From assembly GCF_001887775.1 (NCBI RefSeq), contig NZ_CP015519.1, forward strand, positions 186,001-250,000: a stretch of 64,000 bases of DNA. The letters are read 5' to 3'. The stretch comes from Syntrophotalea acetylenivorans. Lineage in GTDB: Bacteria; Desulfobacterota; Desulfuromonadia; Desulfuromonadales; Syntrophotaleaceae. Position numbers and translations under genes: made by a program. Below are positions 1-64,000 of this stretch, one piece after another. Each line of letters begins with the position of its first letter. The stretch's first letter is position 1. The notes below the pieces were generated by a model. That model saw nothing but the letters and a program-made list of their open reading frames with translations. It made no database searches and was not told the origin of the DNA.

Positions 1-1454
1 TGGAAAAAACTAATAAAAAGAACCCCTTAGAGGGGATCACTAAGGAAAAGACGCAGGAATTGGTGGAGAAAACCCTCGACCTTTACACAGAAAAAGCCCG
101 CGCAAAGCGTGCGCCCCATATGTCCGCCAACGATCCGGAAGATTCCGGCTGCGCGATTCGCTCCAACCGTAAGACCGTGCCCGGGGTCATGAGTGCCCGC
201 GGCTGCGCCTATGCCGGTGCCAAAGGGGTGGTTTGGGGTCCGATACGCGACATGGTTCACGTCTCCCACGGTCCTATCGGCTGCGGTTACTACAGCTGGG
301 GTACCCGCCGTAACCTGGTTGACGGCACTATGGGCGTTGACGTCTTTAGCGCCATGCAGTTTACCTCCGATTTCCAGGAGCGGGATATCGTCTATGGCGG
401 CGACGAGAAGCTTAGGAAGATCTGTGACGAAGCCAAGGAACTGTTCCCCTTGACCAAGGGCATCTCGATTCTTTCTGAGTGTCCGGTCGGCCTCATCGGT
501 GACGACATCAACGCCGTGGCCAAGAATGCTGCCAAGGATCTGGAGATTCCGGTGGTGCCCTGTAACTGCGAAGGTTTCCGCGGCGTCAGCCAGTCTCTTG
601 GCCATCACATCTCAAACGACACCATCCGCGACCACATCATCGGCACCCGCGAGTTTGCCGAACCGATCGGTGACTACGACATCGCCCTGATCGGTGACTA
701 CAATATCGGCGGTGACGCCTGGGCCTCGAAAAAAATCCTTGAGGAAATGGGGCTTAACGTCAAGGCCATTTGGACCGGCGACGGCCAGATCGAGCATATC
801 GCCGCCACCCATCAGGTAAAACTCAACCTCATCCACTGCTATCGGTCCATGAACTACATGGCCAAGGTTATGGAAGAGAAATACGGTATCCCCTGGATGG
901 AATTCAACTTCTTCGGCCCGACTCAGATCGCCAAGAGTTTGCGGGAAATCGCGGCTCAGTTCGATGACAAGATCAAGGAGAACGCCGAGAAGGTTATCGC
1001 CAAGTACACCGAGCCAATGCAGAAGGTCATTGATGAGTATCGTCCCCGCCTCGAAGGCAAGACCGTCATGGTCTTCGTCGGCGGCCTGCGACCCCGTCAT
1101 ACCATCGGCGCCTACGAGGATCTCGGCATGAAGGTCATCGCTTCCGGTTACGAATTCGCCCATACCGATGACTACGATCGGACTTATCCGGAAATGGACA
1201 AGGGCACCCTGGTGTTTGACGATGCTTCCGAGATCGAACTGGAGAAGTGGGTTGAGGCCATGCGCCCCGACCTGGTCGCCAGTGGTGTTAAGGAAAAGTA
1301 TGTCTTCCAGAAGGCCGGCGTTCCTTTCCGCCAGATGCACAGCTGGGATTACTCCGGCCCTTACCATGCCTACGACGGTTTCCCCATCTTCGCTCGGGAT
1401 ATCGATATGGCCATCAACAGCCCGACCTGGGGTTTGGTCAAGGCACCCTTTTAA
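1..1454 (+). CDS. nifD: Nitrogenase MoFe protein alpha subunit NifD (first base of start codon outside window)
   Basis: Alpha subunit of dinitrogenase; holds FeMo-co and shares the P-cluster with NifK. The window opens with TG GAA AAA, so the ATG is almost certainly complete apart from its A, giving about 484 residues. Numbering from that Met, the P-cluster cysteines are C69 (GCAYAG), C95 (GCGYY) and C161 (SECPVG), and the FeMo-co ligands are C280 (HCYRSMNY) and H447 (QMHSWDY). All expected ligands are present and the length fits the family. nifK follows after 76 bp. nifH would normally lie just upstream and is not visible. An internal TTG at 60 is in frame, but the residues before it read as normal NifD N-terminus. 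Confidence 0.97.
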
Positions 1455-1530
1455 AACATAAACAGGAGAGGGAAGGGAGCGGCAATCGGCTCCCCACTAA
1501 CCAGGCCTCACTTGATATAGGAGTTTCGTC

Positions 1531-2994
1531 ATGAGTGAACAGTGCGCAGTAAAAAAAGTTACCGAGATCACCACTGAAGAGGTGGAACGGATCAAGGAAT
1601 GGATCAACACCGAAGAATATAAAGAGAAGAACATGGCCCGCGAAGGGCTGGTTATCAACCCGGCCCATGCTTGTCAGCCTTTAGGTGCCCAGCTGGTCGC
1701 CCACGGTTTCGAAGGCACTCTGCCCTTCGTCCACGGTTCTCAGGGTTGCGCGTCCTACTACCGCAGTGCCTTCAACCGTCACTTCCGCGAGCCGGCTCCG
1801 GCCGTTTCCGATGCCATGACCGAAGACGGCGCGGTGTTCGGCGGCCAGAACAACCTTTTCGAAGGGCTGGAAAACGCCTACACCCTGTACCATCCGAAGA
1901 TGATCGCGGTCTTCACCTCCTGCATGCCGGAGGTTATCGGCGACGACCTGACCGCCTTTATCCAGAATGCCCGTAATGAAGGACATATCCCCGCGGATTT
2001 CCCGGTGCCTTACGCCAACACCCCGAGCTTCAACGGCACCCATATTCACGGTTACGACCCGATGCTCAAGTCGATTCTCAATACCCTGGGTGGTGACAAG
2101 AAGGTCGAGGGCAAGGACAACGGCAGTCTTAACCTGATTCCCGGTTTCGACGCCTGCACCGGCAACTACCGAGAGTACAAGCGCTACATGAAGGCCTTTG
2201 ATATCCCCTGCACCCTGATGGCGGACATCTCCGACTCCTTCGACTCGCCTCTGACCGGTACTTATAATCCTTATCCGGGCGGTACTCCGCTGGAAGATGC
2301 GGCCGACGCCCTGAATGCTCACGCCACCATCGCTTTGCAGCAGTACTCCACCAAGGAGACTATGAAGTGGTTCAGCGCCAATACCGATGCACCGGTGGAA
2401 ACCCTGCCTATGCCTATCGGTGTTAAGAAGACCGATGAACTGCTGATGAAGATCTCCGAGCTGTTCGACAAGCCGGTACCCCAGGAACTCATAGACGAGC
2501 GCGGCCGGGCGGTTGATGCCATGACAGATGCTCATCAGTATCTGCACAACAAGAAGTTCGCCATCTACGGTGACCCCGACTGGCTGCTTGGCGTCGTCTC
2601 TTTCTTGCTGGAGATGGGCGCTCGTCCTTACCACATCCTCTGCAGCCGCTCGAACAAGAAGTTCAAAAAGACGATGCAGGAGCTGCTCGATACCTCTCCC
2701 TACGGTGCCGATTGCAACATCTGGATCAACAAGGACCTGTGGCATCTGCGCAGCCTGTGTGCCACCGACCCCGTCGATGCCCTGATCGGAGACGCCCACG
2801 GCAAGTTTATCACCCGCGATCTCGGTATTCCTCTGATCCGGGCCGGTTTCCCGATCATGGACCGGGTCAACCTGCATCGTTATCCGACCATCGGCTACCA
2901 GGGGGCTATTAACCTGCTGACCTGGATCGCCAACACCTTCCTCGACCAGGTCGATGTAACCTGCGAGGATCGTAATTTCGAAATGATGCGCTAA
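1531..2994 (+). CDS. nifK: Nitrogenase MoFe protein beta subunit NifK
   Basis: Beta subunit of dinitrogenase, forming the alpha2-beta2 MoFe protein with NifD. P-cluster cysteines are visible at C48 (HACQPLGA), C73 (SQGCASYY) and C131 (TSCMPEVIGDD). At 487 residues it is the short form without the N-terminal extension of the Azotobacter protein (about 520), as is typical of anaerobes. The ATG at 1531 follows a weak ribosome site (AGGAGTTTCGTC). It lies 76 bp after nifD, clearly one transcription unit, and is followed by a strong hairpin at 3014-3044. Confidence 0.97.
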   Translation: MSEQCAVKKVTEITTEEVERIKEWINTEEYKEKNMAREGLVINPAHACQPLGAQLVAHGFEGTLPFVHGSQGCASYYRSAFNRHFREPAPAVSDAMTEDGAVFGGQNNLFEGLENAYTLYHPKMIAVFTSCMPEVIGDDLTAFIQNARNEGHIPADFPVPYANTPSFNGTHIHGYDPMLKSILNTLGGDKKVEGKDNGSLNLIPGFDACTGNYREYKRYMKAFDIPCTLMADISDSFDSPLTGTYNPYPGGTPLEDAADALNAHATIALQQYSTKETMKWFSANTDAPVETLPMPIGVKKTDELLMKISELFDKPVPQELIDERGRAVDAMTDAHQYLHNKKFAIYGDPDWLLGVVSFLLEMGARPYHILCSRSNKKFKKTMQELLDTSPYGADCNIWINKDLWHLRSLCATDPVDALIGDAHGKFITRDLGIPLIRAGFPIMDRVNLHRYPTIGYQGAINLLTWIANTFLDQVDVTCEDRNFEMMR

Positions 2995-3013
2995 TCACCA
3001 TGTGTTTCATGCA

Positions 3014-3044
3014 GGCAGGGGAGAGGAAGCATCTCTCCCCTGCC
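3014..3044 (+). other. Strong stem-loop after nifK
   Basis: Perfect 11-bp inverted repeat GGCAGGGGAGA / TCTCCCCTGCC with a short loop, starting about 20 bp after the nifK stop. There is no following T-run, so it is more likely a 3'-end stabilising or attenuating hairpin between nifDK and nifX than a classical terminator. Confidence 0.6.
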
Positions 3045-3177
3045 GGTGATTTACTATTAGCTGAACATTCATGAAGGGCACAGGCAGGGTCGGGACCTTC
3101 GACTCGCGGGAGGAAAGACCGTGGCATTGACACGACGACTGACCGTGGTGAACGAACCGGTCAAGAGAGGATTTACC

Positions 3178-3558
3178 ATGAAAGTAGCCTTCGCCAGCAG
3201 CGACAATAATCACATCGACCAGCATTTCGGCTGGGCGGAAAAATTTGCCATCTGGGATGTGCAGATGGACCAGGCACGTTTTGCCGGTATGGTGCAGGTA
3301 CAACCAGACGGAGCCGATTCAGAAGACAAGATCGCGGCTCGGCTTGGCGCTTTGAGCGACTGTGCCATCGTTTATGTTACTCAGATAGGCGGGCCGGCGG
3401 CCGCCAAATTGGTGGCGAATAAGATCCATCCGATCAAGAGTAAGGGCGAGGGCGAAGAGACAATTCAGGAGGTGGTTGAGAAACTGCAGCAGGTATTGCA
3501 GGGCAATCCTCCCCCCTGGCTGCGCAAGGCCATGCTCAAAGATGAGCGGCCTACGTAA
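3178..3558 (+). CDS. nifX: NifX/NifB-C family FeMo-co biosynthesis protein
   Basis: 126-residue single-domain protein of the dinitrogenase iron-molybdenum cofactor biosynthesis family (NifX, NafY core, NifB C-terminus). It begins MKVAFASSDNN and has the diagnostic DQHFGWAEKFAIWD segment, then an ACxxVYVTQIGG-like strand (CAIVYVTQIGGPAA) and a C-terminal helix. Members bind NifB-co or FeMo-co and shuttle it between NifB, NifEN and apo-NifDK. The start at 3178 is chosen because AAGAGAGGA precedes it; an upstream in-frame GTG at 3121 would add 19 unrelated residues. It follows nifK and precedes fdxB. A paralogue lies at 4055. Confidence 0.88.
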   Translation: MKVAFASSDNNHIDQHFGWAEKFAIWDVQMDQARFAGMVQVQPDGADSEDKIAARLGALSDCAIVYVTQIGGPAAAKLVANKIHPIKSKGEGEETIQEVVEKLQQVLQGNPPPWLRKAMLKDERPT

Positions 3559-3580
3559 TTTTTATTCGATAATTGATGAT

Positions 3581-3663
3581 CCGTCGCAAGAATGTCAGGT
3601 TTGTTTATGGACTGCACTGACCCCCCAAAGTTCCCCAGCTTTCTGACGAATATTTTGCGACGG
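3581..3663. repeat. Inverted repeat between nifX and fdxB
   Basis: CCGTCGCAA (3581-3589) is repeated inverted as TTGCGACGG (3655-3663), with further partial symmetry inside (TGTCAG / CTGACG). The 83-bp unit could be a long hairpin or a degenerate miniature element. It shares the GTCGCAA core with the GATGGCGTCGCAAA repeats elsewhere in the window, but the relationship is not certain. No coding sequence was seen in it. Confidence 0.45.
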
Positions 3664-3734
3664 CCTGATAGAACCAGTAGGAAGAATTAATCCCGTAAGC
3701 TACCAATCGAAAGATCGCACAAGGAGAGATGATA

Positions 3735-3998
3735 ATGGCTTATTACACCGCTAAAACCAAAGACGGCAGTGAATGGACCCCGACCTTCGCCGAGTCCATC
3801 GACGAAGAAAAATGTATCGGCTGCGGACGCTGTTACAAGGCCTGCTCACGCAAGGTCCTTGGCTTCAAGGAAATTGACGAAGAGGATTCAGCGCGCATGT
3901 TCATGTTTGTAGAGAATGACGGAAACTGTATCGGTTGCGCTGCCTGCGGCGTGACTTGTCCGAAAAAAGCTTTCTCTTTCAAACCCCTGGAAGCTTGA
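3735..3998 (+). CDS. fdxB: Nif-specific 2[4Fe-4S] ferredoxin (ferredoxin III, FdxB type)
   Basis: 87-residue ferredoxin with two cluster motifs: CIGCGRCYKAC near residue 28 and CIGCAACGVTCP near residue 65. The fused layout, with a short acidic insertion between motifs (EIDEEDSARMF), matches nif-associated ferredoxin III, proposed to supply electrons to nitrogenase or to cofactor biosynthesis. The ATG at 3735 is preferred over 3729 because AAGGAG is then correctly spaced. It sits between two nifX-type genes. Confidence 0.9.
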   Translation: MAYYTAKTKDGSEWTPTFAESIDEEKCIGCGRCYKACSRKVLGFKEIDEEDSARMFMFVENDGNCIGCAACGVTCPKKAFSFKPLEA

Positions 3999-4054
3999 TC
4001 CGCATTTGACCGGCACCTTCCTCGGGCGGTGCCGGCAGCAGAAAGGAGTCGCTG

Positions 4055-4399
4055 ATGCTTATCGCCGTTGCCACCAGTTCAGGCCAGGAAGTCGATCTCC
4101 ATTTTGGCAAGACCTCGATCTTCACCCTGTTCGATGTTACAGAACAGTCGGTCTGCCGTCTTAATGAGGTCGAGGTAGCGCAATATTGCACCAGCGACCC
4201 CAATCACACCGAACACGAGCAGCGTTTTTCCGCGATTGCAAAATGTCTCGATGGCTGTCGGGCTGTAGTCTGTGTGCAGATCGGTGATCTGCCGCGCATG
4301 TCCCTGGCCGAGGCAGGAATTCAGGCCTTTACCGCTCAGGGCCCGGTGGAAGATGCGTTGCACAACGCTTTTGTATTGCTTTCCGCGGGGGGATGTTGA
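4055..4399 (+). CDS. Second NifX/NafY-type cofactor-binding protein
   Basis: 114-residue protein of the same family as the product at 3178: MLIAVATSSGQEVDLHFGKTSIFTLFDV at the N-terminus, a cysteine-bearing central part (YCTSDP, KCLDGCRAVVCVQIG) and a helical end. Family knowledge suggests binding of NifB-co, FeMo-co or another Fe-S precursor. It has more cysteines (five near the middle and one near the C-terminus) than the first copy, and the conserved DLHFGK histidine. AGAAAGGAG lies just before the ATG. It closes the nifDK unit: a perfect terminator follows at 4471. Which paralogue performs the NifX role cannot be told from sequence. Confidence 0.85.
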   Translation: MLIAVATSSGQEVDLHFGKTSIFTLFDVTEQSVCRLNEVEVAQYCTSDPNHTEHEQRFSAIAKCLDGCRAVVCVQIGDLPRMSLAEAGIQAFTAQGPVEDALHNAFVLLSAGGC

Positions 4400-4470
4400 C
4401 GGGCTCCTGTGGGAGGAGCTCGGCCGGTGCGAAAAAAGTAACCTTTCGGATCTGCAATTGCTAACGGCAT

Positions 4471-4510
4471 GGGCAGATAGACCTCCAAAAGAGGCTATCT
4501 GCCCTTTTTT
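4471..4510 (+). terminator. Intrinsic terminator ending the nifDK...nifX-like unit
   Basis: GGGCAGATAG / CTATCTGCCC 10-bp stem extended inside by CCTC/GAGG around a CAAAA loop, followed directly by six T residues. It separates the upstream unit from the nifB sigma-54 promoter 16 bp downstream. Confidence 0.9.
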
Positions 4511-4525
4511 ATGCCGTTTTAGAGC

Positions 4526-4541
4526 TGGCACGGGCTATGCA
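4526..4541 (+). promoter_or_regulatory. Sigma-54 promoter for nifB
   Basis: TGGCACGGGCTATGCA carries the -24 GG and -12 GC dinucleotides at the required 10-bp separation (consensus TGGCACG-N4-TTGCW; one mismatch in the -12 box). Predicted transcription start is near 4553, giving a leader of about 220 nt that includes the hairpin element at 4677. No enhancer site could be assigned. Confidence 0.85.
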
Positions 4542-4676
4542 ATAAAGACTATCAACAACAGGCGTCAGTCAGATTTCGAAAAAGCTCGCTCCTTTCCATG
4601 GGGTTGGAGGCTGTCTGGTCTCCAACCCACTTTTTCGATTTTTTAAGACCGGCTGAACGCTAATCTGGAATTGACA

Positions 4677-4746
4677 GGCACAACGGAGTGCTGCGAATAA
4701 TAATGGCAATGAAGCCCCTCAGGGATATCCCTGCGGGGCTTTTCTA
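4677..4746 (+). promoter_or_regulatory. ANTAR-type antitermination element in the nifB leader
   Basis: Hairpin 1: GGCAC (4677-4681), hexaloop AACGGA, GTGCT. Hairpin 2: GGC (4705-4707), hexaloop AATGAA, GCC. Both loops have A at position 1 and G at position 4, the known ANTAR target signature. The 3' arm of hairpin 2 is part of the 5' arm of an intrinsic terminator: AAGCCCC (4712-4718) with GGGGCTT (4735-4741), inner palindrome CAGGGATATCCCTG, then a T-rich tail. Hairpin 2 and the terminator are therefore mutually exclusive. Known biology: Geobacter sulfurreducens controls nif genes with the ANTAR response regulator GnfR. No ANTAR protein gene is in this window. Confidence 0.85.
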
Positions 4747-4775
4747 TTTTTTAGCCCTAAGAAAGGAGTACAACC

Positions 4776-5690
4776 ATGTCAGCAAGCAGTTGCTCCCGTT
4801 CCAGCAATCAGGCAGGTCACCCCAACAATCAGTCGGGCCATCCCTGCTTTGGAGGTGATCATCAGAAGGCAGGCCGTATTCATCTGCCTGTAGCGCCCGG
4901 CTGCAATATCAAGTGCGGCTTCTGCGAGCGTAAGTTCGATTGCGCTAACGAAAATCGTCCAGGTGTTACCAGTCGTGTGCTGTCTCCGACCGAAGCCCTT
5001 GATCGACTGCGGCTGGTCATGAGCCACCCTGTCGGAGGCAAAAACATGCGAGTTGTGGGGATTGCCGGCCCCGGCGATCCACTGGCCAACGAGAATACTT
5101 TTGAGACTTTTCGTCTGGTGAAAAAGCACTTTCCGCATTTAATGCTGTGCCTGTCCACCAACGGCATGCTGCTGCCTGAGCGCATCGACGAACTCAAGGA
5201 ACTAGGAGTGCATAGCGTTACAGTAACTATCAATGCCTTGACTCCGGAGGTAGGCGCCAAGGTTTACGAGTGGGTGCGGGCGGATGGTCAGCGCTATAAC
5301 GGCGAAGCTGGCGCCAAGCTTCTCCTCGCGCGGCAGATGGCAGGGGTTGAAGCGGCGGTGGCCGCCGACATGCTGGTCAAGATAAATACCGTCTACATCC
5401 CCGGAATCAACGACCACGAAACCCTGCCGTTGGCGGTGGCGGTCCGCAAACTGGGCGCCAGCATGATGAATATTCTGCCGTTAATTCCCCAGGGGATATT
5501 CCATGACCGGGAGCGTCCTACGGATTTGGTCATGGATTTGGTGCGCAACCAGGCGGAATCAATTTTGACTCAGGCCCGCCACTGTGGCCAGTGCCGCGCC
5601 GATGCAGCTGGGCTGATTGGTGAGGATATTGATCTGTGTTCTTTGAAGAAGCCATCGGAAGTTTCCGGACGTCTGACCTGCACCGGTTAA
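4776..5690 (+). CDS. nifB: NifB, radical-SAM FeMo-cofactor core synthase (short form)
   Basis: Radical SAM enzyme that fuses Fe-S units and inserts carbide to make NifB-co, the first committed FeMo-co precursor. The SAM-cluster motif CNIKCGFC is at residues 43-50, followed by ERKFDCANENRPGVTSRVLSP, typical of NifB. GIAGPGDPLAN and LCLSTNGMLLP are conserved barrel strands, and the CGQCRADAAG cysteines near the C-terminus are present. At 304 residues it lacks the C-terminal NifX domain of many proteobacterial NifBs; the two stand-alone NifX-type proteins upstream may serve that function. The start follows AAAGGAG. Expression should depend on the sigma-54 promoter and antitermination element upstream. 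Confidence 0.96.
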   Translation: MSASSCSRSSNQAGHPNNQSGHPCFGGDHQKAGRIHLPVAPGCNIKCGFCERKFDCANENRPGVTSRVLSPTEALDRLRLVMSHPVGGKNMRVVGIAGPGDPLANENTFETFRLVKKHFPHLMLCLSTNGMLLPERIDELKELGVHSVTVTINALTPEVGAKVYEWVRADGQRYNGEAGAKLLLARQMAGVEAAVAADMLVKINTVYIPGINDHETLPLAVAVRKLGASMMNILPLIPQGIFHDRERPTDLVMDLVRNQAESILTQARHCGQCRADAAGLIGEDIDLCSLKKPSEVSGRLTCTG

Positions 5691-5747
5691 TCGGAATATT
5701 GACCGAATGATGAAGCGATTTTTGTCCGTAACCCTGTCGAGTTGATT

Positions 5748-6803
5748 ATGCACCTGGATGTCGATCTACATATGCGGTTGGGCTCTTTTGAGTTCGCCGC
5801 CGCCTTCTCTGTCGAAGGGCGCCGCACCGGGATTTTCGGTCCTTCCGGTAGCGGCAAGTCGACTTTGGTCAACTTGCTGGCCGGATTGCTGCCGCCCGAC
5901 GAGGGGTTGATTCGACTGGACGGGCGTGTTTTACACGACAGCCGCAGCCAAATCAGTCTGCCGCCAGAGCAGCGCCGGGTCGCAGTGGTGTTTCAACACG
6001 CTCATCTCTTTCCCCATCTCAATGTGCGGCGTAATTTGCTCTACGGTCATCGACGCTTGCCTCTGCAACGCCGCAAGTTGGCTCTTGCCGATGTCGCCAG
6101 TGCCCTGGATATCGAACATCTGCTTTCCCGTAGCGTTGCGGCCCTATCCGGTGGTGAGCGGCAGCGAATTGCCCTGGGCCGGGCCCTGCTGGCTGCTCCG
6201 GACTTATTGATTCTGGACGAACCTCTGAGTGCTCTAGATCACGGTCTTAAAGAACAGATCATCCCTTTTTTGCGCAAGACCCTGCGTCGCTTTGATATTC
6301 CTTATCTCTATATCTCCCATTCTCTGAGTGAGATGCGGTTGCTGACGGATCGAGTGCTGGTCTTTAAAAATGGCCGACTCAAGACCACCAGCGATGCGGA
6401 GAGTATGGCCAGAGAGCGCCTGGCCCATTGCGAATCGGGCTATCTCAATCATCTGCAATTAGGGGCTTCGCGAGAGGTTGGCGATCTACTGGCCTACCGT
6501 TGGGGAACTACCGAGCTGATCGTATCGAGCAAGGAATCGAGCGGCTCCGGACTGTTTGGGCTGGCAAGCAAGGATATTCTGTTATTCAAGCGTCATCCTC
6601 AGGCTTTATCGGCGCGCAACCTGTTGGAGGCGACCCTGGTCGAGCTGATTCCCTGTAACGGGAACGTCGGCGTGGTGCTCGACTGTGGCGGCCAGCGACT
6701 GGTAGCCCAGGTGGTACGGGAAGCCGCAGCGGAATTGGAACTAAAGGAAGGGGGCAAGGTTTTTGCCGCGATTAAAGCGGCAGCTTTTAGACGGCTGTTG
6801 TGA
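5748..6803 (+). CDS. modC: Molybdate ABC transporter ATPase ModC
   Basis: ATP-binding subunit of the molybdate importer. Walker A GPSGSGKS at residues 31-38, Q-loop VVFQHAHLFPHL, signature LSGGERQRIALGRAL, Walker B LLILDEPLSALD and the switch histidine (YLYISHS) are all present. The C-terminal third ends in a Mop/TOBE-like segment (LVELIPCNGNVGVVLDCGGQRLVAQV) expected to bind oxyanion. Length (351) is usual for ModC. ATG 5748 is chosen over the TTG at 5742. The gene begins 57 bp after nifB and is probably co-transcribed with it, linking Mo uptake to nif regulation. The order modC-modA-modB differs from the common modABC. Confidence 0.92.
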   Translation: MHLDVDLHMRLGSFEFAAAFSVEGRRTGIFGPSGSGKSTLVNLLAGLLPPDEGLIRLDGRVLHDSRSQISLPPEQRRVAVVFQHAHLFPHLNVRRNLLYGHRRLPLQRRKLALADVASALDIEHLLSRSVAALSGGERQRIALGRALLAAPDLLILDEPLSALDHGLKEQIIPFLRKTLRRFDIPYLYISHSLSEMRLLTDRVLVFKNGRLKTTSDAESMARERLAHCESGYLNHLQLGASREVGDLLAYRWGTTELIVSSKESSGSGLFGLASKDILLFKRHPQALSARNLLEATLVELIPCNGNVGVVLDCGGQRLVAQVVREAAAELELKEGGKVFAAIKAAAFRRLL

Positions 6804-6865
6804 AAGTTGTGGAAATAGTGACGATGCGCTCTGTTTCTTTCGCTTTAACCAGAAGGAGCTTCCAG

Positions 6866-7624
6866 ATGGATATCCGTAACATAACAACCCGTTTTCTTCT
6901 TCTACTGCTTTTGCTGTTTCCTTCGACTCTGTGGGCGGGCGAGTTGCGGCTTTCTGTTGCCGGCAGCATGATCGATGTGATCAAAGAAGTTGGAGCGGCA
7001 TTTACCGAAAAGCACCCGGAAGCCCGACTGTTGTCCAATTTTGCTTCCTCTGGAGCGTTGGCCAAGCAGCTTACTGCAGGAGCACCCGCCGATGTCTATA
7101 TTTCTGCGAATCCCAAGTGGATGGATTACGTGGTGGCTCAGGGCATCGTTCCGGCTGCCACGGTCGGTACCCTGGCTTACAATCGAATGGTGCTGGTGGG
7201 GCGTCCCAATCTCTCCATCGGTGCAATGAGTGATTTGAACGGGTTAGCGCGTATTGCGCTCGGCAGCCCGAAGAGTGTGCCGGCCGGCCGTTATGCCCAG
7301 CAGGCGCTTGCCAAGGCCGGACTCTATCAGTCGCTGCTGGCCGAGGGCAAGCTGATCATGGCCAAGGATGTACGCCAGGCGCTGCTTTATGCCGACCGCG
7401 GCGAGGTTGATGTCGCCTTTGTTTATGCTACCGACGCATTGTTGGCAGGGCAGGCGAAGATTCTGCTGGAGGTGCCGGCGGAGCTCTATCCGCGGGTGAG
7501 TTATCCGATGGGGTTGACGGTTGCCGGGGCGGACAAGGAAGAGGCGCTTGCTTTTATGGAGTTTTTAAAAGGCAAGGTAGCTAAAGAGATTTTTGTACGG
7601 CATGGGTTTGTTGTGGAGGAATAA
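6866..7624 (+). CDS. modA: Periplasmic molybdate-binding protein ModA
   Basis: Solute-binding component of the molybdate importer, 252 residues. A signal peptide is clear: MDIRNITTR, a run of leucines, then cleavage after LWAG. The mature protein has AGSMIDVIKEVG and SNFASSGALAKQLTAGAPADVYISAN, the serine-containing oxyanion-binding segments of ModA, plus a MAKDVRQALLYADRGEVDVAFVYATDA hinge region. The start at 6866 is chosen because AGAAGGAG precedes it and it gives a proper signal peptide; an in-frame GTG at 6800 overlapping modC would add 22 residues. It lies between modC and modB. Confidence 0.93.
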   Translation: MDIRNITTRFLLLLLLLFPSTLWAGELRLSVAGSMIDVIKEVGAAFTEKHPEARLLSNFASSGALAKQLTAGAPADVYISANPKWMDYVVAQGIVPAATVGTLAYNRMVLVGRPNLSIGAMSDLNGLARIALGSPKSVPAGRYAQQALAKAGLYQSLLAEGKLIMAKDVRQALLYADRGEVDVAFVYATDALLAGQAKILLEVPAELYPRVSYPMGLTVAGADKEEALAFMEFLKGKVAKEIFVRHGFVVEE

Positions 7625-7724
7625 GCTCCCTTGGTTCTCGCTGCAGCTTGCGTTCGTGACCCGCCGGTTCTGACTTTAAAAAGCATCCGTCTATAGCGGC
7701 ATCACTAAAAGGATATAGAAAAGA

Positions 7725-8435
7725 ATGCTCGATTTCTCCCCCAGCGATCTCCAAGCCCTATGGCTGTCTGCCCGGGTAGCCACCGTCGCCACTCTGGTCG
7801 CCCTGCCGGTCGGCTTCGGCCTCGCCTGGCTGCTGGTCTTCAGCCGCCTGCCGGGCAAGCCGCTGCTCGATGGCTTTATCAACCTGCCACTTGTGCTGCC
7901 GCCGGTGGTGGTCGGCTATCTGCTGCTTTTGCTTCTCGGCCGTCAGGCTTGGCTCGGTGCCCTACTCGACAACCTTGGGATCCAGATCGTCTTTACCTGG
8001 AAGGCGGCGGTAGTCGCCTCAGCGCTTATCGGCCTGCCGTTGATGGTGCGGGCCATTCGTCTTGGCATGGAGCAAATCGATCCCCATTTGCTACATGCCT
8101 CTCGCACTCTTGGAGCCGCCTGGCACGACACCCTGCTGACCGTCGTGCTGCCTCTGTCCTTGCCGTCGATGCTGGCTGGCGCGACCTTGGCCTTTGCCCG
8201 CAGTCTCGGTGAATTTGGCGCGACTATCATTCTGGCAGGCAATATTCCCGGCGTGACCCAGACCATTCCCCTGGCGATCTTCGACTATTCCAATTCACCG
8301 GGAGGCGAGACCCGTGCCCTGGCCCTGTGTCTGGTGGCTATCGTCCTGTCCTATGTGGTGTTGCTGTTCAGCGAGATGGCCTTACGTCATTTTCGTTACG
8401 GGCGGGTCCGCAGGGATTGCTGTTCCGGGCAGTGA
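7725..8435 (+). CDS. modB: Molybdate ABC transporter permease ModB
   Basis: Inner-membrane permease of the molybdate importer, 236 residues with about five membrane helices. The EAA loop that docks on ModC is ASRTLGAAWHDTLLTVVLPLS, and the ARSLGEFGATIILAGNIPGVTQTIPLAIF segment is highly typical of ModB. The start has AAAAGGATATAGAAAAGA upstream. The 100-bp gap after modA shows no promoter or terminator, so the three mod genes read as one unit. Confidence 0.94.
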   Translation: MLDFSPSDLQALWLSARVATVATLVALPVGFGLAWLLVFSRLPGKPLLDGFINLPLVLPPVVVGYLLLLLLGRQAWLGALLDNLGIQIVFTWKAAVVASALIGLPLMVRAIRLGMEQIDPHLLHASRTLGAAWHDTLLTVVLPLSLPSMLAGATLAFARSLGEFGATIILAGNIPGVTQTIPLAIFDYSNSPGGETRALALCLVAIVLSYVVLLFSEMALRHFRYGRVRRDCCSGQ

Positions 8436-8456
8436 CTCATCCTCAGGAGAATCTTC

Positions 8457-9677
8457 ATGATCCAATCGATACACCTTGATATGAAAATCGCTGATTTAGT
8501 CAACCGCTGGCCGGAGACCAGGCCGGTATTTGCTGCCCACGGGCTGGAAGCGTTGACTAGCGAGGAAGGCATGCGGGTGCTGGCCCCCTTTCTTACTCTT
8601 GGGACTGCTTTGCGCAGTCGGGGGGTCGCCGTCCAGTCTTTTATACGCCTGCTTAACGAAGCCATAGCCGAGGAAGAGGTGTGTGAGGCGCCCGGCCTGA
8701 TCGATTACCAGAGCCAGGGGGATTTAACCCTTCTGGCGCTGATGCCCTGCGGCATCAAGGTACCTTTTGCCAAGGCGATCAGCACTTTTCTCACTGACTT
8801 GCGCAAGGCCGGCGGCCCCGCCATCACCTATGCCGTCGAGGGCAATCTCAACCAGGAGCTTTCCTATTATTCTTATGTCAGTACCATTGAGCGCATCGAA
8901 GAATTGCCCGACATCGTCGTTTCCGCCGATTTTAATTCCTTCTATCACCAGAGTTTTTACAAGCGCTTTGTCGAGGCTGGAAATTTCATCGATGTGGCCG
9001 AGACTCTGCCGACCACCTCTTATGAAAAAGCGGGTATCCTCGATCCCGAACACCAGTATTCGATCCTTGGTGTCAATCCGCTGGTGATGGTCGCCGATCT
9101 CGACAAGACTGGCGACCGACCGCTGCCCGCCTGCTGGGACGATCTGCTCGCAGAGCACTGGGAGGGGGAGGTGACCCTGCGTGGTAACAAGGATTTCTTC
9201 TGCCATGCGGTGCTGCTGCCCATCTACCGGGAACACGGTGCCGAGGGGCTTCTCAAGCTGGCGCGCAATGTGTGCGATGGATTGCATCCGGCGCAGATGG
9301 TCAAGGCCATCGACAGCGCTCAAGGCGGCGCCCTCTACGTGATGCCCGAATTTTTCGCCCACCGGGTAAAGCATCAGGAACGGATTCGTATCATCTGGCC
9401 CGCAGATGGCGCCCTGGCCAGCCCGGTGACCCTGATGGTGAAAAAAGATAGGGTTGCCGAACTGCAGCCTGTGCTCGACTACCTGACCGGCAAGGAGCTC
9501 GGCAAGGTACTGGTCGGAGCCCGTTTTCCCACCCCTCACGCCGACCTTCCCGGCGAGTTACAGGAAAAGCCCCTCAAGTGGATCGGCTGGGAATTCATCC
9601 GGGCCAACGATCTGGCCGTTGTCAATGCCGCCATCGACGATGTGTTCATGCCGGCGGTTAAGGGAGTTGTTTCATGA
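8457..9677 (+). CDS. DUF1858-type domain fused to a cytoplasmic solute-binding-like domain
   Basis: 406 residues, not assigned to a characterised protein. Residues about 5-75 (MKIADLVNRWPETRPVFAAHGLEAL...) resemble the DUF1858 helical domain. Residues about 85-400 resemble an iron/thiamine-type ABC solute-binding fold (IKVPFAKAISTFLTDL, PDIVVSADFNSFYH, SILGVNPLVMVADL, WDDLLAEHWEGEVTLRGN). There is no signal peptide or lipobox, so it should stay in the cytoplasm, unusual for this fold. Start supported by AGGAG. Its stop overlaps the next start as ATGA, so translation is coupled. Position between modB and nifV suggests a role in nitrogenase metal handling or maturation, but that is inference. 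Confidence 0.7.
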   Translation: MIQSIHLDMKIADLVNRWPETRPVFAAHGLEALTSEEGMRVLAPFLTLGTALRSRGVAVQSFIRLLNEAIAEEEVCEAPGLIDYQSQGDLTLLALMPCGIKVPFAKAISTFLTDLRKAGGPAITYAVEGNLNQELSYYSYVSTIERIEELPDIVVSADFNSFYHQSFYKRFVEAGNFIDVAETLPTTSYEKAGILDPEHQYSILGVNPLVMVADLDKTGDRPLPACWDDLLAEHWEGEVTLRGNKDFFCHAVLLPIYREHGAEGLLKLARNVCDGLHPAQMVKAIDSAQGGALYVMPEFFAHRVKHQERIRIIWPADGALASPVTLMVKKDRVAELQPVLDYLTGKELGKVLVGARFPTPHADLPGELQEKPLKWIGWEFIRANDLAVVNAAIDDVFMPAVKGVVS

Positions 9678-10360
9678 AACTGGTCACCGTGGCCGGGCCG
9701 CCATCGAGCGGTAAGACCTCGGTGGTGTTGCGGGTCGCCGAGAGTTTGGTCGCCGAGGGCTTGCGTATCGGTATTATCAAGTTCGACTGCCTGTCCAGCG
9801 AGGATGAGCATCGTTATGCCCGGGCCGGTCTGCCGGTCAAGACCGGCCTTGCCGGTGGTCTCTGCCCTGATCATTTTTTTATCGCCAATATCGAACAAGG
9901 CCTGCAGTGGGGAATCCGCAGCGGGTTCGATCTGCTGATCAGCGAAAGCGCCGGTCTGTGCAACCGCTGTTCACCCCATATCGACGAGGTGCTGGCCGTG
10001 TGCGTGGTGGACAACCTCAGCGGTATGCACACCCCGCGCAAGATCGGACCGATGCTCAAGACCGCCGATGTGGCGGTGATCACCAAGGGAGACATCGTTT
10101 CTCAGGCCGAGCGGGAGGTGTTCGCCTTTCGTGTGCGACAGGTCAACCCCAAGGCCGCGGTGCTGCCGGTCAACGGTCTCACCGGTCAGGGCAGCCTGCT
10201 GCTGCAGCGGCACATCAAGGGAGCGCGGCCTTTCGGTACCCTGGAAGGCAAGCGGCTGCGTTTCTCCATGCCGGCCGCCCTCTGTTCCTATTGCCTGGGC
10301 GAAACCCGCATCGGTCCCGATTGTCAGATCGGCAACATCAAGACGATGGATTTCTCATGA
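9674..10360 (+). CDS. HypB/UreG-like SIMIBI GTPase, putative metallochaperone
   Basis: 228 residues with P-loop GPPSSGKTS at residues 8-16, a Walker-B-like LLISESAGLCNRCSPH and an NKxD-like VITKGDIVS, as in the HypB/UreG branch of G3E GTPases that load metals into enzymes. Two cysteine patches stand out: CNRC directly after the switch region, and CSYCLGETRIGPDCQIG close to the C-terminus, either of which could bind a metal or Fe-S cluster. It overlaps both neighbours by ATGA. The hydrogenase/urease chaperone families suggest GTP-driven metal delivery; the client is unknown, and nitrogenase is the obvious candidate from context. Confidence 0.75.
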   Translation: MKLVTVAGPPSSGKTSVVLRVAESLVAEGLRIGIIKFDCLSSEDEHRYARAGLPVKTGLAGGLCPDHFFIANIEQGLQWGIRSGFDLLISESAGLCNRCSPHIDEVLAVCVVDNLSGMHTPRKIGPMLKTADVAVITKGDIVSQAEREVFAFRVRQVNPKAAVLPVNGLTGQGSLLLQRHIKGARPFGTLEGKRLRFSMPAALCSYCLGETRIGPDCQIGNIKTMDFS

Positions 10361-11376
10361 TGCTCGACGAATTGCTGCAACAACCTTTGCCTCAATTGCT
10401 GAAGGAGCGCCCTTATGTGCGGGATTTCTTTGCCGCAATGGGCATTCCGCTGCCAAGCAAAGGGCAGCGACTGGGACAAGTTATCGATGCTGTGCCGGCG
10501 GAACAACTTACCGAGTTCGGCCTTGACCGTCAGGAGCTGATGACCCAGTTTGCCGAGTTTGTCAAACAGATGGAGCAGTTCAAGGCTGGTGCCGCCCAGC
10601 CGGTGCGCACCGTGACCATCCTCGGCGGCTGCGACAAGGCTGGCCAACCGGAGGAGATACAGCTGGAGCTGACCGTCGGCGACGTGGTCTGCGTGGTCGG
10701 TCCGACCGGTTCCGGCAAGAGTCGCTTGTTGGCTGATATCGAGTGCCTTGCCCAGGGTGATACTCCTTCCGGGCGGCGCATTCTCCTCGATGGCGAACCG
10801 GCTGACGAAAGCGCCCGCCTGGCCGGGGAGACGCGGTTGGTCGCCCAGCTCTCGCAGAACATGAACTTCGTCATGGACCTGTCGGTACAGGAGTTCATCG
10901 CCCTGCACGCCGAAAGTCGTCTGGTGGACGATATTGACGGCGCCATAGAGCAGGTCTTTGCTACGGCCGTTGACCTGGCCGGTGAACCCTTTACCCTCGC
11001 CACGCCGGTCACCGCCCTGTCCGGCGGCCAGTCCCGGGCGCTGATGATCGCTGACGTGGCCTGTTTGAGCGCCTCTCCCATCGTGTTGATCGACGAAATC
11101 GAAAACGCCGGAGTCGACCGCCGCAGGGCTCTGGAATTGCTGGTCAAGCAGGAGAAGATTGTGCTCATGGCTACTCACGATCCAATCCTCGCACTGTCCG
11201 GTCATCGCCGCCTAGTGATTAAAAATGGCGGCATCGCTGCGGTCATAGAGACCAGCGATGAAGAGCGCCGTGGCCTCGAACAACTTAATGTCCTCGATCG
11301 CAAACTTGCCGAGTTGCGCGACCAGGTACGGCAGGGTCGCCGTATCTCCTTCGATCTCGATTTATTTCTGTCCTAG
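10357..11376 (+). CDS. Soluble ABC-type ATPase with DUF1858-like N-terminal domain
   Basis: 339 residues. Walker A GPTGSGKS at 115-122, Q-loop VAQLSQ, signature LSGGQSRALMIADV near 221, Walker B IVLIDEIENAG near 242 and switch histidine (MATHDPIL). Residues 1-75 (LLKERPYVRDFFAAMGIPLP...) look like the N-terminal domain of the first protein of this module. No permease gene is present and no membrane segment is seen, so it is probably not a transporter; ABC ATPases also act as soluble remodelling engines. Start ATG 10357 overlaps the GTPase stop. The window's next gene is nifV, behind its own promoter. Confidence 0.75.
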   Translation: MMLDELLQQPLPQLLKERPYVRDFFAAMGIPLPSKGQRLGQVIDAVPAEQLTEFGLDRQELMTQFAEFVKQMEQFKAGAAQPVRTVTILGGCDKAGQPEEIQLELTVGDVVCVVGPTGSGKSRLLADIECLAQGDTPSGRRILLDGEPADESARLAGETRLVAQLSQNMNFVMDLSVQEFIALHAESRLVDDIDGAIEQVFATAVDLAGEPFTLATPVTALSGGQSRALMIADVACLSASPIVLIDEIENAGVDRRRALELLVKQEKIVLMATHDPILALSGHRRLVIKNGGIAAVIETSDEERRGLEQLNVLDRKLAELRDQVRQGRRISFDLDLFLS

Positions 11377-11499
11377 CTTGGGGACCCTCCTCATTACAAC
11401 TGCCTTTAGGGGTAGCACCTATCTTTTTTAACGCTGAAAATTGTGGCAACCAATCCCCCTTCAGTTTCGTAACTTTTGGCAAATACAGGTTTTATTTTC

Positions 11500-11515
11500 T
11501 GGTACGAGAATTGCT
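11500..11515 (+). promoter_or_regulatory. Sigma-54 promoter for nifV
   Basis: TGGTACGAGAATTGCT has TGG and TTGC boxes at exact sigma-54 spacing. The transcript should start near 11527, about 25 nt before the first antitermination hairpin. Confidence 0.85.
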
Positions 11516-11550
11516 CAATAAGAAGATAGGTTTTACGGAAGTTTCAGTAA

Positions 11551-11613
11551 CCGCAATGGCGCGGTGAATCGGGCAATGCAGCCCCGGAGTCGTTCAGACT
11601 GCCGGGGTTTTTA
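11551..11613 (+). promoter_or_regulatory. ANTAR-type antitermination element in the nifV leader
   Basis: Hairpin 1: ACCGC / GCGGT, hexaloop AATGGC (11556-11561). Hairpin 2: GGGC / GCCC, hexaloop AATGCA (11576-11581). Both loops have A1 and G4. Five bases separate the hairpins. The GCCC arm of hairpin 2 overlaps the terminator 5' arm: CCCCGG (11583-11588) pairs with CCGGGG (11603-11608), with an inner AGTC/GACT stem, followed by TTTTT. An ANTAR protein binding the two loops would block terminator formation and let transcription enter nifV. Same architecture as the nifB leader. Confidence 0.88.
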
Positions 11614-11688
11614 CGTTTACGGTCGGTTTCTAAAAGACGCCAGATTTCTAAGTTGGAACTGGTGCGGCCGACCAGATGAGGTCAGATC

Positions 11689-12828
11689 ATGAGCGAAGAC
11701 AAACTGCCGAGTGTCATTATCGACGATACCACCCTGCGTGATGGTGAGCAGACGGCCGGGGTGGTATTTACTCTGGAAGAGAAAAAGACCATTGCCCGCA
11801 CTCTCGATGAGATGGGGATTCACGAGCTCGAGTGCGGTATTCCGGCGATGGGAGGTGACGAACAGGTTGCGGTGCGGGCCCTGGTAGAGATGGATCTCAA
11901 CGCCCGGCTCATTACCTGGAACCGGGCGTTGATCTCCGACCTTAAGGCGTCGCTGGCCTGCGGGGTGGGGGCGGTCGATATTTCCCTCTGTGTGTCGGAT
12001 ATCCATATCGAGTACAAGTTGCGCAAAGATCGCCACTGGGTCCGTGAGCAGCTGAAAACGGCCCTAGGTTTCGCCAAACAGCATGATCTCTACGTCTCCG
12101 TCGGCGGCGAAGATTCGAGCCGCGCTGATCTCGATTTCCTGCTTGAACTAATGACCATTGCCCGGGATATGGGTGCCGACCGCTTTCGTTTCTGCGACAC
12201 TCTCGGCCTGCTTGATCCCTTCGCTACCTACGACAAGGTGAAGCACCTGACTAAGCATTGCGCTCTGCCCATCGAGGTGCACACCCATAACGATCTCGGC
12301 ATGGCTACCGCCAACGCTATTGCCGGCATCAAGGCCGGCGCCCGCTTTGTCAACACCACCGTCAACGGTCTTGGCGAACGGGCCGGCAATGCCGCCTTGG
12401 AAGAGGTTGTCATGGCTCTCAAGCATGCCTGTGGCGTTGATTGTGACATAGACAGTAGTCGTTTCGTGGAGGTTTCCCGCTATGTTGGGCAGGCTAGTGC
12501 CCGACCGGTCCCTGAATGGAAGGCCATCGTCGGCGAAAAGGTTTTTTCCCACGAATCCGGACTGCATGTCGACGGAGTGCTGAAAAATCCTCGCAATTAC
12601 GAAGCCTTCGATCCGCAGGAGGTGGGGCTGTCCCGCTACCTGGTGCTGGGTAAGCACTCCGGCAGCCAGGCGCTCATCGCTCGCATTCGCCAGCTCGGCC
12701 TGGCGCCGGAGGGTTTGTCCCTGGCGGATTTGCTGGAAGAGGTTCGGAGACGGTCTCAGAAATGCAAGAGTCCCATCAGCGACGAGGAACTATTAGAACT
12801 CTGCCGCGACTTGCCAAAGGTGGCCTGA
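11689..12828 (+). CDS. nifV: Homocitrate synthase NifV
   Basis: Condenses acetyl-CoA with 2-oxoglutarate to homocitrate, the organic ligand of FeMo-co. 379 residues, the usual length. DDTTLRDGEQTAGVVF carries the catalytic Arg-Asp and metal-binding residues of the DRE-TIM family; HTHNDLGMATAN supplies the metal histidines; NGLGERAGNAALEEVVMAL and HESGLHVDGVLKNPRNYE are characteristic. It has its own sigma-54 promoter and antitermination leader. A DRE-TIM relative such as isopropylmalate synthase is unlikely given length and nif context. Confidence 0.95.
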   Translation: MSEDKLPSVIIDDTTLRDGEQTAGVVFTLEEKKTIARTLDEMGIHELECGIPAMGGDEQVAVRALVEMDLNARLITWNRALISDLKASLACGVGAVDISLCVSDIHIEYKLRKDRHWVREQLKTALGFAKQHDLYVSVGGEDSSRADLDFLLELMTIARDMGADRFRFCDTLGLLDPFATYDKVKHLTKHCALPIEVHTHNDLGMATANAIAGIKAGARFVNTTVNGLGERAGNAALEEVVMALKHACGVDCDIDSSRFVEVSRYVGQASARPVPEWKAIVGEKVFSHESGLHVDGVLKNPRNYEAFDPQEVGLSRYLVLGKHSGSQALIARIRQLGLAPEGLSLADLLEEVRRRSQKCKSPISDEELLELCRDLPKVA

Positions 12829-12907
12829 CTGGAATATGCCGGTCATGCTACAGTAGATCATATGGGGACCTGGTTCCTCAAGGGCCCCGAAACGAAAGGA
12901 GCCAACC

Positions 12908-13423
12908 ATGAATCTTTTCGATTTTGCCCTGCAGATGGAACAGGATGCGACGGAATTTTATCTAACGCTGTCCAACTCCGCATCCGACCTCGGATACAAA
13001 CGGTTCTTTGCCGATCTGGCCTCCGACCATATAGAACGGTACCGCTTCATTGAAAGCATGACTTCGTCTGAAGGAACCGGGGATGAAAAATCTTGTCCGG
13101 TAATGGACGAAAACTGCAGCCCGTGGCGGATGGTATCCATCAAGGATGCCGTGGCCGATGAAGCTGATGGTGGTTTGGAGAACGCCTACCGTTTTGCTCT
13201 GGAACTGGAAACGGCAGAAATTCATTGTTTTCGAAATATGCTGGAACAGACCCGTTCTGGAAAAATGAAAAAATACTTGAAGGTCATTGCCGAGGAAGAA
13301 GCCCGGCATGTTGAGGATTTTCAAAGCGTGTATGATTTTATCAATGCCCCCAATCAGTATCTCGCCACTGGTGAGTTCAGCAACCTGTCTGAGTTTCATC
13401 AGTTCGGACGAGATGTGGACTGA
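12908..13423 (+). CDS. Ferritin-like (rubrerythrin-type) diiron protein
   Basis: 171 residues forming a probable four-helix bundle. Carboxylate/histidine ligand candidates appear at MEQDATEFY, SDHIERYRF, LELETAEIHCF and IAEEEARHVEDF, the spacing of rubrerythrin-like ferritin domains. There is no C-terminal rubredoxin CxxC module. Family members handle peroxide or iron in anaerobes. Strong ribosome site GAAAGGAGCC. A role in protecting nitrogenase from oxygen is possible only by position after nifV. Confidence 0.75.
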   Translation: MNLFDFALQMEQDATEFYLTLSNSASDLGYKRFFADLASDHIERYRFIESMTSSEGTGDEKSCPVMDENCSPWRMVSIKDAVADEADGGLENAYRFALELETAEIHCFRNMLEQTRSGKMKKYLKVIAEEEARHVEDFQSVYDFINAPNQYLATGEFSNLSEFHQFGRDVD

Positions 13424-13463
13424 GGCGTGTCAATTGAGCTCCGGTGTTGACGGGTGAAAGCGG

Positions 13464-14306
13464 ATGGATAACAGGAAAAAATTCGTTCAGCCCGGAGCTG
13501 ATGACTGGCGGGAGTTTATGTATGCGGCCGCAGGAGAAGGCTGGCGTGTCCCCGCCACCGAAATAGAACTATTTTGCGGTCCCCTTGCAGGCAGTGCCAT
13601 GGCGCTGCGTTGCGGGGGACTTTTTCTAGGTCTTATCACTCTGGTGAACCACGGTCACAGCGCGTGGATTGGTAACCTCATTGTGCCCGAGCCTTGCAGG
13701 GGGCAAGGCCATGGCCAGCACCTGCTCGACCAGGCAATTCTACTCCTGGAGCAACAAAAGACGCGCTCTATTTGGCTAACCGCGTCTGAATCGGGTTTCC
13801 CCCTCTATCTGCGCCGTGGCTTTGAGATTATTGGACAGGTGGAACGCTGGGTTAGGCCAAAAGGGGCCGGCGCAGGCAGTATTCCTTGCTTGGAGGACGT
13901 CGAAGAACCGAATCATAGAAATATTGCCCTGCAGGATGCTGATCAGGAGGTGTGGGGAGAACAGCGTGCCTTGTTGAACTATTTGCTGCCCAAAGGAAGG
14001 CTGCTGCTTTGCGGCGCGAGCGTTGCTCTGTTGCAGCGGGAACCGGGGCTGCAGATTCTCGGCCCCTGGTTTGGCGACAGTTCGGATGCCGCAGAATATC
14101 GCAGGTTGCTGGTTCTCGCTGTTGAGACGGCAAAAACCGAAGAGGAGTTGGTCATCGATCTGCGAACCGGCAGTTTACCGCCGCAGGACCTGCAAGACGC
14201 TGGATTCGTCCTGCAAGGGAGGAACCGCCTGATGGCTCGAGGAGATGTTACCGGAATTGATCTGAATCGACTGGTATCCTTTGCCAGTCTTGGCAGCATG
14301 GGGTGA
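13464..14306 (+). CDS. GNAT-family N-acetyltransferase with an extra C-terminal domain
   Basis: 280 residues. The first half is a GNAT domain: IGNLIVPEPCRGQGHGQHLLDQA is the acetyl-CoA pyrophosphate loop (Q/RxxGxG), followed by LTASESGFPLYLRRGFEIIGQVERW. Residues about 140-280 form a second part without obvious motifs, perhaps a degenerate second GNAT fold. Substrate unknown. It starts 40 bp after the ferritin-like gene, same strand. Confidence 0.7.
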   Translation: MDNRKKFVQPGADDWREFMYAAAGEGWRVPATEIELFCGPLAGSAMALRCGGLFLGLITLVNHGHSAWIGNLIVPEPCRGQGHGQHLLDQAILLLEQQKTRSIWLTASESGFPLYLRRGFEIIGQVERWVRPKGAGAGSIPCLEDVEEPNHRNIALQDADQEVWGEQRALLNYLLPKGRLLLCGASVALLQREPGLQILGPWFGDSSDAAEYRRLLVLAVETAKTEEELVIDLRTGSLPPQDLQDAGFVLQGRNRLMARGDVTGIDLNRLVSFASLGSMG

Positions 14307-14321
14307 AAGGCAATTACCGAT

Positions 14322-15356
14322 CTATTTGCCTTTGGCCAGCTGGTCAGAAAGCAGGCCGACCGCCAAGGCAAAGGCATTGGACTTGTTCCAGACCCGCAAT
14401 ACCCTGAAATTGTCATACACCAGATAGGCCTGACTGCCCGGTCCGTCGGGGAGTAACAGCGAGGCATCAAGGTTACGCCGGGGCAGGGCACGGCCGTCGA
14501 CGCGTCGCACGCCAAGGGCTTGCCATTTTGGCAGAGGCAACCGCTTTTCCAGCCCGACGAGGGAAGTGTCAAATCCTTTTGGCAACTTTACCGGCCGACC
14601 CCAGGTCTGATCATTCTTCCAGCCCGATGCGGCCAGGAAATTGGCGCCCGAAGCCAGGACATCGGGCACAGAATGCCAGATATCGATGCGCCCGTCACCC
14701 TCGGCGTCCACGGCATAGGCACAAAAAACCGAGGGCATGAACTGGCACTGTCCCATGGCCCCTGCCCAGGAACCTTTCATATGTTTCAAGGGAATGTGGC
14801 CGGCATCGACAATCCGTAAGGCTTCGAGCAACTCCCTACGAAAATAATCACTACGCCGCCCGTCATAAGACAAAGAGACCAAAGCCTCGATCACCGGAAA
14901 GTTACCGGTGTGCCTGCCGTAATTGGTCTCTATCCCCCACAGGGCAAGGATGAAGCGCCTCTGCACCCCGTGGCGATCTTCGACCCGTCCCAGCCAGATC
15001 GGATAGCGCCTTTTCATTTTGCGACCATCTTTGATTCTGTAGCCGCTGATCCGGGTCGAGACATAATCCTGTACGGTCTGGGTAAACTCCGGTTGCTTGC
15101 GATCGACATCAATCACCTTGGCCAGAGGCTTTTTTATGTCTGCCAGGGCTCGTTCCAGTGTTCGATGAGAAATGCCTGCGGCAGCAGCTTCGGTTTGAAG
15201 CCCCACCATCCATTGCGCAAACCCCTCCTTATTTGGATCGTTGTTGAGAAAGCTTACCGACCGCCGCTTGGTGCTCCAGATAAATACTGGTGTTACCTTA
15301 TGGTTGAAGCGGAGTCCGGTGCGCGAGTCAGTGTGCGCCTTCATCAGAAAATACAC
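14322..15356 (-). CDS. Lytic murein transglycosylase, MltB type
   Basis: 344 residues of glycoside hydrolase family 103. The catalytic glutamate lies in LALWGIETNYGR; IEALVSLSYDGRRSDYFRRELLEAL and SWAGAMGQCQFMPSVFCAYAVDAEGDGRIDIW are MltB signatures. The C-terminus VYDNFRVLRVWNKSNAFALAVGLLSDQL is complete. It cleaves peptidoglycan with formation of anhydromuramic ends and should act in the periplasm, but the visible N-terminus (MYFLMKAHTDS...) has no good signal peptide, so the start (GTG 15356, or the ATG 12 bases inside) may be wrong or export lost. Confidence 0.85.
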   Translation of the reverse strand: MYFLMKAHTDSRTGLRFNHKVTPVFIWSTKRRSVSFLNNDPNKEGFAQWMVGLQTEAAAAGISHRTLERALADIKKPLAKVIDVDRKQPEFTQTVQDYVSTRISGYRIKDGRKMKRRYPIWLGRVEDRHGVQRRFILALWGIETNYGRHTGNFPVIEALVSLSYDGRRSDYFRRELLEALRIVDAGHIPLKHMKGSWAGAMGQCQFMPSVFCAYAVDAEGDGRIDIWHSVPDVLASGANFLAASGWKNDQTWGRPVKLPKGFDTSLVGLEKRLPLPKWQALGVRRVDGRALPRRNLDASLLLPDGPGSQAYLVYDNFRVLRVWNKSNAFALAVGLLSDQLAKGK

Positions 15357-15892
15357 GATTGAATCACTGTCGGAGACAGGGTGGGCTTTAAAAAGCCTTG
15401 GCGAAAAAATAAGCGCGTTAGAAAGGTTGTGGTTATTGGCAGGGCATAATTTAAGTAAAGAGGTGGCAACGGAGGCAGCAGGGCGCGGTGGGGATGTAGT
15501 TGCTTATGAGAAAAAGGAGGCCGGTACGGAAACTAGCCGAGGGTCATCGAGCCCTGTTCGCTAAAAGAAGAAAGGCCAATTGTTAGAGCTTCCCCGTCCG
15601 CAAGTAAGAACATGTTAATCCCTTTAAGGGAAAACGTCTAAACTAATTAATTATAGATAATCTACAGTGCGGCTTTGCTCGCCAGATTAAATCATGCCAA
15701 TTGAATTAGCGGTGCTCTAGTGGTTAGTTTTGGAAAATTCAAAATCCTTAATCCGTATTTGGTGGATGTGTCGTCCCGGCTTTGATGTAAATCATGCCAA
15801 TAGTTCATTGGGAAGGAGCCGAGTCGGCACCCTGTCTACAATGATACAATAGAGCGCCACTATTGGGGGCGGTACGCAGAAAAGGGGGGGGC

Positions 15893-16087
15893 ATGGCAGG
15901 GAAAATTTTCTATCGAGAACGGAAAAAATGGTAGATGGCGCCAAAACCCCGCATTACAATGTTGGTGCCGCCGCGGACGTAAACCTCAAGGTTTACAGTA
16001 AGCACATGCGGATGAGCGAACTTAAAGCAGGTCGCAGAAGCTCTTGATGCTGAGCTTGTCGCATTGAAACGCGGACCGAAACACTAA
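15893..16087 (+). pseudogene. Frameshifted small protein gene (about 63 codons)
   Basis: Reading in three frames reconstructs one coherent small basic protein: MAGKIFYRERKK, then VDGAKTPHYNVGAAADVNL and KVYSKHMRMSELK, then QVAEALDAELVALKRGPKH followed by TAA. Two single-base changes are needed, one near 15930 (extra base in the A/TGG run) and one near 16026 (extra base after CTTAAA). A G-rich Shine-Dalgarno precedes the ATG and an intrinsic terminator follows at 16115. I have an impression of similar small proteins in related bacteria but cannot confirm. Sequencing error is an alternative. Confidence 0.6.
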
Positions 16088-16114
16088 CCTTGGGATGTTG
16101 GATATAATGACGGT

Positions 16115-16146
16115 AAAAACCGCCGCAAACATGGTGGTTTTCTTTT
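16115..16146 (+). terminator. Terminator after the frameshifted small gene
   Basis: AAAACCGCC / GGTGGTTTT stem (one G-T pair) around an 8-base loop, followed by a T-rich tract. Confidence 0.65.
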
Positions 16147-16418
16147 ATTTATCTAGGTTTTGGATTATTGCCTGGTTGTAAAGGTGTGGACAGCTTTTAA
16201 GATAGTAGAGGGCGCGTCAAGAATTGTAGCGGCAATTCAAGCCAAAGTCCCGGGGCCCAAACAACGTCATTATCGCCCTGCCCACAGATGAAACTTCTCC
16301 TGCCCAGACTATCGGAACAATCTCTTGACTGACGATTAATCTTAGTCTAGATTTCCCGGTTCGATATGAGCCTAATCAGACCCTCATGCAACGTTAGTTT
16401 TTCACAGGATTACAATTG

Positions 16419-17024
16419 ATGCTAAATGCCATTATTGTCGTGGGTATGTGTTTCTTTGCTAGCGAAGTGGTTTACCTGGAGGCTACCACCGCCTTCCAAT
16501 ACACCAGCAGCGAGAATACCCTCATAGAAAACTGTCAAAACCTTCTTCTTCTCCTGATGATTTCCCTTTCTGCATGGTCTGTCCGCCATCAAAAATCATT
16601 TCGCGTTTTTTTCGCTGTGCTCAGTATATTGGCCCTGGTCATGCTGATCCGTGAACAAAATAACTGGTTCAGGGATGAGTGGTTCCGGGGCGCTTGGCAG
16701 CTGGTAGTGGCAATGGTATTAATCCCTTCCGGTCTCTGGTTGTTCCGACATCGTCGACCATTCTGGGCCCAGCTGCAGGAGATTCGCCTCTACTCGGCGT
16801 CGATTATTGCCTCAGTTGGTTTCGTGATCCTGATGACCTTTGCCCGAATATTGGGCAAAAAGGAAATCTGGATCGGCATCATGGGTGAGTATTATATGCG
16901 CAGTGTCAAAATGATCGTGGAAGAGAGCCTTGAACTGCTCGGCTACAGCTTGATGTTCGCTGGCCTGCTCAGCCTGATCCTTGCCATCAATCGGACGCAA
17001 CAGGTAGAAGCGGCAAGGGACTGA
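16419..17024 (+). CDS. Membrane protein of unknown function
   Basis: 201 residues with five or six hydrophobic helices (ILVVGMCFF-like start, NLLLLLMISLSAW, VFFAVLSILALVML, GAWQLVVAMVLIPSGLWLF, SIIASVGFVILMTFA, LELLGYSLMFAGLLSLILAI). The conserved-looking EESLELLGYSLMFAG end suggests a helix-packing or sensing role. No catalytic motif was recognised. It stands alone and ends 78 bp before a strong bidirectional terminator. Confidence 0.7.
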   Translation: MLNAIIVVGMCFFASEVVYLEATTAFQYTSSENTLIENCQNLLLLLMISLSAWSVRHQKSFRVFFAVLSILALVMLIREQNNWFRDEWFRGAWQLVVAMVLIPSGLWLFRHRRPFWAQLQEIRLYSASIIASVGFVILMTFARILGKKEIWIGIMGEYYMRSVKMIVEESLELLGYSLMFAGLLSLILAINRTQQVEAARD

Positions 17025-17102
17025 TTGCCCAGAAAACTTGAGCCTCCTGCAAGGTCGCTTGTTGCCCTCCTCCCGTATCGTAAATCACAATTTACACAAC
17101 AC

Positions 17103-17141
17103 AAAAAGAGCCCAGCTTGAATATCAAGCTGGGCTCTTTTT
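17103..17141. terminator. Bidirectional intrinsic terminator
   Basis: AAAAAGAGCCCAGCTTGA / TCAAGCTGGGCTCTTTTT, an 18-bp perfect inverted repeat with a 3-base loop and U-runs on both strands, between convergent genes at 16419 (+) and 17316 (-). Confidence 0.95.
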
Positions 17142-17315
17142 GTAAATTCTTTCAGAAGTAAATCCTTGTTTGTTTAAGGATTTATTTGACAGAGATGCCA
17201 GTTGATGGCTGCAACGAGTAATGCCGATAAACAGATCATGGCGGTTAACTGCAGGGTGTAAACTTCGTGGTATGCCTTCCCCCCAATGATTCTACAGGTT
17301 GACCTGCGATATAGG

Positions 17316-18053
17316 TTACTTGGCAGCACCAAACACTTTTTTCAGCAGATGCGTGGTGCGGGCTCCCGGATTCTCTCGGATTTTACGTTCTTCTTCGCCG
17401 AGGATCAGGAACAGCCCGTCCAGAGCGCCATCGGTAACGTAACGATCCAGATCAAAGCTCAAACTCTCACCCAAAGGTAAGCTCTTGAGGGTTGTGTCGA
17501 GATCTTGAAAGTTTTTAGTGGCACCTACCGAGGCCAGGGAGTTGTGGACGATGGGGGAAAAGATCTCCGCCAGCCGGGGGCGGGTGCGGTCGGCAAAATA
17601 GTCTGTAGCGGCCGTGTCGCCACCGTCGAGGATTTGACGGGCGTCGTCCAGGGTCATGTCGCCGATCGCCTGCCAGAAAATTTCCTTGGCTTGCGGGGCG
17701 GCTTGTTCAGCGGCCCGGTTCATGCTCGTTTCAAAGGCGTCGATCTGGTCGCCGTACCCGGCAAAACGCAACAACTTTTCTGCTTTGGCCACGGGCCCTG
17801 GCAGGCCGATGTGAATATCCGGGTTTTTGAGGTAACCGTCGATTTGCCCGACTTGCGTCACGCTGTTGTCGGCGCCAATGCGTAGGGCCTCTTTGAGCCC
17901 GGCCACAATGTCTTTGTTTTCCAGGCTACCGCCGCTGATCAGGCCTTTGACCCCTTCGAACAGGTTTCCCCAGCCAGCCTCGGCTGTAGGGATTGCGGTC
18001 CAGAACAAAAATGCACCCATGCTCACCAAAACCAGCGAACTAAGTTTTTTCAT
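17316..18053 (-). CDS. DUF4197 family exported protein
   Basis: 245 residues with a signal peptide (MKKLSSLVLVSMGAFLFWTA...AEAGW). The mature part contains DIVAGLKEALRIGADNSVTQVGQIDGYLKNPDIHIGLP and a C-terminal VTDGALDGLFLILGEEERKIRENPGARTTHLLKKVFG, matching DUF4197 proteins as I know them. Periplasmic, function unknown. Single gene, ribosome site AAAGGGG. No operon partner. Confidence 0.8.
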   Translation of the reverse strand: MKKLSSLVLVSMGAFLFWTAIPTAEAGWGNLFEGVKGLISGGSLENKDIVAGLKEALRIGADNSVTQVGQIDGYLKNPDIHIGLPGPVAKAEKLLRFAGYGDQIDAFETSMNRAAEQAAPQAKEIFWQAIGDMTLDDARQILDGGDTAATDYFADRTRPRLAEIFSPIVHNSLASVGATKNFQDLDTTLKSLPLGESLSFDLDRYVTDGALDGLFLILGEEERKIRENPGARTTHLLKKVFGAAK

Positions 18054-18150
18054 TTTAAGTTGCCCCTTTCTTTAGACCTGTTTCAATCAAATCGTCTTTA
18101 CCTGGGAATTATAACTTAAACGCTCAACCTTGTCTTTTCCTAATAGAAGA

Positions 18151-18269
18151 CAGCGTTGCAAAAAGTCAGGCTTAAGGTTACGGTTTTTTCAGGACTCTCC
18201 ATGCTATGTATGGCTTCACCCTTGAAAAAATACCCGGCTTTGCAGGACGAAATTTTTGCGTAACCATCC
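18151..18269. repeat. Interspersed repeat (MITE/REP-like), copy 1
   Basis: Shares with the copies at 55463 and 59840 the end GCAAAAAGTC, the middle TTTTTTCAGGAC...GTATGGCTTCACCC(T/C)TGAAAAA, and the end GACGAAATTTTTGC. Left terminus is degenerate. It is intergenic between the DUF4197 gene and the polyprenyl synthase. The remaining gap to 18550 shows no gene. Confidence 0.75.
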
Positions 18270-18550
18270 TGCACGTTTTTTGAAAACCATCAATAGAAGG
18301 GCAGTCGGTTTTTGTGGGGAGAAATGCTTTGACAAGGTTGCCAGGAATTCTTAGGATGAGCGGTATTTTAGCGATTATCGATTGTTGGAATAGCCCCTTC
18401 ATCGGCTTTTTCAGAATCGATTATGGGAAAAATCTTTCCGATAGATTAATAAAGAATCGCCAGTGTTTTTATCCTGGTTTTGATTGTTCGTCCCCATAGT
18501 GTTTTACAGGCTGTCTTTTTACGGCCCGACTGAGGAGAAACAAACAGTTT

Positions 18551-19516
18551 ATGGAAAAGGCCCTGCGGTTGCTCCGCGATGACCTTGCGGCTGTCGAGGA
18601 ACACTTCACCAAAAGCATGCACTCTGAAACCGCCCTTATCAACCAGGTCGGTCAATACCTGTTGGCCAGTGGCGGCAAGCGGGTTCGGCCCATGCTGCTG
18701 CTTCTCTGTGCGCGGCTTAGTGGCTACCAGGGTGAGGACCATATCCCTTTGGCCAGTGTGGTGGAGTTTATTCATACCGCTACTTTGCTCCATGATGACG
18801 TAGTGGACAAAGCGACCCTGCGGCGGGGGAATCCTTCGGCTAATGTGGTATGGGGTAATCAGGCCTCGGTGTTGGCTGGCGACTATCTGTTTGCCAAGTC
18901 TTTTTCGATGATTGTCGAAAGCGGGAATCTGCCGGTTTTTAAGACTCTGTCCGAGGCGGTCACCTCGCTCGCCGAAGGAGAGATGCAGCAACTGGTCAAC
19001 AGCTCTGATCTTGATTTGAAAGAACAAAGCTATCTGGAAATTGTAGGTAAAAAAACCGCTGCCTTGTTTGCCGCTTCCTGCCGTTGCGGCGCTTTGCTGG
19101 TCGACGACGGCCCGCAGGCAGAGACTTTGCACCAGTTTGGCACCGAACTCGGTCTGGCCTTTCAGCTCATTGACGATGCTCTTGATTATGTGGCCGTGGA
19201 AGCGGAATTTGGCAAAACGCCGGGCCACGATCTGGCCGAAGGCAAGGTGACCCTGCCGTTGATTCATGCTCTGCGTAAAGCTACCGATGTCGATCGACAA
19301 CGCATTATTGCCGTGATCGGGCATACTGAACTGCCGGCAGCCGACCTCGCAGAGGTGTTGCTAATTATTGAACAGACCGGCGGTATCGCTTACTGCTGGC
19401 AACAGGCCGAAGAATTGTGCCGTCGCGCAAAGGAACGTCTGAACGCTTTTGCCGACGGAGCGGAGAAGGATGCTTTACTCGAACTTGCCGACTATATGGT
19501 TGCCCGTCGCTATTAA
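18551..19516 (+). CDS. trans-Polyprenyl diphosphate synthase (IspB-like)
   Basis: 321 residues. The first aspartate-rich motif is LLHDDVVDKATLRRG (DDxxD) and the second is LIDDALDY (DDxxD). GGKRVRPMLLLL and the VVGKKTAALFAASCRCGALL segment are typical of long-chain synthases making quinone or undecaprenyl-type side chains from IPP and an allylic diphosphate. Probably octaprenyl/heptaprenyl synthase for menaquinone; chain length cannot be read from sequence. Start preceded by CTGAGGAGAAA. Confidence 0.9.
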   Translation: MEKALRLLRDDLAAVEEHFTKSMHSETALINQVGQYLLASGGKRVRPMLLLLCARLSGYQGEDHIPLASVVEFIHTATLLHDDVVDKATLRRGNPSANVVWGNQASVLAGDYLFAKSFSMIVESGNLPVFKTLSEAVTSLAEGEMQQLVNSSDLDLKEQSYLEIVGKKTAALFAASCRCGALLVDDGPQAETLHQFGTELGLAFQLIDDALDYVAVEAEFGKTPGHDLAEGKVTLPLIHALRKATDVDRQRIIAVIGHTELPAADLAEVLLIIEQTGGIAYCWQQAEELCRRAKERLNAFADGAEKDALLELADYMVARRY

Positions 19517-19727
19517 CACGGGACTGGTCCTCCGCAGGATAATTTTACATTCCCTGGTTTAGGACCAAGAGCTCCACATTTGTCATAAAGGGACTCTCTC
19601 CCATTCATCGACTTGCCTATCCCTGTTTCCCGTTTTTTAAGCCTCTCCCATTTGTTGCGCCGATTATTTCTGGCTCCGGTTCTGTAGCAAAATCAATACT
19701 TTAGTCCTTTCTTTTGATCCGCCTTTC

Positions 19728-19755
19728 TTGACAGCCTTCGGGCGATTGCTATGCT
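19728..19755 (+). promoter_or_regulatory. Sigma-70-type promoter upstream of lon
   Basis: TTGACA and TATGCT separated by 16 bp, about 110 bp before the lon start. The rest of the 350-bp gap shows no gene. Confidence 0.6.
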
Positions 19756-19865
19756 TTTCGGGTAGGACCGTTTTGCTCTGGGACGAGCTGTTGGCTCGTT
19801 GCGAGTCCACCACCTACTCGGCAAGTGCCATTTTCATTCATAGCCCCACCTGATGGAGCGAGCGG

Positions 19866-22250
19866 ATGTTCAATAAAACCCTGTCGATCCCACCGGAATT
19901 GCCCATCTATCCTCTGCGCAACCAGATTGTCTTTCCCCATATGACTTTTCCGCTGTTAGTACAAAGTCAGGGTATGGTTCCCATAGAAGAGGCGTTGCGC
20001 CGCGATCATCTGCTCGGGCTTGTGCCGATACGGCCTGAAGATACTGCGGAAGGCCTGCACGAATTCAATCGCATCGGCACCGTCTGTCGAATCACCCAGG
20101 TGTTCCGGTTTCCCGAAGGCGGTGCCAAGGTGATGCTTGAGGGGCTGGTTCGCATTCGCTTGCTGAGTGCCAGCCAGCGAACCCCCTTCGTCCTTGCTTC
20201 GGTCAAAGTACTCAACGATCCGGAGGGCAGGGGGCCTATTGCCGAGGCTTTGACTCAAAGTGTCAAGGCTCTGCTCAAGGTGGCACTGGCCTACGGCCGG
20301 CCCTTGCCGGGTGAGGTTCTGAAGATGATGAACCAGATCAATGAGCCTGGAGAACTGGCCGATCTGGTGGCGGTCTATCTTACCCTCGATTTTGCCGATC
20401 AGCAGCGGCTTCTCGATACACTGGATCCTTTGGAACGACTTAAAGGGATCTATCTGTTGTTGACCGCCGAGGTGCAAAAGCTGCAAGTGCAGGGCGAGGT
20501 GCAATCGGAGGTGGCTAAACGTATCGGCAAGAACCAGAAGGAATATCTGCTGCGGGAGCAGCTCAAACAGATCCAGAACGAACTTGGAGATGACGATCCC
20601 CACCGGGCGGAACTCAGCAAGTTGCGTCGGGCCCTGGAGGATGCCGAGCTGCCGGAAGAGGTGGTTGAGGTGGCCGACCGGGAACTGGAACGACTGGAGC
20701 GTATCAACCCCTCCTCTCCGGAATATAGCGTAGCGAGAACTTATCTGGAATGCCTGAGTAACCTGCCCTGGAATAGCGGTACGGACGATGTTTTGGATAT
20801 CGCTGCTGCACAAAAGACTCTGGACAACGATCACTACAACCTCAAGGAGGTCAAGGAACGCATTCTGGAGTTTTTGGCCGTACACAGCCTGAAGAAAACC
20901 CTCAAAGGGCCAATTCTCTGCCTGGTTGGCCCACCCGGGGTCGGCAAGACCTCCCTCGGTCGTTCCATCGCCCGGGCCATGGGGCGCAAGTTTATTCGAA
21001 TCTCTCTCGGTGGCATGAAGGACGAGGCGGAAATTCGCGGACATCGTCGTACCTATATAGGCGCCATGCCGGGCCGCATCATTCAGGAGATCAGTCGGGC
21101 CAAAGCCAATAACCCGGTCTTTATGCTCGATGAGGTAGATAAGATCGGCCAGGATTTTCGCGGTGACCCTTCCTCGGCCCTTCTGGAAGTGCTCGATCCG
21201 GAACAGAACGATTCCTTTACCGATCATTATCTCGATGTACCTTTCGATCTGTCGCAGGTTATGTTTATTACTACCGCCAACGTTATGGATCCGGTTCCGG
21301 CGCCTCTGCGAGATCGTATGGAGACCATTCGCCTGCCCGGCTACAGCGATGAAGAGAAGTTGCAAATCGTTCGTAAATATCTGTTGCCGAAACAACTCAA
21401 TGAAAACGGGCTGCAAGACTATCCTCTGGAATTTGAGCAGGATGCCATCTTCAAGATTATTCGGGAATACACTCGGGAGGCCGGAGTGCGCGCTGTAGAA
21501 CGCCAAGTCGCTTCCATTTGCCGCAAGGTGGCCAAGGAAATCACTCAAGGGGATGTGCCCCGTACTTTGATTAGCGCCACGGATGTCGACCCGCTGCTTG
21601 GACCGCGCCGGTTCTATGCCGATGCGGCCAGCGAGGAGGACCGGGTCGGTGTGGCTACCGGTTTGGCCTGGACCGAAACAGGCGGGGATATTATCTTTAT
21701 TGAAGCTTCCCGCATGGTCGGTAAAAAGGAGTTGATTTTGACGGGAAGTCTCGGCGATGTCATGCGCGAATCGGCTAAGACGGCGCTCTCTTTTGTGCGT
21801 GCCAACCATGCCGAATTCGGTATCGAAGGAGACTTCTTTGAACAGAGCGATTTACATATTCATGTGCCGGCCGGTGCCATTCCCAAAGACGGTCCCTCGG
21901 CCGGCGTGGCGATTGCCACGGCCCTTATCTCCCTGCTGACTAATTGTCCCGCCCGTCGTAATGTGGCGATGACCGGCGAGTTGACTTTAACCGGCAGAGT
22001 GCTGCCTATCGGCGGCGTCAAGGAGAAGGTTCTGGCCGCTCATCGAGCCGGGGTGACGACTGTGTTGCTGCCAGCCAGTAATAGCGACCATTTGCAGGAA
22101 ATCGATGAAAATATCCGTAACGAAGTGCGATTGGTCCTGGTCGACAGTATGGAAGATGTGGTGGCTGAAGCTTTGATCGCGAATCCTTTGGTCAAGGTAC
22201 AAAGTCTGCTGTCCGACAGTCCCGTGTTCCCCCCCAACCCTCTGCACTGA
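19866..22250 (+). CDS. lon: ATP-dependent protease Lon
   Basis: 794 residues: N-terminal substrate-binding domain (about 10-200), coiled helical part, AAA+ module with Walker [10 protein letters not shown] and Walker [12 protein letters not shown], and a serine-lysine protease domain. Catalytic S678 is in DGPSAGVAI and K721 in [11 protein letters not shown]. Length matches bacterial LonA (784 in E. coli). It degrades misfolded and regulatory proteins in the cytoplasm. Single gene with a good sigma-70-like promoter; no obvious heat-shock promoter recognised. Confidence 0.97.
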
Positions 22251-22356
22251 TAAGTTACGGCGATTAGCCCTTGCGGTAGGTTGACCCTTTCGGTATATAC
22301 TGAAAGATATTGGTGGCTTCCTATCGGTTGCCGAATCGTGTCAGGGGAGTAATTAC

Positions 22357-23847
22357 ATGCTGATCAGATCGATAGGGCGGCTTTTGGCCGCCTTGCTGTT
22401 ATTGAGCGCCGGGGTGCCGTCATTGCAGGCCGCTACCCTGGCGCAAAAGGTTCAGGAACACACTTTTGCCAACGGCCTCAAACTTTTGGTGGTTGAACGA
22501 CCGGGAGCGCCGGTTTTCTCCGCCTATCTCACCGTCGGGGTCGGCGCAGTGCATGAAACAAGCAATGACCGCGGTGTTGCCCATCTGCTGGAGCACCTGC
22601 GTTTCAAGGGTACCGAAACCATCGGTATCCGGGACTACCGGCAAGAACAGCCCCTGTTGAAGGACATCGAGCTGACGGGCAGCGAGCTTGACCGCTTACG
22701 GAACGAGTCCAAACCGGACCCGCGGACCATCGCCGCACTGGAGCAGAAACTCGCCGGATTGCAGGAACGCCACACGCAACTGGTGATTAAGGATGAGTTT
22801 GCCCAGATCTATGCCCGTAACGGTGCCGTAGGTTACAATGCCTTTACCAGCAAGGATTTGACCTCCTATATCGTCTCCCTGCCGGCCAATAAGCTGGAAC
22901 TGTGGGCCTCACTGGAGGCCGACCGAATGCGTAACAGCGTGCTTCGTGAATTTTATACCGAACGAGATGTGGTTATGGAAGAGCGGCGTCGATCCTACGA
23001 CAGCGATGCCGATGGCCTGCTCTATGAATCATTGCTGGCTACAGCATTCACCGTTCATCCCTATCGAAATCCCATCATCGGTTGGCCCACCGATATCGCC
23101 AACCTTTCTCCAGCTGTGACCCGCTCCTTTATGGAACGTTACTATAGTCCGGTCAATACGGTTATCGCCTTGGTTGGAGCGGTCGATTTCGCTCAGGCCG
23201 TAGCCGTGGTCGAAAACTATTTTGGCTCCATCCCGCCCGGCACGCCGATTCCCAATATCACGACAGTAGAGCCGCCTCAGCGGGGGGAAAAACGGGTGAC
23301 CGTCGAATTCGATGCTGAGCCCCGTTTGACCGTTGCCTTTCACAAGCCGACCTTGCCGGCACGGGATGATTACGTATTCGACGTTATTGATCATATTCTT
23401 TCCCAGGGACGCACCAGCCGTCTTTATCGCTCTTTGGTTGTAGAACAACAATTGGCCACTTCGGTGCGCAGTTTCGGCGCACCCGGCTATCGCTATCCAA
23501 ACCTGTTTGTGATTAAGGCCATCCCCCGTCACCCGCATACCGTGACGGAGATCGAAACGGCTCTTTACGCCGAATTACAGCGCTTGGCCACTGAACCGGT
23601 GAGCGAGGAGCTTCTGGTACGGGTTCGTAATCGTCTGCGAGTCGATCATCTGCGCATTTTGCAGAGTAACGGCGGATTGGCTCGCATGCTGACCTTCCAT
23701 CAGAGCATTAGCGGCGATTGGCGTTACTTGATCGACTACGAGGAACAGATCGCCTCTATCACCGCGGAGGATATTCAGCGTGTTGCCGCTACCTACCTGG
23801 TACCAGCCAACCGCACCGTGGCGGTCTTGCAGAAAAAAGGAATCTGA
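22357..23847 (+). CDS. M16-family zinc metallopeptidase, catalytic partner
   Basis: 496 residues with a signal peptide (AALLLLSAGVPSLQA). The inverted zinc motif HLLEH is at residues 76-80, followed by LRFKGTE, and the third zinc ligand is the glutamate in LWASLEADRM. A roughly 50-residue helical insertion (KDIELTGSELDRLRNE...) follows the motif. Related to bacterial processing-peptidase-like proteins. The downstream paralogue begins 3 bp later, so the two probably form a periplasmic heterodimer. Confidence 0.88.
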   Translation: MLIRSIGRLLAALLLLSAGVPSLQAATLAQKVQEHTFANGLKLLVVERPGAPVFSAYLTVGVGAVHETSNDRGVAHLLEHLRFKGTETIGIRDYRQEQPLLKDIELTGSELDRLRNESKPDPRTIAALEQKLAGLQERHTQLVIKDEFAQIYARNGAVGYNAFTSKDLTSYIVSLPANKLELWASLEADRMRNSVLREFYTERDVVMEERRRSYDSDADGLLYESLLATAFTVHPYRNPIIGWPTDIANLSPAVTRSFMERYYSPVNTVIALVGAVDFAQAVAVVENYFGSIPPGTPIPNITTVEPPQRGEKRVTVEFDAEPRLTVAFHKPTLPARDDYVFDVIDHILSQGRTSRLYRSLVVEQQLATSVRSFGAPGYRYPNLFVIKAIPRHPHTVTEIETALYAELQRLATEPVSEELLVRVRNRLRVDHLRILQSNGGLARMLTFHQSISGDWRYLIDYEEQIASITAEDIQRVAATYLVPANRTVAVLQKKGI

Positions 23848-23850
23848 GCC

Positions 23851-25266
23851 ATGTCGTTGCGAGTGTTTGGTCTTTTATTGATAGCGTTACTGTTGCCGGC
23901 CTGTGTAGGGCAACGGCCGCAGGTCCGTCCCGACCAGATTGTTAGTCCGCCATTGACCTTTGCCGTTCCGGAAGTTGAACAGAGGGTAATGGATAACGGC
24001 ATGCGCCTCTATCTCAATCCCGACCATGAGCTGCCCCTGGTAGAGATTTCCCTGCTGATCGGCGCGGGCAGCATCGGTGAACCACAAGACAAAAGCGGCC
24101 TGGTTCAACTGTATGCGGCGGCTTTACGAAGCGGTGGCGCGGGTCGGTTGTCTCCCCAGGCCTTTGACGACAAGCTCGAGGAGTTGGCTGCCGATCTCTC
24201 TGTGAGCAACAGCAGTTACTCGGTTTCCAGTCACTTTTCCTTGCATCGTGATGAGTTGGAACACGGATTGGCTTTGCTGGCCGAATTATTGCGCCGCCCC
24301 CGTTTTGATAAGCAGCGAATGGAGCTGGCCCGGCGGCAGATGCTCGAAGCCATACGACGACAGAACGACGAACCCGGTGCCATAGCTCAGCGGCATCTGC
24401 GTCGAGCTCTCTACGGTGACCACCCTCTCGGCCGTACTCCGACTCTGGATACGGTTCAGGCCATTTCCGGCAAGGACCTACTTGATTTTCATCACCGTTA
24501 TGTGTTGCCCAACAACCTTTGGTTGGCGGTATCCGGTGATTTCAATCCGGAGGAAATGGAGCAGTTGCTCGACAGGCTTTTCGGTGACTGGCCGTTGCAA
24601 CCCTTCGAACCGCAGTACATACCCCCGTTGGTGGCTCCCATCGAACCGGCGGTACTGGTTTTATCCAAGAATGTTCCCCAAACCACAGTTTTGCTTGGCC
24701 AACGAGGTATTACCAAGGACCACCCCGATCTCTACGCTCTGCGGGTCATGAATTTTATTCTTGGCGGGGGAGGTTTTAATTCCCGGTTGATGCGCGAGGT
24801 ACGTTCCAATCGGGGGCTGGCCTATTCGGTCTATTCCTTCTTTCAGGCCGGACGTCGCTTGCCCGGGTTGTTCGTTGCCGGTTGTGAGACCCGCACGGCA
24901 ACCGTTGATGAGGTGGTCGGTTTGATGCGGGAGGAGATGCGCCGAATCAGCCAGGACCCTGTTACTGAAGAGGAGCTCGAGATAGCCCGGGAAAGTCTGA
25001 TCAACTCCTTTGTTTTCGCTTTTGAAGAACCTCACGAGGTGGTCAGTCAGGCGATGCGTCTCGATTTTTACAACTATGACAGAGATTTTTTGCAACGTTA
25101 CCGCGATCGTCTGGCGGCAGTGACAACCGAGGATGTATTGGCAGCAGCCCGTCAGCACCTTCAATGGGACGGACAGGCGATCGTTCTGGTTGGCGAGCAG
25201 TCTGAGTCGGCACAGGCTGGCGAACGCTTTGGGTTGCCGGTAGCCGGATTGCCGAATGAAGAGTGA
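23851..25266 (+). CDS. M16-family lipoprotein lacking the zinc motif
   Basis: 471 residues with a lipoprotein signal (LLLIALLLPAC, cysteine at about 19). The fold is M16 (YLNPDHELPLVEISLLIGAGSIGEP; MNFILGGGGFNSRLMREVRSNRGLAYSVYS) but the HxxEH site is replaced by LVQLYAAALRSGG, so it should be catalytically inactive. The C-terminal R-Y type substrate-binding residues (RGLAYSVYS) are kept. Paired with the active M16 protein just upstream; an anchoring and substrate-holding role is likely. Confidence 0.87.
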   Translation: MSLRVFGLLLIALLLPACVGQRPQVRPDQIVSPPLTFAVPEVEQRVMDNGMRLYLNPDHELPLVEISLLIGAGSIGEPQDKSGLVQLYAAALRSGGAGRLSPQAFDDKLEELAADLSVSNSSYSVSSHFSLHRDELEHGLALLAELLRRPRFDKQRMELARRQMLEAIRRQNDEPGAIAQRHLRRALYGDHPLGRTPTLDTVQAISGKDLLDFHHRYVLPNNLWLAVSGDFNPEEMEQLLDRLFGDWPLQPFEPQYIPPLVAPIEPAVLVLSKNVPQTTVLLGQRGITKDHPDLYALRVMNFILGGGGFNSRLMREVRSNRGLAYSVYSFFQAGRRLPGLFVAGCETRTATVDEVVGLMREEMRRISQDPVTEEELEIARESLINSFVFAFEEPHEVVSQAMRLDFYNYDRDFLQRYRDRLAAVTTEDVLAAARQHLQWDGQAIVLVGEQSESAQAGERFGLPVAGLPNEE

Positions 25267-25374
25267 AAATCGTTTGTTTTTAAGGGCTCACAGTTTATCT
25301 TTTTTGAAAAGTGGATGTTAAATATCGGTGTTGCCCGGCCTGTTGTGGTGCGGCGATTTGATTGAGGGGTGGGA

Positions 25375-26742
25375 ATGAGCAGCATGAAGAGCATCCTTGA
25401 AAAAGTCAGAAAGTTTCTGATTTACGATCTTTGGCGTATCGATCCCCACGAGTTGACTCGTTGGCGGGTTTTCTGGTTGCGCCAGGCACAGATTTTCTGG
25501 TTGGTTGTGCGGGATTTTACGGCTGATAACTGCATGTTGCGGGCCTCGGCTCTGACCTATGCAACCCTGCTATCTATCGTGCCCCTGTTGGCATTGATGT
25601 TTTCTTTGCTGAAGGGCCTCGGCGTACAAAATGTTCTGGAACCCTTCCTGATCAATAATCTGGCCATCGGTTCCCAAGAAGTGGTCGGTGAAATTTTTCG
25701 CTATATCGAAAATACCCAGTTCGGGCGTCTCGGGGCTATCGGCCTGATTGTCCTGGTGCTTACCGTATTGGCCCTTTTGTCCAATATTGAAAAGAGTTTC
25801 AATCATATCTGGCGGGTCCATGAGACCCGCACCCTGATGCGGCGTTTTGCCGATTATTTTTCGGTTGTGCTGCTCAGCCCCCTATTGATACTGGCGGCGG
25901 TTTCCATCAGCACCAGCCTGCAAAGCCAGACCCTGGTGCTGAAACTATTGGAGACAGCCTACGTTGGCGAGGCCCTTCTGCTGTTGTTTAAACTGATCCC
26001 TTTTGTGGTCATGTGGGCGGCGTTTATCTTTCTTTACCTGTTTATGCCCAACACCCGGGTGCGGATTCAGGCCGCACTGGTCGGTGGTATCGTCGGTGGC
26101 ACCCTGTGGCAGTTGCTGCAGTGGGGGTATGTCCATTTCCAGGTCGGGGTAGGTAAGTACAACGCCATTTACGGTACGATGGCCGCCCTGCCGATCTTCA
26201 TAGTCTGGCTCTATCTTTCCTGGATGATCGTGTTGTTCGGCGTTGAGTTGACCTACGCGATCCAGAATATCGGCACGGTGCGTCAGAATCTCGGTGCGGA
26301 AAAGATCAATTTTCTTTGCCGGCAACAGTTAGCCCTGACCATATTGATACTTACCGGCGAAATCTTTTATCGTGGTGAACCGGCCTGGGGCCGTGAGCAA
26401 ATCGGCGAAGATCTCAAGCTGCCTCCCCGTGTGCTGAGCGAGCTGCTCGACGATATGGTACGCCTCAATCTAATGGCCGTGTTGTGTGACGAGAGTGGGG
26501 AACACCTGCGTTATCAGCCGGGACGAGCTCTGGATGCTCTGACTGTGCAAGGGTTATTTAGGGAGTTACGTGAAGACGGCGCCACTTATCCTCAGAATTT
26601 CCGTCTGCCGACCCGGGAACTTGTCAATGATCTGGAAGTTAAAATGCAGCAGGCCGAAGAAGGGGTTTTAGGTGAGTTGACGGTGCAAGACCTGGTATTA
26701 CAGCGGGTTGCCGAAAAAGAGAAACAGCAAGGCGAGGGATAA
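25375..26742 (+). CDS. YihY/BrkB family inner-membrane protein
   Basis: 455 residues. About six membrane helices in the first 300 residues with the family motifs CMLRASALTYATLLSIVPLLALMFSLLKG and YGTMAALPIFIVWLYLSWMIVLFGVELTYAIQN. The remaining 150 residues are soluble and resemble a winged-helix-type tail (EQIGEDLKLPPRVLSELLDDMVRLNLM) seen in longer YihY proteins. Function not established. ATG 25375 follows GAGGGG; GTG 25369 is two codons upstream in frame. Confidence 0.85.
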   Translation: MSSMKSILEKVRKFLIYDLWRIDPHELTRWRVFWLRQAQIFWLVVRDFTADNCMLRASALTYATLLSIVPLLALMFSLLKGLGVQNVLEPFLINNLAIGSQEVVGEIFRYIENTQFGRLGAIGLIVLVLTVLALLSNIEKSFNHIWRVHETRTLMRRFADYFSVVLLSPLLILAAVSISTSLQSQTLVLKLLETAYVGEALLLLFKLIPFVVMWAAFIFLYLFMPNTRVRIQAALVGGIVGGTLWQLLQWGYVHFQVGVGKYNAIYGTMAALPIFIVWLYLSWMIVLFGVELTYAIQNIGTVRQNLGAEKINFLCRQQLALTILILTGEIFYRGEPAWGREQIGEDLKLPPRVLSELLDDMVRLNLMAVLCDESGEHLRYQPGRALDALTVQGLFRELREDGATYPQNFRLPTRELVNDLEVKMQQAEEGVLGELTVQDLVLQRVAEKEKQQGEG

Positions 26743-26757
26743 TCTGACTCTGCCGGT

Positions 26758-27465
26758 TTAAGCGCGCTTCAGGGCAAAGGCACCGTTTTCGAAGACGGCG
26801 TAGGAGTCTTGTTCAATCCAATCGCCCAGACAGACCAGCAGTTTTTCGTCGAGTTTGCGATAGAGGGGAATATGAAAATGACCAATGAGCACGGCGTCGT
26901 AACCTTCGGCGAAGCGTTCTTGGGCAAAGTTCAGCAGTAGCTCTTCGGGCAGGTAACAGACTCTGCTTTTTTTACGGCGGCTACTCAGTCGACTCGCCCA
27001 GCGGGATACTCGCCAGGCCCAATCCGGTGGCGTCAGCGCTAAGAGCAGGCGGCTCAGGCGGCAACGCAAGACGTTGCGCAGCAGCCGGTAGCCCCGGTCA
27101 GCCGGATTGACCTGGTCACCGTGTGCGATAAAGATTCGCTTCCCATCCAACTCCAATGTTCCGCCGTCAGGCAGGATGCGACATTCAAGGATCTCACTGA
27201 AATAGGGGCCGAGATGAAAATCGTGATTGCCCTCAACGAAAATCAATTCGGTGCCACTTTCTCGTTGCAGACGCAGTTCTTCGAGCAGGGGGACGAAGGG
27301 AGCAAAGACGGTATGCCGGTAACCGACCCAGAACTCAAAAATGTCACCGAGCATGACAAGGTTTCTTATGGTACCCCGTTGCTGCCTTAAAAAGGTCAAT
27401 AACCGCTGATAGTTGTCGTCTGCGGGGTCAAGTAAGTGGGCGTCTGCGAGAAAAATGTCCTTCAT
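26758..27465 (-). CDS. lpxH: UDP-2,3-diacylglucosamine diphosphatase (LpxH type)
   Basis: 235 residues of a calcineurin-like metallophosphatase. Metal-binding motifs in order: FLADAHL, LGDIFEFW, EGNHDFHLG, IAHGDQV and GHFHIPL, the LpxH layout. It hydrolyses UDP-2,3-diacylglucosamine to lipid X in lipid A synthesis, supporting a Gram-negative host. The first Met of the open frame (27558) is rejected; ATG 27465 (MKDIFLADAH) is where homology begins. Convergent with the YihY gene. Confidence 0.87.
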   Translation of the reverse strand: MKDIFLADAHLLDPADDNYQRLLTFLRQQRGTIRNLVMLGDIFEFWVGYRHTVFAPFVPLLEELRLQRESGTELIFVEGNHDFHLGPYFSEILECRILPDGGTLELDGKRIFIAHGDQVNPADRGYRLLRNVLRCRLSRLLLALTPPDWAWRVSRWASRLSSRRKKSRVCYLPEELLLNFAQERFAEGYDAVLIGHFHIPLYRKLDEKLLVCLGDWIEQDSYAVFENGAFALKRA

Positions 27466-27571
27466 GGGGGCAAATATAGAAGTGGGCTGAAACAAAGTCA
27501 AGCAAGAGTCTGGTCGAGCCGTTATTATGTTGTAGCTGCCTCCTGGCAGCTTAATCAAGGAAGGATCTGCA

Positions 27572-28384
27572 ATGTTGGCAACTTTGGCAGGGCTTCATCC
27601 GATCATGCAGGCATTCTTGGCAACTTGTTTTACCTGGGGGGTCACCTCCCTGGGCGCGAGCGCCGTATTTCTAGCTAAGGACCCGAGCCGCAAGCTTCTT
27701 GACGGTATGCTCGGTTTTGCGGCCGGTGTTATGATTGCGGCAAGCTATTGGTCACTTTTGGCTCCGGCCATTGCCATGTCCGAGGAAATGGGGTCTGTGG
27801 CGTGGTTGCCGCCGGCCATAGGGTTTTTGGCCGGAGGCGTCTTTCTTCGAGGCCTGGACAAGATTCTCCCTCATCTGCATCGTGGGCTTCCCCGCAGTGC
27901 GGCCGAAGGCCCTCCCACCGAATTGCCGCGTAGCACCCTGTTTGTTCTCGCCGTAGCCTTACATAACATACCCGAGGGGTTGGCTGTAGGTGTCGCTTTT
28001 GGTGCGGTGGCAGCGGGATTGCCATCCGCGACCATGGCGGCCGCCGTGGCTCTAGCGCTCGGAATCGGTTTGCAGAATTTCCCGGAAGGGGTGGCGGTTT
28101 CCATGCCTTTGCGCCGTGACGGGCTATCCGTGGGGAAAAGTTTCTGGTATGGACAGCTTTCCGGCTTTGTTGAGGTAATTTCCGGAGTCCTCGGTGCAGC
28201 CCTGGTTCTGGTGGCCCGGCCGATTCTTCCCTATGCCTTGGCTTTTGCCGCTGGGGCGATGATCTTTGTTGTTATCGAAGAGGCCATTCCTGAAACCCAA
28301 CAGGGCGAGAACGGTGATTTTGCGACTCTCTGTGCCATGATCGGCTTTGTGGTCATGATGAGTCTCGACGTCGGGTTGGGTTAG
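27572..28384 (+). CDS. ZIP-family divalent metal transporter
   Basis: 270 residues, about eight membrane helices. The metal-binding helices carry [16 protein letters not shown] and [15 protein letters not shown], the ZIP motifs, and a cytosolic loop with HLHRG. Similar to ZupT/GufA-type importers of zinc, iron or manganese. Single gene with ribosome site AAGGA. Confidence 0.9.
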
Positions 28385-28470
28385 TTAGAAATTATTATTT
28401 CTGTTCAGCCAGATGTCTTTGTTTGTGTTTTGTGATTTTTTGATTTAAATGAAGACGGCAACCGGTTCCG

Positions 28471-28503
28471 GCCTGACAGGTGACTACCTGTCGGGCATTT
28501 TTG
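28471..28503 (+). terminator. Intrinsic terminator after the ZIP transporter
   Basis: GCCTGACAGGT / TACCTGTCGGGC stem, short loop, then ATTTTTG. The rest of the 400-bp gap to the next gene shows no coding sequence. Confidence 0.8.
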
Positions 28504-28786
28504 TGTTCAGGCTATTTGTCCAAGCTGAATTGGTTGCTGGCTTGGCGCTCTGGCAGGAAATCAGCTGGTTTCTTTTCTCCCCGGTTAGTCATTAGAAGAT
28601 GAAAATCTGGTTTTCTTTGTTATCTTTTTATGGAGTTTAAAACGAAAACATCTTTGTCCGGATGAAGGTTATCTGCTACAGCAGAGCTGCCGATTTATAC
28701 TCTGCATGAACCATAAGGTTAATTCTCAGGGATGCTTAAAATTCAATTGCATAGCTGCTAGCGAAAATAAGTAAGAGAGGCGCTAA

Positions 28787-31759
28787 TTGCTACAAAAGAA
28801 ATCATATTTATTCGTTGCAAGTCTGGCGCTGATCTTTCTGGGTATATTGCCCCTCACTACGTGGGCAGTAGAAAAACCTGTTCAGCGAGTTCTGTTTATC
28901 AGTTCCTACCATCCCCAATTCCCTACCTTTTTTCAGCAGATAGAAGGTATCAAGTCAGTCTTAGAGCCACTGGATATTCTCCTCGATATTGAGTTTATGG
29001 ATGCGAAACGTTTTGCCCATGAGCAAAACCTGGATAATTTTTACCATTCGTTAATCTATAAACTTGCCCATACCAAGCCTTATGATGCCGTTATTACTGG
29101 TGATGATGCTGCCTTGCAGTTTGCCATTAAGCATCAGCAAACCCTTTTTGCTTTGCAGCCCATTGTTTTTACTGGGGTCAACAACCAGGATCTGGCGCGG
29201 CAACAGAACGGCAATCCGTTCATAACCGGGGTAGTGGAAGCTGTATCTATTCAGGAAACCCTGGATTTGATGTGGCATTTACACCCTGAGATCAGCGAGA
29301 TAATCGCTCTGGTCGATGGCACATCAAGCGGACAGGGGGACTTGCAGACCTATTCCCGTCTCGGGCCGCAAGCTGGTCCAGTGAAGCTTTCTCATCTGTC
29401 TTTGGAGGATCATTCTTTTCCCGAGCTTGCCAAAAAGCTTGAGAGCCTCGAAAAAGACAGTGCCGTTTTGCTTTTGTCGGCATATCGCGATAAAGACGAA
29501 CGTACTCTTTTGTTTCAAGAGAGTCTGAGTCTGATAGGAAAACATCTGGATCGCCCCCTATACCATCTTTGGTATCACGGTATTGGCGATGGTATTTTCG
29601 GTGGCAAAGTAATATGTCATAAAGCTCAAGGCCGGACGGCAGCAAGTATGGTCGTGCAAATTCTCAATGGCCGCCCCGTTACTGAAGTGCCGGTACGGGA
29701 AACCAGCCCCAACCAGTATGTATTCGATTACAGGGAACTCTTACGCTATGGCATAGCGGTTGAAAAGCTCCCCAAAAACAGTATCTTACTACATCAACCT
29801 CAGAAATTTTATCAGCTTGATAAGAAGTATCTGTGGCTTTGGTTGGCTTTTGTTTGTGGCCTTGGTTTCGCTGTTACTTTTCTGCTGTTACATATCCACA
29901 GCCGAAAACGTTATCAAATAGCTGCTCAGGAAAGTGAAGCGCGTTACCGTGCCATCGTTGACGACCAGACGGATCTGATCTGTCGTAACGGACTTGAGGG
30001 CACCCTGACGTTTGTCAACGAAGCTTATAGTCGGTACTTCGGTCGAGACCGACAGGATCTTGTCGGCAGTAATCTATTGCAGATGGTGGCCACGGAGGAT
30101 CGGAATGTCGTCGCGAAGCACTTTACCGATCTTGGACCAGGCAACCCTGTTGCTACTTATCAACATCAGGTTGTTGCAGCTGATGGCGAGATTCGCTGGA
30201 TGCAATGGACCAATCGGGCGATCATGGATCGAAAGGGTCAGGTTGTGGAAATTCAGGGGGTCGGTCGGGATGTTACCGAACAGAAGCTGGCCGAGGTGAC
30301 CTTGCGCGACAGAGAGCAGTTCCTAAGCAGTATTCTGGCTGCTACGCCTATCGGCATGGGAGTCACCAACAATCGGGTTTTTACCTGGACCAGTGACAAT
30401 CTGGTGAAGATGCTTGGTTACAAATCATCCGAACTGGTCGGCAAGTCGTCCCGTTTGCTGTATGAAAGCGATTTGGAATATGAACGGGTTGGATACATCA
30501 AGTACCGGGCTATGGAAATACATGGTGCGAAGTCCCTTGAGACTCGCTGGGTCAAAAAGAACGGCCAGGTTGTGGATATCCTGTTGAGTTCTTCCTTTAT
30601 CGACCCGCTTGATCCCGCCGTTGGCTCCACCTTTACCGCGATGGACATAACTGCTCGCAAGCATGCGGAAGCCAGGTTGCAAGAGGCGCTGACAGAAGCT
30701 CGCGAGGCCAGGGACCGGATCGAGGTGATTCTTCGTTCAGTGGCCGATGGCCTTGTTTTTACCAATCGGGAAAACCGGATTGTGTTGATGAGCGATTCTG
30801 CTGAAGCTATATTTGGAAAACCCCTTAGCGAAGTCTTATTCGAGCCGGTTACGACAACATTTGACAGCACTCTATTGACGGATCAAATATATCGGATCGG
30901 CAAGGGAGATTGTACTGAAGCGGTGGTGGAGATCGAACTACCAGGACAGGATGATGGACCAGTGCGGGCCATTCAGGCCAAATCGTCCGTGGTAATTGGC
31001 GCCGAGGGAAGGCAAGTTGGGGTTATCACCCTGTTACGGGACGTGAGCCAAGAGCGTGCACTAGATCGTATGAAAAGCGAATTTATCTCTACCGCTGCTC
31101 ACGAACTGCGAACCCCTCTGACCGCCGTTATGGGTTTTTCTGAGGTTTTATTGAACCATGGACAATATAGCAAAGAAGAACAGATCGAGTTTTTGTCCAT
31201 TATTCACCGCAAATCCGAAGTTTTGGGTAAGATCATTGATGACATGCTCGATCTTGCTCGACTCGATTCAGGGCAAGTGATCCGCATTGAAAAGACATTG
31301 ACCGACACGGGGAAACTCATCCAGCGCTGTCTTGCAGACTATCGTTCAACTTTCCCCGAGTATCGTTTTGAAGGTGTGGAGATCGATGAACCTTTGCCCC
31401 TGCTGGCGGATGGCAGAAAAATCTGTCATGTTTTGGAAAACCTGCTCAATAACGCGGTCAACTTTTCAGCCAATGGGAGCCTGGTGCAGGTGACCTACGA
31501 AGTACTGCAAAACGAGGTTTGTGTTGCGGTTAGGGATGAGGGGATCGGGATGACCCAGGAACAGATCGAACGGGTGTTTGACAAATTCTATCGGGTTGAT
31601 GCTTCCAATACGGCCAGGGAAGGGCTCGGACTTGGTTTGGCGATAGTCAAGGGTATTATCGAAGCACACGATGGACGGATCTGGATTGAAAGTGAAGTGG
31701 GGCGAGGAACGAGTGTAGCATTTACCCTACCGTTGCTTGGCTCAACTGATCAGGCATAA
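28787..31759 (+). CDS. Sensor histidine kinase with periplasmic ABC-type binding domain and PAS repeats
   Basis: 990 residues. N-terminal signal/anchor, then a roughly 310-residue periplasmic domain like ABC_sub_bind solute-binding proteins (RVLFISSYHPQFPTFFQQIEGI; YDAVITGDDAAL; IVFTGVNNQD), a membrane helix near 350-372, three PAS domains (about 388-765; the GVGRDVTEQK and DITARKHAE endings mark two), and a kinase core. Phosphorylated histidine is H772 (STAAHELRTPL); HATPase boxes are DEGIGMTQ and GLGLGLAIVKG. The start is TTG because a TAA immediately precedes it in frame. No response regulator is adjacent. Ligand unknown. Confidence 0.88.
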   Translation: MLQKKSYLFVASLALIFLGILPLTTWAVEKPVQRVLFISSYHPQFPTFFQQIEGIKSVLEPLDILLDIEFMDAKRFAHEQNLDNFYHSLIYKLAHTKPYDAVITGDDAALQFAIKHQQTLFALQPIVFTGVNNQDLARQQNGNPFITGVVEAVSIQETLDLMWHLHPEISEIIALVDGTSSGQGDLQTYSRLGPQAGPVKLSHLSLEDHSFPELAKKLESLEKDSAVLLLSAYRDKDERTLLFQESLSLIGKHLDRPLYHLWYHGIGDGIFGGKVICHKAQGRTAASMVVQILNGRPVTEVPVRETSPNQYVFDYRELLRYGIAVEKLPKNSILLHQPQKFYQLDKKYLWLWLAFVCGLGFAVTFLLLHIHSRKRYQIAAQESEARYRAIVDDQTDLICRNGLEGTLTFVNEAYSRYFGRDRQDLVGSNLLQMVATEDRNVVAKHFTDLGPGNPVATYQHQVVAADGEIRWMQWTNRAIMDRKGQVVEIQGVGRDVTEQKLAEVTLRDREQFLSSILAATPIGMGVTNNRVFTWTSDNLVKMLGYKSSELVGKSSRLLYESDLEYERVGYIKYRAMEIHGAKSLETRWVKKNGQVVDILLSSSFIDPLDPAVGSTFTAMDITARKHAEARLQEALTEAREARDRIEVILRSVADGLVFTNRENRIVLMSDSAEAIFGKPLSEVLFEPVTTTFDSTLLTDQIYRIGKGDCTEAVVEIELPGQDDGPVRAIQAKSSVVIGAEGRQVGVITLLRDVSQERALDRMKSEFISTAAHELRTPLTAVMGFSEVLLNHGQYSKEEQIEFLSIIHRKSEVLGKIIDDMLDLARLDSGQVIRIEKTLTDTGKLIQRCLADYRSTFPEYRFEGVEIDEPLPLLADGRKICHVLENLLNNAVNFSANGSLVQVTYEVLQNEVCVAVRDEGIGMTQEQIERVFDKFYRVDASNTAREGLGLGLAIVKGIIEAHDGRIWIESEVGRGTSVAFTLPLLGSTDQA

Positions 31760-31798
31760 ATCTTTGTCCCTAACCTGCCCTCACAGAGGCGTCAGCAG

Positions 31799-32170
31799 AT
31801 GAATTCAGCTGGTATAACATATAAACCGATAAGGAGTTTTGTTAAGTATTTGGTTGATATCCATCTTTTTATCACCCTGTTCGCAATGTTTCTAAGCGGG
31901 TTATTGCTGCACTTTGTCATTCCTGTGGGAAGAGTTTCGTCGGGTGATAAATACTTTTTGGGCCTGCATCGTCATTCGTGGATCGACATGCATCTTTTCT
32001 TGGCACTGATATTTATGACGCTGGTAATTATCCATGTCGGGATAAACTCGAAGTTGGTCGTTCAATTGACAAAGCAGCATTTTCACAAAGCAGGAATAAG
32101 GATGTTTGGGGCCATAGCTATAAGTGTTCTGCTGTTGATGCTTGGCTGCTGGCTGGTTGTAGCCCCTTGA
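31799..32170 (+). CDS. Small membrane protein, DUF4405-like
   Basis: 123 residues with three or four membrane helices and several histidines in or near them (DIHLFITLF, LLHFVIP, LHRHSWIDMHLFLAL, IIHVG), the pattern of small cytochrome-b-like DUF4405 proteins that may bind haem. It follows the sensor kinase by about 40 bp on the same strand and could be co-transcribed. Role unknown. Confidence 0.65.
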   Translation: MNSAGITYKPIRSFVKYLVDIHLFITLFAMFLSGLLLHFVIPVGRVSSGDKYFLGLHRHSWIDMHLFLALIFMTLVIIHVGINSKLVVQLTKQHFHKAGIRMFGAIAISVLLLMLGCWLVVAP

Positions 32171-32248
32171 ATGGCAACCTTCACCATTTAATTGTTTTTC
32201 TCTATGAACCTGATTATGGCTTCGTATCTATGAGGACAGGGAAATGCT

Positions 32249-33250
32249 ATGGATGATCGCAAGTTTCAAGCGTTGGTTGTTGAGGAAGCTGCAGGCGGTG
32301 TATTCATCAGAACCGTAAAAGAGCGGTATGTTTCGGATCTGCCAGTCGGTGAGGTGTTGATTCGCGTCGAATATTCTTCTTTGAACTACAAGGATGCTCT
32401 TTCTGCCAGCGGCAACCGGGGTGTTACGAAAAATTATCCCCATACGCCGGGCATTGATGCTGCCGGAGTTGTTGTAGAAAGTGCTGTTGAAGAGGTGAGG
32501 CCCGGGGATTCCGTTATCGTAACAAGTTATGATTTGGGCATGAACACCCCCGGTGGATTCGGCCGGTACATTCGCGTCCCGGCAAGTTGGGTGGTGCCGT
32601 TGCCCAGTGGGTTGACCCTTAAGGAGAGTATGGTCCTTGGGACTGCAGGGTTTACGGCCGGTCTGTCTGTTTCAAAAGTGGATGAGGTGATTTCACCGGA
32701 TGAAGGACCTGTTCTGGTGACCGGCGCAACCGGGGGAGTCGGCAGCGTAGCGGTTGCTATTCTGGCCAAGCTCGGCTATGAGGTTATCGCCGTTTCAGGT
32801 AAAGCCGATGCCGAGGCTTATCTTAAAGGCCTGGGTGCCAAAGAGGTGGTCGATCGCGAGCGGTTAACCGATCAAAAGGCTCGGCCTTTGTTGAAAGATT
32901 GCTGGGCCGGGGTCGTTGATACGGTGGGGGGCGATATGCTGACTGCGGCCATTAAATCGACGCACCCTCACGGAATAGTGACCTGTTGCGGAAATGTTGC
33001 TTCTGCCGAGCTTAGTTTGACGGTGTACCCCTTTATTTTACGGGGAATCACCCTGGCGGGCATCGATTCTCAAGGCTGTCCCATGGATTTGAGGCGAAGA
33101 GTGTGGACTAAGCTGGCTCATGCCTGGAAGTTGGAAAAACTGGAGAGCCTTGCCCAGGTGAGTGCCCTGGAAGATCTTTCCGGCCACATAGAAGCCATGT
33201 TGCAGGGGCGGATTAAGGGACGAATCCTGGTCGATTTGACTGCTCTCTAA
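32249..33250 (+). CDS. YhdH/AcuI-type quinone oxidoreductase family protein
   Basis: 333-residue zinc-free medium-chain dehydrogenase. SSLNYKDALSASGNRGVTKNYPHTPGIDAAG and SYDLGMNTPGGFGRYIRVPASWVVPLP are signatures of the YhdH/YhfP subfamily; the NADPH-binding segment is VTGATGGVGSVAVAILAKLGYEV. Characterised members reduce acryloyl-CoA to propionyl-CoA with NADPH. Substrate here not proven. Confidence 0.88.
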   Translation: MDDRKFQALVVEEAAGGVFIRTVKERYVSDLPVGEVLIRVEYSSLNYKDALSASGNRGVTKNYPHTPGIDAAGVVVESAVEEVRPGDSVIVTSYDLGMNTPGGFGRYIRVPASWVVPLPSGLTLKESMVLGTAGFTAGLSVSKVDEVISPDEGPVLVTGATGGVGSVAVAILAKLGYEVIAVSGKADAEAYLKGLGAKEVVDRERLTDQKARPLLKDCWAGVVDTVGGDMLTAAIKSTHPHGIVTCCGNVASAELSLTVYPFILRGITLAGIDSQGCPMDLRRRVWTKLAHAWKLEKLESLAQVSALEDLSGHIEAMLQGRIKGRILVDLTAL

Positions 33251-33396
33251 TAGTGGTTTATTGCACCGAAACAGGGGGCGAAGAGGATGCGTCTTATTAA
33301 TCTGTCCAAGTTGATTCAGTTCCATCCGATGGGCGGGTTTTTCCCGGCAGGGTAGGTCGTGAGGGCGGTATATGGTCTGACGGGGGTCTGTTTGCT

Positions 33397-34953
33397 ATGA
33401 CAATTGGTTCGAAGGGCAGCGATGGCCTGATTGGGGACTCAATGGATAACGGTTACGTATTGGCTATCGATCAGGGAACTACCGGGTCGACGGTGTTGGT
33501 TTTTAATCAGGCCGGGGCGGTATGTGGCCGTGCCAGTGCCGAAATTACCCAGTATTACCCACAGCCCGGTTGGGTGGAACACGACCCTCAAGAGCTCTGG
33601 TCGGTTACCCTTGATGTGGTGGGGGAGGCTCTTGAGCAGGCAAATGCCAGACCCGGGGAGGTACGGGCGATCGGTATTACCAATCAACGGGAAACTTCAC
33701 TGTTATGGGATCGCCGTAGCAGTTTGCCGGTAGCCAGGGCGGTGGTATGGCAGGACCGCCGTACCGCCCGTCTTTGCGACGAGCTTAAGCAGGAAGGCCT
33801 GGAGCCCCTTTGGCAGGAAAAAACCGGCTTGCTCATCGACCCCTATTTTTCTGCCACCAAGGTCTATTGGCTGCTTGATCAGGTCTCCGATCTGCGTTCG
33901 CGCGCCGCCGCTGGCGAGATTGCCTTCGGGACCATCGACAGTTGGCTGGTCTGGAAACTGACCGGCGGCCAATGTCACGTCACCGATTATTCCAATGCTT
34001 CCCGCACTCTATTGTTCAATATCCATGAGCTCGATTGGGATGAAGATATTTTGGCACGGTTGGATATTCCCCGGGCCGTGCTGCCGGCTGTCAAACCGTC
34101 GTCCCATGTCTATGGTGAAACGGACCCGCAAGCCTTTTTTGGCCATCGAGTACCCATTGCCGGCATCGCCGGCGATCAGCAAGCGGCTCTGTTCGGGCAG
34201 ACCTGTTATCGTCCGGGGATGGCCAAGACCACCTATGGTACCGGGTCCTTTTTGTTGATGAACACTGGCCGCAGCCCGGTGGCCAGTCGTCAACGATTAT
34301 TGACCACCATTGCCTGGGGCATTGACGACGAACCGGTTGAGTATGCTCTGGAGGGTTCGATATTCATTACGGGAGCGGCCCTGCAGTGGTTGCGGGACGG
34401 TTTAGGCCTCATAGCCAACGCCGCTGAAAGCGAGGAACTGGCGCTTTCTCTGCAGAGCAATGATGATGTTTATTTCGTCCCGGCCCTGACCGGTTTGGGA
34501 TCGCCCCACTGGGATGCCTATGCCAGGGGCATGATTATCGGTCTCACCCGCGGATGCACAAAGGCTCATCTGGCTCGGGCAGCCTTGGAGAGCATTGCCT
34601 ATCAGACCCGTGACGTGGTCGATGCGATGAGTCGAGAATCGGGTATCGACCTGCGTGAACTCCGTGCCGATGGCGGCGCGGTGGCTAATCATTTTCTCAT
34701 GCAGTTTCAGGCTGATATCCTCGGCGTTCCGGTGGAAGTTCCTTCCATTACCGAAACGACTGCACAGGGGGCTGCTTACCTGGCCGGCCTGGCGGTCGGA
34801 TTCTGGTCGAGTCGCGAAGAGTTGGCGGCACGTTGGCAGTTGGCCCAGCGCTATGAGCCGCAAATGGAAAAAAAACAGAGAGACTTTTTACATGGTCGCT
34901 GGGAGCGGGCTGTGAATCGTTGTCGGGGGTGGGCAGAGGAGCTCAAGAATTAA
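33397..34953 (+). CDS. glpK: Glycerol kinase
   Basis: Phosphorylates glycerol to glycerol 3-phosphate. FGGY-family motifs are present: [15 protein letters not shown], the substrate region [43 protein letters not shown] and [25 protein letters not shown]. 518 residues from ATG 33397; homology begins at Met16 (33442), so the shorter start is equally possible. Single gene; no glycerol uptake or dehydrogenase gene beside it. Confidence 0.94.
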
Positions 34954-35017
34954 AATGATGGGCAGCCGCGATTTTTAAGCCTGCCTTTTTGGTGGGTATG
35001 CAGTGCCGGTTTTTCTG

Positions 35018-36130
35018 TCAGCTCTGAAGGTAATCTGTGAACGCAGGGATGACGCCTTCGCTACTGGTGGCTTGAATTTGATCAAACTCGGCATCTACGG
35101 AGCAAAAGGCTTGAACCACCTGCGGGTCGAAGTTGCTGCCGCTGCCATCCAGAATGATCTGTTTTGCCTTCTGATGGGAGAAGGGTTCCTTATAGGGCCG
35201 TTTGGATCTGAGTGCTTCGTAGACATCGACCAGAGCCATAATTCTGGCACTGAGAGGGATTTCTTCTCCTGTGAGACCGCAGGGGTAGCCTTTGCCGTCC
35301 CATCGTTCATGATGATACTTGGCAATGTCAATGCCCATTCGTACAAAATCGTTGTGCGGATATTTTGCGTAAACGAATTCCAGAGTAGCCGCGCCAAGAC
35401 TGGTGTGAGTTCTCATGACGTCAAATTCTTCTACAGTTAACTTCCCCGGTTTCAGCATGATTTCGTCGTTGATGCCGACCTTGCCTACGTCATGTAGCGG
35501 GCTGGCCTGGTAGATGGTCTCGATAAAGTCATCTGTGATCAGGTGCGCGTACTTTGAATCAGAAGCAAGTTTCTGTGCCAGGACCCTGCACAGGTCTTGT
35601 ACCCTTTCAAGGTGCAGGCCGGTGTCGTCGTCACGCATGTGGGACAGCTTGGCCAAGGCAAAGATCATCGCTCGCTGTGAACGGTTGATTTCTTCCAGCT
35701 GTTCGGCAACCTGTTGTTCCAGACAGAAATTGGCTGACTCCAGTTGTTTCTGCGAGCGCCGCAGCTCCAAGTGGGTGGTGACGCGGGCATGGACTTCTTC
35801 GACCTGAAAGGGTTTGGTGATATAGTCGACCCCGCCCGCCTGAAAAGCCCTGGTTTTGTCGAGAGTATCACCCAGCGCACTGATGAAAATAATCGGAATG
35901 TCCCGCAAGGCCTGGTCGGCTTTCAACTGAGCACAAACTTCGTAACCGTCCATCCCGGGCATGGTGATGTCGAGCAGGATCAGGTCGGGTTGTCTCTGAC
36001 GGGCTGCTCTCAGGGCCAGGGTCCCGTGTGGAAAGGCACTTACTCGATAGTTCGCCTTGTTCAGCAGGTTGCTTAGCAGGTGCAGGTTCTCCGGTGTATC
36101 GTCAACGATCATAATATGGGGAGAGTTCAT
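35018..36130 (-). CDS. Response regulator with HD-GYP phosphodiesterase domain
   Basis: 370 residues. Receiver domain (about 5-120) with MIVDDTPEN and phospho-acceptor aspartate in LILLDITMPGMDGYE, a coiled linker, and an HD-GYP domain with ASPLHDVGKVGI and YHHERWDGKGYPCGL. HD-GYP proteins hydrolyse cyclic-di-GMP to GMP or pGpG. The ATG at 36130 is preferred over 36178 because GAGGAAG precedes it and the receiver fold starts there. It follows the hybrid kinase gene by 99 bp in the same operon, so the kinase is the likely phosphodonor. Confidence 0.9.
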   Translation of the reverse strand: MNSPHIMIVDDTPENLHLLSNLLNKANYRVSAFPHGTLALRAARQRQPDLILLDITMPGMDGYEVCAQLKADQALRDIPIIFISALGDTLDKTRAFQAGGVDYITKPFQVEEVHARVTTHLELRRSQKQLESANFCLEQQVAEQLEEINRSQRAMIFALAKLSHMRDDDTGLHLERVQDLCRVLAQKLASDSKYAHLITDDFIETIYQASPLHDVGKVGINDEIMLKPGKLTVEEFDVMRTHTSLGAATLEFVYAKYPHNDFVRMGIDIAKYHHERWDGKGYPCGLTGEEIPLSARIMALVDVYEALRSKRPYKEPFSHQKAKQIILDGSGSNFDPQVVQAFCSVDAEFDQIQATSSEGVIPAFTDYLQS

Positions 36131-36229
36131 ACGCTTCCTCGATAAACCATTCTCTGAAAATTGTTTTGTGTCTGCCAAAGTGACAGTTGGGCTTACCTTA
36201 AGCCGATTGCAAAATCGCCTGATCGGACT

Positions 36230-39200
36230 TTAAGTTCGACAGCCTTCTAGAAAATCAAGCAGCTTTTCGTATTCATATCGATCAGCGAGAGTCGACAAAT
36301 AGTCTCGCAGGGCATCGTTACTGGTTTCCAGTTCCTCCAACAATTCTGAAAAGCGGATCATGTCTCCATGTTCCACTGCTTGTTTTAATGCGGCAATAAG
36401 GTGTTCTGGTAAATCCCGTACAGCCTCTGACGTTGGAGGGTGATCGCCCGATGGAAGTCTGTTTTTCATTTTGGGCCTGTAGAGATACTCAATATTGCAA
36501 AGAGTCTTTATCTTTGTATAGAGCTCGGTGGTTTTAAAGGGTTTAGTGATAAAGTCATTCGCACCGGCCGCAATCGTTTGCCTGGGGAGATCATCATTGA
36601 TAAGGCCGCCTGCGGTGACAATCATGACTTTCGTCTCGGAATGGTTCGGTAGGGATCGCAAACGGCGGGTGGTTTGATAGCCGTCCATGCCTGTCATTTG
36701 CACATCCATTAATACCAGGTCAATTTGCGAGGTTAAGACATGCTCAATGGCCTCTTCGCCGCAGGCGACAGCTTCTACCGAAAAGCCGATTTCACTCAGA
36801 GTTTGACAGAGCATGTTGCGGCTGTTGGTGTCGTCGTCGACAACCAGGGCCCGTATCGGCAGATATTGGGGCGCAATCGTTGAGATGTGGCAGAGATTGT
36901 TGCTGGGAGCCAACTGCAATTCATCGCCGGCACACTCTTGGGCGGTGAATGTAAACCTGAATCTGCTGCCGGAACCTGCGGAGCTTTCTTCCAGGCGGAG
37001 TTCGCCGCCAAGCTGCTCGGCGTAAGCACGGCTGATGGACAATCCGAGACCGGACCCCATACCGGAGGTTTTGCCGCTGCTGGTCTGTTCAAAGGCCTCG
37101 AATAATTTGTCCTGTTCGCTTGGATCGATGCCGCGGCCGCTATCACTGATGTCAATGGTTATAACCCAATTAGTTTGATCTGTTGTCGAGCCCTTGGCCT
37201 GCAAGGAAATGTGGCCCTGTTCGGTAAATTTGACCGCATTGGAGAGAAGGTTAATCAAAACCTGGCGAATTTTGGCTCGATCAGCCTTTAGATACTGGGG
37301 CAACTCCTGTTCAAGGGTCATTTCGAACTGCAAAGATTTTTGCTGACAGGAAAGTTTGAACATGGAGGCCAGGTCAGCCATCATTTGGCGAAAGTCCAAA
37401 GGGGCAGGATGAATGGCGACATGACCGGCTTCAATGCGGGAAATCTCCAGAATGTCGTTGATTAACTCAAGCAGATGGTCGCCGCTGCGGTTGATGGTTT
37501 GAATCTGTTCTCTCTGCGCTGGCTGGAGATCGGGGTCTTTTTGCAAAAGCTGGGAATAACCTAGTATGGCATTGAGCGGAGTACGGATCTCGTGGCTCAT
37601 ACTGGCGAGGAAAGTGCTTTTGGCCATGTTTGCAGCATCTGCCGCTTCGGCAAGGTGTTCGGCTTTGGCGGTGGCCTCTTTCCACTGGCGATTCGCGATG
37701 CGCAAGGACTCTTCCGCTTCCAGACGATCACGAATATCCACGAGGCATTCGATAAGTTTTTCTTTCCCTTTAATCGTAACTTTTCTCACGGTCTTCAGGA
37801 TCGGGATTTGAACACCGTCGTGCTGGATGAGCAGTTTCTCCGAGCTATCAACGGTCTGATTTTGATCGAGGATCGGGCAGCTGTCTTCCTGCGCCGGGCA
37901 AAGGAAATTATGGCACCGGTTACCGATAATTTGCTCTTCGGCAGAACCGATCAACTGGGCTGCGGCGGGATTGACGCTTTCGATGATGCGACTGGCGGCG
38001 TCGATAATGACCAGCGGTATGGGCAAGCGCTCCATTAAGGTGCGTTGGATTTTTTCATTTTCGCGCAGGGTTTCTTCCATGCGCTTACGGTCGCTGATGT
38101 CTACTTTTGTAGCGATGTAATGGGTGATGCAGTTAAAGCTGTCGCGAATGGGAGATATGGCGTCGAGTTCCCAGTAGAGTTCGCCGTTCTTTCTGCGGTT
38201 CAGCATCTCGCCTTTCCAGGTCTGACCAGCACTTATTATTCGCCATAAATCTTTATAAAAGCCGTGTGGCATATAGCCGGATTTAAGCAGTCTCGAACTC
38301 TGGCCGATGACTTCGTTCTCTCTGTAGCCGGTCATCTGCAGAAATTGTGGATTTGCGTATTCGATGATCCCTTCGAGGTCGGTGATGATAATTGCCGTTG
38401 GACTCTGTTCCACCGCCGTTGACAGTTTACGGGCGGTTTCTTCGCTCTGTTTGAGACGTTCTTCGGTGACTTTCCGTGCTGTGATGTCATGAAAGGCTGT
38501 CACCGTACCATGAAATTGGTCCTCGACCCAAATAGGCCGACTGGCCAATTCCACAGTTAAGATGGAACCGGATCGATGGCGAAAACTTTCTTCGCTTTGA
38601 TAATGTTGACCTTGGCTGACAGTTAAGAAAAATGGACAATCATCCTTGGAGATAAAAGCATTGTCGCTGTGACAATGAAACAGATCGTGAGCTATTTTGC
38701 CAATCAGTTCCTGTTCGCTAAAACCGAGAATTTTACAGGCCGCCGGATTAATACGTTCGATTACACCTTCCTCATCGGTAACGTAAACCCCTTCGGCCAA
38801 GGCATTGTTCATCGCCTGCAGGTTGTGTTTCTCGGTACTGAGTGCGTCGGTCCAGCGCCGTATTCGCAGTATCAAAAAGGTAATTACCGCCAACACAAGC
38901 AACATTGTCGTCAGGTAAACGACGAATTCGTAGAAAAAGGCCGCGGAGGCGGGGTCCTGTGCATAAGAGACAAGATAGCCGGCTACCTGGCCTCTTATGT
39001 CCTGGATGGGGAGCATGGAGACGATATGTTTGGAGCCGTCAACGGTGGCATGGGTGGTCAGAGGCTGTCCTTGACTAAGTGCAGTCTGCACCCGTTTATT
39101 CTTGCGTAACCGATGGTTGATGGCCGATGCTCCGGCAGAGAGCTGCGGCGGACTTTCCGGAAGAATGGCGTTGGCATCCTCCAGAAGATAATCGGGATGG

Positions 39201-39898
39201 ATAACCGCCGGGCTGTAGAGCCATTGTTGTTCTGGGAAAATATGGGGTTTGGTCAGGGTACGGCTGAGCAGGAAGGCATATTCGCGGTTGGGATCAAGCT
39301 GAGCAAGTGCATCCCGGATACCTTTGGCCGTGACACTGACGGCGATACTGCCAAGGTGTCGGTTCTGGTAAATCAAGGGATAGACATAGCGAAAGCCGGA
39401 ACGTACTTTGCCTGTTTCAAATCCATGAACAGGACGTTTTTCAGAATTAGCCAGCCGGATGGATTCCTGAAATTCAAGGAGGGGATCACCATAACGGTCT
39501 GGTTTATGAAAACGTAAAAAACTAGTACCGTCAGGCAAATAAAATTGTAATTGCAGCGGGATATCAGCTTTGATGGCTTGATATGCAGGAAAAATCCGGC
39601 GGTACAGACGACCCCGCGCCAGGTCCTGTTTTGATCCCTGGCTGGTTGAGCCTGTCTCAAGGAGTTGAAGGATGTCGTTATTGTTAATGGCGTTGGCGTA
39701 GAAATTCTCGATTGCCAGTTGGTACATCTGAAGGCTAGCCCGGTAGGCGGTATCGAGGGTGGTTTGGTGTTCGGAGAAATGGCCAAGCTTCTTCTGCTCC
39801 ATGGTTCTAAATAGAAACAGGCCGAGGCCGAGAGACAATGACAGCATGGCAGCAATCAAGCCGTAGCCTGTTGCCAGTCGTTTGAGCCGGCTCCCCAT
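36230..39898 (-). CDS. Hybrid histidine kinase (periplasmic sensor, PAS repeats, HisKA, HATPase, receiver)
   Basis: 1222 residues. Membrane helix near 10-30, periplasmic sensor region to about 320, second helix (VVYLTTMLLVLAVITFLIL), three PAS domains (GVYVTDEEGVIERINP; TAIIITDLEGIIEYAN; PLVIIDAASRIIESVNP), then the kinase core with H769 (SMSHEIRTPLNAILGYSQLL), HATPase boxes DSGRGIDPSEQDKLFEAF and GSGLGLSISRAYAEQLGG, and a receiver with D1065 (LVLMDVQMTGMDGYQ). The second PAS is followed by cysteine-rich stretches (CHNFLCPAQEDSCPI) that might bind metal. The start codon abuts the stop of the PhnD-like gene (TAAATG), so the pair is coupled. Confidence 0.9.
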   Translation of the reverse strand: MGSRLKRLATGYGLIAAMLSLSLGLGLFLFRTMEQKKLGHFSEHQTTLDTAYRASLQMYQLAIENFYANAINNNDILQLLETGSTSQGSKQDLARGRLYRRIFPAYQAIKADIPLQLQFYLPDGTSFLRFHKPDRYGDPLLEFQESIRLANSEKRPVHGFETGKVRSGFRYVYPLIYQNRHLGSIAVSVTAKGIRDALAQLDPNREYAFLLSRTLTKPHIFPEQQWLYSPAVIHPDYLLEDANAILPESPPQLSAGASAINHRLRKNKRVQTALSQGQPLTTHATVDGSKHIVSMLPIQDIRGQVAGYLVSYAQDPASAAFFYEFVVYLTTMLLVLAVITFLILRIRRWTDALSTEKHNLQAMNNALAEGVYVTDEEGVIERINPAACKILGFSEQELIGKIAHDLFHCHSDNAFISKDDCPFFLTVSQGQHYQSEESFRHRSGSILTVELASRPIWVEDQFHGTVTAFHDITARKVTEERLKQSEETARKLSTAVEQSPTAIIITDLEGIIEYANPQFLQMTGYRENEVIGQSSRLLKSGYMPHGFYKDLWRIISAGQTWKGEMLNRRKNGELYWELDAISPIRDSFNCITHYIATKVDISDRKRMEETLRENEKIQRTLMERLPIPLVIIDAASRIIESVNPAAAQLIGSAEEQIIGNRCHNFLCPAQEDSCPILDQNQTVDSSEKLLIQHDGVQIPILKTVRKVTIKGKEKLIECLVDIRDRLEAEESLRIANRQWKEATAKAEHLAEAADAANMAKSTFLASMSHEIRTPLNAILGYSQLLQKDPDLQPAQREQIQTINRSGDHLLELINDILEISRIEAGHVAIHPAPLDFRQMMADLASMFKLSCQQKSLQFEMTLEQELPQYLKADRAKIRQVLINLLSNAVKFTEQGHISLQAKGSTTDQTNWVITIDISDSGRGIDPSEQDKLFEAFEQTSSGKTSGMGSGLGLSISRAYAEQLGGELRLEESSAGSGSRFRFTFTAQECAGDELQLAPSNNLCHISTIAPQYLPIRALVVDDDTNSRNMLCQTLSEIGFSVEAVACGEEAIEHVLTSQIDLVLMDVQMTGMDGYQTTRRLRSLPNHSETKVMIVTAGGLINDDLPRQTIAAGANDFITKPFKTTELYTKIKTLCNIEYLYRPKMKNRLPSGDHPPTSEAVRDLPEHLIAALKQAVEHGDMIRFSELLEELETSNDALRDYLSTLADRYEYEKLLDFLEGCRT

Positions 39899-40750
39899 TT
39901 AGAAATTGCCTTTTTCAGGAATGGTTACCTTGCCGAGCAGTTCACGAATAACCTCGTAATTAGCGTTGTCGGCAGGGACTGCTCCGTGGCGGATATTGTC
40001 ACCCCATTTGGCGAGTATTTCGCGGTGCCTACCCTGCGGGTCCATGGCAATGAGTACATGACGAATCTGGTTAAGCAGTTCTGGCTTGAGGGTCGCTTCG
40101 TTACCCACCAGGGCAAAGGAGGGAAGAGGCGCCGTTTCATCAATAATGGTCAGCCCGAGATGAGTATACTTTTTGCCGATGGCCGTTTTCAGGCCTCCGA
40201 TATCGTACATACCTTGCACAACAGCAAGGGCAACCGCATCATGCTTGCCAAGGTATCGGTACAGGTTGGTTTCCAGGCTGCTGCCGTATTTGCGCAAAAG
40301 GCCGTTGGCCGACAGGTACCCGCAGGTGGACAAGGGCTGGGTCAAGGCCACCTTTTTGTCTGACAGGCTTTCAAGGGGGAATACTGAATCGCTAAATGCG
40401 ATCAGGGAACAGGTATAGGTAGTCTGCCCGGAGGCTTCTCGGAAGTGAACCAGGGGGTCGGCTTGAGCATGACTGGCACGCAGTTCGACGTAGGGCAGGG
40501 GACCCAGATAGGCCAAGTCGATATCACCGTTGCGAAACTTGTCAAGAATGTCGGCGTAACTATCGGCATAAACATAGTCGATGGAAATGCCGAGACGTTG
40601 CTGCAGATAGTCAGTCATGGGCCGGAACTGCTTTACTACGGTTTCCCGGTCTTCCATGGGCAGGGGGGCAAAACGCACTAACTCAAGGGCGAAGCCCGTT
40701 TGTGTAATGCACCCAATGATCAATATCACTAGCCAGATTGCACGATGCAT
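39899..40750 (-). CDS. PhnD-like periplasmic substrate-binding protein
   Basis: 283 residues with a signal peptide (AIWLVILIIGCITQTGFA). The mature protein matches phosphate/phosphonate-type binding proteins: LVRFAPLPMEDRETVVKQFRPMTDYLQQRLG, NGDIDLAYLGPLPYVELR, and GMYDIGGLKTAIGKKY. No transporter ATPase or permease is nearby; instead the next gene is a hybrid kinase, so it most likely presents its ligand to that sensor. First gene of an operon led by a GEMM riboswitch. Confidence 0.85.
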   Translation of the reverse strand: MHRAIWLVILIIGCITQTGFALELVRFAPLPMEDRETVVKQFRPMTDYLQQRLGISIDYVYADSYADILDKFRNGDIDLAYLGPLPYVELRASHAQADPLVHFREASGQTTYTCSLIAFSDSVFPLESLSDKKVALTQPLSTCGYLSANGLLRKYGSSLETNLYRYLGKHDAVALAVVQGMYDIGGLKTAIGKKYTHLGLTIIDETAPLPSFALVGNEATLKPELLNQIRHVLIAMDPQGRHREILAKWGDNIRHGAVPADNANYEVIRELLGKVTIPEKGNF

Positions 40751-40782
40751 TGATATTGCCTCCTGACCATCTAATAAGTGAC

Positions 40783-40822
40783 AAAAAAGCCCGTTTTCGC
40801 AAACTGACGAAAAGGGGCTTTC
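40783..40822 (-). terminator. Terminator downstream of the GEMM aptamer
   Basis: On the - strand AAAGCCCCTTTTCG / CGAAAACGGGCTTTTTT forms a long hairpin with a C-C mismatch and a T-run, between the aptamer and the PhnD-like gene. It is the probable expression platform of the riboswitch. Confidence 0.8.
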
Positions 40823-40851
40823 TGAGAAAGTAAACCCAAAGGGTTATCTCT

Positions 40852-40925
40852 TTCGTAGCCCGGCTATCCACTTAGGACCCGCAGCTTTGCGTCACTGGAT
40901 TGCTCCAGTTTTGCCATCCAATAGA
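40852..40925 (-). ncRNA. Cyclic-di-GMP-I (GEMM) riboswitch aptamer
   Basis: Read on the - strand: GGCAAA, then stem ACTGGA/TCCAGT closed by a GCAA tetraloop, then the invariant GACGCAAAGC, then GGGTCCTAAG and GATAGCCGGGCTAC. These are the conserved blocks of GEMM-I in the right order and spacing. The base preceding CAAA, which discriminates c-di-GMP from cGAMP classes, is G, favouring c-di-GMP. A TATAGT -10-like box lies just upstream at 40931-40936. It heads the operon encoding an HD-GYP c-di-GMP phosphodiesterase. Confidence 0.88.
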
Positions 40926-41080
40926 CACAAACTATAGTGTTATGTTGCTAAAATTTTTAAAGAAAGTCAATCTTAATCCTTTTAGCCATTGATTTAAAAT
41001 GCGGGCTAAATAGGAAAAGTTGATGCAAGGGGGGGCAACTAGTCCTTCGGCGTGCTATTGAGATTTCTGAAACAGGTCTA

Positions 41081-42088
41081 TCAATCATTCTCGGCAAAAC
41101 ACAAGGCATAATCGCTGCACTCTCCGCAATTGGGTGTTTTGCACAGGGTTCCCCCGTTCAAATCGCAAATCTGTTTAAAGAAAAAACGTTTCCAGCGCAT
41201 GTTCTTGTTGTTGGCCGCAAATACGGACGGCAGGTGGCAGCGAATGGCGGCGCTGAGCTGAGGACGTTCAAAGAGCCCCATGGCGATCCACAGATGGCCG
41301 GGCAGAGCGGCGCGGGCAGCGAGAATTTTTGCCAGCCAGTAGGAGACGGGCGACGAGGCGTCGTCAGGCAGGGCATATGAAAGCAATAGAGCTCGGACGT
41401 CGGTGTTGATTTCGGGGAAAGGTTCCGTCGTCGGAGTGATCCAGGATAACCCGCTGGCAGGATCCCATGCGGGAAAAAAGTGCTGCTGCAGGGCGGCCAA
41501 CTCGTTCTTTTCCAGTCCCAATGCTGTAGCTGTGTCGTGCGGTTCCCGGCCGGCGACGGTCAGCAGGCAGGCGAAGAGGTGACGGTCTTCGATGCTGGTG
41601 CCTTCCGGGACTGGGCTGTCGAGCAGTGATCGGTACAGAGGGTCGGCCTTGTTGACCCGTGGGCCGTGGTCTTCAGCTACTGGGGTATAGACTTCCTGCA
41701 CGGTTTGGTTTTTATGGTGAATGCTGTCTATGGCAGCCTGAAGGGCTCTGGCGGCCAGGTCGGCACAGTAGCCCCGATCCTCCGGCAGGCCGCCCAATTG
41801 GCGGTCGACCGCTTGAGCGTCGACCTTGCGGGCACGATTCAGGGTGAGGTCACTGGCCAGTTCCGCGGCGGCAGCGCAGGCGGCCATGGAATAGCCGCAA
41901 CCGAACACCTGGTAGCGCAGGATGGCGATCTGACCGTCACGCACCCGCAGGGCGAAGCGTACCGCAATCTGGCGTCCCGCCTCATCGGCACCGAGGCCGA
42001 TTTCGCCGGTGCCGTCGGCGTCGCTAAGCTCGCCGCAATAACGGTCGTCCTTTGCGTAACGGCGGATGGTGTCGGTAAATCCTTTCAT
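41081..42088 (-). CDS. nifQ: Fusion of NifU/IscU-like scaffold domain and NifQ-like domain
   Basis: 335 residues. Residues about 25-125 resemble the IscU/NifU-N scaffold: GTGEIGLGADE, FGCGYSMAACAAAAELASDL (second ligand cysteine) and GGLPEDRGYCADLAARALQAAI (third ligand cysteine). The usual first ligand (ACGD motif) is replaced by LGADEAG. Residues about 165-335 match NifQ: LPGHLWIAMGLFERPQLSA, NNKNMRWKRFFFKQICD and the C-terminal CX4CX2CX5C at C316, C321, C324, C330. NifQ carries a Mo-Fe-S cluster and donates Mo to NifEN/NifH for FeMo-co. It follows nifN by 67 bp in the nifEN operon, which fits. Confidence 0.8.
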   Translation of the reverse strand: MKGFTDTIRRYAKDDRYCGELSDADGTGEIGLGADEAGRQIAVRFALRVRDGQIAILRYQVFGCGYSMAACAAAAELASDLTLNRARKVDAQAVDRQLGGLPEDRGYCADLAARALQAAIDSIHHKNQTVQEVYTPVAEDHGPRVNKADPLYRSLLDSPVPEGTSIEDRHLFACLLTVAGREPHDTATALGLEKNELAALQQHFFPAWDPASGLSWITPTTEPFPEINTDVRALLLSYALPDDASSPVSYWLAKILAARAALPGHLWIAMGLFERPQLSAAIRCHLPSVFAANNKNMRWKRFFFKQICDLNGGTLCKTPNCGECSDYALCFAEND

Positions 42089-42155
42089 GGGTCGGTTGTT
42101 CCCTTTGAAAAAACGTTTGTTTCACGCTTCGCGTAAGACTTCCTGGCCTAAAACG

Positions 42156-43451
42156 TCAGAATTTATGCTTCGCCGCTCGCATATGCTCGGCCGCATTGGC
42201 CACTTCACAGAGGAAGTAAGCCCCGCCTTCGTAAAGCAGATCGTTCTGGAGTTGGTTACCCACAACCTCCCAACTGGGATAGCCGCGCAGCACCAGACCC
42301 TTATGAAAGCGGTGGGCCAGGGCTTCGGTGTGGCAGTTTCCGACGATGAGGTCGTAATCCTCCTGCAGCGCTTCGGCGTCCTCGAGATCGCCGACCCGTA
42401 CTCGGTCGGCGGGGATGTTATTGAGCTGGGGGGAGTCGACGGTGGATAGGGCCAGGGTGATCCGGGCACCGGCTTCGCTCAACACCTTGCCGGCGCCGGC
42501 CAGAAAATCGGGCTCGCCGACCAGCAGGATGCGGGTCTGGCCGAGGGAGAAATGGCTGTCGAGCATGGCGTCCTGAAGGCGTTTGCGCCAGCGCACCACG
42601 CTGGGTGGTGGCTGTTCCAAACCACTGGCTTCAAGCAGTGCGCTCGCCAACTCGTCGGTGGCCGACAGACCCTGCACATGGTTCAAATGCAGGTGGCTCA
42701 TCGACGGATTCTTCTTCAGCAGCGCCGCGGCGCTCGGTTGCATCGAATCGCCGACGGATAGCACCAGACCCGCGTCGGCCAGTTCGCTAATCACCTCGAC
42801 GGTGGTGCCGCCGCTGCTCAGGGCGCTCTGCTTTTCGCCGAGGTGGCCGTCCAGACTGGTGGAGAGATCGGGTAGGGCATGGACCTCGAAGCCGAACAGG
42901 ACGACGAATTCCTTGAGTTTTTCCACCTCGATGGGGGTCAGGCTGACGTGGGGCAGCAGTACCGCCTTGTCAGTGCGGGTTGCTGTGGTCGGTTCAACCA
43001 ACTGCTCGATGAGGGCCTTGGTGGTCTTTCCCCATCCACTCTCGAGTCCGCCTTCGTAATCGGTACTATGCACATAGACCAGAGGATAATCGACCTGGCT
43101 GGCGACTCCCCGCAAGTCATCCCCTTTGGTTTCTGTGAGCCCCGTGCTGTGAAGACCGATCAGGCTGGGAGCGACCTTTTTGGTGATGTTTTGCACCGCT
43201 TCGACAATGCTGCCGTCGCCGCCGTCAAGCACCGCGGTCACATCGGTAACGGCGGTGGTCTGAATGGCGATCGGCTCGCAGAAATGACGGGTAAGAAAGA
43301 CCTTGGTGAAAGAGGTACAGCCCATGCCACCATGCATCAGCGGCATGCAGCGGTCGATGCCGAGAAAGGCCAGAGCCGCGCCCATCGGTTGGCTGAGGCG
43401 AAAGGGGTTGACCTGCAGCGGTTTGTCGGGTTTGCGCATTACTTCTCCCAT
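42156..43451 (-). CDS. nifN: FeMo-cofactor scaffold protein NifN
   Basis: 431 residues, beta-like subunit of the NifEN scaffold on which NifB-co is matured to FeMo-co. NPFRLSQPMGAALAFLGIDRCMPLMHGGMGCTSF and HFCEPIAIQTTAVTDVTAVLDGG are characteristic. ATG 43451 follows AAGGAGG and overlaps the end of nifE by 13 nt, indicating translational coupling; a second in-frame ATG at 43439 would abut it instead. Confidence 0.95.
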   Translation of the reverse strand: MGEVMRKPDKPLQVNPFRLSQPMGAALAFLGIDRCMPLMHGGMGCTSFTKVFLTRHFCEPIAIQTTAVTDVTAVLDGGDGSIVEAVQNITKKVAPSLIGLHSTGLTETKGDDLRGVASQVDYPLVYVHSTDYEGGLESGWGKTTKALIEQLVEPTTATRTDKAVLLPHVSLTPIEVEKLKEFVVLFGFEVHALPDLSTSLDGHLGEKQSALSSGGTTVEVISELADAGLVLSVGDSMQPSAAALLKKNPSMSHLHLNHVQGLSATDELASALLEASGLEQPPPSVVRWRKRLQDAMLDSHFSLGQTRILLVGEPDFLAGAGKVLSEAGARITLALSTVDSPQLNNIPADRVRVGDLEDAEALQEDYDLIVGNCHTEALAHRFHKGLVLRGYPSWEVVGNQLQNDLLYEGGAYFLCEVANAAEHMRAAKHKF

Positions 43452-44791
43452 GGTGCCCTCCTTGCAACGTTTTTGAACACCGGGTTCTGCAGGGCGTTCT
43501 TCAGATCTTCGGCCAGATTCAATAGGCCGGCGTAACCGCCGTAGCTTTTCTTTTTTTCCTGATTGACGTCGGCGAAGGCGATCTTCTTCTTGATGGCGGT
43601 AAAGAGGCTGCGGCCGCCGGCCAGCAGCAGGTCGGCGCCTGTCTGGTCAATAACTTTGGCCTGTTCCTGGCCCGGGTTGGTCATCAGGATGCCCGCTTCG
43701 CCCAGATATTCCCTGGCTTTTTCTTTGTCAGCTTCGGTCGCTTTTTTAACCGAGGTGGCGACCACCTCGAAACCCAGGTCTTGCAACGCCGAGGCGATGG
43801 ACCAGGACTTGTTGCCGCCGGTGTTGAGGACCGCCTTTTTGCCTTCAAAGATCTCCCGGTAGGGGGCAAGCTGCTGCGCAAGGCGGGTTTCTTCTCGAGT
43901 AATGAGCTGTTTAGTTCGAGCAACCAGCTCGGCATCCCCCAGGGCTTCGGCAATGGCCAGGATTGAGGCGCTGGTGTCCCGTTTGCCGTAGAAAGAGACG
44001 GAGATGAAAGGGGTTCCGTAACGTTCCTGCATTTTGCGGGTCAGGGATACCAGCGACTTGGCGCAGACGATGACGTTAAGTTTGGCACGGTGGGCGCTGC
44101 GGATATGGGCCACCCGGCCGTCGCCGCTCAAGGTCGAAAGGACGCGGATGCCGAGTTCTTCGAGCAGAGGCGTGTACTGCCACATGTCGCCGGTAACGTT
44201 GTATTCGCCGATCAGGTTGATGTCGAAAGGGCTGCTTGTTTCCGGCTCCTGAGTGCCGACCAGATGGGTCAGGACCGCCTCTCCGGCGATACGGCTGCCG
44301 AGGTTTTTGCTGCCGACGAAACCGGGAGCGTGCACCGGCACCATGGGGATGCCATGGGCTTCAGCAGCTTGTTTACAGACCATGTCGATATCATCGCCGA
44401 TCATGGCGGTGACACAGGTGCTGTAGACGAACACCGCCTCCGGGGCGTAGCGCTCAACAATGTAATCGATGGACGACCGCAGCTTTTCTTCGCCGCCGAA
44501 GACCACGTCGTTGGTGGTGATACCGGTGGTAAAGCCCATCTGGGTCAGGTCGCGGCCAGCCCAGCTGGTATGAGTGAGGCGCGTTTCCCAGGAGGCACCG
44601 ACACAGGTCATGGGACCGTGTACCAAGTGGGCGGCATCGGCGTAGGGAAACAGAGAGATTTGCGAGCCTTCAAAGGCGCAGCCGCCGGTAGTGGCTCCCG
44701 GAGTCGGGGCGTTGCAGGCGTTTTTTTTGGTTGGGCTGTGGGTACAGGCGCTCTCGTCGAGCAAATCGCGGATTTTCGGTTTGCGTGTCAA
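43439..44791 (-). CDS. nifE: FeMo-cofactor scaffold protein NifE
   Basis: 450 residues, alpha-like subunit of NifEN. ACNAPTPGATTGGCAFEGSQ, HGPMTCVGASWETR, YSTCVTAMIGDDI and VPVHAPGFVGSKNLGSR match NifE, with the cluster-ligand cysteines kept. The start appears to be TTG at 44791 (TTG ACA CGC AAA) with AAGGAG well placed upstream. The leader has a sigma-54 promoter and a MITE-like insertion; the RBS lies just outside the insertion. Confidence 0.95.
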   Translation of the reverse strand: MTRKPKIRDLLDESACTHSPTKKNACNAPTPGATTGGCAFEGSQISLFPYADAAHLVHGPMTCVGASWETRLTHTSWAGRDLTQMGFTTGITTNDVVFGGEEKLRSSIDYIVERYAPEAVFVYSTCVTAMIGDDIDMVCKQAAEAHGIPMVPVHAPGFVGSKNLGSRIAGEAVLTHLVGTQEPETSSPFDINLIGEYNVTGDMWQYTPLLEELGIRVLSTLSGDGRVAHIRSAHRAKLNVIVCAKSLVSLTRKMQERYGTPFISVSFYGKRDTSASILAIAEALGDAELVARTKQLITREETRLAQQLAPYREIFEGKKAVLNTGGNKSWSIASALQDLGFEVVATSVKKATEADKEKAREYLGEAGILMTNPGQEQAKVIDQTGADLLLAGGRSLFTAIKKKIAFADVNQEKKKSYGGYAGLLNLAEDLKNALQNPVFKNVARRAPWEK

Positions 44792-44809
44792 AGCCTGACT
44801 CCTTTGGTA

Positions 44810-44962
44810 GCAGGCTGTTGACTAACAGCCTGTAGGGCCCAGGGATGGGCGGCCAAAATTATGGACGGTCCTGTAAGTCCTTGATTTTGTAAGCAAGGCG
44901 AAAACTTGTTTTCGGCTTGCGTCGTTGAAAAAGGCCATGGAGGGTCTTTTTCAACATCCTGC
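44810..44962. mobile_element. MITE-like element inserted in the nifE leader
   Basis: 153 bp bounded by inverted termini GCAGGCTGTTGA (44810-44821) and TCAACATCCTGC (44951-44962), 11 of 12 matching, flanked on both sides by TA, as for Tc1/mariner-IS630 elements. Inside are further palindromes: GTTGAAAAAG/CTTTTTCAAC and GCAAGGCGAAAA/TTTTCGGCTTGC. No reading frame of note. It lies between the nifEN promoter and the nifE ribosome site. Confidence 0.75.
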
Positions 44963-45021
44963 TAGAAGGTGGAGCAAGCCCTGTCACGTCATTGGGACCG
45001 AAGCTTACGACATCTCAATAA

Positions 45022-45037
45022 AGCAAGAGCCTTGCCA
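45022..45037 (-). promoter_or_regulatory. Sigma-54 promoter for nifEN
   Basis: On the - strand TGGCAAGGCTCTTGCT: TGGCA and TTGC boxes at correct spacing. Transcript would start near 45010, about 220 nt before nifE. Confidence 0.8.
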
Positions 45038-45254
45038 TGCCACGTAACTATTTGAAATATATCTTTTCTATATTGTTTGTCGTTAGCTTCCAGGTTCAGA
45101 ATATCGCTTGGATGCCTATAAAATGTGCATCGCGTCCACATAACTGGTTCCGGGTCTTCCCACCAGGGTCTGGAAAGAATGATATTGTTAACAATAGGCC
45201 ACAAAGAGAGACCAAATGACTTTAACGAGCGATAGACTGGCGAGAGGAGGTCTT

Positions 45255-45665
45255 ATGGAAGGACATTTTACCGGTAGCTGTCATTGCGGAGAGGTGGCTT
45301 TCGAAATTAACGGAAAAGTACTTAACGTGGTCAATTGTCATTGCTCAATTTGTCGCAAAGCCAATGGTGGAGTATTTTCGAGTTTTGCCGTAGTCCCCGA
45401 AGAAATCTTCACCGTTGTCAAAGGGGGTGATTCACTGACCCGCTATGCCATGTCGGATAAGGGAGAAAAGAATTTTTGCAGTGTCTGCGGCGCACCGGTG
45501 TTCAACCGCAACAAGCTCTATCCCGGAATAGCGGTAGTGCCCCTGGGCTGTTTCGAAGAACCGGCCAGGCTTACCCCTCAAGCCGATATTTTCTGTGCCG
45601 ACCGTTTGCCTTGGGTGACGCCATACGGGGGTAGTAACTGCTACGATCAGGGGTTTGATGGCTGA
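45255..45665 (+). CDS. GFA-domain (CENP-V/GFA) zinc protein
   Basis: 136 residues with zinc-binding cysteines SCHCGEVAFEI, NCHCSICRKANGGVFSSFAVVPEE and NFCSVCGAPVFNRNKLYPG, the GFA fold named after glutathione-dependent formaldehyde-activating enzyme. Catalytic activity has been proven for few members. ATG 45255 is chosen because GAGAGGAGG precedes it. It is divergent from nifE and shares the intergenic region. Confidence 0.85.
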   Translation: MEGHFTGSCHCGEVAFEINGKVLNVVNCHCSICRKANGGVFSSFAVVPEEIFTVVKGGDSLTRYAMSDKGEKNFCSVCGAPVFNRNKLYPGIAVVPLGCFEEPARLTPQADIFCADRLPWVTPYGGSNCYDQGFDG

Positions 45666-45783
45666 GGTATAAACAGATTATTTTCATTGGTAAGTGTTTT
45701 TTTCTTGTCAGAATTGAGTGCCCTTATTATGTTTAGATGTTGTTAATCTCTAAATACTAAATCCATCCATTTAAGGAGGGGGC

Positions 45784-46533
45784 ATGTCGCTCAAAAGACA
45801 GAATGCCTTAGTTGAGTTACTCAACGTCAGCGCCAAAGAACAAAAAGTTGCCGACGTGCGCATCGGGCTGGGTTATACGGCTGTATGTCTCGAAAAGCAC
45901 CAGGCCGGGTTGGCCTGGACCCCTCCGCGTACCGTGGGCTGCTGCACGCATCTGCCGCTGGCTGGGACTCTGGCTGGTCGCCCGGCCTCAGAACTGTTGC
46001 AGATGCTGGCATCAGAACAGCCTCTGCAGCGTACCCTCGGTCTGGCGACGGCCAATGCTCTGCTGGCTGCCGGTCCCTTGCCGGAAACCAGCCGGGAAGA
46101 AGTGCTTGACGGTTTGAAGATCACCGCGGAGGACCATGTGGCTATGGTCGGTTATTTCGGCCCTCTGGTTAAAAGGATCCAGAAAATCGGCTGCCGGTTT
46201 GATATCATCGAGCTCGACAGCTCCCGTCCCGGAGTGCTGAACCCGGAGCAGGGACGAGCGGTGCTGGCTGAATGCAGCGTGGCCATTCTCACCGGCACCA
46301 GCTTGGTTACCGGTACCTGTGACGAACTCCTGAACGATTTGGGGCAGCCTCGTGAAGCCGTATTGCTCGGCCCTTCGGCACCCTTTTGCCCACAAATCTT
46401 TTCCGACACTCCCCTGACTCGTATTGCCGGTGCCCTGGTGCTCGATGCAAACGGCGTGCTGCAGGTTGTTTCCGAGGGGGGAGGGACACCACGGCTCAAG
46501 TCCCATGTCTCTTTTGAGACGATGATTCTGTAA
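45784..46533 (+). CDS. DUF364-type putative heavy-metal-chelation domain protein
   Basis: 249 residues. VADVRIGLGYTAVCLE and GCCTHLPLAGTLAGRPASELLQML mark the N-terminal DUF4213-like half; VAMVGYFGPLVKRIQKIGCRFDIIELD, VAILTGTSLVTGTCDELL and VLLGPSAPFCPQIF mark the C-terminal Rossmann-like DUF364 half. Related proteins are proposed to chelate heavy metals. AAGGAGG precedes the start. Closeness to nifEN hints at a link with Fe/Mo handling but nothing in the sequence proves it. Confidence 0.75.
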   Translation: MSLKRQNALVELLNVSAKEQKVADVRIGLGYTAVCLEKHQAGLAWTPPRTVGCCTHLPLAGTLAGRPASELLQMLASEQPLQRTLGLATANALLAAGPLPETSREEVLDGLKITAEDHVAMVGYFGPLVKRIQKIGCRFDIIELDSSRPGVLNPEQGRAVLAECSVAILTGTSLVTGTCDELLNDLGQPREAVLLGPSAPFCPQIFSDTPLTRIAGALVLDANGVLQVVSEGGGTPRLKSHVSFETMIL

Positions 46534-46671
46534 ACTGCTTTGCATCTGAATGTTTCGCCCATTCCAGGGAAAAATATCAGCATATTATAGTTGGGAGCCA
46601 GTCCCCGGTCCCCTTTCTGATAACTGATATATCTTAGACAATCCGAGAAACAATTTAGAACAAGATATAAG

Positions 46672-46714
46672 ACGGCCCAACCTATCAATATTAGGTTGGG
46701 CCGTTTGGTTTTAT
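46672..46714. terminator. Bidirectional terminator between convergent genes
   Basis: ACGGCCCAACCTA / TAGGTTGGGCCGT, perfect 13-bp stem, 7-base loop, T-rich 3' side (TTGGTTTTATTT). It separates the DUF364 gene (+) from the MocR gene (-). Confidence 0.85.
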
Positions 46715-46800
46715 TTAAATCGTGGGTTTTGCGACATCGCTGAATGGGGCCAAATGTCTAGTAGATTGGGGGCGATTCATAGGAAAAAACATTACCGCCA

Positions 46801-48192
46801 TCAATGTATGAGCGTTGCAAGGGTTTCTATCCCTTCTGGGATGTCATTAATTTTCATCCCACCAAAACCAAGCATTAACTTATTACCTTCAGTTTGGCTA
46901 GAAACGTAGAACTCGGAAAAGGGCAATAGTCGAAGCCCCTTTTGTTTTGCTCGTTCTACAAAAGCCAATTCATCATTTAAACTTTCGGCCAGTTCGAGAA
47001 TTATGTGGAGCCCTGCGCCCTGACCAATAACTTTAGCTTTACGTCCGAAATATTCGCCGATGCTTTGAAGCATTATTTCATGCTTCTTTTTATAAAAATT
47101 TCGGGAACGTCGAATGTGTTGCTCCCAGTGCCCCCTCTCCATAAAGTTGATCATGGCTCTTTGGATAAGGAGTGGGACCTGGCAAAAATGACCTTGGAAG
47201 AGCCGATGGTAATCATTCAAAAGTGACTTGGGGAGCACCATATAGCTCAATCTCAGCGCAGGAGAAAAGACCTTGGAGAAGGTCCCTTGATAAATAATGT
47301 TGCCATCAGAGCATAACCCCTGCAAAGAAGAAATAGGTCGCCCAATGTATCTAAGCTCACTGTCGTAATCGTCTTCAATTATCAGACGTTCCCCCGTTTT
47401 CGACCAAGAAATCAGTTCCAGTCGGTTGGCCACAGGCATTACATAGCCGAGCGGCATTTGGTGTGAAGGGGTTATGTATACAACGGTACTGGATGTTGAC
47501 TTGAGCGTACTCAGATTGAGCCCGCCAATGCCAACATCAATAGGAGTGATATTGAAACCGTTGTTATGAAAGACTTCTCGGGGGAGATGGTATCCGGGAT
47601 TCTCGATAGCCACTGATTCGTGACGACCTCTGGCAAGCTGAGCAACAATGGTTAGACTTTGCTGTAAACCAGAACAGACTACAATTTGGTCGGGAGTGCA
47701 GTGAACTCCACGTGATCGCTCCAAATAAAATTGAAGATTGCAACGCAACCCCCATTCCCCTTGTGGCTCGCTGTACTGTGAAAAGTCTCCGGCGTCTGAC
47801 CGGAGACAATCAATGAGGCATCTGCGCCAAAGGGATGCCGGGAAAACCTCCGGGTCGAGACGTGCAGGGTGAAAATCGTACTTATAACGTTCCGCAAGTT
47901 TAGGGTGAAGGTCTTGTTGTGGATGAATAACTCGAGAAGATGACGCTAATTCCTGGTCTATATATGAAACAAAGTATCCGCTTCGTGACTTACTGTATAT
48001 GTAACCTTCAGCGCACAATTCCTGGAAAGCGCCCTCGACTGTATTGCGACTTGTTGCTAACTCCACGGCCATGGCACGTATTGATGGGAGCTTGAAATGT
48101 GCGGGAAGTTCACCAGAAATTATTTGGTCCCGAATTTGTAGGAAGAGTTGCCGGTAAAGTGGTGTGGCGTCTTTGTTGTTTAAGTTGAACAT
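46801..48192 (-). CDS. MocR-type transcription regulator (GntR wHTH plus aminotransferase-like domain)
   Basis: 463 residues. N-terminal GntR helix-turn-helix (PLYRQLFLQIRDQIISGELPAHFKLPSIRAMAVELATSRNTV) followed by a class-I aminotransferase-like domain; the PLP-binding lysine is in IYQGTFSKVFSPALRLSYM. Such regulators (PdxR, GabR) sense pyridoxal phosphate or an amine. It is transcribed away from a small FMN-binding-fold gene, with an inverted repeat between, suggesting direct control. The gene is visibly more AT-rich than the nif genes. Confidence 0.88.
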   Translation of the reverse strand: MFNLNNKDATPLYRQLFLQIRDQIISGELPAHFKLPSIRAMAVELATSRNTVEGAFQELCAEGYIYSKSRSGYFVSYIDQELASSSRVIHPQQDLHPKLAERYKYDFHPARLDPEVFPASLWRRCLIDCLRSDAGDFSQYSEPQGEWGLRCNLQFYLERSRGVHCTPDQIVVCSGLQQSLTIVAQLARGRHESVAIENPGYHLPREVFHNNGFNITPIDVGIGGLNLSTLKSTSSTVVYITPSHQMPLGYVMPVANRLELISWSKTGERLIIEDDYDSELRYIGRPISSLQGLCSDGNIIYQGTFSKVFSPALRLSYMVLPKSLLNDYHRLFQGHFCQVPLLIQRAMINFMERGHWEQHIRRSRNFYKKKHEIMLQSIGEYFGRKAKVIGQGAGLHIILELAESLNDELAFVERAKQKGLRLLPFSEFYVSSQTEGNKLMLGFGGMKINDIPEGIETLATLIH

Positions 48193-48251
48193 AATTTCAG
48201 CCGACTGTAGTCTCTGTCAGACAATATAAGGGAGGGTTTACTAAAGATATC

Positions 48252-48295
48252 TGTCCCCATATTCTTTTATTGAATTGTACCTTTTGATGGGGACA
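48252..48295. promoter_or_regulatory. Candidate MocR operator: separated inverted repeat
   Basis: TGTCCCCAT (48252-48260) and ATGGGGACA (48287-48295) are perfect inverted 9-mers, 26 bp apart, in the 164-bp divergent region between the MocR gene and the gene at 48357. Known MocR regulators often bind repeated half-sites; binding here is inferred. Confidence 0.6.
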
Positions 48296-48356
48296 ATGAT
48301 CAAGTATCCTCTGCATATCTACTGATCACAAATAATTCAAACAAAAGGAGAAAGCT

Positions 48357-48728
48357 ATGATCTCTGAAAAATTGCTCGAAATGCTCGAAAAAGATGGCAT
48401 CGTTGCGATTGCAACGCTAGGTAAGGATGGGCCTCATATGGTCAATACCTGGAATACCTACATCCACATCTCGCCAGAAGGGCGATTTCTGATTCCCGCA
48501 GGCTATATGAACAAGACAGAAGAAAACATCAAATATAACCCTGAGGTGTTAATCACCGTTGCAAGCAGTAAGGTCAAAGGTTTGCACGGTGCTGGAGCCG
48601 GATTCCTAATCAAGGGTAAGGCCGAATTTGTAACTTCTGGGCCTGATTATGACAACTTGAAAGAGAAGTTTGGTTGGCTAAGAGCGGCTGTTGCCGTTAC
48701 CATTGATTCCGCTACTCAGACTTGGTGA
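48357..48728 (+). CDS. Pyridoxamine 5'-phosphate oxidase-like FMN-binding protein
   Basis: 123 residues with the split-barrel fold: LEMLEKDGIVAIATLGKDGPHMVNTWNTYIHI, RFLIPAGYMNKTEENIKYNPEVLITVAS and GFLIKGKAEFVTSGPDYDNLKEKFGWLRAAVAVTIDSATQ. It may bind FMN, but substrate is unknown. Strong ribosome site AAAAGGAGAAAGCT. Divergent from the MocR regulator, whose effector could be B6-related, so the pair may respond to a vitamin-B6-like compound. Confidence 0.8.
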   Translation: MISEKLLEMLEKDGIVAIATLGKDGPHMVNTWNTYIHISPEGRFLIPAGYMNKTEENIKYNPEVLITVASSKVKGLHGAGAGFLIKGKAEFVTSGPDYDNLKEKFGWLRAAVAVTIDSATQTW

Positions 48729-48782
48729 CTTTTTCAGGCCTAGGTTGAATTAATTTTACAATCTCGCGATCCAAAGATTATT

Positions 48783-48959
48783 ATGGCTGTTAAAGAAAAA
48801 GTTCTAGAAGCCATGCGTACTGAAGGCCACCCCTTCAATGCTGGAAAGATTGCTGAACTTGGTGCTCTCGACAGAAAAGCCATTGTTAAAGGAATGGCAT
48901 AACTAGGAAGGGAAGAAAAAATGGTTTCGCCGAAGCGTTGTTACTGGAAGCCAGCATAA
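48783..48959 (+). pseudogene. Small winged-helix-type gene interrupted by an in-frame TAA
   Basis: One continuous frame of 58 codons reads MAVKEKVLEAMRTEGHPFN, AGKIAELGALDRKAIVKGMA, stop (codon 40, 48900-48902), LGREEKMVSPKRCYWKPA, stop. The two halves together resemble a compact winged-helix protein ending in the basic SPKRCYW tail; the internal TAA is one change from CAA (Gln). It is therefore a nonsense-mutated gene, or a 39-residue truncated product. It follows the FMN-binding gene by about 50 bp. Confidence 0.65.
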
Positions 48960-49226
48960 ACTTTCGCCAGGAACACGCAACGAAAAGAAAAAGGCCGGCG
49001 CCCTAATGGAGTATTGGTCTTTTGTTGTTTACTCCGTGATCAAGGCCCGAATTTTCGACAGGACATTACTTTTCAGATTCCCACAAACCAAGCAATACAA
49101 GACGCCGCCAATCTACATCCGTCGATAGTTGAGGTCAAAGAAATGACTTTTTGTAATTCCTCTTGCATTGTTTTGAGGGTGTGAAATTGGCAAAAGCTCG
49201 AAATCCTTGTTACTCCTGCATTGTGA
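48960..49226. other. Gap with nothing recognised
   Basis: About 270 bp between the broken winged-helix gene and the terminator at 49227. No reading frame, RNA fold or repeat that I can support. Confidence 0.5.
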
Positions 49227-49266
49227 GAAAACCCCGTCTAGCGATCCGGGCGGGGTTTCTGTGTTT
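49227..49266. terminator. Intrinsic terminator
   Basis: AAAACCCCG / CGGGGTTT stem with a 14-base loop and T-rich tail, between the accessory + genes and the - strand gene ending at 49309. Confidence 0.7.
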
Positions 49267-49308
49267 TAGAAGTCGTGACTTATAGGAAAACCATTGACAC
49301 AACTGATG

Positions 49309-50697
49309 TTAAACGTCCTCTCCTGGTTGGCTAGCAAATCCCGGAGGGTGCTGCTTCCACTGATGCAAGGTGGTACGAATGATTTCGAAATAGCCCTGCG
49401 CCCGCACGACTTCTTGATATCCCGGAACGGCTCCCACCCACTTGCCCAATCGGACGTTGCGTTGCTGTGTGAGATAAAGAGTGGGCAATCCCATAAGCGC
49501 CGGTCCGTCCATGCCGGCAGTAGTAACACCGATCTGGCCCACCAGGTTGTGTCGGCATTTCAACTCCTCAAACAGTTGCAGTTGAGCCAGGCGCATGTCC
49601 GACCCCTGGAAGAGCGGCTCCTTCCAGCAAAGGGTCAGGTCTACTCCCCTTGTCGGAACAAGGTCCGCGGGAACAGCATCGCCGAAAAAGATGGGAGTGA
49701 GCCCGGCATTCAATACCAGTTCAAAAAGCTGCCGCAACTCATCGAAACAGGTGTTGCGCTCGGCATCGTGGTCACCCGTTCGTACCCAAAGCAGCACCTT
49801 CTGCTCTGAATTCCCTCCCACATTGCCATCGATCCATGATCTTAAGGAAGCCGATGGCGATTCCTCTCCCAGAAACGCTGCGCGAAGGGTACGCTGTGCT
49901 CCTGGCGCGTCGGCGTGAAAAGCCTCGGCGATGATATGCGTCAGATGCTTGGGACTCGCCGGACGAGACCGATAGGGGCGAAGGGATCCTGCTAACCCGG
50001 CAGCACGCAGAAAATGTTTGGCCTGCAATTCCTGAACAGCGCCAGGTCTGATCTGGATGGGAACACCGGCAAGCAGCGCCGCGGCAGCAAGGTACCAGCC
50101 TTCGCCGAACGAAAAGCCGGGATCTGCATGAAACGTGTAGGCGCGGTTCCGCTCCAGGACGATTTTTCTCGCGGCGTTTCCGGCAATTTCAGCTCTGCGG
50201 GCTATCGCTCTTGCTTTGTCCGTATTAAGTTGCTCAGCAAAACGTGCGGCCTCCAATGCCGCCTCTTCTGCATTGCAAACAATCTGCTCAACTCGCTGCC
50301 AGCCGTCCTCGCAATCTGACCATGTGGGCGCCCGCTGAGATCCGCGCGAGAGCTGCCCGGCGCCATAGCGCGCATCCTCTGCCCGGGCCGCTTGAGCCCG
50401 TAGTAACACCCATTGGAGCAACGCAACCTCTCGATTGTCCACCGCGCTGTCCAGCGCCCTTGTGGCCAACTGTACAACGTGCTCTAGCCGAGCTCTATAG
50501 TCATCGCGCACTCCGGGCAGATGCAGCGATCCCTCCAATGCCGTAGCCTCTGCCAGCAGGGTGGCGGCCTTTCGTGTGAGCCCTGCGCCTTCCGTTTCGT
50601 TATGGAGCAGCCTAGGAGACTGTTGGACTTTACGGATCATTGCGAGAAATTGGCTGTTCGAGGACAGATTGTCGATCGTTTGAGAGCGAATAGCCAT
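49309..50697 (-). CDS. Orphan protein, possible glycosyltransferase-like C-terminal domain
   Basis: 462 residues, family not recognised. Residues 1-180 are alanine-rich and helical (AATLLAEATALEGS; NAEEAALEAARFAEQL; ARAIARRAEIAGNAA). The C-terminal half looks like a nucleotide-sugar-type Rossmann fold: KVLLWVRTGDHDAERNTC, LNAGLTPIFFGDAVPADLV, VGQIGVTTAGMDGPALMGLPTLYLT, recalling GT-B or heptosyltransferase ends, where a glycine-rich turn and GLPTLYL precede the C-terminal helix. It follows an NAD-dependent epimerase (83-bp gap), supporting a role in sugar or surface-glycan metabolism. Function not assigned. Confidence 0.55.
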   Translation of the reverse strand: MAIRSQTIDNLSSNSQFLAMIRKVQQSPRLLHNETEGAGLTRKAATLLAEATALEGSLHLPGVRDDYRARLEHVVQLATRALDSAVDNREVALLQWVLLRAQAARAEDARYGAGQLSRGSQRAPTWSDCEDGWQRVEQIVCNAEEAALEAARFAEQLNTDKARAIARRAEIAGNAARKIVLERNRAYTFHADPGFSFGEGWYLAAAALLAGVPIQIRPGAVQELQAKHFLRAAGLAGSLRPYRSRPASPKHLTHIIAEAFHADAPGAQRTLRAAFLGEESPSASLRSWIDGNVGGNSEQKVLLWVRTGDHDAERNTCFDELRQLFELVLNAGLTPIFFGDAVPADLVPTRGVDLTLCWKEPLFQGSDMRLAQLQLFEELKCRHNLVGQIGVTTAGMDGPALMGLPTLYLTQQRNVRLGKWVGAVPGYQEVVRAQGYFEIIRTTLHQWKQHPPGFASQPGEDV

Positions 50698-50780
50698 AGC
50701 TATTTGTCGAAAAGGATCGGGAATATGGACCGATCAGACGGTTTCGTAGCAGATTCATGTAAAGTTCGACAGCCTCCTTA

Positions 50781-51791
50781 TCACAGTAACTTCTTCGACC
50801 AGGTCTTCGGCGCGAGCGGTCCGTCTATTTCCAACTCTACATTGTGTAAAAAGGGGCGAGGTCCGCGAGATTTTATCCAGTCGATCATAACGGCCAAGCC
50901 CTCTTCGAGTTTCACCTTCGGCTCGTAATCAAGCAGTCGCCGGGCCTTATCGGCGCAGCAGTTGGCAAAGAAAACCTCCTGAGGACGGCTATCGATCCGG
51001 TTCGGCTGCAAATCAAAATCGAGTAGCCGAGCGATCGTGGCCGCAAGCTCGTTGATGGTCACAAACTCATCGTCGGGGCCGATATTGATAACTTCATGGA
51101 CACAGCGGTCGTCCGTAGCCATACGCAGAAGCGGATCGACCACATCGGAGACAAAGCTGAAGCAGCGTTTTTGATTGCCGCCTCCATAGATATAGGGTTG
51201 ACGGCCTTGTAATATCAGGTTGATGAAAATAGCGGCTACGTTGCGATAAGGATCGTCGTACCGCTGCCGAGGCCCGATGATATTGTGAGGAACCGCCACC
51301 ACCCACTCCATACCGTGAATTTCGGCAATATTGGCAAGCAGCCGTTCCGCACACCATTTGGCGATGCCGTAGGGGTCCTGAGGAGCCGGCACCATATCCT
51401 CGGTGAACGGAACCTTATTTGTACCGTACCTAGCCATGGACGAACATAGAACGAAGCGCTTGACTCCTCCGGCCGCTGCCGCGGAAACAATTCCACTGGT
51501 CGCCGTGACAACATTCTGAGTGACCATATGCGGGCTGAATACGGAGAGGCCTTCATAGGCTGTGGCAGCGCAATGGTAGACAATATCGACCTCTTTCATC
51601 AAAGCGGCCAGTGGCGCAAAATCGTTGCAGTCGATCTGATGAAACGCAGCGCCACTCGAAACATTGTCAAGGTAGCCACCCTTCAGGTTGTCACATCCCG
51701 AAACCCTGTACCCTTCAGCCAGACACCTTTCCGCGATATGACTCCCCAAAAAACCTGCTATACCCGTAATGAAAACTCGTTTTTCGCTCAA
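50781..51791 (-). CDS. NAD-dependent sugar epimerase/dehydratase (extended SDR)
   Basis: 336 residues. N-terminal dinucleotide motif ITGIAGFLGSHIAER, conserved HCAATAYEG, catalytic YxxxK in DPYGIAKWCAERL, and the IIGPRQRYDDPYRNVAAIFINLILQGRQPYIYGGG segment of nucleotide-sugar epimerases such as GalE or WbpP-like enzymes. The serine usually found in the active site is in CSSMARYG. The substrate is not predictable. It is followed by the orphan gene at 49309, and both look like an acquired sugar-modification pair. Confidence 0.85.
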   Translation of the reverse strand: MSEKRVFITGIAGFLGSHIAERCLAEGYRVSGCDNLKGGYLDNVSSGAAFHQIDCNDFAPLAALMKEVDIVYHCAATAYEGLSVFSPHMVTQNVVTATSGIVSAAAAGGVKRFVLCSSMARYGTNKVPFTEDMVPAPQDPYGIAKWCAERLLANIAEIHGMEWVVAVPHNIIGPRQRYDDPYRNVAAIFINLILQGRQPYIYGGGNQKRCFSFVSDVVDPLLRMATDDRCVHEVINIGPDDEFVTINELAATIARLLDFDLQPNRIDSRPQEVFFANCCADKARRLLDYEPKVKLEEGLAVMIDWIKSRGPRPFLHNVELEIDGPLAPKTWSKKLL

Positions 51792-52073
51792 TTGAAGTAC
51801 ACCATACCGGATTTTTTTATTAGAACCTGAATGAGTGAATGATCCGGCGAATCATAACACAAGTCATTGAATCGCTTAAACACTCTGTTGAGGGGTCTAA
51901 AAAGTTATGTCAAATTGTTTTCTAATGGCTTATTGAGAGTATTTTCGCTGTTCCTACATTCCCTGCAATCTAGGGGCACTCGAGCGTTTGGCCGATGAGG
52001 ATGGGCGATAACAGGTGGACGGATTTGTTCAAAAAGCCCATGGCTGGCTTTGAGAAGAATAAGCTGTTTAGAC

Positions 52074-52112
52074 AAAAAGGCCGGCTTGGGAAATTCCCTG
52101 CCGGCCTTTTTT
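52074..52112. terminator. Bidirectional intrinsic terminator
   Basis: AAAAAGGCCGGC / GCCGGCCTTTTTT with a 13-base loop, downstream of the ferritin gene (- strand). The gap 51792-52073 shows no gene. Confidence 0.9.
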
Positions 52113-52137
52113 GTTCATTTGTCAAGCAGCCTCTCGG

Positions 52138-52662
52138 TCAGGCGCCGGTGATATTCATTCCGGTCGGAACGGTAAAGGCGCGTTGGCCAAGTTCCTTGTC
52201 CATCATCATCAGGCCGCGTTTGTCGTCTTCGAGTCTTTGGAGGTTTTTCAACTCAAGACCAAAGCTGGCCTCTTCTTCAACCTGCTCGGTAACAAACCAC
52301 TGCAGGAAGATTTCCGTAGCGTGGGCGTTTTCACTTTTAGCCAGGGTCATCAGGTTGTTGATGCTGGCGGTGACAAACTGCTCGTGTTTCAGGGAATATT
52401 CGAATACATCCAGCGGCGACTCGTAGTCGACTTTCGGCCCGTCTATGGGCAGCAGTACCGCACGGCCGCCGGCTTCGCAGATATAGTTGAAAAACTTCTC
52501 GCCGTGGCATAGTTCTTCAAGGGCCTGCATTTTCATCCAGTGGGCAAAGCCGGGCAGGTCTTCAGCTTCAAAGTAAGCGGCCATAGCCTTGTAGAGATAC
52601 CCCGAAAAAAACTCATTTTTCATCTGTTCGTTCAATGCGTCGACCAGTGGTTGGCTGAGCAT
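52138..52662 (-). CDS. ftnA: Non-haem ferritin
   Basis: 174 residues. Ferroxidase ligands are visible: QMKNEFFSGYLY, ALEELCHGEKFF and EQVEEEASFGLEL, matching bacterial FtnA. Stores iron as a ferric mineral in a 24-mer. Start preceded by AAAAGGAGAAAACGCC. Monocistronic with a terminator after it. Confidence 0.93.
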   Translation of the reverse strand: MLSQPLVDALNEQMKNEFFSGYLYKAMAAYFEAEDLPGFAHWMKMQALEELCHGEKFFNYICEAGGRAVLLPIDGPKVDYESPLDVFEYSLKHEQFVTASINNLMTLAKSENAHATEIFLQWFVTEQVEEEASFGLELKNLQRLEDDKRGLMMMDKELGQRAFTVPTGMNITGA

Positions 52663-52902
52663 GGCGTTTTCTCCTTTTGAGAGGGAAAGGGGTTAACAAC
52701 ATGTTTGTGGTTTCAATCTCAACTTTACCTTATTTATCCTATTTATAACAAATGATAAGAATTTCAGACGCGTGGTCCATTGTTTAGATCAGGGATCGGC
52801 AGCCGACGTCATCTTCTTGCTTTCCTACTCGGAATAACCTGTTATTGTTGAATAAAAAGAGGGGTTAAACGACATGAGCCGGCATTTGAGGGGAGGGTCG
52901 CT

Positions 52903-53535
52903 ATGATGACAACGGGATCGGTGAGGGAGCAACTTGGGCTCTTCAGTGGTGTGGTGACAAACCTGATTATTATGGTCGAAAAGGCGAGCAGTGGGTTCAA
53001 CCGTCAGCGTGCCGCGGATCTGGAAGAGATGCTGCATCATCAAAAAATCGTTGTGGATGAAATCTCTTTGCTGTCGAGTCGCCTGGATGGACTATTGTCC
53101 ACGGAGCAGGGGGATAGTCGGGATTTTTGTTTGAAATTGGAAAGTGTGTTGGCCCATGTCCAGTTGATGTCTGAGGATATCGGAGAAATGATACCGGCAC
53201 TTAAAAAGCAGATCAGCCAGGGGATCCCCTTTTCGAAAAAAGGGATCATCCAAACCAATGAACTTTTTGAAGGTCAACTGGAGATGCTTCGGGTGCTGGC
53301 GGATATCTTTCAGACCGACAACGAGGTTTTAAAAACCTTTTTGCGCCAGGAAAAAGGCCCCAGTCTTTGTCAACGGTGTATCGATTTTGCCACAGACCAT
53401 GAAGCCCGTCTGGTCGAAGGCCTGTGTTTGCCCCATGCTGCACCTATCTTCCTGACTTTGCTTGATGCGGTTAGAAACATGGCTCAGCATGGTATGGAAG
53501 TAGCTCATTTACTTATGCTGGAACAGCGGAGCTAA
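52903..53535 (+). CDS. All-helical protein of unknown function, PhoU-like look
   Basis: 210 residues, predicted almost entirely helical with heptad-like hydrophobics (LIIMVEKASSGFNRQRAADLEEMLHHQKIVVDEISLLSSRLDGLL; FLTLLDAVRNMAQHGMEVAHLLM). The layout recalls PhoU or ferritin-like bundles but no metal motif is clear; a CQRC pair is present near residue 153. No family assigned. Convergent with the OmpA-type gene. Confidence 0.6.
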   Translation: MMTTGSVREQLGLFSGVVTNLIIMVEKASSGFNRQRAADLEEMLHHQKIVVDEISLLSSRLDGLLSTEQGDSRDFCLKLESVLAHVQLMSEDIGEMIPALKKQISQGIPFSKKGIIQTNELFEGQLEMLRVLADIFQTDNEVLKTFLRQEKGPSLCQRCIDFATDHEARLVEGLCLPHAAPIFLTLLDAVRNMAQHGMEVAHLLMLEQRS

Positions 53536-53547
53536 AAAGCGACTATT

Positions 53548-54435
53548 TTACGGGGTCGTTTGTGCGGGAACCAGCACGATCTGAATCCGCCGGTTCTGGG
53601 CCCGCCCAGTTGCCGTTTCGTTACTGGCGATGGGCTGATAGGGACCGTAGCCGCAAACCGACAGACGAGCACCGGGAATGCCTTTGTGTTGTTGGAGAAA
53701 GCGCACTACATTGGTCGCTCGGGCCGTCGACAGTTCCCAGTTGCTGGCAAAGGTCTTTTTTAGTCGAGGGCTGATGGGGATATTGTCGGTGTGTCCTTCG
53801 ACGCGAATTTCTTTGTCGGTGACCTCTTTAAGGATGTCTCCTACCCGGTGCAATACCTGTATGCCTGCGTTTTTAAGGTCGGCTTGGCCGGAATCGAATA
53901 AAATCTTTTCTACCAGGTTAACGGTGAGCTTCCCCTGTAATTTGGAGATGGTAATTTCGCCCCGCTCAATTTCGCTTTCCATCTTGTCCACCAGCTGGTC
54001 ATAAGTCGTTTTCATTTCCGCTATGCGGGCCTGCCGGGCCAACTGCTCTTTTTCCAGTTGTGCAGTCAACGTCCGCTTGGTTTCTTCCAGGCCATCAATA
54101 GTCTGCCGCATCTCGCTCATGGCGGCGCCGGCGGAGGCACTGCGTTCGGAGAGAACCTTTTCCAGACGCTCGATATCTGTCGCTGCGCGCAACTGGTCCT
54201 GCCGCAGGCCGATATTGGCATTGTTGACTTCTTCCAGTTCCAGTCCCCGCTGGTCGTATCGCTGGGCTAGCTTTTGTTGTTGTTTTAACAGTTGGCTGTA
54301 GTCACGTTCCAGTTCTGACTGGGCGGTGGCAAGATGAGCTGCTTCATCGCTTTTTCGTTGATATTCGGCCTTACTGACACAGCCGGAGAGCAGAACAGCC
54401 AAAGCCAGCAGGAGGGCAAGGTGGGGACGCAGCAT
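53548..54435 (-). CDS. OmpA-family lipoprotein with coiled-coil stalk
   Basis: 295 residues. Lipoprotein signal (LLLALAVLLSGC), a long coiled coil (about 20-165) and a C-terminal OmpA/MotB peptidoglycan-binding domain (ILFDSGQADLKNAGIQVLHRVG; EGHTDNIPISPRLKKTFASNWELSTARATNVVRFL). It probably tethers the outer membrane to peptidoglycan. ATG 54435 is selected (AAAGGAG upstream, signal starts there) over 54459. Confidence 0.87.
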   Translation of the reverse strand: MLRPHLALLLALAVLLSGCVSKAEYQRKSDEAAHLATAQSELERDYSQLLKQQQKLAQRYDQRGLELEEVNNANIGLRQDQLRAATDIERLEKVLSERSASAGAAMSEMRQTIDGLEETKRTLTAQLEKEQLARQARIAEMKTTYDQLVDKMESEIERGEITISKLQGKLTVNLVEKILFDSGQADLKNAGIQVLHRVGDILKEVTDKEIRVEGHTDNIPISPRLKKTFASNWELSTARATNVVRFLQQHKGIPGARLSVCGYGPYQPIASNETATGRAQNRRIQIVLVPAQTTP

Positions 54436-54636
54436 GGTGTGCTCCTTTTTGTATGGCAATTAAATAAAGTATTAGGGACAAAGATAATCAATTATTAAAG
54501 CTGGCACGATTCTCCAACACTCCGGTAAAAATTGCAAAGGCAAAATGGGCTGTGTTTACGAGGCTTTTCAGTTGCGGCTGATCAACTTGCCATGGTATAT
54601 AAATAAGCGTTTTAAAACCATACTCTGGAGTTTTAC

Positions 54637-55461
54637 ATGTTTGAAATAGATCGTATTATTCAGAATGCTTTGCAGGAAGATATCGGCCTCGGTGATGTTA
54701 CTACTCTGGCTACCATCGAGCCTGGCATACTCAGCCGGGCCGAATTGGTTGCCAAGGAAGATTTTGTCCTGTCGGGCATGGATGTGGCCGCCCGGGTTTT
54801 TGCCTTGCTCGACGAGCAGGTTGCTTTCGAAAAGTTGCGTGAAGACGGCTTTGCTGTACAGCGTGGTGAGGTGCTGGCCTGGCTCAAGGGCGATGCTCAA
54901 GTATTGCTTCAGGGGGAACGGGTGGCGCTTAACTTGATGCAGCGCATGAGTGGTATCACCACCCATACGGCCCGTTTCGTTAAAGAAATTGCGGACACCG
55001 ATGCCGCCGTGGTCGATACCCGCAAAACCACCCCCGGATTGCGCTGTCTGGAAAAATATGCGGTTCGCATGGGTGGCGGGCGGAACCATCGTACTTCCCT
55101 GTATGACGGGGTGCTGATCAAGGAAAACCATATCGCTGCAGCAGGGGATATCGCCACGGCCGTTGAACGGTCCCGGCAACGGGCCCCCCATACGCTGCGG
55201 GTCGAGGTGGAAACGACGTCTCTAGCTGAGGTCGAATTGGCTTTGGCTGCAGGAGCCGACATCATCATGCTCGATAATATGGATTTGGATACCATGCGGG
55301 AGGCGGTCCAGTTGATCGACAAGCGGGCCTTGAGCGAAGCTTCCGGTGGGGTCACCCTGAAAACGGTGCGGGCCATCGCTGAGACTGGGGTGGACTATAT
55401 CTCCGTCGGTGCTTTAACCCATTCCAGCCGGGCTGTTGATATTTCCATGCTGTTTCAGTGA
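54637..55461 (+). CDS. nadC: Nicotinate-nucleotide pyrophosphorylase (quinolinate phosphoribosyltransferase)
   Basis: 274 residues. Converts quinolinate and PRPP to nicotinate mononucleotide in de novo NAD synthesis. EDIGLGDVTTLATI, RKTTPGLRCLEKYAVRMGGGRNHRTSLYDGVLIKENH and VEVETTSLAEVELALAAGADIIMLDNMD are the signature segments, complete to SVGALTHSSRAVDISM. Next gene is birA after a repeat element. Confidence 0.96.
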   Translation: MFEIDRIIQNALQEDIGLGDVTTLATIEPGILSRAELVAKEDFVLSGMDVAARVFALLDEQVAFEKLREDGFAVQRGEVLAWLKGDAQVLLQGERVALNLMQRMSGITTHTARFVKEIADTDAAVVDTRKTTPGLRCLEKYAVRMGGGRNHRTSLYDGVLIKENHIAAAGDIATAVERSRQRAPHTLRVEVETTSLAEVELALAAGADIIMLDNMDLDTMREAVQLIDKRALSEASGGVTLKTVRAIAETGVDYISVGALTHSSRAVDISMLFQ

Positions 55462-55462
55462 T

Positions 55463-55590
55463 GATGGCGTCGCAAAAAGTCCGCCCACCGGCGTTACGGC
55501 GCTTTTTCAGGACCTCGACATACTAGAGGTATGCCTTCGCCCCTGAAAAAACACCAGGCCTTGGTGGTCGAAATTTTTGCTTAGCCATCT
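55463..55590. repeat. Interspersed repeat (MITE/REP-like), copy 2
   Basis: Best-preserved copy: starts GATGGCGTCGCAAAAAGTCCG and ends CGAAATTTTTGC-TTAGCCATC, partly inverted termini (GATGGC...GCAAAAA). The middle is TTTTTCAGGACCTCGACATAC, then GAGGTATGCCTTC and CCCCTGAAAAAA, itself palindromic. Located between nadC and birA. Confidence 0.85.
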
Positions 55591-55635
55591 TATGATTTTT
55601 GCGAATGCATCAGAGATAGAGTGCTATTGGAGTCT

Positions 55636-56619
55636 ATGAGCCAGCAGAGTCGCCAGGATGAAATTCTGATGTTGTTTCGGCAGCAGCCAGACGCTTTTGT
55701 GTCGGGTGCTGAGATGAGCCGTGTCTTGGGGGTCTCACGCACTGCGGTGTGGAAACATATCGAACAATTGCGCACTCTGGGTTATCAAATTGAGGCGGTT
55801 ACCGCCCGCGGCTATCGCCTGCGTACATCGCCAGACCTGTTGTTGCCGGCTGAACTGCAGACCGGTTTGCAGACGAAGGTCGTCGGTCGAGAGCTGGTCT
55901 ACTTTACCGATACCGATTCTACAAATGACCGGGCTCACGACCTGGCCAAGAACGGTGCCGAGGAAGGGACCGTGGTTATCGCGGAATCCCAGCAGGCCGG
56001 CAAGGGACGCCTTGGTCGACGTTGGACCTCTCCTGCCGGGGTCAATCTCTACGCGTCGATAATTCTCAGGCCCCCCATCGCGCCCCGGTATGCTTCGCAA
56101 CTGACCTTTTTGTCTTCAGCCGCCGTGGCTCGGGCTATCGTTGACATTACCGGCTTGACCCCGACGGTCAAGTGGCCAAATGATGTCCTGCTTGACGGGT
56201 GCAAGGTGGCCGGACTGCTCAATGAACTGGATGCTGAAACGGAACGGATCCGTTACCTGGTTCTCGGTGTCGGTGTGAATGTCAATATGAAGGCCGAGCA
56301 GTTTCCCGACGATTTACGCTACCCGGCATCCTCGCTGGCAATAGCCCGTGGACAGGAGGTGTCGCGGCTTCTCTTTACCCGAACCCTGCTGGAACATCTC
56401 GATCAACTGTATGATCAGTACCGCCGGGAAGGTTTTCAACCGATACTGCAGGCATGGCAGGGTTTTTTCGCCTTGACCGGACGGCAAGTCGAGGTTGATT
56501 GTCAGGGGCGCCTGCTGCAAGGCCAGGTTGTCGGGCTCGATGACGATGGTGCTCTATTGTTGCAGATGGCCGACGGCCGGCAGGAACGTGTTTTAGCCGG
56601 GGACGTGCGACCGCTCTAG
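55636..56619 (+). CDS. birA: Bifunctional biotin operon repressor/biotin-protein ligase BirA
   Basis: 327 residues. N-terminal winged helix ([34 protein letters not shown]), ligase core with [41 protein letters not shown] (biotinyl-AMP loop) and [18 protein letters not shown], and a C-terminal SH3-like domain. The ATG at 55636 (GGAG at correct spacing) is preferred over the GTG at 55621. coaX starts 34 bp downstream. Confidence 0.95.
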
Positions 56620-56653
56620 AGATCAGGACTTTCAGGAGAAATTTTCCAATATT

Positions 56654-57421
56654 ATGCTGCTGGTTATTGATGTAGGAAATACCAATACAGTACTCGGCCT
56701 TTATCGGGGCGAGGATCTTGTGCAAAATTGGCGAATTACCACCGATAAAACCCGGACGGTGGATGAGTATGCTATGCTTATCCATGAGCTATTGCGTTTG
56801 GGCGATATATCCATGTCGGACATTGAGGATGTCATTATTTCCAGCGTTGTGCCGCCGACTAAGGATGCTCTGGAAGGATTGTGCCGCAAATATTTCAAGC
56901 GCGCTCCTTATCTGATCGGACCGGGAATCAAGACCGGCATGCCGATTCATTACGATAATCCCCGGGAGGTCGGTGCGGACCGTATCGTTAACGCCGTTGG
57001 GGCTTATGAGAAACGCCGCTGCAGTTTGATCATTGTCGATTTCGGTACCGCCACAACTTTTGACCTGGTATCGGCCCGTGGTGAATACCAAGGGGGAGCT
57101 ATCGCCCCTGGACTGAATATCTCGGCCGAAGCATTGTTTCAAAGAGCCAGCAAACTGCCGCGAGTCGAATTTTCCCGGCCTCCTCACGTGATTGCCAAAA
57201 ACACCGTGAACAGTATTCAGGCTGGACTGTTTTTCGGTTATGTCGGGTTGGTAGACGGTATCGTGGGTCGTATGCGCCAGGAAACCCGGGAAAATCCGCA
57301 GGTGATCGCTACCGGCGGTTTGGCCAAGATTATTGCCCCGGCATCACAGACCATTCAAGAAGTCGAGCCATTTTTAACGTTGGAGGGTTTGCGAATACTG
57401 TACCTGCTTAACAAAGATTGA
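56654..57421 (+). CDS. coaX: Type III pantothenate kinase
   Basis: 255 residues of the ASKHA fold: [15 protein letters not shown] (phosphate 1), [42 protein letters not shown] (phosphate 2) and [11 protein letters not shown]. Phosphorylates pantothenate in CoA synthesis; the type III form is not feedback-inhibited by CoA. Downstream of birA, an arrangement common in bacteria. Confidence 0.96.
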
Positions 57422-57600
57422 CTTTAGCTCTCGATCTTGTCGAGAGTTCAAGTTGTACTAGATACTCCTCATAACCAAACAGCAGTTTTTACTGCTCTGT
57501 GGATAGCATGCGGTCGGCAGGCCGCATCTTGAAATTCGTTGTTTCCTGCAAAGCGATCCTTAATCGAGTTCCCCCAACAGGGAAAAGGAAGGGAGAGACC

Positions 57601-59679
57601 ATGGGAAAGTACGACACGGCAAAAGTGAGGAATTTTGGGGTTATTGCACATGGCGGAGCGGGTAAGACCTCTCTGGTCGAGGCGGTCCTGTTCAACAGCG
57701 GGGCAACGGATCGACTAGGGCGGGTCGATGATGGTTCCTCCTGCATGGACTTTGAACCCGAGGAGATCAAGCGCAACATCACCATCGGCGCTGCTGTCGC
57801 CCATTGCGAGTGGCAAGGGCATCAACTGCAGATTGTCGACACACCTGGCTATGCTAACTTCCTTCACGATACTCGTACCTGCCTTCGTGCTCTAGATGGT
57901 GCGGTCCTTCTGGTTTCAGCCATTTCCGGCGTTAAGGCACAAACACAGAAAATTATGGAGTGGTGCCAGGAATTCGGGGTCCCCGTTATCGCTTTCGTTA
58001 ACAAAATGGATCGCGAACGGGCCGACTTTGATAGGGCCATATCGAGTATGGCCGACTCCCTCGAAACTCCCGCTGTGGCAGTTACCTTACCCATCGGAGC
58101 GGAAGATGATTTCCGTGGTGTTATCGATCTGGTAACAATGAAAGCCCATCTGTTCAAGGACGATGGCAGTGGGGACAGCGAGACAGGAGAGATTCCCGGC
58201 GAACTGCTGGATGAGGCTGAAACCCAGCGGATAATGCTGATGGAGGCTGTTGCTGAAACTGAAGACGATCTGATGGAGAAGTACCTCGAGGAAGAGACTC
58301 TTACAGAAGATGAACTTCTTCAGGGGTTACGATCCGGTACCCTGGCCGGACATTTCATTCCCGTGTTGGCCGGCAGTGCGGTCCGCAATGCTGGAGTCAG
58401 AGAACTTACAGATTATGTCAATCTCTGTTTGCCGTCGCCTATTGACCGCGGCAGTCAGGCCGGCACCAACCCGAAAACCGAAGAACTTGAAGAACGTCTT
58501 CCTGCCGAAGATCAGCCTTTTTCTGCCTTGGTATTCAAGACCATATCCGATCCCTATACCGGTAAGCTGACTCTGTTCCGGGTCTATTCCGGCTCTCTTA
58601 AATCGGACAGCAACTTCTACAATGCCAATAAGGATGTCGTCGAGCGTGTGGGGCAGATTTTTATGCTCAACGGTAAGCAGCAATCATCGGTGCAGGTTGC
58701 CACGCCCGGCGATATCGTAGCGGTGGCCAAGCTAAAGGAAACAGCCACAGGCGATACTCTGTGCGACGGTGCCAAGCCGATTTGCTATGAATGCCCTGAG
58801 CCGATGCAGCCGGTTATCTCCTTTGCCCTTGAAGCGGCCAGCAAGAACGATGAAGACAAGATTAACAGTGCCCTGCAGAAACTTGTTGAAGAGGATCCTA
58901 CGCTGCAGGTGCGGCGGGACGAGGAAACCAAAGAACTGGTCCTGTCGGGAATGGGGCAGGTCCATGTTGAGGTTACCGCCGAAAAGATGAAACGCAAATT
59001 TAATGTCGAGGTTCTGCTGAAGGCGCCCAAAGTGCCTTATCGTGAAACCTTACGCGGCAAAGCTCAGCTGCAAAGTAAATATAAAAAGCAGTCGGGCGGG
59101 CGCGGTCAATATGCGGATGTCTGGCTGGAAATCGAACCGCTGCCAAGAGGTTCCGGGTTCGAGTTTGTGGATAAAATCGTTGGTGGCGCGGTGCCTCGCC
59201 AGTATATTCCGGCGGTTGAAAAAGGTATTGCCGAAGCGTCGCTCAAGGGGGTTTTGGCCGGGTTCCCGACAGTGGATTTCAGAGTAACCCTGTACGATGG
59301 ATCTTACCATTCCGTCGATTCATCTGAGATGGCTTTCAAAATTGCCGGATCGATGGGGTTCAAAAAAGGTGTAGAACAGGCCAAGCCCGTTCTGCTCGAG
59401 CCGGTTATGCAGATGAATATCACGGTACCCGACGATTGTGTTGGTGATGTGATCGGTGATATGAATTCCCGCCGAGGCAAAGTGCTGGGCATGGAGCCGG
59501 GGGCCGGCACCCAGGTGGTTGCTGCTCAGGTACCCCTTAGCGAGGTACTTAAATATGCCCCGGAACTGCGTTCGATGACTTCCGACCGCGGTATGTTCAC
59601 AATGGAATTTTCCCATTATCAAGAAGTGCCTGCACAGAATATGCAAAAACTGATTGCCGAGCTCAATCAGGAAGAGTGA
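57601..59679 (+). CDS. fusA: EF-G-like translation GTPase (EF-G2 class)
   Basis: 692 residues with GTPase motifs HGGAGKTSL (G1), DTPGYANF (G3) and NKMD (G4), then EF-G domains II-V (ending AAQVPLSEVLKYAPELRSMTSDRGMFTMEFSHYQEVP). The G1 motif differs from the usual AHIDAGKTT of canonical EF-G, placing it in the divergent paralogue class; a ribosome-recycling or stress role is possible. ATG 57601 after GGGAGAGACC is chosen; the frame is open upstream to 57499 but unrelated. Not in a ribosomal-protein operon, again pointing to a paralogue. Confidence 0.9.
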   Translation: MGKYDTAKVRNFGVIAHGGAGKTSLVEAVLFNSGATDRLGRVDDGSSCMDFEPEEIKRNITIGAAVAHCEWQGHQLQIVDTPGYANFLHDTRTCLRALDGAVLLVSAISGVKAQTQKIMEWCQEFGVPVIAFVNKMDRERADFDRAISSMADSLETPAVAVTLPIGAEDDFRGVIDLVTMKAHLFKDDGSGDSETGEIPGELLDEAETQRIMLMEAVAETEDDLMEKYLEEETLTEDELLQGLRSGTLAGHFIPVLAGSAVRNAGVRELTDYVNLCLPSPIDRGSQAGTNPKTEELEERLPAEDQPFSALVFKTISDPYTGKLTLFRVYSGSLKSDSNFYNANKDVVERVGQIFMLNGKQQSSVQVATPGDIVAVAKLKETATGDTLCDGAKPICYECPEPMQPVISFALEAASKNDEDKINSALQKLVEEDPTLQVRRDEETKELVLSGMGQVHVEVTAEKMKRKFNVEVLLKAPKVPYRETLRGKAQLQSKYKKQSGGRGQYADVWLEIEPLPRGSGFEFVDKIVGGAVPRQYIPAVEKGIAEASLKGVLAGFPTVDFRVTLYDGSYHSVDSSEMAFKIAGSMGFKKGVEQAKPVLLEPVMQMNITVPDDCVGDVIGDMNSRRGKVLGMEPGAGTQVVAAQVPLSEVLKYAPELRSMTSDRGMFTMEFSHYQEVPAQNMQKLIAELNQEE

Positions 59680-59718
59680 GCCTCGTAGAGGATCAAAACC
59701 ATTGTTGAGGTTGTACTA

Positions 59719-59755
59719 ATGCGTCCTTCGGTGTTGTTGCCGAAGGACGCATTTC
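59719..59755 (+). terminator. Terminator after the EF-G-like gene
   Basis: ATGCGTCCTTCGG / CCGAAGGACGCAT, 13-bp perfect stem followed by TTTCC; weak U-run. Confidence 0.7.
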
Positions 59756-59839
59756 CTTCATAAACAGCAGAATTTTTGATTCAAAAGAGGTTGTTTTGTA
59801 TAAAGCTAACTTGACTGAAAGTGGCGAACAGTCAACAAT

Positions 59840-59963
59840 GATGGCGTTCTGAAAGGTCCGTCTTACGGAGTCATGGCGTTTTTTCAGGGCCTCGACATAC
59901 TGGATGTATGCCTTCACCCCTGAAAAACACCAAGCCTTGAGGACGAAATTTTTACTTAGTCAT
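59840..59963. repeat. Interspersed repeat (MITE/REP-like), copy 3
   Basis: ATGGCGTTCTGAAAGGTCCG start, central TTTTTTCAGGGCCTCGACAT, GATGTATGCCTTCACCCCTG, and end GACGAAATTTTTACTTAGTCAT. Diverged at both ends relative to copy 2. Lies between the EF-G-like gene and the gene at 60103. Confidence 0.8.
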
Positions 59964-60102
59964 ACTGTAAACTTTGCGAATGCAGTCAAGCAATGTAAAC
60001 TGTCTTCGCGTGAAAACCGGCGCCAGAGATTCCTATGTGTGTATAGCTCAGACGATATAGACTGACGGTTGCCAAGCTGTTTCCAAAAGGCCGAAGAGAA
60101 CG

Positions 60103-61080
60103 ATGAAAGATCTGACTACCGATCGAAAGCTAAAAGTATCCTCCCGCGTTGCCCGGCTCATCGGGCCGGATGGTTCTCTTGAAGAGCAACGTCAGGTTGC
60201 CGGCGGCCAGTTTCAGCTTTGTAATAAGGAAGAGTTGCTGGCGCTATTTGTGCTTGCTCGTCGCGGTGCTGCAGAGGTTCGAGATCTGGCGATCAGCACA
60301 CTTAAGGGCATTGCTCCTTACAGGCTGGTCCCGCTGCTTTGTCATGGTGAAATCCATCCCCAAGTACTTGATTTCGTGGCCCGGCAACGTCATGATGATG
60401 CCTCTGTACTCGTACTTTTGCTTGATAACTCCGGGTTAGCTCGCCAGACTTTGTTGTCTGTCGCTAGCCGTTGTTCCGTCGATGTTCTTAGTTTTTTAGT
60501 TGATCGTCATGCGCGCAGCCATGTTGAGGGTTTGCGAGAGGCTATCGAAGCCAATCCCGCAGCAGAAGGACATTGGCTGGCACGATTCGACGAACTCTCG
60601 GCCCAGACGGATGAACCCGTCGATGATGACGAGGACGACTGGGATGAGGAGATTGAGGAGGAAGGTCAGTCCGTCTATCAGCAAATCATGAACATGGGGG
60701 TTGCGGAGAAAGTCAAAGCAGCCCTGACCGGTGATAAGGAATGGCGTAAATTACTGATCAGGGAAAGTAATAAACTGGTGTCCGCAGCGGTGCTTAAGAA
60801 TCCCAGAATTAGCGATGGAGAAGTGCTGGCCGTGGTAAATAACAAGAGCAGCAATGAAGAATTGATCCGGATCGTCACCATGAACCGGGAGTGGATGAAA
60901 AACTACGCCATCAAACAGGCTTTGGTCGTTCATCCAAGGACTCCACCGGCACTGGCCTTGCGTTTTATGAACATTCTTTCCGAAAGGGATCTTAAAACCC
61001 TCAGCAAGAGTCGGGATATTTCCCAGGTGATCGCCAACAGTGCTCGACGGATGTTAAATGCCAAATCACGACAAAGATAA
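60103..61080 (+). CDS. Helical-repeat-like protein of unknown function with acidic linker
   Basis: 325 residues. N-terminal half shows HEAT-like helical pairs (ELLALFVLARRGAAEVRDLAISTLKGI; HPQVLDFVARQRHDDASVLVLLL; LARQTLLSVASRCSVDVLSFLVDRH). A strongly acidic linker (PVDDDEDDWDEEIEEEG) follows, then a second helical half with KLLIRESNKLVSAAVLKNPRISDGEVLAVVNNKSSNEELIRIV. Looks like a cytoplasmic scaffold. I do not recognise a named family. Confidence 0.65.
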   Translation: MKDLTTDRKLKVSSRVARLIGPDGSLEEQRQVAGGQFQLCNKEELLALFVLARRGAAEVRDLAISTLKGIAPYRLVPLLCHGEIHPQVLDFVARQRHDDASVLVLLLDNSGLARQTLLSVASRCSVDVLSFLVDRHARSHVEGLREAIEANPAAEGHWLARFDELSAQTDEPVDDDEDDWDEEIEEEGQSVYQQIMNMGVAEKVKAALTGDKEWRKLLIRESNKLVSAAVLKNPRISDGEVLAVVNNKSSNEELIRIVTMNREWMKNYAIKQALVVHPRTPPALALRFMNILSERDLKTLSKSRDISQVIANSARRMLNAKSRQR

Positions 61081-61083
61081 AAA

Positions 61084-61133
61084 GATGGCGTCGCAAACAG
61101 GCTTTGCAAGTCGAAATTTTTGATTAGCCATCC
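61084..61133. repeat. Interspersed repeat, internally deleted copy 4
   Basis: GATGGCGTCGCAAACAGG joined to CTTTGCAAGTCGAAATTTTTG-ATTAGCCATC: both ends of copy 2 are kept but the central palindromic part is missing, giving a 50-bp unit. Confidence 0.75.
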
Positions 61134-61199
61134 TATCGGGTTTTATGAATGCATTAAAAACGTTAGTTACCTACTTTTCAGGTTTTTCAGGAGAATAGA

Positions 61200-61658
61200 A
61201 TGATTAAAGGAAAAATTGTCGCTGTATGTACCAGCCAGGCTAAGGGTGGCCGTAAGAAGGATGTTGGACAAGGCGTCCTGGTGGAAAATTTTGGTTTGCA
61301 GGGCGACGGCCACGGTGGTGACGGCCACCGTCAGATCAGTTTGCTGGCCAATGAGAGTGTTGCAAAAATGCTCGCCAAGGGGCTCGATGTCGGTCCCGGC
61401 GATTTTGCCGAGAACTTCACCACCGAAGGTCTTGACCTTTGTTCCATGCCGATTGGCACCCGTTTAAAAATGGGCAGCGAAGCCGTGCTGGAAATTACCC
61501 AAATCGGCAAAGAGTGTCATGAACGCTGCCAGATTTATTACCAGGCCGGTGATTGTGTCATGCCTCGTGAAGGTGTTTTTGCCCGGGTATTGCGTGGTGG
61601 GCCCGTAGCCAATGGTGATGTTATCGAATTGCTTGAGGGCGATTGGGAGGTACTGTGA
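61200..61658 (+). CDS. MOSC domain protein
   Basis: 152 residues of the MOSC (molybdenum cofactor sulfurase C-terminal) fold. GLQGDGHGGDGHRQISLLANESV, GDFAENFTTEGLDLCSMPIGTRL and QIGKECHERCQIYYQAGDCVMPREGVFARVLRGG are typical; the cysteine in ITQIGKECHERC is the likely sulfur or metal contact. It overlaps the start of the MoaB/MogA gene, so a shared role in Mo-cofactor handling is likely. Confidence 0.88.
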   Translation: MIKGKIVAVCTSQAKGGRKKDVGQGVLVENFGLQGDGHGGDGHRQISLLANESVAKMLAKGLDVGPGDFAENFTTEGLDLCSMPIGTRLKMGSEAVLEITQIGKECHERCQIYYQAGDCVMPREGVFARVLRGGPVANGDVIELLEGDWEVL

Positions 61659-62155
61659 GCCAAACAGGGAATTTCGCCATTGGCATACTGACCCTCTCCG
61701 ACAAAGGCTCTCGAGGAGAGCGAGAGGATATCAGTGGCCAGGTGATACGGGAAATGGTCACTCCCCTCGGCTCGATTCAAGAGTATCAGGTTGTGGCCGA
61801 TGACCTGGAGCAGATCGTTGCCACGCTGGTAGATTGGACTGATGCAAAAAAACTCGATCTGATTCTAACCACCGGCGGTACGGGCATGAGTCCGCGGGAT
61901 GTAACCCCCGAAGCAACTTTGCGGGTGATCGACTGGCAGATCCCGGGTATGGCCGAGGCCATGAGGTCCAGCAGTATGCAGATCACTCCCCATGCCATGT
62001 TGTCCCGAGCCCTGGCCGGGGTCCGGGGAGAAACCATGATTATCAATCTGCCCGGCAGTCCTAAAGGGGTTCGCGAAAATCTGGCCGTGGTTCTGCCCGC
62101 CTTGGAACACGGGATCCTCAAGCTCAAAGGTGATCCGTCCGACTGCGCTCGTTGA
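61655..62155 (+). CDS. moaB: MoaB/MogA-type molybdopterin adenylyltransferase
   Basis: 166 residues. ILTLSDKGSRGEREDISGQVIREM, LDLILTTGGTGMSPRDVTPEA and INLPGSPKGVRENLAVVLPALEHGI are the MoaB/MogA signatures: it adenylylates molybdopterin before Mo insertion. The GTG start at 61655 overlaps the stop of the MOSC gene and follows GGGAGG. The distinction between moaB and mogA is not certain. Confidence 0.9.
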   Translation: MSQTGNFAIGILTLSDKGSRGEREDISGQVIREMVTPLGSIQEYQVVADDLEQIVATLVDWTDAKKLDLILTTGGTGMSPRDVTPEATLRVIDWQIPGMAEAMRSSSMQITPHAMLSRALAGVRGETMIINLPGSPKGVRENLAVVLPALEHGILKLKGDPSDCAR

Positions 62156-62224
62156 TAGATTGAGCTCTGAGGTTGTTTTTGCTGCATTCTTCGTTTATTC
62201 GCTTGTTGCATTCATGGTGTGCCG

Positions 62225-62935
62225 ATGGCAAAGAAAAAAGTATTGCTGGCCAACAATGGAGACCTGTTTAAAGAGGTTGAGGATTCCTTTCTCTACCGGG
62301 ATGAATATGAACTTTTGTTTGCTGCTAACGGTGTTGCGGCGTATGAAATAGCGGTCGAGGAACGCCCCGCTCTTATTTTTATGGACATTGTGCTGCCGGA
62401 ACTTAATGGCGATGAGTGTTGTCGACGGTTCAAGGCACATCAGGATTTGAGGAATATTCCGGTCATCATGGTGGCGCATGGAGATAGAGAGGAAGAACTA
62501 CAGCGCTGCGAGCGGGCTGGATGCGATGATCTTCTGCTTAAACCCATCAATCGCCAGCTCTTCATTGAAGCGTGTCGCCGACATCTGCAGATTAGTCAGC
62601 GTGAAGCCCCCCGGGTTGCTCTGCGACTCAGTGTGCATTACGGCATTGGCGGGGAAGAACGACAATTGCTAGAATATTCCATTAATGTAAGCACCGGTGG
62701 ATTGTTCATCGAAACGCCAGATCCGCCAGCGGCATCAACTCCTTTGCGTCTGGAGTTTTTTCTGCCGGGGCAGGAACGACCGATTCGTTGCCTTGGCAGA
62801 GTTGCCTGGCTTAATGCCGAGGATGGTCTACAGAATCCGCAGCTGCCAAAGGGGATGGGAGTGCAGTTTGTTGATATGAGTCTTGACGATATGCGGTTGA
62901 TCCGCTCTTTTATCATGAGGGAACTGGTGGCCTAG
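62225..62935 (+). CDS. Response-regulator receiver fused to PilZ c-di-GMP-binding domain
   Basis: 236 residues. Receiver domain (about 1-118) with acceptor aspartate in LIFMDIVLPELNGDE, then a PilZ domain (about 125-236) with a REAPRVALRL-type RxxxR stretch and NVSTGGLFIET (the DxSxxG-like motif, Asn replacing Asp). PilZ domains bind c-di-GMP. No kinase adjacent. ATG 62225; a GTG two codons upstream is also possible. It fits the window's other c-di-GMP genes. Confidence 0.85.
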   Translation: MAKKKVLLANNGDLFKEVEDSFLYRDEYELLFAANGVAAYEIAVEERPALIFMDIVLPELNGDECCRRFKAHQDLRNIPVIMVAHGDREEELQRCERAGCDDLLLKPINRQLFIEACRRHLQISQREAPRVALRLSVHYGIGGEERQLLEYSINVSTGGLFIETPDPPAASTPLRLEFFLPGQERPIRCLGRVAWLNAEDGLQNPQLPKGMGVQFVDMSLDDMRLIRSFIMRELVA

Positions 62936-63096
62936 GTTGTGTTTCTTTAAGGTTTCCCAGGCTAGTTCTGACAACTCTTTGATCCGGAGAAGTATTGTTA
63001 CCTGGTAGCGTCCGGATCGTTATCTATGCAATAAGCCAGTTTATGTACTTGGAAGCCATTTTGCCTGGCCGACTTCCAACAAAATCCCCAATTATT

Positions 63097-63126
63097 AAAG
63101 GCTACCTGTTGCAGGTAGCCTTTTTG
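63097..63126. terminator. Intrinsic terminator
   Basis: AAGGCTACCTG / CAGGTAGCCTT, 3-base loop, TTTTT tail, in the gap between the REC-PilZ gene and the convergent acyl-CoA synthetase gene. Confidence 0.85.
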
Positions 63127-63222
63127 TCAGAGACGATCAGAATGTCCTCTGAATAATTTTGATCCGGAATTTTCAGGCCTTCTATGATTTTTGCGGAAGC
63201 CTGTAAAAATAGTTTTATCTTG

Positions 63223-64000
63223 CTATTCCACTATTTTATCCTCAAAAACTTTTCCCTCAATGCCGAGCTTCCCGCTGGCAATCTCTCGTAACTTGTATTT
63301 TTGAATCTTGCCGCTTGCGGTCATCGGGTAGGCATCGACAAAGATGACATGTTTGGGCTTTTTGTATGGCGCGATGCGGGTGCGGGTGAAGTCGATGACA
63401 TCCTCTTCGGTGATGTCTACCCCCTCTTTTCGGATGATGAAGGCACCGACCACTTCGCCGTACTTTTCGTCGGGAATGCCGACCACCTGCACGTCGAGCA
63501 CGCCTTCCATGGTATAGAGGAATTCCTCGATCTCACGGGGGTAGATGTTTTCACCTCCACGGATGATCATGTCCTTGATCCTGCCAGTGATCTTATAATA
63601 GCCATCGGTATCGACTTCAGCCTGGTCCCCGGAGTGTAGCCAGCCTTTGGCGTCGATCGCTTCGGCCGTTTGTTCAGGCATGTTGTAATAGCCCTTCATC
63701 ACGTTGTAACCCCGGCAGCAGAGTTCGCCCCGCGCACCGCTTTCGACCTCTTTGCCAGTGTCCGGATCGACAAGTTTGACTTCGATTTCCGGCAGCGCGG
63801 CGCCAACGGTGCCGGTACGCTGGGCCACCGAATCGTCGGTGCGGGTCTGGGTGATAACCGGCGAGGCTTCGGTCAAACCGTAAGCGATGGTGATATCAGT
63901 GCAGTGCATCTTCTCCATCACTTGGCGCATGGTCTCTTCCGGGCAGGGCGAGCCGGCCATGATGCCGGTACGCAGTGAGCTGAGATCGAACATGTCGAAC
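63223..64000 (-). CDS. Acyl-CoA synthetase/AMP-dependent ligase, C-terminal part (runs off window end)
   Basis: The reading frame continues to the window edge, so the N-terminal half is missing. Visible: [91 protein letters not shown] (adenylation motifs A5-A8) and the C-terminal lysine in [14 protein letters not shown] that contributes to adenylation. Typical of medium/long-chain fatty-acyl-CoA ligases (FadD-like). Substrate unknown. Confidence 0.92.

Follow-up and report, generated by a model that had tools for sequence, protein, structure and literature searches.

In the eut leaders of Enterococcus faecalis, which belong to ethanolamine genes, two hairpins (P1 and P2) stand in tandem with six-base loops that carry A at position 1 and G at position 4 (A1 and G4), P2 overlaps an intrinsic terminator, and the protein involved, EutV, is a receiver-ANTAR protein (available text of PMC3369931 and PMC8934654). 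According to the same portions of these papers, the phosphorylated ANTAR protein of the known systems holds P2, the linker between the hairpins of eut leaders is 5-12 nt long, with linkers of 3 and 14 nt sharply cutting induction (PMC3369931), and the EutV-RNA crystal shows a single base-specific contact, made by G4 (PMC8934654). Nitrogen fixation is touched on as well: in the available text of Ramesh et al. 2012 (PMC3369931), ANTAR targets of Pelobacter carbinolicus are placed at three units predicted for nitrogenase function and a nitrogenase regulon is suggested, and PMC7962754 names GnfR (GSU2822) of Geobacter sulfurreducens as a nitrogen fixation response regulator.

We analyzed a 64,000-nt stretch of the Syntrophotalea acetylenivorans genome (contig NZ_CP015519.1, positions 186,001 to 250,000; the window) in which the leader of nifV carries an element of the already known ANTAR-target kind. 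It is not a new kind, since nitrogenase ANTAR targets were reported for P. carbinolicus in 2012 (available text of PMC3369931). The two organisms are alike in having ANTAR dual-hairpin targets in several nitrogenase-function units, and differ in that the search in P. carbinolicus returned three units whereas four named sites are found here. The likeness to the eut leaders extends to the two hexaloop hairpins with A1 and G4, the overlap of P2 with the terminator and the receiver-ANTAR protein, with linkers of 5 nt (nifV) and 12 nt (nifB) compared with the eut range; the differences are the genes served and the presence of G at loop position 1 (G1) in 16 of 65 P1 loops of the leaders studied here. 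GnfR, whose name likewise refers to nitrogen fixation, is by description a comparable response regulator of a related bacterium. A literature search made without most subscription journals found no work that pairs ANTAR with nifV. We take GnfR to be an ANTAR protein, and it was reportedly the subject of work by Ueki and Lovley in 2010.

The nifV leader

The 312-nt intergenic region between an ABC-type gene (stop 11376) and nifV (start 11689) carries, in this order, a sigma54-like promoter, P1, a linker, P2 and an intrinsic terminator (Table 1). P1 pairs 11550-11554 with 11561-11565 around a loop at 11555-11560, P2 pairs 11571-11574 with 11581-11584 around a loop at 11575-11580, and both hexaloops (AATGGC and AATGCA) have A1 and G4. 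The terminator has arms at 11580-11591 and 11597-11609, with one bulged base, and a T-run at 11608-11612; 76 nt separate it from the start codon. A preliminary description of the locus had reported tandem hairpins 5 nt apart before nifV, the second overlapping a terminator, and direct reading bears this out; its coordinates, 11551-11613, are about one base off, but the element is real and occupies 11550-11612. The motif script places the promoter at -189 from nifV; in two congeners it lies at -145 and in genus g4 at -131/-136. Transcription probably starts near 11526. The identity of nifV is given by TIGR02660 (531.7 bits versus a cut-off of 462.9). Between the mod genes and nifV, positions 8457-9677 of the window encode one protein that combines the solute-binding domain PF13343 with DUF1858.

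Table 1. Positions of the leader elements and genes (plain numbers, window; C1, genome)
Feature	Position	Strand	Sequence or remark	Basis
sigma54-like promoter of nifV	11500..11515	+	TGGTACG-AGAA-TTGCT	read in sequence; motif script
nifV leader, P1	11550..11565	+	ACCGC-AATGGC-GCGGT	read directly; strict scan
nifV leader, linker	11566..11570	+	GAATC, 5 nt	read directly
nifV leader, P2	11571..11584	+	GGGC-AATGCA-GCCC; 3' arm common to P2 and terminator	
nifV leader, intrinsic terminator	11580..11612	+	AGCCCCGGAGTC / GACT-G-CCGGGGTT; overlaps P2	
nifV, homocitrate synthase	11689..12828	+	379 aa	TIGR02660
sigma54-like promoter before nifB	4526..4541	+	TGGCACG-GGCT-ATGCA	script
nifB leader, P1	4677..4692	+	GGCAC-AACGGA-GTGCT	strict scan; R2
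nifB leader, P2	4705..4716	+	GGC-AATGAA-GCC	strict scan; R2
nifB leader, terminator with T-run	4714..4743	+		strict scan
nifB	4776..5690	+	304 aa	TIGR01290, best NCBIfam match
P2 + terminator site, nifH	C1:184790			genome-wide pattern
P2 + terminator site, nifB	C1:190705			genome-wide pattern
P2 + terminator site, nifV	C1:197572			genome-wide pattern
P2 + terminator site, ArsC-like nitrogenase-associated gene	C1:879063			genome-wide pattern
ANTAR gene	C1:163595-164209		~22 kb upstream of window, ~34 kb from nifV	PF03861

Compared with ANTAR targets as described, the leader has two tandem hairpins with six-base loops and at least 3 bp each, a linker within the eut range, an intrinsic terminator overlapped by P2, and pairing that is conserved among relatives (20 of 30 loci, with two-sided changes in P1). 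Folding of both hairpins by the naked RNA was not predicted: in the 64-nt nifV element P1 plus terminator has a predicted energy of -28.3 kcal/mol versus -14.8 for P1 plus P2, and the best predicted fold (-29.0 kcal/mol) keeps the terminator and breaks P1, the fold with P1 being within 0.7 kcal/mol. Because the terminator is favored over the two hairpins to this extent, termination would be the default and P2 would have to be held by something. Going by these predicted energies, a terminator that beats P2 in the naked nifV RNA is expected for a default state, and folding of both hairpins by naked RNA is, in the literature compared, not a defining feature of ANTAR targets. A strong intrinsic terminator together with a best naked fold that lacks P1 would also suit a plain, unregulated terminator or attenuator, e.g. 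one that ends read-through from the ABC gene, with the hexaloops being coincidental. However, the sigma54-like promoter lies between the stop of the ABC gene at 11376 and this terminator, and both the base changes in P1 and the loop letters found in relatives (below) speak against such a plain terminator.

Sites elsewhere in the genome

The strict scan called for P1 of at least 4 bp, P2 of at least 3 bp, AxxGxx loops, a linker of up to 16 nt and a terminator overlapping P2. Applied to both strands of 104 kb (the window and 40 kb upstream), it found two elements, i.e. those of the nifB and nifV leaders. The P2 minimum was set at 3 bp with terminator overlap; a 4-bp minimum had missed the nifB element, and a tandem from that 4-bp scan at 49820 (minus strand) was rejected, its terminator not matching the P2 arm. 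Dinucleotide shuffling of the 312-nt nifV intergenic region produced a strict element in 2 of 2000 shuffles, and whole-window shuffles (n=20) had no element in 18 cases and one element in 2, compared with the two observed.

We searched the 3.22 Mb S. acetylenivorans genome with a pattern for P2 plus terminator, GGCARNGNNGCCC-N(8-38)-GGGNTTT. There were four matches (Table 1), the reversed pattern giving none, and at all four P2 is overlapped by the terminator; the gene after the C1:879063 site encodes a 142-aa ArsC-like protein that matches TIGR01616 'nitrogenase-associated protein' (154.7 bits, cut-off 109). The four sites each precede a nitrogen-fixation gene and are most likely controlled by a single ANTAR protein, by analogy with known systems. 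P2 alone, GGCARNGNNGCC, was not informative as a genome pattern (180 matches versus 112 reversed); among the first 30 of its 180 loci, a terminator lay over P2 in five, namely the four nif sites plus one site within draG that lacks P1. The region shuffles and the reversed pattern (0 versus 4 matches) support the earlier view that chance is an unlikely source of the element. It had also been suggested that a genome-wide scan might find hits on nif, glutamine synthetase and ammonium transport genes; the matches do fall on nif and nitrogenase-associated genes, but the whole-genome P2-plus-terminator search gave none at glutamine synthetase or ammonium transport genes, the pattern being a narrow one that other forms could escape. 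No Rfam family reaches threshold at the nifV leader, and a permissive Rfam scan of 11300-11760 gave two matches, both sub-threshold. The one Rfam match over the window is a c-di-GMP-I riboswitch far from nifV (RF01051, 58.4 bits, 40851-40925, minus strand).

The same tandem AxxGxx logic had been claimed for nifB and was found there, with a sigma54-like promoter of its own and a linker of 12 nt. The NifB protein scores 315.8 bits against TIGR01290, below the cut-off of 343.65. From promoter to element the distance at nifB is about 150 nt, versus 28-46 nt in those relatives that showed both. Between the nifB promoter (4526) and the ANTAR element (4677), at 4601-4635 of the window, lies a strong stem resembling a terminator, GGGTTGGAG...CTCCAACCC followed by ACTTTTT; the strict scan of this stem found no ANTAR element. 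nifD and nifK stand at the head of the window, and nifH is just outside it on the upstream side; P1 of the nifH leader has the G1 loop GACGGA and one stem mismatch. The earlier proposal of a regulon in which one regulator switches NifB-co and homocitrate supply agrees with the single ANTAR gene and the recurring element, but its scope was too narrow because the nifH leader also has the element, and the ArsC-like gene is included too.

Relatives

Under the strict rule, and with the S. acetylenivorans locus included, the element is present in 16 of 30 nifV loci and 20 of 30 nifB loci (L090, among the latter, is dubious). A looser rule (P1 stem of at least 5, no more than one mismatch, a purine as first loop base) found P1, P2 and terminator in 20 of the 30 nifV loci, P1 and P2 without terminator in 4, and no element in 6; once the terminator condition is dropped, 3 of 3000 mononucleotide shuffles satisfy this rule. 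The six are L007 and L008 (g4), L009, L026 and L033 (P1-like remnant), and L032 (nifB 63 nt upstream). L007 and L008 have a good sigma54-like promoter at nifV and no recognisable ANTAR element there, and both genomes contain ANTAR and the nifB element. Among the matches listed, the strict element stood before nifV in 9 of the 41 best further loci (L253-L293, with mostly Geobacter-, Desulfuromonas- or Deltaproteobacteria-like titles), some of the nine being genomes already counted, and in none of another 38 loci that had 150 nt or more of upstream sequence.

Covariance models were built from strict-scan picks, none from the genus of the window, using 11 nifV leaders (R1) and 14 nifB leaders (R2); the two were modeled apart, a joint MAFFT alignment having misplaced P1. 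The own-genus loci (L004-L006, L063-L065), L090 (dubious strict match), L078 and L081 (same element as L077 and L071) and, in the nifV model, L017, L021 and L031 (misaligned gaps) were excluded. In the S. acetylenivorans genome R1 ranked the nifV leader first with 29.9 bits, followed by a site without terminator at 25.3, and the first four ranks of R2 were nifB (38.1 bits), the ArsC-like gene (23.6), nifV (20.8) and nifH (20.1). Of the 42 R1/R2 rows, 22 were inspected: the terminator lay over P2 at the four nif sites, and one other row, L119, has a stem-and-T match that lies past the element and within an open frame. Some weak sites may have escaped, as the searches scored 150 of 4769 (R1) and 150 of 1497 (R2) first-look candidates. 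With E values up to 0.1 accepted, R2 found 28 of 30 nifB loci, including 14 of 16 non-seeds, two of these 14 being identical in element to a seed; at L090 it found another element (46.0 bits).

Two-sided changes occurred in 3 of 6 P1 pairs across the 11 nifV leaders and in 3 of 5 across the 14 nifB leaders, counts that lean towards pairing because the seeds were chosen for it. The P1 covariation score exceeded that of all shuffles in both sets (0 of 500), and the number of two-sided pairs was reached by 6 of 500 (nifV) and 76 of 500 (nifB) shuffles. The three P2 pairs are invariant across the leaders. Linkers in relatives range from 3 or fewer up to 16 nt, wider than the eut range of 5-12 nt. 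That P1 pairing is kept through two-sided changes argues against a plain terminator, with the same reservation about the choice of seeds.

Across 57 relatives the P2-plus-terminator pattern gave 111 distinct sites in 46 genomes; about one in ten may be due to chance, since the reversed pattern matched 13 times over all 58 genomes. Within 400 bases before nifV there were 27 sites and before nifB 22, and the other 62 fell at nifH (30), the nitrogenase-associated gene (4) or something else (28), with a terminator over P2 in 29, 4 and 10 of these, respectively. Among the ten of the last group, two have P1 and stand ahead of an electron-transfer-flavoprotein beta-like gene, which comes next in L219 and after an intervening ORF in L218; nuoA-like genes follow L195 and, behind another ORF, L173, P1 being found in neither of these two. 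In three genera (L188, L229, L191) P1, P2 and terminator stand before a pair of small genes (~80 and ~100 aa) that are alike by eye; Pfam gave no match for both L188 proteins and the second L191 protein. The L175 site accompanies a protein whose match to dCache is weak and below the cut-off, and L197 was set aside as a likely chance match. At L211 (G001:C272:6095-6137, minus strand) a leader of the nifH type, comprising P2 and terminator, is not followed by nifH within 1500 bases; it is perhaps a relic.

We repeated the search for P1 with the loop letters left free, in loci around nifV, nifB and nifH and at the further pattern sites (P1 of at least 5 bp, anywhere within the 45 nt upstream). 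P2 with terminator occurred in 81 distinct contexts, 65 of which had an upstream hexaloop hairpin. Loops of 3, 5, 7 and 9 bases were each found in 5-7 of the 81, loops of 10 in 15, and loops of 4 and 8 were elevated (26 and 40), sizes for which the stem may be that of a hexaloop. Among the 65 P1 hexaloops G4 was present in 63, A1 in 48 and G1 in 16; by leader, G1 occurred in 8 of 20 nifH, 4 of 21 nifV and 2 of 14 nifB leaders. A1 and G4 of P2 are uninformative here because the search pattern fixes them. A nearly fixed G4 and a variable A1 in P1 fit the sole base-specific contact, to G4, of the EutV-RNA crystal (available text of PMC8934654). As coincidental hexaloops would hardly have G4 in 63 of 65 cases, a plain terminator with no regulatory role is very improbable. 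The leaders of relatives also offer naturally occurring variation with which the loop-base requirements of ANTAR proteins could be tested.

In genus g3 (G006, G008, G010-G013) all six nifV leaders have a hairpin resembling P1, with A1 and G4 in its loop, five have P2, and in none of the six does a terminator lie over P2. In the predicted fold of three of the six, part of P1 (GCA..GGCGCC) pairs with the ribosome-binding/start region, GGCGCCATGC; two others have an uncompensated mismatch in this pairing, and it has no compensatory change behind it. We regard it as conceivable but rather unlikely, on these predicted folds, that the orthologous nifV leader switched its output between sister genera, from the terminator type here to a terminator-less type in g3 that may control translation. 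For S. acetylenivorans, the g3 leader with both hexaloops and no terminator (4 of 30 loci by the looser rule) raises the question of whether an ANTAR protein could bind the leader and yet act mainly otherwise than on termination, e.g. on translation or RNA stability, and ANTAR matches near or over ribosome binding sites are remarked on in the available text of PMC3369931. The terminator nevertheless lies over P2 at 4 of 4 sites here and is 76 nt away from the start codon of nifV, and we give such a route even less credence than a plain terminator.

A single ANTAR gene

The preliminary description held that the absence of an ANTAR gene would speak against its reading; the genome was found to contain exactly one ANTAR match (PF03861, 80.2 bits, cut-off 27.3). 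The 204-aa protein consists of a receiver (PF00072) and PF03861, and by sequence matches solved response regulators, i.e. 1s8n, a 'putative antiterminator' (152.5 bits, residues 16-201), and 6wsh (123.9 bits, residues 18-200). Directly after its gene come draT (PF07357) and then draG (PF03747; TIGR02662), the block spanning C1:163595-165913 (L002 17595-19913), and an NtrC-like/NtrB-like pair lies ~2.7-5.3 kb upstream on the other strand. A genome-wide search for a kinase partner gave two HisKA_2 kinases, both far away, and no partner was assigned.

ANTAR was present in 51 of 58 genomes (S. acetylenivorans included) and NifV, with the line for true NifV drawn at E<1e-100, in 44. Both occurred in 44 genomes, ANTAR only in 7, NifV only in none and neither in 7 (Fisher p=1.1e-5), and the corresponding counts for the 45 genomes that are at least 90% complete were 35/5/0/5 (p=2.1e-4), p-values that overstate the evidence because the genomes are related. 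The genome G001 (86% complete, 8% contaminated) gave no ANTAR match and no true NifV despite P2-plus-terminator sites, one of them before the nitrogenase-associated gene. This genome, the distance of ~34 kb between the ANTAR gene and nifV, and the fact that ANTAR control is itself argued from analogy would allow for another hexaloop-binding factor or a metabolite in place of an ANTAR protein, but with no Rfam family above threshold at the leader and ANTAR in every NifV-containing genome of the 58, this is the least probable of the alternatives.

Discussion

The nifV leader of S. acetylenivorans is very probably an ANTAR-target antiterminator RNA controlled by a single ANTAR protein. This reading, which the preliminary description had put forward, draws support from the one ANTAR gene, the recurrence of the element at nif genes and the leaders of other genera. 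What was observed directly is the anatomy of the RNA together with its conservation, the four sites, the one ANTAR gene and the co-distribution of ANTAR and NifV; binding, phosphorylation, antitermination, a signal and a kinase are added by analogy with known ANTAR systems.

On this analogy, sigma54 RNA polymerase would start near 11526 and transcribe P1 and then P2. By default the terminator would take the 3' arm of P2, and transcription would end ahead of nifV, near 11612. Phosphorylation, presumably in response to nitrogen limitation, would lead the ANTAR protein to dimerise; the dimer would bind the two AxxGxx hexaloops, keep P2 folded and block the terminator, so that nifV is transcribed. 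The protein would act likewise on nifH, nifB and the ArsC-like nitrogenase-associated gene.

If this is true, one RNA-binding response regulator sets the read-through into the genes for nitrogenase reductase, cofactor, homocitrate and the nitrogenase-associated protein. The position of the ANTAR gene directly before the DraT/DraG genes, whose products turn nitrogenase off and on, would then couple transcript read-through with enzyme inactivation within one operon.
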